Source: an uncultured candidate division Zixibacteria bacterium (lineage in GTDB: Bacteria; Zixibacteria; MSB-5A5; GN15; PGXB01). From it: DNA of 32,974 nt. Positions 1-32,974 of this stretch are shown here, in pieces. The notes beneath the pieces are model-generated. The model saw nothing but the letters and a program-made list of their open reading frames with translations, had not been told where the DNA came from and ran no database searches. Position numbers and translations under genes: made by a program. Location: the NCBI GenBank assembly GCA_937867135.1, contig CALMKK010000177.1, forward strand, positions 1-32,974. Direction: 5' to 3'. How positions within the stretch are numbered: the stretch's first letter is position 1; each line of letters opens with the position of its first letter.

Positions 1-182
1 TCGATGTCAGTTATATTATTAACTTTCTTTACAAACATGGCCCGGCGCCGAATCCACTACAGGCGGCCGATGCAAATAATTCCGGGGGTGTGAATATCCT
101 GGATGTATCATATTTAATAAATTTCCTTTATAAGGGCGGGCCGACACCCTGCAGCAGTATTTTGCGGTCAAACATGAGGTAG
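1..182 (+). CDS. C-terminal end of a secreted dockerin-repeat protein (5' truncated by window)
   Basis: The reading frame is open from base 3 to a TAG at 180-182 and is not in the ORF track because it has no start here. It encodes two dockerin-type repeats (DVSYIINFLYKHGPAP and NILDVSYLINFLYKGGPTP), each an F-hand-like calcium loop followed by a helix. The tail after the second repeat is short. The same double repeat closes the proteins ending at 5997 and 11850, so this is the C-terminus of another member of that secreted family. In cellulosomes dockerins bind cohesins; in this type of organism they are common on secreted proteins of unknown partner. The function of the missing N-terminal part cannot be told. 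Confidence 0.85.
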   Translation, partial: DVSYIINFLYKHGPAPNPLQAADANNSGGVNILDVSYLINFLYKGGPTPCSSILRSNMR

Positions 183-217
183 ATCCGAATTTATTAAAAT
201 ATATTTTCATTTCTTAA

Positions 218-922
218 TTGCATATTTCGTGCGCTTCGCGGAAAAATAGGAAACCGCCAAAGGCTGAGAGAAATAGTCAGAGATGGGAGGTATTTGAAGT
301 CGACGATTCCGGATTTTTGATTAACGACAAATACTGGAACCGTCATTTTGCAGAGCAGAAGGCAATCGACATTGGGATTGAAAGGGGACTTACCCATGAG
401 CACTGGGATGTAATCAGCTACATTCGTGACACGTATCGGATTTCCGGTCGTTGCCCTCTGGTATATGAAACATGCCGGTAATGCGGATTGACGCGCAATG
501 TTCTCAAACAGCTGTTTCCATCTGGATATTTGCGCGGAGCCTGCAAGCTGGCTGGGATCACCTATCGGGAGGGTTATCTAAGTCAGGCGTATCTGCCCAA
601 AACGGCCGAAGATCTGAACCATATCGCATTCAAGAAAACATATAATGTGGACGTAAGAGGCTTCTTGACCGACCCCAAAGATTGGGACGAGTATTTCGCC
701 GCTTTTCGAGCATACGATATGAAAGTTCCCGGGGGGCGTCTTACCGATAATCATTGGCGCATTATTAAGTATTTGCGGCAACGGTTTGAGGAGACTGGAG
801 AAGTCCCCAAAGTTTATGAGACTTGCGAAGCAAATGATATCGAGCTGGATCAACTGGAACAGCTTTTCCCTGACGGCTATCATCGGGGCCTGGTCAAGAT
901 CGCGGGTCTCCGGGTTCGCTAA
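218..922 (+). pseudogene. Tandem two-domain DsrC/TusE-like sulfur-relay protein, interrupted in the first domain
   Basis: Two ORFs in the same reading frame (218-481 and 488-922) are separated only by one TAA at 479-481, and together they encode two successive DsrC/TusE-like domains. Domain 1 runs WEVFEVDDSGFL, LTHEHWDVI, VYETC, then after the stop LFPSGYLRGACKLAGI. Domain 2 runs YNVDVRGFL, LTDNHWRII, VYETC, LFPDGYHRGLVKIAGL. The domains align without a gap across the stop. The only start for the first part is a TTG directly after a TAA, with no Shine-Dalgarno site. One extra G may also hide an ATG at 284: dropping it would give MEVFEVDDSGFL. The break could be a true nonsense change, a pair of compensating 1-nt indels (removing a C near 475 and adding a T near 489 gives TCGNADLTRN, which matches TCEANDIELD of domain 2 better), or assembly error. 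DsrC/TusE proteins carry persulfide sulfur in sulfur metabolism or tRNA thiolation. Confidence 0.6.
488..922 (+). CDS. DsrC/TusE-family domain protein lacking the C-terminal cysteines (ORF downstream of the stop)
   Basis: This 144-residue ORF opens with TTG (MTRNVLKQLFP) and carries the last third of domain 1 followed by one complete DsrC/TusE domain (about residues 50-144). In true DsrC two C-terminal cysteines carry sulfur, and TusE keeps the last one. Here the upstream cysteine position is Val (GLVKIAGL) and the chain ends at AGLRVR before the terminal Cys-Val, so both are missing. In the domain-1 remnant the upstream cysteine is kept (GACKLAGI), while the place of the terminal one reads Tyr (EGYL). 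This resembles the cysteine-less regulatory branch of the family (RspA-like) more than a sulfur carrier. The TTG start is probably not a real initiation site, because homologous sequence continues upstream. The gene converges on the helicase gene across an 80-bp gap. Confidence 0.55.
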   Translation: MTRNVLKQLFPSGYLRGACKLAGITYREGYLSQAYLPKTAEDLNHIAFKKTYNVDVRGFLTDPKDWDEYFAAFRAYDMKVPGGRLTDNHWRIIKYLRQRFEETGEVPKVYETCEANDIELDQLEQLFPDGYHRGLVKIAGLRVR

Positions 923-1001
923 AGGAGATGCGGTGGGGCATAGGATAGGGGACCGGGCGAGGACTTATTCTTTAGTTATAAAAGCGGAACGAATTCGCTG
1001 A

Positions 1002-2330
1002 CTATCTCCGTTTTCGCCATCGGAAACCAACCCGATTCGATGAACGGCGCGAGGATTTCGGTTTTCTTATCGGCCGCTGATCCGAATATGGACGCGGCGG
1101 CGGTTCGTCGGCCCGGAAAGCCTGGGGTTCAAATTCCCCTTGATACTGCTGCGGCAAGGGGGGCAATTTCACTATCGGGATTTCGGCTCTAATCAATCGT
1201 TCAATATCCCTGATATCTTTTTTTTGGGCAAGGGTGGCAAAAGATATTGCCCGCCCGGAAAGCCCGGCACGTGCGGTTCGCCCGATACGATGGACATAAT
1301 CCTCAGAATTCGAGGGCAGGTCATAGTTGACGACCAGTTCGATGCCGGAGACATCGATTCCCCGTGAGGCGATATCAGTCGCCACGAGAGCACGGTATTT
1401 GCCCGCCTTGAATCCGTCAAGCGCCTCGCGCCGCTGGGTCAAGCTTCGATTGGAGTGGATCTCTGCGGCCGCATGCCCCATATTTTTTACTTCGCGCGCG
1501 AGCTTTCTCGCACCGTGCTTGGTCCGGGTGAAAATGAGGACCGGGCCGAGATACTTCTCAAGCATAACCTTCAGCAATGGCGTCTTGGCCCCTTTTTCTA
1601 CGAAAAACATTTCCTGAGTGACTTTGGCCGGAGCGGTACCGGAAGGGGCAACTTCCAGATGAATCGGGACTTGCATCTCCCGCCGTGCGAGGGCCAGAAT
1701 TTCCTTCGGCATGGTTGCCGAAAAGAGCATCATCTGGCGTTTTTTCGGAATGGCGGCCAAAATTTTGTTGATCTGAGGTGCAAAGCCCATATCAAGCATC
1801 CGATCCGCCTCGTCAAGGACAAGAATTTGCACATCAGCCAGACTGACAGTCCGGTGCTCCAAATGGTCAATCAGGCGTCCCGGGGTGGCGACGATTATAC
1901 GCGGTTCCCGTTCCAGTGAGCGACGCTGAGGACCCATCGGCGCTCCCCCTATCAGCACAGTCGTCCTCAGGCTTAGAGCTCGGCCCACATCATTGAGGGC
2001 TTTGTCGATCTGAAGGGCCAATTCGCGGGTCGGCGTAATAATAAGGCCGCGTCCTTTAATTTGGGCCAAGCGCTGAATCATAGGAACGGCAAATGCGAGC
2101 GTTTTTCCGGTCCCGGTCTGAGCAATTGCAATAAGGTCTTTCCCCTCAATACTTATCGGGATGGATTGCGCCTGAATCGGGGTTGGTTCGTGGAATTTGA
2201 GGCGATAGATAGCATCAAGCAGACCGGGGGCGATTCCAAGGCCGGAAAATCCTCCCTGAGAGGATTTGGCGGGTTGATTGGCCGCCTTGATATAGCCCGG
2301 CGGGGTTGACTTTCGTGCTTGATGCGTCAT
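1002..2330 (-). CDS. DEAD-box ATP-dependent RNA helicase (RhlE-like)
   Basis: The 442-residue protein has the complete DEAD-box core: Q motif region (FHEPTPIQAQSIP, about 46-58), motif I AQTGTGKT (70-77), Ia PTRELALQ, Ib TPGRL, II DEAD, III SAT, IV VLIFTRTK, V VATDIASRGIDV and VI HRIGRTARAG. It ends in a basic tail rich in Arg, Lys and Ser, typical of RhlE-type helicases, which unwind structured RNA in ribosome assembly, mRNA decay or cold adaptation in the cytoplasm. The ATG at 2330 is supported by AAGGA nine bases upstream. The gene stands alone: the convergent DsrC-like gene lies on one side and a 511-bp gene-poor stretch on the other. A TATAAT lies about 17 nt before the start codon but has no good -35. 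Assignment within the DEAD-box family is by tail and length only. Confidence 0.93.
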   Translation of the reverse strand: MTHQARKSTPPGYIKAANQPAKSSQGGFSGLGIAPGLLDAIYRLKFHEPTPIQAQSIPISIEGKDLIAIAQTGTGKTLAFAVPMIQRLAQIKGRGLIITPTRELALQIDKALNDVGRALSLRTTVLIGGAPMGPQRRSLEREPRIIVATPGRLIDHLEHRTVSLADVQILVLDEADRMLDMGFAPQINKILAAIPKKRQMMLFSATMPKEILALARREMQVPIHLEVAPSGTAPAKVTQEMFFVEKGAKTPLLKVMLEKYLGPVLIFTRTKHGARKLAREVKNMGHAAAEIHSNRSLTQRREALDGFKAGKYRALVATDIASRGIDVSGIELVVNYDLPSNSEDYVHRIGRTARAGLSGRAISFATLAQKKDIRDIERLIRAEIPIVKLPPLPQQYQGEFEPQAFRADEPPPRPYSDQRPIRKPKSSRRSSNRVGFRWRKRR

Positions 2331-2841
2331 TTATCGGAGTCCTTTCTATTATAGATGCCTGGGTAATTGGTGGATTTAATTATATGAAAATAAACTGAAA
2401 TTGCCATTAAATCAAGACATGATACGGATAAATATACATCTATTTTGTTTCCACAGTTTTAGCGATATCGCTGCAAGAAAAGATGGTGAGGGGGATTTTA
2501 AATGGCGACTTATGTGAATGACCTTTTAAAAGAGCCAAAGGCTGACAGATTTTCATGTCGGATAATTTATGCCGGAGGTCGGGGCGGGAGCGCAACAGAC
2601 AAGGCTATGCCCTAATATTTGCCTATTCGTTTTATGACGCAAGCTCTTGCGATACCGCGACTTACTACAATTATATCCTTTTTAGTATGCTTTAATAAGA
2701 ATTACTTGCATCAGCCGGACTGTCGCCCTTGACAGATATAAGTCCTATTGGCGAAATCTGGCTAATAGCTGTATTTAAGTGGGTCAAGGGCACCAATCTG
2801 ATGATTTCATCAGCAAATTACTAACCACTGAGGAGGAAGCC
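2331..2841. other. 511-bp intergenic stretch with no convincing gene
   Basis: Nothing here is long enough or recognisable enough to call a gene. A 37-codon ORF at 2502-2615 (+; begins MATYVNDLLKEPK) has a purine-rich GAGGGGGA six bases before its ATG, but no homology I recognise. It contains a 13-nt sequence (2570-2582) identical to the 3' end of the tRNA-Leu gene at 11943, described separately. A TTGACA occurs at 2729-2734, but nothing resembling a -10 box sits at the right distance, so the promoter of the next gene is not resolved. Confidence 0.5.
2570..2582 (-). repeat. 13-nt copy of the tRNA-Leu 3' end (possible att-like remnant)
   Basis: The plus strand reads tgccggaggtcgg, identical to 11943-11955, the 3' half of the T stem, acceptor stem and discriminator base of the tRNA-Leu gene, in the same orientation. 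The geometry (tRNA 3' end facing this copy, cargo between) is that of a site-specific integration. No integrase gene lies between the copies and 13 nt is short, so this may be coincidence. Confidence 0.3.
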
Positions 2842-3612
2842 ATGAGGCACAAACCAATTTTACTATTAATCATTGCCATCCTTATCTCATCGACTGCACT
2901 AATTGCGGGGGATTGCGGAGATGTCAATAGCTCCGGGACAGTCAATATATTGGATGTTTCTTTCCTAATTAATTATTTATACAAGGGAGTCCCAGCACCA
3001 GATTGCGGAATTCAGATTGGAAAGGTGACTGACATTGATGGAAATATATATCGAACGGTCAAAATTGGAGATCGATGGTGGATAGTCGAGAACTTGCAAG
3101 TTACACATTATCGCAATGGCGTGGCCATACCCAACGTAACTGATGACGGCACATGGTCGGGACTAACTACTAGAACGTATTGTGGATTTGATAACCATAT
3201 AAATAATGTTGCTATTTACGGTAGATTGTACAACTGGTACGCCGTAAATGATGCCCAAAATATCGCCGCTGCTGGCTGGCATGTGCCAAGTGATAATGAA
3301 TGGCAGACATTAGTTGATTATCTTGGTGGCGATGTGGTCGCAGGCGGAAAAATGAAAGAGGCCGAAACCATCCATTGGAGTGACCCCAATAATGGCGCTA
3401 ATAACGAAAGCGGTATTACCGCTTTGGGCGGAGGCAACCGTATCTACAGCGGTTGCTACGGTACGTTGGGTAACGATGCCCATTTTTGGTCATCTACGTT
3501 GGGCGGCAGTGGCGGAGCATTGAGCCGCATTCTGAATTACAACAACTTGGATGTAGTCCGCAGTACTTGTAGTTGGCGCCACGGTTTTTCAATTCGCTGT
3601 GTCAAGGATTGA
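2842..3612 (+). CDS. Secreted FISUMP-domain protein with one N-terminal dockerin repeat
   Basis: I place the start at ATG 2842, not at 2779 as in the track: it follows GAGGAGG with good spacing and begins a signal peptide (MRHKPILLLIIAILISSTALIAG). The 256-residue product then has a single dockerin-type repeat (about 24-54, GDVNSSGTVNILDVSFLINYLYKG), followed by a FISUMP domain (Fibrobacter succinogenes major paralogous domain, about 60-256). Its hallmarks are GNIYRTVKIGDRWWIVENL, YGRLYNWYAV, GWHVPSDNEW, HFWSST and the closing GFSIRCVKD. FISUMP domains occur on secreted and cell-surface proteins of FCB bacteria, and their role is unknown. Having the dockerin repeat next to the signal peptide, and only one of it, differs from the two C-terminal repeats in the neighbouring proteins. 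A hairpin terminator follows at 3640. Confidence 0.88.
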   Translation: MRHKPILLLIIAILISSTALIAGDCGDVNSSGTVNILDVSFLINYLYKGVPAPDCGIQIGKVTDIDGNIYRTVKIGDRWWIVENLQVTHYRNGVAIPNVTDDGTWSGLTTRTYCGFDNHINNVAIYGRLYNWYAVNDAQNIAAAGWHVPSDNEWQTLVDYLGGDVVAGGKMKEAETIHWSDPNNGANNESGITALGGGNRIYSGCYGTLGNDAHFWSSTLGGSGGALSRILNYNNLDVVRSTCSWRHGFSIRCVKD

Positions 3613-3639
3613 TTCAGGGGAGCGTCAAAGGGGACTTAG

Positions 3640-3666
3640 GGGACGGCCGCAAGGCGTCCCTTTCTT
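3640..3666 (+). terminator. Rho-independent terminator after the FISUMP gene
   Basis: GGGACG pairs with CGTCCC, and inside it CC pairs with GG around a GCAA tetraloop with one bulged G. The stem is followed by TTTCTT. Its sequence closely resembles the terminator at 11875 behind another dockerin gene. Confidence 0.75.
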
Positions 3667-3885
3667 ATTGCCCTCCACTGACAGGACCTAAGAGTGAATG
3701 GGGTGTTGGGGTCCATTTACAAATCAAATTGAGAAATGAGAGAATGACAAACGGCAAATATGAACGCGAATTGAGGAAATCAAGAATGCAACCCCCTCAA
3801 AGATATTGATTTTTCCCTTTCAGTTGCGCAAGAACGACGATGAAAAAACAAATAATTCCGACAATTAAGGGCTTCAAATAACCTC

Positions 3886-3914
3886 TTGACACAATTTGGC
3901 TGAATGGGTATATT
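3886..3914 (+). promoter_or_regulatory. Sigma-70-type promoter for the SBBP propeller gene
   Basis: TTGACA (3886-3891) and TATATT (3909-3914) are separated by exactly 17 bases, with a predicted start near 3921. The same two hexamers occur in front of the tRNA-Leu gene, supporting a standard housekeeping sigma factor in this organism. Confidence 0.7.
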
Positions 3915-4080
3915 ATAACTAAGGGGTTGCTAAGTAATATTTGCCATAGTTGATTTTGCCCCAAATACTTATTTAGCTCATAAATTAACGGGTTTAATAT
4001 TATATTGAAAACTCAGCCAATTTATGAGTCGAAGCAGAATAAGTCACAGTTTTTTTACAATATTAACATAGAGGTTAGAT

Positions 4081-5997
4081 ATGTTAAGGGCAGCCAGTTT
4101 CTGGAGTCTTATTGGCCTGATAATTTTCTTCTCAGCGGCCACTTCCCAGACGGTCGATACCATCTGGACAAGGCAACTCAACGGATCAGGCGATGGAGCC
4201 GATATCGCATCGGCGATAGCTCTCGATAGCGAAGGTAATGCATATGTGACCGGCATCAGTTACGGGACGGGGACAGCCGGCGATATAACCACAATAAAAT
4301 ACAGTCCCACCGGTGATACGATATGGTTGCAGAGATATGATGGCCCCGCTGGAGGCGAAGATAACGGCAATTCCATAATTTTAGATCATCTCGGAAATGT
4401 GATAGTCGGCGGAGAAAGCGACGGGGGCGGGTCCGCTATTGATTATTGCACTATTAAGTATGATTCGTATGGAAATCAACTGTGGGTTAAAAGATACAAC
4501 GGGCCGGGGAATGGTGCCGATGCCATTGCGGCAATAACGACGGATGCAGCGGGAAATATAACCGTGGTCGGTTATAGCTCAAACGGAGGAACGGATAATG
4601 ATTTCGCAACCATCAAATATCTTCCTAATGGGGATACGGCATGGGTACGGCGTTTCCAGGGGCCGGGGAGCGCTGATGATAGGCCAACAGGGATAGTTGC
4701 AGATGGATTCGGCAATGTTTATGTTACCGGGTATGCTTCCGGATCATCATCCGGGCATGATTTTGTAACTCTTAAATATAGCAGTGCCGGCGCTCTTTTA
4801 TGGACGAAATATTACAATGGTTCGGCAAACGCTGACGACAATTCACGCGCAATAACACAAGACGGCACCGGAAACATTTATATCGCGGGGGAGAGCTACG
4901 GAGGCACATCAAATTTTGATTATTCAACGATAAAATACAGTCCTGACGGGGAGGAACTATGGATAAGGAGATTTGACGGCCCGTCTAACGGAGATGACTA
5001 CCCGACGGCTCTGACGCTTAATGACTCTGGCGATGTGTTTATCACCGGAAGTACGTACAACACGGTATCTTTTGAGGATGTTCTGACCGTTAAATATAAT
5101 TCCGCAGGAAGCATGGATTGGTCAAGAATTTATAATGGCTCCGCTAATTCATTTGATAGAGCACAGTCGATTACTTCCAGACGAAGCAATATTTATATTT
5201 GCGGTTTTAGCGGTGGGCTGACATCCGGGATGGATATAATAACAATGAAATACAATTCAGCCGGAGATACAGCCTGGGTCAGAGGTTACAACGGGCCAGC
5301 CGGCGGGAATGACAATGGCCAGGATATCGCGGTGGATAACAATGAGAATGTTTTGGTTGCGGGCTTCTGTGATCCGGGTGCGACCAGTTATGACTTTTTG
5401 GCCCTTAGATATGCATACCGAGGACCGTTGAATTTCAATATATACTCCCTCATGCAAGAGAAACCGATGGCATCGCCCATTTATCTTCTGCTTACCGATC
5501 CGGACGGATTACGTTTTGGAAAGGATGCTATTGGAACTTTGATACAAGAAATCTCTCCCGCAACCTATAATGAAGTTGGCAACAATGTATCCATTTATAT
5601 TAATTATCCCAAACCCGGGAATTATCTATATACCGTTTTCCCGGCAGGCACTCCGACACTCGGCGCCACCTTCACAATCGGCATAACCTTTGACGGGCTC
5701 GGCGAAATAAAATCTCCGTCGCCTATCTTGGTCCCGGATCCGGGGTCGTCCTATACCAATAATTATATGGTGGAATATAAAGGGCATTTTATGCATGGTG
5801 ACGCCAACCGCAGCCTCACCCTTAATATTTTGGATATCTCTTATATGATCAATTTTATTTATAGACATGGGCCGGAACCAATCCCCAGCAGGGAAGCGGC
5901 CAATGCCAATTGCGATCCTGACGGCATAATTAATATTCTAGATGTGACTTATTTATTGAATTTTTTATATAAAGGCGGACCAGCGCCATGTTTTTAA
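4081..5997 (+). CDS. Secreted eight-repeat SBBP beta-propeller protein with C-terminal dockerin
   Basis: The 638-residue protein starts with a signal peptide (about 1-22, LIGLIIFFSAATS) at an ATG six bases after GAGG. Residues 29 to about 452 are eight tandem repeats of 52-53 residues, each opening with W-x-R-x-(Y/F)-(N/D)-G, with GN-(V/I)-Y-(V/I)-(T/A)-G in the middle and near its end T-(I/L)-K-Y. This is the SBBP (seven-bladed propeller-like) repeat pattern, and eight copies would close an eight-blade ring. A beta-sandwich-like linker follows (about 453-560), then two dockerin-type repeats (NILDISYMINFIYRHGPEP, NILDVTYLLNFLYKGGPAP). It is probably secreted or surface-attached; no catalytic motif is seen, so binding or scaffolding is the best guess. 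It has its own promoter and may be co-transcribed with the FG-GAP gene 129 bp downstream. Confidence 0.9.
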   Translation: MLRAASFWSLIGLIIFFSAATSQTVDTIWTRQLNGSGDGADIASAIALDSEGNAYVTGISYGTGTAGDITTIKYSPTGDTIWLQRYDGPAGGEDNGNSIILDHLGNVIVGGESDGGGSAIDYCTIKYDSYGNQLWVKRYNGPGNGADAIAAITTDAAGNITVVGYSSNGGTDNDFATIKYLPNGDTAWVRRFQGPGSADDRPTGIVADGFGNVYVTGYASGSSSGHDFVTLKYSSAGALLWTKYYNGSANADDNSRAITQDGTGNIYIAGESYGGTSNFDYSTIKYSPDGEELWIRRFDGPSNGDDYPTALTLNDSGDVFITGSTYNTVSFEDVLTVKYNSAGSMDWSRIYNGSANSFDRAQSITSRRSNIYICGFSGGLTSGMDIITMKYNSAGDTAWVRGYNGPAGGNDNGQDIAVDNNENVLVAGFCDPGATSYDFLALRYAYRGPLNFNIYSLMQEKPMASPIYLLLTDPDGLRFGKDAIGTLIQEISPATYNEVGNNVSIYINYPKPGNYLYTVFPAGTPTLGATFTIGITFDGLGEIKSPSPILVPDPGSSYTNNYMVEYKGHFMHGDANRSLTLNILDISYMINFIYRHGPEPIPSREAANANCDPDGIINILDVTYLLNFLYKGGPAPCF

Positions 5998-6126
5998 TAG
6001 CGCTTGGATGACCTTGGAAATAATAGGCATTGATTAAATTGCGGGATGAATGGCCAATAGTTGAGATGTATTTTATTCTTTTCTCTCAATTGGCCTGTCA
6101 AATCCACGATTGCCGGCGAGGCTATA

Positions 6127-9100
6127 ATGTATAAATTGCTGAAGAATCAAATATGGATAATATGCGTTGCACTGATGGTTTGCCTGATGCCCGGATCTGC
6201 TTTAAGGGCTCAGGTTCCATCAATTGTCTCGACCGATCCTGCGGCAAATGCCCTGGGGATCTTACACTCGGCAAATATTATCATCACTTTTAGTACCGGC
6301 CTGGATCAAACCACTTTAACTTCCTCCAATTTTGTCATAAATGGAAGTTTTACCGGCCTGCATGAGGGTGTTATTAGTTATGATAACCCATCCAGGACCG
6401 TGTCAATAAATCCGGTGCGGGATTTCGCGCCAGGCGAAGTGATATCTATAGCAGTTACCAAGGGAGTTAAAGCGTCCGGCGGAGCGGCGATGACAAATAG
6501 TTACTACTGGGCGTTTACGACATCTGCTTCCAATCCGGGTGGCGCTTTTAAATTTGACACCAGTTATTCGACTAACGCGGGCGCTCGATCGATTTATGCT
6601 TCCGATCTTGACGGTGATAATGATCTTGATTTGATAATCGCCAATCAAAACGCCGATAATATTTCAATTCTGATCAATAGTGGCAATGGGAGGTTTGCCT
6701 CTCACATAGATTATTCAGTTGGCTCCAGCCCGTATTCGGTGATTGTCGCCGACATTGATCGCAATGGTTTTCCTGATATTGTTATAGCCAACTATACGTC
6801 GCCCGGTTCTATTGCTATTTTATATAACTCCGGTGGTTTATTCGCTACAAAGCAGGATCATACTGTCGGTGACTCACCTCGATGCTTAATTGCAAATGAT
6901 GTTAATGGGGATGGCTATCTTGATATTATAACCGCCAATTCAAATCAACCAGGAACTATTACAGTCCTATCGAACCGGCACGATGGCACTTTTGATCGAG
7001 CCGATTACATAAATGCCGATTATCCTGCCTCTATCTGTGCCGCCGATTTTAACAATGATCATTTCATTGATTTGGCCACCTCTAACGCCGTTTCGCCCGG
7101 ATCAATTTCGGTGCTATTTAATAGTGGAGTCGGGACATTTCCCACGCACACGGATTATACAGTGGGTGATCTCCCGCAGTCAGTTGTCTCTGCCGATCTG
7201 GATGGAGACGGGGATATGGATTTGGCGTGCGCGAATTATTATTCTCAGTCAACTTCTATTCTAATAAACAATTCCTACGGCATATTTTCGACTAAAACCG
7301 AACATCAAGTCGGTCACTGGCCGAGCGGTATATGCGTGGGGGATCTTGACGGCAATGGAACCCTTGATTTGGCTATATCGGATCAAACCGGTGACAGTGT
7401 TTCTATTATTATGAATCGGGGTGCCGGCAATTTTGGCAGGCAACTCCAATATACTATTGGGGGTTCTCCCTGGAACCCCTTCTCCATAATTTCCGCCGAT
7501 ATCGATAGCGACAATGATCTTGATTTGGTTACGGCAAACACCCTTTCCGGAAGTATATCAATCCTAACAAATGGGACGCCTCCCAAGGTAATAAGCATAG
7601 CACCGGGTGGGGGTGAAATGGATGTAATTAAATCATCCGATATCAACGTGGTTTTTGACAGCGCCATGGATGGAAGCTCTTTTACTATTTACAGTATCAC
7701 AATTAATGGCAGCCTTAGCGGCTCATGCGGCTTTGCGTCCAATTATGCAAGTGGATCCAAAACCCTTACCTTAAATCCGACTTCCGATTTCATTCCCGGT
7801 GAAGTGGTGACATTAATATTGACCCCCAGCATTCAATCGATGTCAGGTTTTTCCTTAACTTGGCCGTTTTGTTGGTCATTTGCGGTTGCGGCCAGCGATA
7901 GCGGCGACAATTTTATCGGCGGCCCGAGTATTCATGTAGGAGATTCTCCGCGTTCAATGGCCGCAGGGGACTTTGATCGCGACGGAGATATAGACATAGC
8001 CACAGCCAACTTTAATTCAGATGATATGACTATTTTATCCAATGATGGCCACGGTTCCTTTTCCCTTCCATATGACCCGATTGTTTCAGGCGACGGTCCC
8101 AGCGGTATAATCGCCGCAGATTTCAATCGCGACGGCTATATTGATTTGGCCGTGGCTAATTCCGGAGAAAATAGATTCACCATTATGCGCAACAGCAACG
8201 GGAATTTTTCCTTAATATACAGCTTTAATACCGGGGGGGATCAGCCCTCATCAATATGCGCGGCCGATTTTAATGGCGACGGACGGTCTGACCTGGCCGT
8301 GGCGAATTTTAATTCCAGCAATATCACCATTCATAGAGGTTACGAAACACCATTCAATTTTGGCCTTGACTCCACTTATGGCTGTGGTACGGCTCCTAAA
8401 GGAATTTTGGCCCAGGATCTGAACGGTGATGGTTTCGTTGATTTGGCTACGGCGAATTATTTTTCGGATAATATCTCGGTACTATTGAATCGAGGGGATG
8501 GCACTTTTTCGCCGCAAGCGGTTTTCCCCGTAAAAAATCATCCGGTGGCCATTGCATCAGCGGATTTAAACAGGGATGGCTATTTTGATCTTATGACCGC
8601 CAACAGTGATTCTAATAACATTTCCGTACTATTAAATGATGGCGACGGTAGATTTAATTCACAAATAACTTATAAAACGGGCTCCAAGCCATTTTCTATT
8701 TTCCCTTCAGACCTTGACGGCGACGGGAATCCGGATTTGGCAATTGCCGTAAATGGGACCGATAGTGTCACCGTATTAAAAAACGTCGGCGATGGTACAT
8801 TTTTGCCTTTTTCAAGTTATGCCGGCGGAAGCAAACCTAACTCCGTCTACTCGGCAGATTTTGATGGAGATAGTAATCTCGATATAGCGATTGACAATGA
8901 GAATTCGGATAACGTTACGGTTTTATTCAATCGGATTTTCCCCCATATTGCGGCAATCGCACCTGAGGCCAATGCCATAAATGTCAGTCCCGCCGACAAT
9001 CTGAGTATTGTCTTTACGGAATCCATGGATTCTTCGTCCATAAATTCGAATAATATTCGGGTTTGGGGTCAATCTTCCGGAGCGTTCGCAGGTACAATAT

Positions 9101-11850
9101 TATATGATAATTATGCCAAAATAATTACTTTTGATCCATCCGAAGATTTTTTGGCGGGGGAGCAAATCACCGCGGAAATTGTCAGGGGCATTAAATCTGC
9201 AAGAGGTTATCCGCTTGATAGTAGTCATATTTGGAATTTTTGTGTTAAAGCTATCCCTCTGGGTAACATAATAATTGTCGATTCCACCTACGAATGTCAA
9301 GGGAACCCCTATTCCATTTTTTCCGGGGATATTGACGGTGATGGGACTGCCGATCTTATAGCCGCCTGTAGAGATTCAAGTAATATCGCAATTTATTTCG
9401 GTGACGGAGGCGGACATTTCGCACCCGGTCCAGTTCTGGCAGTTGGCAAGTCCCCCTATTCGTTATGGGTGGCCGATGTAAATGAGGATGGTAAGGCAGA
9501 TATAATCACGGCCAACAGCGGCGATGACAATATTTCTATTCTATTTAACAATGGGGATAGCACCTTTGCAGCGCCTATCACTAAATCATGCGGCAGCCAG
9601 CCTCATGGTATGGTTGCCTGCGACCTAAATGGTGATGGCATCTTGGATCTGGCCGTCAGCAATTATCAATTCAGTACAGTTTCCATTCTTCTCAATGCGG
9701 GCGGTGATAGCCTCATAGATGCGGTCAACTATAATGTTGGCTTTGGTCCAAATGCAATGTGTGCCAGCGACATCGACAATGATGGCGATCTGGACCTTAT
9801 GACCGCCAACACCGGGAGCGATAATTTTTCCGTCCTGATTAATAGTGGCAACGGGATAATGAGCGCAGCAACTTCATATCCCGCCGGAGATGCCCCTGTA
9901 GCCATCCATTCCGCCGACCTAAATCAGGATGGCGAAATGGACATTGTTATGGCAAATTCTGGTACACCTCAGACCTTAACGGTTCACCTCAATGATGGCT
10001 CCGGCAATTACCCCACCTTTTCTCAATATGAAATTGATTCTCTACCCCAGGCTATTTCCGCCGCCGATGTAGATGGAGACGGGGATCTTGATCTGCTAGT
10101 AGCCCGGGCTCAGGCAAATGGCTTTGCAATTTACAAAAATAGTGGCGACGGAATTCTTTCGTCGCCTGTCGCATACTATTCGGGAGGTGGTACGCGCACT
10201 CTAGTTGCGGCGGATTTTGATAAAGATGGTGATATGGATGTCGCAAGTGGTGCCGCGACGGCGAATAATATCGCAATATTTCTAAACTTGATACATCCGA
10301 CCATTCGATCCGTTACGCCAAGAAGTGATTCTCTGAATGTTCAGGATTCATCCAGTATAAAAGTACAATTTAGTGCCCCCATGGATTCCACGACTATTAA
10401 TGACTCGACGTTTGTGGTACATAGCAGACTAAACGGGAAATGTCTTGGTACAATTAAATATGATACCCTTACTCGCATTGCATCTTTCCAGCCGGCAAAA
10501 CAATATGAAGTGGGCCAGTCAATCACGGCGACAATAACTACGAGCATTAAGACCGTAGAGAGTTTGTCTCTTGACAGCAGTTTTGTTTGGACCTTTACCG
10601 TTAAAGTGAATACCCCTGCCAACGGCTTAACGGCTGACTCAGTAATTTTAGGAAAATCTCCTATCGCTGTCTGCTCCGGAGATTTCAATGCTGACGGTAA
10701 TATTGATTTGGCTGCCACCAATTTCAGTCTGAACAATGTATCAATATATTATAATAACGGCGATAGCACCTTTACGGAGGGCAACTCATACTCCACGGGA
10801 AATTATCCGGATGCGCTGGTTGCGGCTGATTATAATAACGATGGCCAGATTGATCTGGCTATCACCAGCAAATATTCCGACGTCATTACTGTTTTTGCAA
10901 ATAATGGCGATGGTACTTTTGCGGTCGGAGTTTCCTACCAAACGCCATCACAGCCATGCGGAATAGCGGCAGCCGATGTTGATGGAGATGGCGATAATGA
11001 TTTGGTGACGGCCAATTATGGATCAGATAACATAAGGACGTATTTTAATAATGGTCAGGGTAATTTTGCCATTGGGCGCGATTACTATGCCGGTTCGGGC
11101 CCGCAATCAATTGCCGCCGCAGATATTGATGGCGATCATGATCTGGATTTGGTTGTTGCCAGCTACAATTCGGACAATATTACAGTCTTCTTTAATTCCA
11201 GAATGGGCGAATATGATTCATCAGTATCCTATTCAGCCGGAGATGGGGCGCTATCTATTACTACAGGAGATTATGATAGCGATGGCGATATTGATATTGC
11301 GGTCGCTAATAATAATGCGAATAATGTCTCGATCTTGACTAACGATGGCGATGGACATCTTACACTTTCAAATGCTATCGGTGTTGGAATGCAGCCGACT
11401 TCCATTTATACTGGCGATATGAATGGTAATGGAACGCTGGATTTGCTTACTTCCAATTCACAAAATCATGAAGTGGCCATTCTTTTAAATAACGGATCGG
11501 CGGTCTTTGGGGGCCCAATAAAACATTCGGTTGGTTTTCAGCCAAATTCCATCATTGCGGTTGATCTTGACGACAATGGATCGTTGGATATAGTGACCGC
11601 CAATTTTGCATCGTCAAATCTCTCCGTATTATGGAGCAAATTTAACTTAATCTGCGGCGATGTGAATGGTTCCCTTACGATTAATATTTTGGATGTTAGT
11701 TACATAATTACTTATCTATATAAGCATGGCCCGGCGCCGAATCCGCTAAATGCCGCTGATGTCAATCATTCCGGCACTATAAATATTCTGGATGTGTCAT
11801 ATTTGATCAGCTATCTTTATAAACATGGCCCGGCCCCCAATTGCCCATGA
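6127..11850 (+). CDS. Giant secreted protein: four Ig-like (Big_5) plus seven-blade FG-GAP modules, C-terminal dockerin
   Basis: I choose ATG 6127 over the TTG at 6061: it follows GAGG by five bases and starts a clear signal peptide (YKLLKNQIWIICVALMVCLMPGSALRAQ). The 1907-residue product repeats one unit four times: a Big_5/SbsA-type Ig-like domain (about 27-135, 485-592, 938-1043, 1389-1494), each followed by a block of seven FG-GAP/VCBS repeats (about 138-484, 595-937, 1045-1387, 1500-1838). Each of the 28 repeats is about 47 residues, with a calcium-loop motif such as DLDGDGDLDL, then an AN-x5-N-(I/V)-(S/T)-(I/V)-like strand. Seven repeats per block fit four integrin-like seven-blade propellers. 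Two dockerin-type repeats end the chain (about 1842-1907). It is likely extracellular, calcium-dependent and adhesive or scaffold-like; no enzyme motif is seen. A hairpin terminator follows. Confidence 0.92.
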   Translation: MYKLLKNQIWIICVALMVCLMPGSALRAQVPSIVSTDPAANALGILHSANIIITFSTGLDQTTLTSSNFVINGSFTGLHEGVISYDNPSRTVSINPVRDFAPGEVISIAVTKGVKASGGAAMTNSYYWAFTTSASNPGGAFKFDTSYSTNAGARSIYASDLDGDNDLDLIIANQNADNISILINSGNGRFASHIDYSVGSSPYSVIVADIDRNGFPDIVIANYTSPGSIAILYNSGGLFATKQDHTVGDSPRCLIANDVNGDGYLDIITANSNQPGTITVLSNRHDGTFDRADYINADYPASICAADFNNDHFIDLATSNAVSPGSISVLFNSGVGTFPTHTDYTVGDLPQSVVSADLDGDGDMDLACANYYSQSTSILINNSYGIFSTKTEHQVGHWPSGICVGDLDGNGTLDLAISDQTGDSVSIIMNRGAGNFGRQLQYTIGGSPWNPFSIISADIDSDNDLDLVTANTLSGSISILTNGTPPKVISIAPGGGEMDVIKSSDINVVFDSAMDGSSFTIYSITINGSLSGSCGFASNYASGSKTLTLNPTSDFIPGEVVTLILTPSIQSMSGFSLTWPFCWSFAVAASDSGDNFIGGPSIHVGDSPRSMAAGDFDRDGDIDIATANFNSDDMTILSNDGHGSFSLPYDPIVSGDGPSGIIAADFNRDGYIDLAVANSGENRFTIMRNSNGNFSLIYSFNTGGDQPSSICAADFNGDGRSDLAVANFNSSNITIHRGYETPFNFGLDSTYGCGTAPKGILAQDLNGDGFVDLATANYFSDNISVLLNRGDGTFSPQAVFPVKNHPVAIASADLNRDGYFDLMTANSDSNNISVLLNDGDGRFNSQITYKTGSKPFSIFPSDLDGDGNPDLAIAVNGTDSVTVLKNVGDGTFLPFSSYAGGSKPNSVYSADFDGDSNLDIAIDNENSDNVTVLFNRIFPHIAAIAPEANAINVSPADNLSIVFTESMDSSSINSNNIRVWGQSSGAFAGTILYDNYAKIITFDPSEDFLAGEQITAEIVRGIKSARGYPLDSSHIWNFCVKAIPLGNIIIVDSTYECQGNPYSIFSGDIDGDGTADLIAACRDSSNIAIYFGDGGGHFAPGPVLAVGKSPYSLWVADVNEDGKADIITANSGDDNISILFNNGDSTFAAPITKSCGSQPHGMVACDLNGDGILDLAVSNYQFSTVSILLNAGGDSLIDAVNYNVGFGPNAMCASDIDNDGDLDLMTANTGSDNFSVLINSGNGIMSAATSYPAGDAPVAIHSADLNQDGEMDIVMANSGTPQTLTVHLNDGSGNYPTFSQYEIDSLPQAISAADVDGDGDLDLLVARAQANGFAIYKNSGDGILSSPVAYYSGGGTRTLVAADFDKDGDMDVASGAATANNIAIFLNLIHPTIRSVTPRSDSLNVQDSSSIKVQFSAPMDSTTINDSTFVVHSRLNGKCLGTIKYDTLTRIASFQPAKQYEVGQSITATITTSIKTVESLSLDSSFVWTFTVKVNTPANGLTADSVILGKSPIAVCSGDFNADGNIDLAATNFSLNNVSIYYNNGDSTFTEGNSYSTGNYPDALVAADYNNDGQIDLAITSKYSDVITVFANNGDGTFAVGVSYQTPSQPCGIAAADVDGDGDNDLVTANYGSDNIRTYFNNGQGNFAIGRDYYAGSGPQSIAAADIDGDHDLDLVVASYNSDNITVFFNSRMGEYDSSVSYSAGDGALSITTGDYDSDGDIDIAVANNNANNVSILTNDGDGHLTLSNAIGVGMQPTSIYTGDMNGNGTLDLLTSNSQNHEVAILLNNGSAVFGGPIKHSVGFQPNSIIAVDLDDNGSLDIVTANFASSNLSVLWSKFNLICGDVNGSLTINILDVSYIITYLYKHGPAPNPLNAADVNHSGTINILDVSYLISYLYKHGPAPNCP

Positions 11851-11874
11851 GCTCAGTTCTTCTTAAGGCAAAGA

Positions 11875-11900
11875 GGGATGGCCGGAAGGCCGTCCCTTTT
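11875..11900 (+). terminator. Bidirectional terminator between the FG-GAP gene and tRNA-Leu
   Basis: GGGATGGCC pairs with GGCCGTCCC (one G-U wobble) around a GGAA loop, followed by TTTT on the plus strand. Read from the other strand the same stem is followed by TCTTT, so it can also end the tRNA-Leu transcript. It is a near copy of the hairpin at 3640. Confidence 0.8.
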
Positions 11901-11942
11901 CCAGTTAGGGAAGAGACCCGAAATTGCATCGGCACTAAATTT

Positions 11943-12026
11943 TGCCGGAGGTCGGAATCGAACCGACATGATGTTGCCATCGGAGGATTTTGAGTCCTCT
12001 GCGTCTACCAGTTTCACCACTCCGGC
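11943..12026 (-). tRNA. tRNA-Leu (anticodon CAA)
   Basis: The minus strand folds as a class II tRNA of 84 nt. Acceptor stem GCCGGAG pairs with CTCCGGC, with discriminator A. The anticodon stem GAGGA/TCCTC encloses the loop CTCAAAA, with CAA at positions 34-36, which reads UUG. The long variable arm is GATG-GCAA-CATC. The T arm is GTCGG-TTCGATT-CCGAC. CCA is not encoded (AAA follows). A promoter sits just upstream and the shared terminator just downstream, so it is a single-gene unit. Confidence 0.96.
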
Positions 12027-12037
12027 ATTGAATCGTA

Positions 12038-12065
12038 AATATAAATTTTGCTCATCGGCTGTCAA
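12038..12065 (-). promoter_or_regulatory. Promoter of tRNA-Leu
   Basis: On the minus strand TTGACA (12065-12060) and TATATT (12043-12038) are 16 bases apart. The predicted transcription start, near 12031, is about five bases before the mature tRNA 5' end at 12026. Confidence 0.7.
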
Positions 12066-12167
12066 GTCATATCTGAGTCAGGTCGGATTTAATCATAATC
12101 CATAATGGGGCAGAAATGGACGGGCGTATTTTATATGGAAGAAACTTGCCCTTGGGCAAATTATGGC

Positions 12168-14309
12168 TCAGAAATGATAAACGTCGGAGCTGTCCTCCGG
12201 AATGTTGAATCGGTCTATATTGGAGGGGCCGACATAAAGCCTTTTTGAGGGGTGAACAGGACAAGTTTCGGTGGGAACATCATCGGCTTTGAAGACCTCC
12301 CGGCGAACATCAATACAGCGGTCAGTGGCCAGCTTGCCGGAGTTAAGACAAATATCGGCAAAAACTATTCCATCCGGGACATTGAAATCAAGGGTCGGCA
12401 GGGTGGAGTGAGCTTTCATCATAATGGCGGTCCAAATTGGCAAGGAATTGGCGCTACCGGTTTGATTTTTGCCGATTGATGTTTTATCGTCGAATCCAAC
12501 CCATACACCGGTCGTGATCTGGGGTGTAAATCCGATAAACCAATTATCCGTGAAATTATCGGAAGTTCCGGTTTTGCCGCCGGCGGGACGCATGAAGCCA
12601 AGGGAACGGGCGCCTCGGCCAGTGCCATTATCGACGACGGATTGAAGCATATTAACCATAATATAGGCGGTCTGGGCTGAAAGGACTTCTTCCTTATGGA
12701 TATTCGTATTATCTTCCAAGACATTCCCGTAACGGTCGATTATTTTCAGTATATAACGATAGGGGACTTTGATCCCGCCGTTAGGGAAGACCGTATAGGC
12801 CGAAGTTATATCTATCAATCTAACTTCGCTGGTGCCGATTGCCAGTGACGCCACCGGTTGCAGGGGCGTAGTTATACCCATTTTATTGGCATAAAATATT
12901 ACCTGATCGGGATTTATCTTAAGAAGCAATTTTATGGCGATCAGGTTGCGCGATAGACGCAGGCCGTCGCGAAGGGTCATTTCTCCCATGAATTCGTCGT
13001 CGAAATTCTGAGGGCGCCACTCTTTGGAGCCTGGTATGGTCAAGACAATCGGGTCATCGTAAAAAATATCGCTGGGATGATATCCGTTGTCCATAGCAGC
13101 CGTATAAACGAATGGTTTAAATGATGAACCGGGCTGGCGCAATGCTTGCACGGCGCGGTTGAATTTGCTTTCCGCGAATGACTTTCCTCCAATCAGAGAT
13201 AGTATATTGCCGTTATCATTTTCAACGGTTACGGACGCGCCTTGTATTTCCTTATAAACACGACGTCCCGCTCCCGGACGATTCGGATCAGAAATTAGAA
13301 GTGTATAATTAGGATTATTAATACTGTAGATTCGTTCGTAATAAGCCTGCATCCCATCAAGTTTCTGTTTCATTTCCGCCTCGGCCGTCTGCTGTAAATC
13401 CCAGTCTAAGGTCGTAATGACTTTTAATCCGCCGGTGTAAAGCACGTCTTCACCAAACTTGTCTAGAAGATACTGGCGCACCATTTCGGTGAAATAAGGC
13501 GCCCGCCCCGATTCACTTTTGGGTGAAGTCAAGTCGAGAGGAAGGACGCGCAGGGAATCATATTGGCGCCGGCTCATTTTTCCCCAATCGTAATAAGAAT
13601 AAAGAGAGGAATTGCGTATTTTGAGGGATTGCTCCGGGGAGTCGGAATAGCGGCTTGGGGCCTTCAATAGCCCAACCAGGAGCGCGCAGTCATTAACGGT
13701 CAGTTCATCGACCGATTTATTGAAATAGGCCCTGGCCGCCGCGGAGATCCCATAGGCGCCGCGTCCGAAATAATATTGGTTCAGATACATCTGGAGGATT
13801 TCATCCTTGGAATAGGTTCGCTCCAGCTTAATGGCGGTAAGGGCCTCCTTAATTTTGCGTTCCACGGTCTTCTGACGATGGAGAAAAAGCATGCGGGCCA
13901 ATTGCTGGGTAATCGTGGAAGCGCCCTGAGCGCGCCGCCATCGAACAACATCAATCATAAAGGCCTTAATGGTGCGCGGGATATTTATGCCCCAATGGTC
14001 AAAGAATTCGCGGTCCTCAACTGCCAGAAGCATATCTATCATTTGTCGGGGAATTTTATTATACGGCACCAAAGCCCGGTTTTCGTTATAAAATTCTTGA
14101 AGAAGGGTGCCGTCGGCGGCGTAAATCTTAGTCTTAAGAGAAGGCTCGATATTGTGGAGGCTTTCGAAAGAGGGGAGATCTTCTTTATAGACCAAATAGA
14201 GCCAGTAGCTTATAATTGAGGCGAGGATCAATAAAAGAGCGGCCAGGATAATAATTGATCGCAGAATTCTGCGACCGTCAACCGCGTCAACATTAAAAAC
14301 ATTTTTCAT
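12168..14309 (-). CDS. Class A penicillin-binding protein (PBP1A family, bifunctional transglycosylase/transpeptidase)
   Basis: This 713-residue inner-membrane enzyme polymerises glycan strands from lipid II and cross-links peptides in the periplasm. One N-terminal membrane helix (about 16-40) is followed by a GT51 glycosyltransferase domain with EDREFFDHWGI (catalytic Glu), GASTITQQLARM, RKIKEALTAIKLER and YLNQYYFGRGAYGI. The C-terminal transpeptidase has the active-site SSFK (near 396), the SRN motif and KTGTSDNFTDNWF (near 580). Length and architecture fit the PBP1A (mrcA/ponA) family; the UB2H domain of PBP1B is not evident. No Shine-Dalgarno site precedes the ATG at 14309. A TTTAAT six bases upstream, with TTGACT 20 bases further, is a weak promoter candidate with too long a spacer. 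It is divergent from tyrS across about 210 bp. Confidence 0.94.
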   Translation of the reverse strand: MKNVFNVDAVDGRRILRSIIILAALLLILASIISYWLYLVYKEDLPSFESLHNIEPSLKTKIYAADGTLLQEFYNENRALVPYNKIPRQMIDMLLAVEDREFFDHWGINIPRTIKAFMIDVVRWRRAQGASTITQQLARMLFLHRQKTVERKIKEALTAIKLERTYSKDEILQMYLNQYYFGRGAYGISAAARAYFNKSVDELTVNDCALLVGLLKAPSRYSDSPEQSLKIRNSSLYSYYDWGKMSRRQYDSLRVLPLDLTSPKSESGRAPYFTEMVRQYLLDKFGEDVLYTGGLKVITTLDWDLQQTAEAEMKQKLDGMQAYYERIYSINNPNYTLLISDPNRPGAGRRVYKEIQGASVTVENDNGNILSLIGGKSFAESKFNRAVQALRQPGSSFKPFVYTAAMDNGYHPSDIFYDDPIVLTIPGSKEWRPQNFDDEFMGEMTLRDGLRLSRNLIAIKLLLKINPDQVIFYANKMGITTPLQPVASLAIGTSEVRLIDITSAYTVFPNGGIKVPYRYILKIIDRYGNVLEDNTNIHKEEVLSAQTAYIMVNMLQSVVDNGTGRGARSLGFMRPAGGKTGTSDNFTDNWFIGFTPQITTGVWVGFDDKTSIGKNQTGSANSLPIWTAIMMKAHSTLPTLDFNVPDGIVFADICLNSGKLATDRCIDVRREVFKADDVPTETCPVHPSKRLYVGPSNIDRFNIPEDSSDVYHF

Positions 14310-14422
14310 AAGACTATTAAAACATTCATTTTTGCCTGATAAGTCAAGAAAAAAGCGCCATTTTCATCCGATATATATAATGATTATTATACTATTCAGA
14401 CGAGCCTTATAGGTCAAAAAAT

Positions 14423-14449
14423 ATTACTTCTTGTTTTTTATGAAGTAAT
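14423..14449. repeat. Inverted repeat in the tyrS / PBP divergent region
   Basis: ATTACTTC and GAAGTAAT form a perfect 8-bp inverted repeat with 11 bases between, in the 208-bp region between two divergent genes. It could be an operator for either gene or a leader hairpin. A downstream T tract is lacking, so it is not a terminator. Confidence 0.4.
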
Positions 14450-14517
14450 TGTTTATTGTCGCAACAGACTGATAGAAAATGTCTTAAGCGGATTTTTTGA
14501 AATTGGGAAACTAAATT

Positions 14518-15735
14518 ATGAAACATGAATTTGAGTATCAATATGAGTTAATATCGCGTGGCGCAGTAGAAATGCTGCCGGAGCAGGAATTTAAGGAGCG
14601 CCTGAAAAAATCAATAGACGAAGACAAACCGCTGAGAGTAAAACAAGGTTTTGATCCTACTGCCCCCGATATCCATATCGGACATACCGTTGGAATTCGG
14701 AAATTAAGGCAATTTCAGGAATTGGGCCACCAAATTGTTCTTATCGTGGGAGATTATACGGCCCTGGTGGGGGATCCATCGGGGCGATCGGCGACTCGAC
14801 CGCAACTTTCCCATGAGAAGATCATGGAAAATGCTAAAACCTATCAGCAACAATTTTTTAAAATACTCGATGAATCAAAAACCGAGATTCATCACAATGG
14901 CGATTGGTTTTCCCAAATGTCTTTTAAAGATATTTTGGAATTGGCGTCTAAATTCACGGTCGCCCGCATGCTGGAAAGAGATGATTTTGATAAGCGATAT
15001 AAAGCGGGCAATCCGATATCAATACATGAACTATATTATCCCTTAATGCAGGCCTATGATTCGGTGGCCATTAAGGCCGATGTGGAAATTGGGGCGACCG
15101 AACAGAAATTCAATCTATTGACCGGACGCGAAATACAAATTGATTATGGGATTTCGCCGCAAGTGGTATTGACGCTGCCGGTGTTGGTCGGGCTCGACGG
15201 GCAAAATCGAATGTCCAAATCAACAGGGAATTATATCGGAATCGATGAACCGCCGGGAGAGATTTTCGGCAAAGTGATGTCCATTCCCGACAATTTGATA
15301 TATTCCTATTTTGAATTGGCCACTGATGTCTCAATGGAGGAATTATCAAAGATCAAAGAGCAACTGGGGGACAAAAAGACAAATCCGATGATTCTTAAGA
15401 AGAGACTGGCCGAAACCCTGGTACGAATGTATCATTCTCCGGCAGAGGCTATCAAGGCCCGCGAAGAGTTTGAACGAGTTTTTTCCAAGAAGGAGTTACC
15501 TGAAGAGATTTCGGAATTCGATTGTCGGGATTATGGCGGGGAAGTTTGGATAATAAAACTAATGACGGATTCCGGATTGGCCGCCAGCGGCAGTGAGGCT
15601 CGCCGGCTTATTCGGGGGGGCGGTGTCTCAATAGATGGGAAGAAAATAGATGATGAGAATGCCAAAATTGCATTAAGCGACAATTTGATGCTTAAAGTGG
15701 GTAAAAGGCGATTTTTGCGTCTGAAATATCAATAA
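14518..15735 (+). CDS. tyrS: Tyrosine--tRNA ligase
   Basis: This class I aminoacyl-tRNA synthetase charges tRNA-Tyr in the cytoplasm. The 405-residue length is normal. The ATP-binding signature HIGH is at 53-56 (PDIHIGHTVG), the KMSKS loop is present as RMSKS (about 231-235), and VGDYTALVGDPSGR in the Rossmann fold is typical of the family. A C-terminal S4 RNA-binding domain (about 340-405, SGSEARRLIRGGGVSIDGKKI) is complete. The ATG at 14518 has no clear Shine-Dalgarno site, but the N-terminal length is right. I looked for a T-box leader and did not see one. Two lipoprotein genes follow on the same strand, the first 41 bp downstream. Confidence 0.97.
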   Translation: MKHEFEYQYELISRGAVEMLPEQEFKERLKKSIDEDKPLRVKQGFDPTAPDIHIGHTVGIRKLRQFQELGHQIVLIVGDYTALVGDPSGRSATRPQLSHEKIMENAKTYQQQFFKILDESKTEIHHNGDWFSQMSFKDILELASKFTVARMLERDDFDKRYKAGNPISIHELYYPLMQAYDSVAIKADVEIGATEQKFNLLTGREIQIDYGISPQVVLTLPVLVGLDGQNRMSKSTGNYIGIDEPPGEIFGKVMSIPDNLIYSYFELATDVSMEELSKIKEQLGDKKTNPMILKKRLAETLVRMYHSPAEAIKAREEFERVFSKKELPEEISEFDCRDYGGEVWIIKLMTDSGLAASGSEARRLIRGGGVSIDGKKIDDENAKIALSDNLMLKVGKRRFLRLKYQ

Positions 15736-15776
15736 TCAGGGAACTCAAGGGCGATTTTAATCACTATAAGCTAAGT

Positions 15777-17387
15777 ATGAAGTCTAAAGCTGTAATTTTT
15801 CTTTTGGTCATGATTTTGTTTTTCCTACTTATGGGTTGCGGAGGACGGAAAGGGGTTCCCGGCATTGCGGAACGGGCCAATGAACTCCCGCCCCTGCCGA
15901 CCCGTGATTCCGTGGACAAACAGGCATATGGCAATTTTGTAAACGGAGATATACTGGAACTTCTGGGTGATATTCAATCGGCCAATCATTATTATGCCGA
16001 GGCCCTGAAAACCTACCCCGGCTCAAGGGAATTGCGCTTTGCATATGCCGAGACTTTTTTCCGAATGAATGATTACCGTCAGGCCGTAATTGAATTGGAA
16101 AAAATATTTCCACGCGAAACCGAGGGGTGGCTCTTAATGGCCGATAGCTATCGGGCCTTGGGTATTGATGATTCGGCTCTGACGGCATATTTAGCGGCGG
16201 TCAGGCTCGACACCAACAATGTCGGGGCCTATCATTATATTGCGGCCTACTATCAGCAAAAGAACAATCTTGATTCGGCCCTTTGGGCCTATGAAAATAT
16301 GGCGCGTCTTTCCCCTAGTTATCGCGTCTTTCAGGAAGTCGCCAATTTACAGATGCGGTTGGGGAAAAACGATGAAGCCCTGAGCAATTATCAGCAGTCT
16401 GTCGCCCTCAATGCTGGAGCCGATAATGTTCGTTCATATCTTGGAATATCAGTGATACTTGAGGAGAAGGGAGACAGCGCCAAGGCCTTGGAATATCTGG
16501 AGCAAGCGGCCGAGTTATCGCCGCAAAATGCTCTCATTCAGACCAGGTTGCTGGGATATTACGAGGATTTAAACGAACTTGACAAGGCCATCAAAACGGC
16601 GCGAACAATTATTCCGCTGGCGCCGCAGGATAGGAATATCGTGCGTAGGCTCGGCATAATTTATTTCAGCGCCGACAGTCTGGAGCAGGCCGATTCCATT
16701 TTCACGACGCTCCTCGACCAGGGGGACGATAATGTCATCAACCGGTTCTATCTGGGTCGGGTATTATTTTTGGAAAAGAAATTTAAGGAGGCGGCGGTTT
16801 CGTTCCGACGAGTTATCGATATGGCCGATTCGGTTTCCGACGGTTGGCTTAATCTGGGGCTGGTTTATCACGAAATGGATTCCAATAACCTTGAAATCGC
16901 CACCTATGAAAAAGCTCTGGACCATATGCATAATCTCGAGGATTCCGTGCGAGTCATGTTTATTCTCGGTTCCGCCCTTGATAATAATCACGATCAGAAA
17001 AGGGCGGCCGAAATCTATGAGCAAATTTTAAAATTAAAGCCAGATCATGCGCCATCCTTAAATTACCTTGCATATATGTTGGCCGTCAATGGAGAACGTC
17101 TGGATTACGCCGAAGAATTGATTAAAAAGGCTTTGAAGGTACAACCGGATAACGGAGCTTATATCGACAGTTATGGTTGGATCCTTTATAAAAAGGGCGA
17201 TTACAAGAGGGCCCTGGAGGAATTACTCAGGGCCAACCAACTCATTGAAAATGACCCGACGGTGCTGGAGCATGTCGGTGATGCTTATAAGGCCCTGGGA
17301 GATTCGACCAATGCCCGTTTTTACTGGGAGAGGGCCATAAAAATCGCCCCCGACAATCAGGCGGTCAAGGAGAAACTGCAAAAGTGA
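15777..17387 (+). CDS. TPR-repeat lipoprotein
   Basis: The 536-residue protein begins with a lipoprotein signal (FLLVMILFFLLMGC, lipobox LMGC with Cys near 21) and then consists almost entirely of tetratricopeptide repeats, roughly ten or more 34-residue helix pairs, for example SALTAYLAAVRLDTNNVGAY, KALEYLEQAAELSPQN and AAEIYEQILKLKPDHAPSLN. TPRs are protein-protein interaction scaffolds; with the lipid anchor it should face the periplasm from the inner or outer membrane. The gene begins 41 bp after tyrS and its stop overlaps the start of the next lipoprotein gene by four bases, so the latter two are translationally coupled. No specific partner can be named. No clear Shine-Dalgarno site precedes the ATG. 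Confidence 0.9.
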   Translation: MKSKAVIFLLVMILFFLLMGCGGRKGVPGIAERANELPPLPTRDSVDKQAYGNFVNGDILELLGDIQSANHYYAEALKTYPGSRELRFAYAETFFRMNDYRQAVIELEKIFPRETEGWLLMADSYRALGIDDSALTAYLAAVRLDTNNVGAYHYIAAYYQQKNNLDSALWAYENMARLSPSYRVFQEVANLQMRLGKNDEALSNYQQSVALNAGADNVRSYLGISVILEEKGDSAKALEYLEQAAELSPQNALIQTRLLGYYEDLNELDKAIKTARTIIPLAPQDRNIVRRLGIIYFSADSLEQADSIFTTLLDQGDDNVINRFYLGRVLFLEKKFKEAAVSFRRVIDMADSVSDGWLNLGLVYHEMDSNNLEIATYEKALDHMHNLEDSVRVMFILGSALDNNHDQKRAAEIYEQILKLKPDHAPSLNYLAYMLAVNGERLDYAEELIKKALKVQPDNGAYIDSYGWILYKKGDYKRALEELLRANQLIENDPTVLEHVGDAYKALGDSTNARFYWERAIKIAPDNQAVKEKLQK

Positions 17388-19081
17388 TCCGGTTTCGGCG
17401 TTTCCCGGCTATTTTATTAATAATATTTTCGGCATTGTTGTTTTCGCAATGCGCGAAGATTGAGCCGCCGCCGGGCGGTCCGGAAGACAAAACGGGACCA
17501 TCGGTGTTAAGTACCGTCCCCGTCACGGGAGCGGTAAAAATTCCTCGTTCCAATACGGTGGCGATAGCCTTCTCCGAAACGGTTGATCATCGTACCGCCG
17601 AAGCCAATTGCTTCATCACTCCACTTACGGAAAAAAAATTGAAATTCAAGTGGCGCGGTAAAATACTTAATATTACAATGCCGGATTCTTTTGCGGAAAA
17701 AACAACATACATTGTCAATATCGGTTCCTCGGTGGCCGATTTCCGCGGCAATAAAATGGCCCAGTCTTTTCAATTTGCATTTTCAACCGGCGACAGTATC
17801 AATCAAGGCAAGATTACAGGCAAAATTTTTCAGGGCCCAAACCCCGCTTCGGGAATGTCAATCGGTCTATATGACACCGTTTCCGCCTATTCATATAAAA
17901 CCTTCGACTCGGTTATTCCGAAATTTTTGACCCAATCCGGCGGAGACGGGAAATATATTCTGGATTATCTCCCGTACGGGAAATTTGTGGCGCTGGCCTT
18001 TAAGGATATAAATAATAATAAGAGGTTTGATTATCCCGATGAGGATTACGGCATTCCCAGCCGCCTTACGAATATTAAGGCCGGAGGAGAATCGCCCGGC
18101 ATTGATTTTTATATGCGCCGTACCGATACGACGTCGGCGGCGATTTTATCGACATCAGTAACACTGGATCGTCTGGTGAAAGTCCGTTTTTCCCGCAAAT
18201 TCCCTGGGAAATTATTGGCAGGCAATTTGGATAAAATATTCATGATTGCGGAAGATAGCGGGCGGGGCAAGCTTTATCCCTCATCCCTATTTGAAAATCC
18301 TGAGGATACCCTGACGACTTATAGCCTATTTTTTCCCAAGATCGAAGAAGGTTCGTGGCGCCTGGCGTTGGAAAAAGGTCTCTTTAGCACTCCCGACACG
18401 ATTGGTCTAATTGAAGGAAGTCTGATGCAGGTTAAATTCGGGGTTGATCAGAATCGACCTACGGTTGTAGCAGTATCGCAAAGCGGCCAAACAAATTTCC
18501 CCAGCGACTCGACGATTGAAATACTATTTTCGGAGCCGATTGATAAAATATATGCGTCCGACACAATGGCAATCATTCGCAACAGCGATAGTTCCATCGT
18601 TCCCGCTTCTCAAAACTGGAAGGATGATTTTCGTCTCGATTTAAGCATCCCGCCTCGATGGGGTGGGAATTACCGTCTTGATATACATCAGCCTCTAATT
18701 CGCGATATGGCCGGAAATATTTCGGGGGATTCGGTCAAATCATATTCATTTAAAACCTACAGCAAGGATTCCTTGGGGGCCATTTCGGGCACGATGACGG
18801 TATTTTCAGGGGAAGATTCATTGGCCCAAGTTTATCTGAAGTTCAATTCTCTGTCCAATAAACAGTTTTTTCAAGAAAAAATGGGCGGGAAAGAGTTCCG
18901 GTTATCCCTTCCGGGAGGGAAGTATCTTCTATCGGGATTTATCGATCGCAATGGCAATCAAAAGCAAGATATCGGTTTTTTGACACCGTTTGAATTGGCG
19001 GAACCGTCTGCTGTATATCCCGATACAATAAGAGTTCGCCCCCGCTTTGAAACCGCCGGAATAGATTTCTTATTTAAATAA
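17384..19081 (+). CDS. Lipoprotein with Ig-like (Big_5) domains
   Basis: The GTG start overlaps the stop of the TPR gene (GTGA). The 565-residue product has a lipoprotein signal with lipobox FSQC (Cys near 23), followed by a proline-rich linker (EPPPGGPEDKTGPS). A Big_5-type Ig-like domain (about 38-135) has the pattern PSVLSTVPVTGAVKIP...VAIAFSETVD and closes with FQFAFST. A carboxypeptidase-regulatory-like beta-sandwich (about 140-240, GKYILDYLPYGKFVALAFKD) follows. A second Big_5-like segment (about 370-450) contains IEILFSEPID and KSYSFKT. The C-terminal part has FIDRNGNQKQDIG. Similar lipoproteins are common in Bacteroidota and other FCB genomes with unknown function. Coupling to the TPR lipoprotein suggests the two act together at the envelope. 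Confidence 0.85.
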   Translation: MIRFRRFPAILLIIFSALLFSQCAKIEPPPGGPEDKTGPSVLSTVPVTGAVKIPRSNTVAIAFSETVDHRTAEANCFITPLTEKKLKFKWRGKILNITMPDSFAEKTTYIVNIGSSVADFRGNKMAQSFQFAFSTGDSINQGKITGKIFQGPNPASGMSIGLYDTVSAYSYKTFDSVIPKFLTQSGGDGKYILDYLPYGKFVALAFKDINNNKRFDYPDEDYGIPSRLTNIKAGGESPGIDFYMRRTDTTSAAILSTSVTLDRLVKVRFSRKFPGKLLAGNLDKIFMIAEDSGRGKLYPSSLFENPEDTLTTYSLFFPKIEEGSWRLALEKGLFSTPDTIGLIEGSLMQVKFGVDQNRPTVVAVSQSGQTNFPSDSTIEILFSEPIDKIYASDTMAIIRNSDSSIVPASQNWKDDFRLDLSIPPRWGGNYRLDIHQPLIRDMAGNISGDSVKSYSFKTYSKDSLGAISGTMTVFSGEDSLAQVYLKFNSLSNKQFFQEKMGGKEFRLSLPGGKYLLSGFIDRNGNQKQDIGFLTPFELAEPSAVYPDTIRVRPRFETAGIDFLFK

Positions 19082-19090
19082 AGACACGTT

Positions 19091-19121
19091 GAAAAAGAGG
19101 CGGGAAAGAATCTTTCCCGCC
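19091..19121 (-). terminator. Terminator of the OmpA-like lipoprotein gene (probably bidirectional)
   Basis: GGCGGGAAAGA and TCTTTCCCGCC form a near-perfect stem with a very tight loop. On the minus strand the stem is followed by TCTTTTTC, a proper U tract. It lies between convergent genes ending at 19081 (+) and 19145 (-), so it may serve both. Confidence 0.75.
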
Positions 19122-19144
19122 CAAGAAATTGTCTGTTTATTTTA

Positions 19145-19741
19145 CTATTGAAGCGGACCCCAGAGTTTTAGAACGACCCGGCGATTTTTGGCATTGGCGT
19201 TGGCTTCATCCGGCATCGCCACCGGTTTGGCCTTACCATAACTGACAGTATACATGCGATAAAGAGGAATGCCAAATTTGTCTGTCATATGAGTCTTGAC
19301 AGCTTCAGCCCTTTTTATCCCCAATTCAAAATTATAACTGTCCGAGCCGGTTCGATCGGTAAAACCCGCGATTTCCAGAATAGACTGCTTCACATCAATC
19401 ATCTTCTGTCCCAGCGCTTCCAAGTTATCCGTGGAAACCTGATTCAATTCATAGCTGTCAAAAGCATAATTGACGGTTCCTTCCCAAATGACCTGATAAT
19501 TTTCAAAGCCTTTGGCCTGATTGAGAGCCATATCGGTCTTTTTGGAAAGCTCATCGGTAGTTGCCTGAATCCTCTTAATCTCCTCGGCATTGGCGTCCGA
19601 TTGCGCCTTGGCCGAGCTAACATCGGCCTGCACTTTGGATTGCATATCGGCTATCTGCTTATCGACGTATCCCTTGCTTGCGCAACCTGCAATAAGCACC
19701 AATAAGGCAACCATAGCCGCAAAAAGGACTTTATTTCCCAT
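19145..19741 (-). CDS. OmpA/Pal-like peptidoglycan-binding lipoprotein
   Basis: The 198-residue protein starts after a strong GGAGGAG site. A lipoprotein signal with lipobox LIAGC (Cys near 20) is followed by an alanine-rich heptad segment (about 26-75, KQIADMQSKVQADVSSAKAQ) that should form a coiled coil, and then by an OmpA C-terminal domain (about 85-198). This domain has VNYAFDSYEL, LEIAGFTDRTGSDSYNFELG, KRAEAVKTHM and the late NRRVVL. The Asp and Arg that grip diaminopimelate in OmpA/Pal are present in the FTDRTGSDSYN and KRAEAV regions. It should tether the outer membrane to peptidoglycan. The coiled coil, reminiscent of Lpp, is longer than in classical Pal, so I do not assign pal. A minus-strand TTGACA lies at 19814-19809 without a convincing -10 box. 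Confidence 0.9.
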   Translation of the reverse strand: MGNKVLFAAMVALLVLIAGCASKGYVDKQIADMQSKVQADVSSAKAQSDANAEEIKRIQATTDELSKKTDMALNQAKGFENYQVIWEGTVNYAFDSYELNQVSTDNLEALGQKMIDVKQSILEIAGFTDRTGSDSYNFELGIKRAEAVKTHMTDKFGIPLYRMYTVSYGKAKPVAMPDEANANAKNRRVVLKLWGPLQ

Positions 19742-19836
19742 TTCTCCTCCGGTATATAAGACGTTAAAGACTTTTTTATACCTAAAAGTAAGGCTTTTGC
19801 CCTTATACTGTCAAGCAAAAAAATGGTTCCAGCCGG

Positions 19837-20640
19837 CTATTGCTTTATGGCTCCGGCAGTTACGCCGGATACAATCTGCCGCTGGAAGAATAGAAAAACG
19901 ATTAAAATTGGGACAACCGCTAGTGTCGAGCCAGCCATCAAGTGGGGCCAATCAATCGCCTGATGCCCCTGATAAAGGGCCAGCCCGACCGGAAGTGTTC
20001 GAACCGATTCTGACGATGTCAAAATAAATGGGAAAATAAAGGAATTCCAGTTGGTCATGAAGGATTGAATAGCCAGGACCGCCAGGGCCGGCTTGCAGAG
20101 AGGCATTACCACCCGGGCAATAATAGTTAATTCGCCGGCTCCGTCGATGCGGGCGGCTTCCTCCATTGACGACGGCAAGCCATCGATATACTGCTTAACC
20201 AGAAATATGCCAATGGGATTCACCAAAAAGGGGAGAATCAGGGCCCAATAGGTATCATAAATTCCGGCCTTATAGACAATCAAATAAAGGGGTATTATTA
20301 TGATATGAGCCGGGATCATCAGGACAAATATAACCGAATAGAACCAGAATTTCTGCCCGATAAAACGATACCGCGAGAATGCATATCCCACCATGAAGCA
20401 AAACAGGATGTTGCCCAGAGTAACAACTATCCCGACCAGAATGGAATTCAGCAGATAGACGGCCATCTGCCCCGAACCAAAAATGTCCAGATATGATTTG
20501 AGGGTAAATCCGGTCGAGAAGAGACTTATCAGGTCCATACCCAAATCGCCCGGTGAAAAGGAAACACGAAACATCCAAAGTAGGGGGAATATCATCACAA
20601 TGAGAATTGATGAAAGAATGAGATACTTTATAATTTTCAT
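19837..20640 (-). CDS. Sugar ABC transporter permease (MalG-type)
   Basis: This 267-residue inner-membrane protein has about six transmembrane helices. Its EAA loop (EEAARIDGAGELTIIARVVMPLCKPAL) is the coupling helix that contacts the ATPase. The family (carbohydrate uptake transporter 1, MalG/LacG/UgpE-like) imports oligosaccharides or glycerol-phosphate-type substrates. Its start overlaps the end of the preceding permease gene by four bases, and the binding-protein gene lies upstream of that. It is the last gene of the unit on this strand; I did not find a good terminator in the 95 bp before the OmpA-like gene. Confidence 0.92.
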   Translation of the reverse strand: MKIIKYLILSSILIVMIFPLLWMFRVSFSPGDLGMDLISLFSTGFTLKSYLDIFGSGQMAVYLLNSILVGIVVTLGNILFCFMVGYAFSRYRFIGQKFWFYSVIFVLMIPAHIIIIPLYLIVYKAGIYDTYWALILPFLVNPIGIFLVKQYIDGLPSSMEEAARIDGAGELTIIARVVMPLCKPALAVLAIQSFMTNWNSFIFPFILTSSESVRTLPVGLALYQGHQAIDWPHLMAGSTLAVVPILIVFLFFQRQIVSGVTAGAIKQ

Positions 20641-21500
20641 TGCAGCGACCTTTGTTGAAAAAGGCCAAATTGGGCCAGAGAAAACACGGCGATTATCAGA
20701 AACAAGATATAGGCGGCCGCCGAAGCATAACCGAACTCGAAACGGCTGAGGCCGGTTTCATAAATAAAATAGACAGCCGTAGAGGTGCCACTTTTGCCGC
20801 CGGTCATGACGAATATTTCCGTGAATATCTGAAAGGATTTAATGGTGTTAATGACCACGATAAACAGCGCCACCGGTTTGAGCAAAGGCAAAGTAATTGA
20901 GAAAAACTGCCTGGTTCGGCCTGCCCCGGCCACGACGGCGGCTTCATATAATTCTTCAGGAATCGATTTCAGGCCGGCCAGGAAGAGAAGCATATAATAT
21001 CCGACCGACATCCAGATATCCATCGCCATTATGGCCATAAGAGCGGTTTTATTGGACAATAGAAAGCCATTCTCCGGGGGGCCCAGACCCAGTATTTGGG
21101 CCAAAATATGTATATACCCGCCTCGTGAATAGAGATTGGTAAAAATAAGGGCTATAACCACCATGGAGGTAATCGATGGCATAAAATAGCCGGAACGAAA
21201 TATGGTTCGTCCCGCAAATTGCTTTTCGACCAAAAGAGCCACTAACAGAGCCACTATGGTGGTTACTGGAATGGTTCCCAGTACAAAATAAAAGGTATTC
21301 TTTAAAGCTTCCGTGAAGGCGCTATCCGAGAAGAGCGCCGCGAAATTTTGAAAACCGACCCAGTGAAAGGAGGGTCGCAGGAGGCGATAATCAGTAAATC
21401 CCAGATATAGTGAGTATAGTAAGGGAAACAGCCAGAAAATTAAAAAGGTCAAAATCCAGGGTGAGGCGAACAGGGATCCGACAGCCCGGCGTGAATTCAT
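20637..21500 (-). CDS. Sugar ABC transporter permease (MalF-type)
   Basis: This 287-residue protein has six predicted transmembrane helices and an EAA loop (LYEAAVVAGAGRTRQFFSITLPLLKPV). It pairs with the MalG-type permease to form the translocation pore. It overlaps both neighbours by four bases (20637-20640 and 21497-21500), so the three genes are translated as a coupled set. The short N-terminus, without the extra helices and periplasmic loop of E. coli MalF, is typical of the LacF/UgpA subgroup. Confidence 0.92.
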   Translation of the reverse strand: MNSRRAVGSLFASPWILTFLIFWLFPLLYSLYLGFTDYRLLRPSFHWVGFQNFAALFSDSAFTEALKNTFYFVLGTIPVTTIVALLVALLVEKQFAGRTIFRSGYFMPSITSMVVIALIFTNLYSRGGYIHILAQILGLGPPENGFLLSNKTALMAIMAMDIWMSVGYYMLLFLAGLKSIPEELYEAAVVAGAGRTRQFFSITLPLLKPVALFIVVINTIKSFQIFTEIFVMTGGKSGTSTAVYFIYETGLSRFEFGYASAAAYILFLIIAVFSLAQFGLFQQRSLQ

Positions 21501-22732
21501 TTATTATCTATCAATTTCTGGATTTTGCCGCGAGCCGCATATAAACCGTCGGCCACCGGCATCCCCTTAAATAGAACTTCCTCCAACATCGTCTCAATGA
21601 TATCTTCAATATATACCCATTGCGGATCAGGAGCAGGGAAAGGGGAGAGATTGATTTCCTTAATAAAAATCTGCAGGGCCGGGTCATCGTTAAAGAACTT
21701 ATCGTTGGCAGTTTCTTTATTTGACGGATTCGCCGAATAATTGGCTTTACAAAAGGCCAGTTGATTTTCTCTGTCGGTTATATATCGGATGAATTTAAGA
21801 GCCTCGGCCCGATGCGGCGATTTGGCGCTGACCGATAAATATTCTCCGCCGACGAATGATTTTCCGGGGTAGACAGGACCGGGAATAAGAGCGGTCATGA
21901 AATCAATATTAATTTTTTCATTTCTAATTCGTTTCAAGAGCCAGTCGCCGGAAATAATCACGCCGACCTTCCCAGCCAGGAAAGCATCTTCGATCCGTCG
22001 CTGGGTATCTACCAGAGAACAACTATCGCTCAGATTTTTGTAATACTTGAGGGCATCGTACCCTTTTTGACTTGAGATGACGGCGAAATTGCCGTTGCGG
22101 CTGATAATTCTGCCGCCAAAGGACCAGAAAAACGGCAGGAATTTTTTGTAAAGGGTATGCTTCTCAGCGGCATTAGAGCCGAAGCCCCGCACCCCATTCC
22201 CGAGTGAATCAATTTTGAAGCAAAGGGTTTTCAATTGATCGAAAGTTATGGGAACGAAGTTGGAATCTTTCATAGCTCTGATCATGAGGGTGCGATTAAT
22301 ATATAAGACTCTGGTTCCCAGAATCCAGGGCATGGCATAAATGTCATTATTATATATGGCGGGGGGCCAGCCATAATATCCGGATGTATCTTTAACAAGA
22401 TCTTTAGACATCGGCATTAATTGGCCGGTTGAAGCGAATTCATAAATCCAATCCGAGCCGAGTTCGACAATATCCGGCGCCGTGCCTGAGGAAAAAGCCA
22501 CGACAATTTTTTCATGGCCGTTGCCCCAGGTGAGGTCGGTTAATTTGATTTTAATGTCGGGATTTTGCGCCTCATAATCAGCCACTATTTTTTCAAGAGT
22601 CGGCTTGATTGAGGGATCGGTCCAGAATTGCCACCACTCGATGGTGGTCGGACCGTTATTTTTGCCAGAACATGATAATAGCCCCAGAAGGGAAACAATC
22701 AGAATTATTGCATATAATTTATTTGTTTTCAT
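21497..22732 (-). CDS. Sugar ABC transporter substrate-binding lipoprotein
   Basis: The 411-residue protein has a lipoprotein signal (YAIILIVSLLGLLSC, Cys near 21), then the family 1 extracellular solute-binding fold: TIEWWQFWTDPSIKP at the N-terminus, VAFSSGTAPDIVELGSDWIYEFASTGQL, a central NDIYAMPWILGTRVLYINR, and FVGGEYLSVSAKSPHRAEALKFIRY near the C-terminus. It captures the sugar outside the inner membrane and delivers it to the two permeases. The substrate cannot be read from sequence. No ATPase gene is in the unit, so a shared MsmX/UgpC-type ATPase encoded elsewhere is expected. The ATG at 22732 has no Shine-Dalgarno site and lies six bases after a -10 box, suggesting a leaderless mRNA. 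Confidence 0.93.
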   Translation of the reverse strand: MKTNKLYAIILIVSLLGLLSCSGKNNGPTTIEWWQFWTDPSIKPTLEKIVADYEAQNPDIKIKLTDLTWGNGHEKIVVAFSSGTAPDIVELGSDWIYEFASTGQLMPMSKDLVKDTSGYYGWPPAIYNNDIYAMPWILGTRVLYINRTLMIRAMKDSNFVPITFDQLKTLCFKIDSLGNGVRGFGSNAAEKHTLYKKFLPFFWSFGGRIISRNGNFAVISSQKGYDALKYYKNLSDSCSLVDTQRRIEDAFLAGKVGVIISGDWLLKRIRNEKINIDFMTALIPGPVYPGKSFVGGEYLSVSAKSPHRAEALKFIRYITDRENQLAFCKANYSANPSNKETANDKFFNDDPALQIFIKEINLSPFPAPDPQWVYIEDIIETMLEEVLFKGMPVADGLYAARGKIQKLIDNK

Positions 22733-22738
22733 GATGCG

Positions 22739-22768
22739 ACTATAAAAAATCTATAGGGCAAATGTCAA
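22739..22768 (-). promoter_or_regulatory. Promoter of the sugar ABC transporter operon
   Basis: On the minus strand TTGACA (22768-22763) is followed after 18 bases by TATAGT (22744-22739), five of six matches to the consensus. The expected transcription start coincides with the ATG at 22732. Confidence 0.6.
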
Positions 22769-22816
22769 GCAAACTTTTTTATTGATTTGGAGGATAAAAA
22801 GGGATTAAATCGTGTT

Positions 22817-23680
22817 ATGCGGAGTACTTTTATAAAGTTATATATCATTATAACAATCGCTTCATTATGGCCAATCTCAGTCAATGGAGCGGTGGAGGCC
22901 AAAAATGCTCCGCCGTGGTTCGATACCGGGACTTTTCCGACTCTAATCATATCCATAATATCCATTCTTGTGGTTCTTATTGTAATCGACATGGCCAGAC
23001 GGGGGAAGAAGTTCACAATCCGTGAAATCGCCGGACTGAAAGCGATTGAGGAAGCGGTGGGACGAGCGACGGAAATGGGGGCGCCCATGCTTTTTACCCC
23101 CGGTTACGGAAGTGATATACAGCGACCGACCACAATTGCCTCGATGAATATATTATCAACCGTCGCGGAAAAAGCCGCAGAATATGATTGCCGATTGATT
23201 TATCCTACCCACGATCCGGTGATTATGGCGGTGGCCCAGGAAGTGGTCAAGGAAGGTTGTATAAAGGCAGGGTATCCTGAGCGGTTTCATGGTGATGATA
23301 TTTTCTACATTTCTTCATCGCAATTCGGTTACGCGGCGGCGGTCGACGGACTAATCAGCCGTTCCCGACCGGCCTCGATTTTTCTTCTGGGGACCTTTGA
23401 AGCTGAATCGTTGATAATGGCGGAGACCGGCAATAATGTCGGAGCGATTCAAATTGCGGGAACCGATTCGACCATTCAACTGGCCTTTTTTATCGTGGCT
23501 TGTGATTACACTTTAGTCGGCGAAGAACTATTTGCCGCCTCCGGCTATTTGACGAAAAATCAGGCCATATTATCATCTGTTAAGGCGCAGGATGTCATGA
23601 AAATTATCATTGCGGTTTTTGTTATTGTGGCGGTTATTTGGGTGACAATCGATCCTTTATCGAGCTGGTGGAAATATTAA
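22817..23680 (+). CDS. DUF6754-family membrane protein
   Basis: I choose ATG 22817 over the TTG at 22787 because it begins a signal-like segment (MRSTFIKLYIIITIASLWPISVNGA). The better GGAGG nevertheless lies too far upstream (22788), so the start is not certain. The 287-residue product has a second membrane helix (about 35-57, LIISIISILVVLIVIDMARRG) and a soluble alpha/beta domain (about 60-255). Typical DUF6754 stretches in it are EEAVGRATEMGAPMLFTPG, GTFEAESLIMAETGNNVGA, IQIAGT and VACDYTLVGEELFAASGYL. A C-terminal helix (IIIAVFVIVAVIWVTI) ends the chain. DUF6754 is known mainly from Chloroflexota and FCB-type genomes and has no assigned function. It is the first gene of a packed operon, with the next ATG directly at its stop codon. 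Confidence 0.85.
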   Translation: MRSTFIKLYIIITIASLWPISVNGAVEAKNAPPWFDTGTFPTLIISIISILVVLIVIDMARRGKKFTIREIAGLKAIEEAVGRATEMGAPMLFTPGYGSDIQRPTTIASMNILSTVAEKAAEYDCRLIYPTHDPVIMAVAQEVVKEGCIKAGYPERFHGDDIFYISSSQFGYAAAVDGLISRSRPASIFLLGTFEAESLIMAETGNNVGAIQIAGTDSTIQLAFFIVACDYTLVGEELFAASGYLTKNQAILSSVKAQDVMKIIIAVFVIVAVIWVTIDPLSSWWKY

Positions 23681-24301
23681 ATGCACACCAGAATTCCCTT
23701 ATTGATATGCCTTATCGCCGGAGTCCTGATGTTTCTCCAGTATTTCTCCGGCCATCCGGCGGCGAAAGCAATCTATAACAATATTCTTGATTGGTGGCAG
23801 ATTATTTTCGCGTTTACGTTGTTGGTCGGGGTTTTGGGTTTTATACGAAACAACCTTAGAAGTATCAGCCGAAAAAAGGAGACCCCCTTCAAGACGATTG
23901 CACTGATGGCACTGGTTTCAATGCCTTTTCTGGCTCTTGTCGGGGGGACTAAAATCGGTTCGCCTTTTATGTGGGTTTTTGAATATATGCAGGCGCCGAT
24001 GCAGGCGACCGTGTTTTCGCTATTGGCATTTTTTGTCGCGTCGGCTTCCTTTCGCGGTTTCCGCGCCCGCTCCGTTCCGGCGGCTATTCTACTGGTTTCG
24101 GCGGTAATTGTCCTGGTGGGCCGAGTTCCGCTTACCGAGCATTTTTCGACATCGCTCTCCAAAATCACTTTCTGGATTCAGGATTATCCGTCAATGGCGG
24201 CGCGCCGGGCCATTCTAATTGGCATCGGTCTGGGTTCCATGACCACGGCTTTGCGCGTAATTTTGGGAATTGAACGGACATACTTGCGGGGCGAGCGATG
24301 A
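23681..24301 (+). CDS. Polytopic membrane protein of unknown function (operon gene 2)
   Basis: This 206-residue protein has about five to six hydrophobic segments (for example PLLICLIAGVLMFLQYF, IIFAFTLLVGVLGFI, ALMALVSMPFLALVGG, VFSLLAFFVASASFRGF, AAILLVSAVIVLVGRV and ILIGIGLGSMTTALRVIL). Basic residues cluster between segments 2 and 3 (RNNLRSISRKKE) and at the C-terminus, which would face the cytoplasm. I recognise no family and no catalytic or metal-binding motif. Its ATG follows the DUF6754 stop without a gap and its stop overlaps the next start by four bases, so it is surely made together with its neighbours and is probably an integral part of the same complex. Confidence 0.85.
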   Translation: MHTRIPLLICLIAGVLMFLQYFSGHPAAKAIYNNILDWWQIIFAFTLLVGVLGFIRNNLRSISRKKETPFKTIALMALVSMPFLALVGGTKIGSPFMWVFEYMQAPMQATVFSLLAFFVASASFRGFRARSVPAAILLVSAVIVLVGRVPLTEHFSTSLSKITFWIQDYPSMAARRAILIGIGLGSMTTALRVILGIERTYLRGER

Positions 24302-25113
24302 GCGGTGAAAAAAGGCGCTGGATAATATTCGCCGCGCTTTTTGCGGTGGCAATCATATCATATATTCTGCCGATTCAAATAGAATCGCGGCCGTCTCCGG
24401 AAGTTCAGAAAAGCTATGATTATATCGAGAATCTGCCCGACTCGTCGGTGATGATGATTTCGTTCGACCACGAAGCTTCATCGCTTCCAGAAATTCAGCC
24501 GATAAGCCTGGCCATTCTGCGGCATCTTTTTCGCAAGAATTTACGGATAATTGGATTGTCGCTCTTTGCCGAAGGAACGGCGATTGGCTATGAAATGCTG
24601 AACAGAACAGCGCGGCAATACGGGAAGATTTATGGGCGTGATTATGTTTTTCTGGGTTTCAAACCGCAGCATATTTCGGCCATATTGGGAATGGGAGAAT
24701 CCATAAGGCGGGTTTTCCCGGAAGATTATTTTGGAAATGAGACCGATACGCTGGCCGTTATGCAGGGGGTTGATAATTACGATAAGGTGGCGATGGTAAT
24801 TTCAATCGCCGACGGCGACCGGGCGGTACAATGGATCGAGTATGCCGGAGCGCGATACAATCAAAAAATAATGGCCGGTTTGACCGCCGCCATGATCACG
24901 ACCTATGATCCGTATTTGGGCTCCGGTCAGCTTTATTCGGTAGTGGGCGGCCTTAAGGGTGCGGCCGAGTATGAAAAACTCTCAGGTCATCTCGGCGCGG
25001 GAAATCGGGGGATGTGGGCACAGACGACCAGTCACATTTTTATTATTGTGATGATTATTATTGGAAATATTGTCTATTTTCGTTCAAAGTCATCGCAAAA
25101 GGGGAGAGGATAG
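24298..25113 (+). CDS. Membrane-anchored alpha/beta protein, apparent distant paralogue of the DUF6754 protein (operon gene 3)
   Basis: The 271-residue product has an N-terminal membrane helix (about 7-26, WIIFAALFAVAIISYILPI), a soluble alpha/beta domain (about 45-235) and a C-terminal helix (HIFIIVMIIIGNIVYF) with a short basic tail. I recognise no named family. Read side by side with the first operon gene, the secondary-structure order and several short blocks match: RDYVFLGFKPQHISAILGMG against DDIFYISSSQFGYAAAVDGL, and IMAGLTAAMITTYDPYLGSG against IQIAGTDSTIQLAFFIVACD. Both proteins close with a glycine/alanine helix before the last membrane segment. Common ancestry is therefore inferred, not shown. 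The ATG overlaps the previous stop (ATGA). Confidence 0.82.
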   Translation: MSGEKRRWIIFAALFAVAIISYILPIQIESRPSPEVQKSYDYIENLPDSSVMMISFDHEASSLPEIQPISLAILRHLFRKNLRIIGLSLFAEGTAIGYEMLNRTARQYGKIYGRDYVFLGFKPQHISAILGMGESIRRVFPEDYFGNETDTLAVMQGVDNYDKVAMVISIADGDRAVQWIEYAGARYNQKIMAGLTAAMITTYDPYLGSGQLYSVVGGLKGAAEYEKLSGHLGAGNRGMWAQTTSHIFIIVMIIIGNIVYFRSKSSQKGRG

Positions 25114-25114
25114 A

Positions 25115-25729
25115 GTGGATATCGGGATTATTATAGCCGGGCTTTTGACGCTGGCTATTTATTCATTCCTCTATCGGGATAATCCGGTTTATAAAGCGGC
25201 CGAATCGCTTTTGATCGGCCTTTCTATCGGGTATGCGCTGGTTATTTTCTGGCAGACAACTCTGGTGGATCGTCTTTTCCGGCCACTTTTCAATGAAGGG
25301 GATTTGATTTTGATAATCCCACTACTTTTGGGTCTAATGATGTTCAGCCGCTTTTCGCAGAAATTAACCTGGCTGTCACGTCTCCCGATTGCTTTGATGA
25401 TAGGTGCCGGCGCCGGGGTTTCGATACCAGCCATGCTTTATGCTCGGACTTTGAAACAGATATCCGCCTCGGTGGCACCACTATACACTGCTTCGGGGGG
25501 ATTTGATTTCTCCGCTCTGGTTATCATTTTGGGACTTCTTTCAACCCTCGCCTATTTCTATTTCAGCCGGCGGCATGAAGGCGCCATGGGCAAGATGGCC
25601 AAAGCGGGCACATATTTTCTTATGATATTTTTTGGCGCAACCTTCGGGTATACGGTTATGTCCCGACTTTCAACGTTGATCGGAAGAATAGATTTTCTTC
25701 TGACTGATTTTCTGCATGTTTTAAGATGA
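25115..25729 (+). CDS. Polytopic membrane protein of unknown function (operon gene 4)
   Basis: The track starts this ORF at 25061, inside the previous gene. GTG 25115 is better, because it lies one base after that gene's stop and four bases after GGGGAGAGGA. The resulting 204-residue protein has about six hydrophobic segments (IGIIIAGLLTLAIYSFLY, LIGLSIGYALVIFW, LILIIPLLLGLMMF, LPIALMIGAGAGVSIPAML, ALVIILGLLSTLAYFYF, YFLMIFFGATFGYTV), with basic loops such as RFSQKLTWLSR and SRRHEG. I recognise no family. Its stop overlaps the start of a small zinc-ribbon gene (ATGA), placing it in the middle of a five-gene coupled unit. Confidence 0.82.
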   Translation: MDIGIIIAGLLTLAIYSFLYRDNPVYKAAESLLIGLSIGYALVIFWQTTLVDRLFRPLFNEGDLILIIPLLLGLMMFSRFSQKLTWLSRLPIALMIGAGAGVSIPAMLYARTLKQISASVAPLYTASGGFDFSALVIILGLLSTLAYFYFSRRHEGAMGKMAKAGTYFLMIFFGATFGYTVMSRLSTLIGRIDFLLTDFLHVLR

Positions 25730-25854
25730 TTTGTCAGCGCTGCAAAATAAAAATGACGGAATTTAAGCGCTCGTTCCATAAACAACGGAAATGGGTTTGT
25801 TCGAAGTGCGGAAAAATTCGCTTTCAGAAGGTGAAGGAATCCCGGAAGATGTAA
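25726..25854 (+). CDS. Small basic zinc-ribbon protein (42 aa)
   Basis: This gene is too short for the ORF track. Its ATG overlaps the TGA of the upstream membrane-protein gene (ATGA). The product begins MICQRCKIK and has a second pair CSKC at about residues 25-28, giving CxxC-x18-CxxC, a four-cysteine zinc-ribbon arrangement. The rest is strongly basic (about a dozen Lys/Arg). Such mini ribbons usually bind nucleic acid or a protein partner. Its fixed place at the end of the DUF6754 operon suggests either a regulatory or assembly role there, or simple co-transcription. I assign no function. Confidence 0.65.
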   Translation: MICQRCKIKMTEFKRSFHKQRKWVCSKCGKIRFQKVKESRKM

Positions 25855-25900
25855 CATCATGGCGGACCTTTCGTATAATTAATCAGAAAATCTAATCGAT

Positions 25901-26668
25901 ATGGAAATTAAAATCGGGACATCGGGATACAGTTTCGAAGACTGGAGAGGGAATTTCTATCCGGAAAAAATAGAGAAAGGAAAAATGTTCGATTTTTACA
26001 AAGAACATTTTTCAACAGTGGAAATCAATTCCACTTATTATCGCATTCCGCATCCAGCGGTAATGGCCAATATTAATAAAAAAGCCCCCGATTCTTTTGA
26101 ATTTATGGTAAAGACGCCGGAAGTTATCACGCATAAAAGAAAAGATATCACGCAGGCGACCAATGACTTCAAAGATTGTCTAAAACCAATGGTTGAATCC
26201 AAGCGATTGAAAGGTCTGCTGGCGCAATTTCCATTTTCTTTTAAATTTTCAAGTTTGAATTTAACTTACATTAAAAATTGTCAGGATTTGCTCAGACCGC
26301 ATCCGCTATTTGTTGAATTTCGTCATGACAGCTGGAATAACCGTGAAATGGCTGAGGCTTTTAAGAAGGCAGGAATCGGCTATGTGTCGGTCGATGAGCC
26401 GCAATTATCCGGGTTATTAAAGCCGATTCTATACAACACTACAGAGACGGCTTATCTGCGCCTACATGGTCGAAATGCCGAACATTGGTGGGGGGGCGGG
26501 GCACTTCGTTACGATTATGATTATTCCGATCAAGAGTTGCAGGAATGGAAAGAAAAAATTCAAAAGCTGGAAGGAAAGGCCAAGAAGCTGTATATATTTT
26601 TCAATAATTGCCATCTCGGACAAGCGGTAAAAAACGCGCGACGAATGATGGAAATGCTTAATTTGTAA
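25901..26668 (+). CDS. DUF72 domain-containing protein (YecE-like)
   Basis: The 255-residue protein shows the DUF72 pattern throughout: IKIGTSGYSFEDWRGNFYP at the N-terminus, FSTVEINSTYYRIP, FEFMVKTPEVITHKRK, LLAQFPFSFKF, FVEFRHDSWN, YVSVDEPQLSG, AYLRLHGRN and FFNNCHLGQAVKNA at the end. DUF72 proteins have a TIM-barrel-like fold and no firmly established activity. Length is normal. No Shine-Dalgarno site is visible before the ATG at 25901. A perfect TATAAT at 25874-25879 lies 21 bases upstream, without a good -35 box, so the gene may have its own weak promoter separate from the zinc-ribbon operon ending at 25854. Confidence 0.92.
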   Translation: MEIKIGTSGYSFEDWRGNFYPEKIEKGKMFDFYKEHFSTVEINSTYYRIPHPAVMANINKKAPDSFEFMVKTPEVITHKRKDITQATNDFKDCLKPMVESKRLKGLLAQFPFSFKFSSLNLTYIKNCQDLLRPHPLFVEFRHDSWNNREMAEAFKKAGIGYVSVDEPQLSGLLKPILYNTTETAYLRLHGRNAEHWWGGGALRYDYDYSDQELQEWKEKIQKLEGKAKKLYIFFNNCHLGQAVKNARRMMEMLNL

Positions 26669-26724
26669 TTTTTAGTTGACCTGACAGAGTTACCATATAA
26701 ATTGACAGGTTTAAACAGGTGTTT

Positions 26725-27660
26725 ATGCAGGAATATTTGCGGCTCGAAAAAATTCGGAAGGTTTATGACTCCAAAGTCGCTGTCGATGACCTTTCATTGT
26801 CGGTGCCAAAGGGATCCATTTATGGAATACTGGGGCCAAACGGGGCCGGCAAGACCACTACGATTCGAATGATTATGGATATTATTGCGCCCGATGCCGG
26901 TTCGGTACTGGTTAACGGACATCATCCCGACGGCAATTTCCGCAATAGGGTCGGGTATCTTCCCGAAGAACGCGGTTTATATAAAAAAATGACCTTGATC
27001 GAAGTCGTTACCTTCCTGGCCGAGATCAAAGGTTGCACCCGTCAAGAGGCGCATGGTCGAATCGACGGCTGGCTGGAGAAGATGTCGCTACGTGAATATA
27101 AGAACCGTAAAGTAGAAGAGCTTTCCAAGGGAATGCAGCAGAAACTTCAATTCATTACGACTCTGATACATCAGCCGGAATTAATAATACTGGACGAGCT
27201 TTTTTCGGGACTGGATCCGCTAAATATTGAACTCATAAAGGATATAATTCTGGATGAAAAGCGCCGGGGCACAACCATTCTTTTTTCCACTCATGTAATG
27301 GAGCAGGCCGAAAAGCTCTGCGATTTTATTTGCCTCATTAATCATGGCCAGAAGGTTCTTGACGGTCGTCTGTCCGATATTAAAGCCAAATTCGGCAAAA
27401 ACTCGGCCCAGATAGAAATGGACGGGGATACTTCGTTCGTCAAAGAGATTACGGACATTGAGGGTGTCACGGAGTTCCCCAATTATATTGAATTGAAATT
27501 AGCCAAGAATGCAAATAGTCATGAAATTCTTAAAAAAATTGCGGACCGGGTTAATATCCGCCGTTTTCAACTGATGGAGCCGTCGCTCTATGATATTTTT
27601 ATCGAAGTGGCCCGCAGCGGCGCCACCTACTCCGTTGAAAATCGGGAGGTGAACCAATGA
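26725..27660 (+). CDS. ABC-2 type exporter, ATP-binding subunit (NatA-like)
   Basis: I start at ATG 26725, five bases after AGGTG, rather than at GTG 26719. The 311-residue protein has Walker A GPNGAGKTT (37-45), the ABC signature LSKGMQQK (near 133), Walker B LIILDELFSGLDP (near 153) and the switch His in STHVMEQAEK. A C-terminal DUF4162-like extension (about 225-311), common in NatA-type ATPases, follows. It drives export, with the permease encoded immediately downstream; the permease start overlaps its stop by four bases. NatA/NatB pairs were described as sodium exporters, but this family also exports other compounds, so the substrate is open. Confidence 0.93.
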   Translation: MQEYLRLEKIRKVYDSKVAVDDLSLSVPKGSIYGILGPNGAGKTTTIRMIMDIIAPDAGSVLVNGHHPDGNFRNRVGYLPEERGLYKKMTLIEVVTFLAEIKGCTRQEAHGRIDGWLEKMSLREYKNRKVEELSKGMQQKLQFITTLIHQPELIILDELFSGLDPLNIELIKDIILDEKRRGTTILFSTHVMEQAEKLCDFICLINHGQKVLDGRLSDIKAKFGKNSAQIEMDGDTSFVKEITDIEGVTEFPNYIELKLAKNANSHEILKKIADRVNIRRFQLMEPSLYDIFIEVARSGATYSVENREVNQ

Positions 27661-28955
27661 AAAAACTCTGGATTCTAATCAGCCGCGAATATGCCCAGGT
27701 AGTCAAGAAAAAATCTTTCCTAATCGGTATAATTCTGACACCGCTGTTGATGATCGGTCTGACGGTTTTGCCCGCCCTGCTGGCAACTAAAAAGCCGGCG
27801 AAGACCGAACATATTGCAATAATTGATCTCGATAATCAGAGAGTAGGGGAGAAGTTTGCGGAAGCAATTAAAATATACAAATTGCCCAGCGGGAATCCGT
27901 CATATGAAGTCTCCGAAATAATGAAGATAAATCCGGCCGATTCACAAGAATTGGCGGCCGCCCGCCAGAAACTCGATTCCCTGATAATGAACCAGGATTT
28001 AAAGAGCTATCTAATAATCGGCAAAAACGCCGCATTAACAGACTCCGTCACGCTGGTATCCAAATCATTCAGCATTACCACGGGAAGTCGTTTCGAAAAG
28101 AGGCTTTCGGATATACTGTCGGGTCAGCGTCTCGAGAAATCAAATATCAATCTGCAGATTGATTCGGTTCTTTATCTGGCGCGTCGAATCGATTTGAGGC
28201 AGGAGGCTCCCGGAGGCAAGGAACGTGATTTCATGACCATGTATATGGGCGGAATTATTTTTGTGATGATAATTTTCATGACTGTAATCGGTTATGGGCA
28301 AATATTGATGCGATCGGTTATTGAGGAAAAGAATTCCCGTGTTATTGAAGTGATGGTTTCTTCGGTATCGTCCTTTCAGCTGATGGCCGGGAAGATTATC
28401 GGGCTGGGTCTGGCATCGCTGACACAGGTGGCGGTCTGGATAATAATCGGATTGGGGATATATTCATATCGGGGGGCGCTGAATGTGAGCGCCGATATTT
28501 CGAGTGTGATTTTTAACCCGGTACTCATCGTCTTTTTTGTGCTATTTCTGATTATCGGATATATTTTGTATTCCACGCTTTTTGCCTTAATCGGCTCACT
28601 CTGCAATACCGATAAGGAGGCTCAGAATTACATATTTCCGATTACAATGTCCCTGATATTGCCAATGATCCTGGCCATGTATATTATCCAGGAACCGGAT
28701 TCGGCCGTTTCAACTACCCTGTCCCTGATCCCGTTTTTCACTCCCACCATGATGATTCTCCGCCTAAATGTAATCAGCCCCGAAAGTTTCTCCCTGGGCA
28801 ATCCGATAATTGTACAGGCGATAATAGGAGTAATATTAACGACCGTCACCACCGTTTTGGTAATCTGGCTGGCGGCAAGAATTTTCCGGATCGGCATATT
28901 AATGTATGGCAAAAGGCCGACTCTGCCGGAAATAATTAAGTGGGTGAGATATTGA
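27657..28955 (+). CDS. ABC-2 type exporter, permease subunit (NatB-like)
   Basis: The 432-residue protein has a first transmembrane helix (about 20-45, SFLIGIILTPLLMIGLTVLPALLA), a large extracytoplasmic region (about 46-195) and then five or so membrane helices (for example MGGIIFVMIIFMTVIGYG, LASLTQVAVWIIIGLGIYSY, VLIVFFVLFLIIGYILYS, YIFPITMSLILPMILAMYII and VIWLAARIFRIG). VIEEKNSRVIEVMVSSVSSFQLMAGKIIG is the family's conserved cytoplasmic loop. This is the ABC2_membrane_3/NatB architecture, partner of the ATPase upstream (ATGA overlap). The stop shares one base with the carboxypeptidase start, so the three genes form one unit. Confidence 0.92.
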   Translation: MKKLWILISREYAQVVKKKSFLIGIILTPLLMIGLTVLPALLATKKPAKTEHIAIIDLDNQRVGEKFAEAIKIYKLPSGNPSYEVSEIMKINPADSQELAAARQKLDSLIMNQDLKSYLIIGKNAALTDSVTLVSKSFSITTGSRFEKRLSDILSGQRLEKSNINLQIDSVLYLARRIDLRQEAPGGKERDFMTMYMGGIIFVMIIFMTVIGYGQILMRSVIEEKNSRVIEVMVSSVSSFQLMAGKIIGLGLASLTQVAVWIIIGLGIYSYRGALNVSADISSVIFNPVLIVFFVLFLIIGYILYSTLFALIGSLCNTDKEAQNYIFPITMSLILPMILAMYIIQEPDSAVSTTLSLIPFFTPTMMILRLNVISPESFSLGNPIIVQAIIGVILTTVTTVLVIWLAARIFRIGILMYGKRPTLPEIIKWVRY

Positions 28956-29869
28956 TGTCCAGTTTCTATCGAGCAAAGATGTTAAAAATCGCCGGTTTAG
29001 TGATTCTTGTGACTGTTGCCATTTTTATCATCGGCAACAGGGTTACATTTACTGAATCAACTTCCGCATCAATTGCATCTCCAATAAAAAAGACTTTTTT
29101 TGAATTTGAACTTCCTGACACCAATATCTGCAAAGGAATCCGCCTCAGACTCCGTTCCGGAATAGTAATAGATAACAAAAGTCATAAGGTTCTATATAGT
29201 TATAAGGCGCAGGAAATGACTTCGGTCGCATCGATATCGAAACTTCTTACCGCCATGGTGGTGCTGGATAATTATAAACCGGATTCTATTATTGCGGTGT
29301 GCAAAGAGGATTGCTATAGGTCCTCGCGCTCGATTCTTCGGGCGGGAGACCAGGTTCGTGTCAGGGATCTTCTTTGTGCGGCTCTCATAAGATCGGATAA
29401 TCGGGCGGCCCGGGCCATTGCCCGATCCGTTGCTTCAAGTGTCGATGAATTTGCGGCGTTAATGAATGGCAAGGCAAAGGAAATCGGTATGGACAGCACC
29501 GTTATGTTTGAGCCGACCGGTCTCGATGAACGAAACCGCTCCACAGCGGCCGATTGTGCCCGTCTGGTTAACGCCGCTATTGACTATCCCGAAATCGCTC
29601 GTATTACCAGTCTTAAAGAATTTAATTTCAAGCCTCTCAATCGCAAGCGGGGGCGGAAGATTGTCAATACCAATAAGCTTCTGTTTTCCAATTACCGCGT
29701 TCTGGCAGGGAAGACCGGATATATATCAGAATCGGCCTATTGTCTGACGACCATAATTGAAGATCGGAAAGGACGACAGCTGACGGTTGTCGTTCTGGGG
29801 GCGCCAGGCCCGAATTCACGTTTCAGCCAGGCGCGGCGCCTGGCCAGTTGGGCCTTTCAAAAACTGTAG
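28955..29869 (+). CDS. D-alanyl-D-alanine carboxypeptidase (PBP5-like, peptidase S11)
   Basis: I start at ATG 28955, which overlaps the preceding stop by one base (TGATG), rather than at GTG 28940. The 304-residue protein has an N-terminal membrane helix (about 11-27, KIAGLVILVTVAIFIIG) and then the S11 serine-peptidase domain: SISK active site (Ser93, Lys96) in TSVASISKLLTAM, SDN triad (near 145) in IRSDNRAARAI, and KTG (near 252) in LAGKTGYISESAYC. It removes the terminal D-Ala from peptidoglycan stem peptides in the periplasm, limiting cross-linking. The beta-rich C-terminal domain and amphipathic anchor of E. coli PBP5 are absent, so anchoring is by the N-terminal helix or it is released. 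It is coupled to the exporter genes. Confidence 0.92.
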   Translation: MSSFYRAKMLKIAGLVILVTVAIFIIGNRVTFTESTSASIASPIKKTFFEFELPDTNICKGIRLRLRSGIVIDNKSHKVLYSYKAQEMTSVASISKLLTAMVVLDNYKPDSIIAVCKEDCYRSSRSILRAGDQVRVRDLLCAALIRSDNRAARAIARSVASSVDEFAALMNGKAKEIGMDSTVMFEPTGLDERNRSTAADCARLVNAAIDYPEIARITSLKEFNFKPLNRKRGRKIVNTNKLLFSNYRVLAGKTGYISESAYCLTTIIEDRKGRQLTVVVLGAPGPNSRFSQARRLASWAFQKL

Positions 29870-29990
29870 GCCCGAGCCATAATCAAATAAAGCGTTAGGG
29901 GAGCAGATTAGGGGCCCGACGAGTGGGCCTTGGAAATAGTAATGGTTCCGTGTCTTGGCTTGTGGTGTCCCAAAAGATATATTATGTTAA

Positions 29991-30006
29991 CTATTATTAA
30001 TAATAG
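29991..30006. repeat. 16-bp perfect AT-rich palindrome between convergent genes
   Basis: CTATTATTAATAATAG is its own reverse complement. It lies between the ends of the carboxypeptidase gene (+) and leuS (-). It is not followed by a T tract in either direction, so it is not a typical terminator. Confidence 0.4.
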
Positions 30007-30037
30007 ATATCCCAAACGGATGTCTCATTGGAAAATT

Positions 30038-32530
30038 CTATTTCACCACAATATTTATTAATTTGTTCGGCACCAGGATCTTCTTTATAATGGCCTTCCC
30101 GGCAAGATAACTCGCGACCCGAGGATCATCAGAAGCCCGCCTGAATATTTCTTCCTCCGAAGCATCTCGGTCGGCCGACATTTCGGATCGAAGCTTCCCG
30201 TTGATCTGAATGGCTATGCTCACCACTTCAAAATGAATCGCCTCCGGGTCATAGGCCGGCCAATTTCCCCGGAAAACCGAGTTATTGCGACCGCATATAT
30301 GCCACATTTCCTCGGCCAGAAACGGCGCCATCGGAGCTATTAAAAGAATTATTTTGAGAATCAGATAATCATTGAATTTATCGTTAGATATTTTGGTCGA
30401 ATCAAAATCCCGAACCAGCTCCATCAACGCCGAAATGGCGGTGTTAAACTGCATCCGCTGATAATCTTCGCCGATTTTATGGATGGACTGATTCAAACGG
30501 GTATAGATTTTTTTCTCATAATCGCTCAAATCGTTTAACTTAAAGTAATGGTTTAAATCAGGGTCGGTTCCGCGATATAGTTCGGCCAGAGGGAAAAATC
30601 GGGCCGTAATAAATTTCTCCACGCCGATCAAATAATCTTCGCTCCAGGCAATCGGTTTTTCCGACGGGGCGGTAAAAAACATCGCCAGACGGGTAATATC
30701 AATGCCGCGCTGTCTCATCGGTTCCATGGGCGATCTAACATTACCTTTCGACTTGGACATGACATCCCAATTTTCATCCATCACCATCCCGTGATTAAAT
30801 AATGCCATTGCCGGTTCGTCGTCTTTGACCCAGCCGATATCTTTAAGAAATTTCTGGAAAAAGCGGAAATAAATCAGGTGGCCGGTGGCATGGGTTATGC
30901 CGCCGATATATTGATCCACCGGCATCCAGGCCGCCGCTTTTTCTCTGTCAAAAGGGATATTATCATTATGAGGGTCCAGATAGCGAAGATAATACCACGA
31001 TGAACAAACAAAAGTGTCCATAGTATCAGGATCACGTTCGGCATCGCCGCTGCATTTGGGGCATTTGACATTCATAAATTCCGGCACATCGGCCAGAGGC
31101 GACCGCCCCTTGGGCAGGTAATTTTCAACTTTTGGAAGCAAGACCGGCAGATCTTTATCCGGGACGACAACCGGTCCGCATTGGGGACAATGAATAATTG
31201 GTATGGGAGCGCCCCAATAGCGCTGTCGTGAAATTAGCCAGTCGCGCAACCTATAATTAATCCGTTCCCGTCCGAAGCCTTTGTTAGCGGCGAAAGCGGT
31301 TACTTCCCTGACGGCCTCTTCCCCAACCAACCCGTCAAATAGCCCGGAGTTGACCATTACTCCGAAATCAGTAAAGGGGTCGCCCATTTGAGAAGGATTT
31401 GGCGAGGAATTGTCGTCAGGGTGAATGACAATTTTTATCGGGATACCATATTTTTTGGCAAAGAGATAATCACGGCTATCGTGGCCGGGGACCGCCATTA
31501 CGGCCCCGGTGCCGTAGCCCGCCAGAACATAGTCGGCGACCCATAATTGCACTTCTTCGCCATTAAAGGGATTAACGGCATACTTGCCGGTGAAGACGCC
31601 ATCCTTCTCCCCGGTTGCGGCGGCGCGATCGATTTCAGATCGTTTCAGGGCTTGGCGGCGATACTCAACAACTCTCAATTTGTAATCCCCCTCCAATTTC
31701 AGGCGGTCAATTATGGGGGATTCGGGGGCGATGGCCATGAATGTAACGCCGAAAATGGTATCCGGGCGGGTTGTGAAAATCGGCAATTTTTCTCCGGAAT
31801 CTTTAATTGTAAAGTCAATTTCGGCACCGACCGATCGTCCGATCCATTCTCTCTGCATAGTCTTGACATTTTCCGGCCAATGCGTGAGTTTATCCAAATC
31901 CTTAACCAATCGCTCGGCATAATCGGTTATGCGGAAATACCACTGTTTCAATTCCCGTTTTTCCACTGGGGTATGACAACGTTCACAGGTTCCGTTAACA
32001 ACCTGCTCATTGGCCAGAACCGTTTTATCTTCCGGGCACCAGTTCACCCAGCCGATCTTCTGATAGGCCAATCCGTGGTCAAAAAGGCGGGCAAACATCC
32101 ACTGGGTCCATTTGTAATATTCGGGACTGCAAGAAATGACTTCACGGGACCAATCGAATGAAACCTCCGTTTTCTGCAAGGTGGAGCGGGAAATTTCTAT
32201 ATTTTTGTAGGTCCACTCAGCCGGGTGTAGTCCGCGCTGAATAGCGGCCCGCTCCGCCGGAAGACCGAAGGCGTCCCAGCCAAAGGGATTTAGCACCTGC
32301 TTGCCCTTCATCATTTGATAACGGGCGACGGCATCGCCAATAATATAATTTCGGAAATGCCCCATATGGATATCTCCGGAGGGGTAGGCAAACATCACCA
32401 GAATATAGAATTTATCCTTGCCGGGAAAATCAGGGGCCCTGTACAATTCCTCCTTTTCCCAGATGGTGTGCCACTTTGATTCGATTTCTTTAAAGTTATA
32501 CTTTAAGTGTTGTTCTTTTTCTTCCTGCAT
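30038..32530 (-). CDS. leuS: Leucine--tRNA ligase
   Basis: This 830-residue class I synthetase charges tRNA-Leu in the cytoplasm. It has HMGH (55-58, SGDIHMGHFRNY), the CP1 editing domain with TTRPDTIFGVTFMAIAPE and GTGAVMAVPGHDSRDY, a zinc-binding-type cysteine set (CPQC, CPKC), the catalytic insertion TFVCSSWYYLRYLDP and the KMSKS loop as VMSKSKGN (near 591). The anticodon-binding helical domain and a C-terminal domain complete it. Length is typical of bacterial LeuRS. The ATG at 32530 has no strong Shine-Dalgarno site. A candidate promoter (TTGATA-N17-TAAATT) and an overlapping inverted repeat lie 30-70 bases upstream. The window also contains one of its substrates, tRNA-Leu(CAA). Confidence 0.97.
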   Translation of the reverse strand: MQEEKEQHLKYNFKEIESKWHTIWEKEELYRAPDFPGKDKFYILVMFAYPSGDIHMGHFRNYIIGDAVARYQMMKGKQVLNPFGWDAFGLPAERAAIQRGLHPAEWTYKNIEISRSTLQKTEVSFDWSREVISCSPEYYKWTQWMFARLFDHGLAYQKIGWVNWCPEDKTVLANEQVVNGTCERCHTPVEKRELKQWYFRITDYAERLVKDLDKLTHWPENVKTMQREWIGRSVGAEIDFTIKDSGEKLPIFTTRPDTIFGVTFMAIAPESPIIDRLKLEGDYKLRVVEYRRQALKRSEIDRAAATGEKDGVFTGKYAVNPFNGEEVQLWVADYVLAGYGTGAVMAVPGHDSRDYLFAKKYGIPIKIVIHPDDNSSPNPSQMGDPFTDFGVMVNSGLFDGLVGEEAVREVTAFAANKGFGRERINYRLRDWLISRQRYWGAPIPIIHCPQCGPVVVPDKDLPVLLPKVENYLPKGRSPLADVPEFMNVKCPKCSGDAERDPDTMDTFVCSSWYYLRYLDPHNDNIPFDREKAAAWMPVDQYIGGITHATGHLIYFRFFQKFLKDIGWVKDDEPAMALFNHGMVMDENWDVMSKSKGNVRSPMEPMRQRGIDITRLAMFFTAPSEKPIAWSEDYLIGVEKFITARFFPLAELYRGTDPDLNHYFKLNDLSDYEKKIYTRLNQSIHKIGEDYQRMQFNTAISALMELVRDFDSTKISNDKFNDYLILKIILLIAPMAPFLAEEMWHICGRNNSVFRGNWPAYDPEAIHFEVVSIAIQINGKLRSEMSADRDASEEEIFRRASDDPRVASYLAGKAIIKKILVPNKLINIVVK

Positions 32531-32554
32531 ATTTTAGATCCGTTCTATTTATCG

Positions 32555-32574
32555 AAATTCAAGATTTTGAATTT
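32555..32574. repeat. Perfect inverted repeat upstream of leuS
   Basis: AAATTCAA and TTGAATTT surround a GATT centre. The repeat overlaps the candidate -10 box of leuS, a position suited to a repressor site; as RNA it would be only a weak hairpin. Confidence 0.4.
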
Positions 32575-32598
32575 AAATTAATAAATATCAATTATCAA
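32570..32598 (-). promoter_or_regulatory. Candidate promoter of leuS
   Basis: On the minus strand TTGATA (32598-32593) is followed after 17 bases by TAAATT (32575-32570). The match to consensus is five of six and four of six, giving a leader of about 33 nt. Confidence 0.4.
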
Positions 32599-32625
32599 GG
32601 ATTTTCGGTCGTGGCATCAAAGTTA

Positions 32626-32974
32626 TTAGGGCTTTCTGAAGGGCTTTTGCGGACGGATTTTATCCAGCAGGACGGTTCCGTAGGAATAGGCATTAATAAT
32701 TGCCCCTTTGATTTTTTCCAGACGATTTAAGGGGCAGCTTTGGATTTTTTGCATTACAGAAAAGGGGGAATCAAAATAGTAAATTGAATATCTTGGAAGG
32801 GTAAATCCCCGCCGGCTTTTTGAAAAATGGGAAAGTGAAAATCCCCATTCATACCCGGCCTGAAGGGCGAACCGCTCGGTGCGCTCATCATAGCGGCCGA
32901 AGGGATAGCTTAAATGGCGGACAGGGCGGCCAATTATATCTTCCAGCCCCTTCCGAGAGTGCTCGAGTTCCACT
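32626..32974 (-). CDS. Polysaccharide deacetylase (NodB-type), C-terminal part, truncated by the window end
   Basis: The frame stays open to the window edge. The GTG that the track uses as a start (MELEHSRKGLE) is probably internal, because it falls in the middle of a NodB domain. The visible part has the helix ELEHSRKGLEDIIGRPV, then HLSYPFGRYDERTERFALQAGYEWGFS, which matches a late conserved NodB motif (S-Y-P-F-G), and then LPRYSI. A basic tail (DKIRPQKPFRKP) follows. NodB-family enzymes remove acetyl groups from chitin-like, peptidoglycan or exopolysaccharide N-acetyl sugars. The metal-binding and catalytic motifs lie outside the window, so activity cannot be judged. Confidence 0.82.
   Translation of the reverse strand, partial: VELEHSRKGLEDIIGRPVRHLSYPFGRYDERTERFALQAGYEWGFSLSHFSKSRRGFTLPRYSIYYFDSPFSVMQKIQSCPLNRLEKIKGAIINAYSYGTVLLDKIRPQKPFRKP

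Follow-up and report, generated by a model that had tools for sequence, protein, structure and literature searches.

In the window, i.e. the complete stretch of 32,974 nucleotides analyzed here, five genes (g1 to g5) form an operon at 22817-25854 on the plus strand (Table 1). Spacings of 0, -4, +1 and -4, recomputed from the gene coordinates, bear out in position and distance the coupled, probably co-translated operon that had been proposed in an earlier sequence-only reading. g1 is a full-length member of DUF6754 (PF20539), scoring 337.6 bits against a gathering score of 27 over profile positions 4-249 of 257, in line with the DUF6754 assignment of the earlier reading. For g2, g3 and g4, searches of Pfam and NCBIfam gave no family above cut-off, in line with the earlier description of two polytopic proteins (g2 and g4) of about 205 residues without a recognized family. 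A gene for the zinc ribbon protein g5 is kept after g4 in ten further loci, all of Zixibacteria type, and belongs to the window-type operon alone. Divergent from the operon, a complete sugar-type ABC importer (two permeases and a binding protein) is encoded on the minus strand at 19837-22732 and is kept in near relatives; both this transporter and a DUF72 gene that adjoins the operon recur mainly among near relatives.

Table 1. Genes and protein segments of the DUF6754 operon in the window.
Feature	Coordinates	Strand	Description	Basis
g1	22817..23680	+	ATG start, 287 aa; DUF6754; signal peptide, TM helix, predicted cytoplasmic alpha/beta domain, C-terminal TM helix	PF20539 E 5e-101; AlphaFold2 pLDDT 90.7
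g1 probable signal peptide, residues 1-25	22817..22891	+		read from sequence
g1 TM helix, residues 37-61	22925..22999	+		AlphaFold2 model, charge profile
g1 predicted cytoplasmic Rossmann-like domain	23003..23560	+	(strand-helix)x6	AlphaFold2 model, alignment
g1 C-terminal TM helix, residues 249-278	23561..23650	+		AlphaFold2 model, charge profile
g2	23681..24301	+	206 aa, six TM helices, N-in/C-in predicted; gap 0 after g1	77-sequence alignment, hydropathy and charge profile
g3	24298..25113	+	271 aa; TM helix, predicted extracytoplasmic alpha/beta domain, C-terminal TM helix; -4 relative to g2	AlphaFold2 model, alignment, charge profile
g3 predicted periplasmic Rossmann-like domain, residues 34-229	24397..24984	+	(strand-helix)x6	AlphaFold2 pLDDT 96.6, predicted topology
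g4	25115..25729	+	GTG start, 204 aa, about six TM helices; +1 after g3	68-sequence alignment, charge profile
g5	25726..25854	+	42-aa zinc ribbon, two CxxC motifs; -4 relative to g4	sequence, neighbor loci

Most g1 homologues harbor an FN3-like domain after the signal peptide and before the first TM helix, which g1 of the window lacks; in the longer homologue of locus L069 the FN3 match (E 4.6e-5) was just under the cut-off. While this outer part varies in length among homologues, 22 residues are invariant in 80 g1 sequences, most of them within the putative cytoplasmic domain, which is the most conserved part. In g3, 5 residues are invariant in 74 sequences, and its C-terminal TM helix carries the conserved residues Q242, H246, G256 and N257.

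The genome from which the window originates encodes six DUF6754 genes in five operons. Besides the operon of the window, contig C370 carries a tandem of three complete g1-g2-g3-g4 operons, and contig C341 a fifth operon in which g1 is present twice. DUF6754 was detected in 60/60 sampled genomes of the order and in 0/14 control genomes. A scan of species genomes yielded 79 loci with about 15 phylum-level names (Zixibacteria/GN15, WOR-3/Stahlbacteria, Fermentibacteria, Latescibacterota, Edwardsbacteria, Coatesbacteria, TA06, Bdellovibrionales/Oligoflexia, Gemmatimonadetes, BRC1, Mcinerneyibacteriota, Cloacimonetes, Poribacteria, Planctomycetota and Eisenbacteria); since nearly all of these records are metagenome bins, individual phylum assignments may be wrong. 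At every locus with sufficient flanking sequence g1 was followed by g2, g3 and g4, exceptions to the plain order being contig ends, tandem copies, an extra g1 or g3 (L083, L008) and split or overlapping reading frames. The order was also kept in all 81 complete cassettes that were assembled, and the distance matrices of their genes correlated with r values of 0.72-0.86. Within tandem arrays, a cassette was mostly closest to the one that occupies the equivalent position elsewhere (positional orthologues), indicating that cassettes are inherited as units. As the four genes recur in fixed order at 79 other loci and five times in this genome, their arrangement is not due to chance. The gene-neighborhood survey that had been proposed as a check thus shows that the four genes stay together and that DUF6754 is not generally found without the other three.

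Two loci of the scan deserve separate mention. In L060:1-3573 (Planctomycetota by name) a 1190-aa open frame ends in the DUF6754 domain and overlaps the frames of the ATPase and the sandwich protein described below, so that most of the additional residues may stem from a spurious frame upstream. At L009, labeled Ignavibacterium, g1 is 70% identical to that of the window and the synteny is Zixibacteria-like; this bin is probably misnamed.

The soluble domains of g1 and g3 had been read as apparently paralogous, seeming to align along their whole length. Confident AlphaFold2 models were obtained for both proteins, and they share the element order TM-helix-(strand-helix)x6-TM with a long second TM helix; the two segments that had been placed opposite each other in the sequence-only reading correspond to strand 3/helix 3 in g1 and g3 alike. 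The equal order of predicted secondary-structure elements therefore stands, whereas HHalign gave the proposed alignment no sequence support. With full-length profiles (80 and 74 sequences) only a TM-helix match was found (11%), and the soluble domains alone reached a probability of 0.1% and a score of 12.6, below both the reversed profile (15.8) and the mean of 60 within-class column shuffles (14.4), the SS column of the shuffled run being 0.0, so that it adds a column-shuffle control only. Foldseek library searches returned weak matches, for g1 among others to a molybdenum-cofactor carrier and to DprA and for g3 among others to proteins of the LOG/YgdH type, all of a generic Rossmann-like kind and none strong enough to tie either model to one superfamily. 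The SLOG/LOG-type and other Rossmann-like proteins matched by one or the other domain (6y01, 5wq3, 1wek, 9us2) resemble it weakly in fold, but with E-values near 0.01, TM-scores of 0.3-0.5 and about 10% identity no membership is claimed. GPCR entries matched by g3 were set aside as presumable hits to the fusion partners of crystallized GPCRs. Sequence searches of g1 to g4 with deep profiles against the PDB revealed no known relative, and profile comparison of g2 with g4 found no homology.

The charge profiles place the two domains apart. In 80 g1 sequences the mean number of K+R was 1.7 before and 4.6 after the first TM helix and 2.3 before and 0.6 after the second; the positive charges following the first helix indicate that the next domain is cytoplasmic. 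The corresponding means in 74 g3 sequences were 2.4 and 1.4 for the first and 1.5 and 4.6 for the second helix. The positive-inside rule thus predicts a cytoplasmic g1 domain and an extracytoplasmic g3 domain, i.e. domains on opposite sides of the membrane. The position of the FN3-like domain between signal peptide and first TM helix in longer g1 homologues agrees with this topology. The common element order of the models is a generic Rossmann-like plan and weak evidence for paralogy; a remote common fold is possible, but the claim of paralogy is not supported. A hetero-complex around two paralogous subunits, to which the shared element order (quoted segments included) and the matches of both proteins to assorted Rossmann-like folds, SLOG-type proteins among them, would lend themselves, is very improbable in view of HHalign scores under those of the controls, the opposite membrane sides and Foldseek matches too weak for a single superfamily.

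Beyond what had been noted before, the analysis revealed the five cassettes in this genome and four further co-occurring families, one of them an ATPase, which were traced from upstream genes common to several phyla. The ATPase family comprises GlmL/MutL-like ASKHA proteins of about 600 residues; the representative in the window's own genome (L089:2675-4528) belongs to PF13941 with 431.9 bits. Its phosphate motifs DCGSTTTK and D-GGATTD are invariant or nearly so, and a family-specific extension of about 125 C-terminal residues follows the Pfam domain. All NCBIfam cut-offs were missed, GlmL (NF040745) reaching 234.1 bits against an equivalog cut-off of 475; GlmL and Or-4 (NF040744) are the closest named relatives. 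The second family, here called the sandwich protein, has about 375 residues, weak biotinyl/RnfC barrel-sandwich matches and a mean column identity of 65%. A small protein of about 100-150 residues and a two-TM protein, which matches YcxB weakly and was named PH-like by eye, complete the set.

In eight loci, seven from Fermentibacteria and one from BRC1, genes for the PH-like protein, the small protein, the ATPase, the sandwich protein and g1 to g4 follow each other contiguously and in the same direction, and a ninth locus of this type (L045) breaks off at a contig end in g3. Within reach of the 79 loci, the ATPase was present at 18, the sandwich protein at 20, the small protein at 16 and the PH-like protein at 11. 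The window's own genome contains all eight families: besides the cassettes, the ATPase and sandwich genes are found on contig C125 and those of the PH-like and small proteins on contig C331, the ATPase set adjoining no cassette. On C125 (L089:2675-10595) a gene for a secreted, probably membrane-anchored protein lies between the ATPase and sandwich genes, and the latter two directly precede a Tol-Pal cluster (MotA/ExbB, ExbD, TolA-like, TolB-like propeller and OmpA-type Pal); an ExbB-like gene is located downstream of four Fermentibacteria clusters. Judged by these neighborhoods, a link of the ATPase set to envelope energization is possible. The Mcinerneyibacteriota cassette of L053 is preceded by three tandem copies of a family of about 188 aa (L053:3800-5600) and accompanied by a divergent ATPase (29% identity), the small protein not being found there.

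Co-occurrence was also assessed by genome. The ATPase was present in 20/20 cassette genomes tested, and the small protein in 18/19 such genomes and in 0/8 genomes without a cassette. Among 144 Bdellovibrionota genomes, g1, g4, the ATPase and the sandwich protein were found in exactly the same three, a naive chance estimate for which would overstate the case because the three genomes may be related; a fourth g1 match was partial (E 4e-4). In one of the three the ATPase pair lies 25 kb from the cassette. In a second phylum (13 genomes) g1 was detected in 11 and the sandwich protein in 12, the contig of the additional sandwich gene ending at the point at which a cassette would be expected. Glutamate mutase E (PF06368) was above cut-off in 0/25 genomes, with four weak matches under the cut-off; the ATPase associated with the cassette is therefore not a mutase accessory, and a glutamate mutase link was rejected. 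The numbers of genes are unequal: the window's own genome has five cassettes but a single gene each for the sandwich and the small protein, and two genomes (G061 and G079) each have two g1 and two g4 genes versus one ATPase and one sandwich gene. These ratios suggest that several membrane cassettes share a single cytoplasmic set.

The four genes, always found together in more than a dozen phyla, are accompanied by an ATPase and three further families without a description. They therefore probably belong to an unstudied membrane machine that is widespread in bacteria. In our main reading, to which we assign a probability of roughly 0.4, the operon would be one membrane cassette of a larger, ATPase-driven inner-membrane machine with a shared cytoplasmic set. 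The gene set and its order, the co-occurrence, the predicted topology, the intact ATPase motifs and the single adaptor gene for several cassettes support it. They also favor the membrane complex considered likely in the sequence-only reading, the formation of which we infer. The two six-TM proteins g2 and g4 would constitute the membrane core. g1 would contribute the highly conserved cytoplasmic Rossmann-like domain and a non-cytoplasmic N-terminus, often with an FN3-like domain, and g3 a Rossmann-like domain on the outer face. A single cytoplasmic set of ASKHA ATPase, barrel-sandwich-like adaptor and small protein may, together with the two-TM protein, serve all cassettes of a cell. The ATPase would act via the adaptor on the cytoplasmic domain of g1, the likely contact, and a conformational change could run through g2 and g4 to g3 and the outer head. 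There, g3 and the outer part of g1 might move or otherwise act on a substrate, which would not be the same for every cassette. Energy coupling, a common ATPase and substrate handling are proposals. Several observations count against such a machine: neighbors beyond the eight families are not common to different phyla and give no hint to a substrate or pathway, g1 to g4 have neither a known PDB relative by sequence nor a convincing fold match, and the ATPase set is separated from every cassette in the window's own genome.

GlmL-type proteins have known roles as accessory or reactivation factors of mutases, and GlmL is considered chaperone-like for a B12 mutase. In view of these relatives, the role of the ATPase may be in assembly or repair of the complex rather than in driving its cycle. 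ATPase, sandwich and small protein would then be a chaperone-like module and the cassette itself passive or driven by the proton gradient, e.g. a channel or carrier. One cytoplasmic set for many cassettes would fit such a role as well, and the conserved H246 and N257 in the last TM helix of g3 are consistent with a gradient-driven cassette, although polar residues in TM helices could equally be conserved as contacts in helix packing. On balance we regard this explanation as somewhat unlikely.

The cassette could also be a sensory or signaling complex, with the FN3 head and g3 as sensors of the envelope and the cytoplasmic domain of g1 passing the signal on to the ATPase and, in this genome, to two-component proteins beside the triple cassette. 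Genes of histidine-kinase/GAF type and with receiver domains are indeed located upstream of the three tandem cassettes (L007:14414-18268 on C370; also L002:2976-3398), and the variable length of the outer part of g1 would suit a sensor. However, kinase neighbors were not seen across other phyla and the twelve TM helices of g2 and g4 exceed the needs of a plain receptor, making signaling improbable. A known anti-phage defense system was rejected, as PADLOC models gave a chance-level match only (E 0.013).

Seven of the eight families lack a described function, and the name of the eighth, mutase accessory protein, misfits here. A set that has stayed complete in so many phyla, and in 60/60 genomes sampled from the order, must have an important role. 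Its phyletic pattern and the eight-gene order define a set of proteins for expression, and the single compact clusters of Fermentibacteria, BRC1 and Gemmatimonadetes or the patchy distribution in Bdellovibrionota make the question of function testable. The broadest claim would be a previously unrecognized class of trans-envelope machine that runs on ATP, occurs throughout Zixibacteria and extends to about 15 phylum-level lineages. Its several interchangeable membrane modules, each of four proteins and with a Rossmann-like domain on either face of the membrane, would be powered by one ASKHA ATPase set; in this form we consider the claim unlikely.

The open-access literature, to which the search was confined and which excludes subscription papers, yielded no mention of DUF6754, PF20539 or PF13941, and the impression that the system is undescribed agrees with the lack of an open-access paper on the first two. 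We know of no described system of this composition, and newness is claimed for the gene set rather than for an activity. Pfam names the DUF6754 domain alone; to our knowledge, the invariant partners g2, g3 and g4 and the ATPase set have not been described under PF20539. With the GlmL/MutL proteins (PF13941; methylaspartate mutase accessory GlmL, NF040745; Or-4, NF040744) the ATPase shares the ASKHA core and both phosphate motifs, but it falls below all NCBIfam cut-offs, has some 125 extra residues at its C-terminus and goes with membrane cassettes instead of mutases. In group II ECF transporters a shared cytoplasmic ATP-binding energizer serves several interchangeable membrane modules per cell. 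Although the ATPase is here of the ASKHA and not the ABC type, the modules consist of four proteins with domains on both membrane faces, sequences are unrelated and transport by the cassettes is hypothetical, both systems would, by analogy, have in common one shared cytoplasmic set and several membrane modules per cell.
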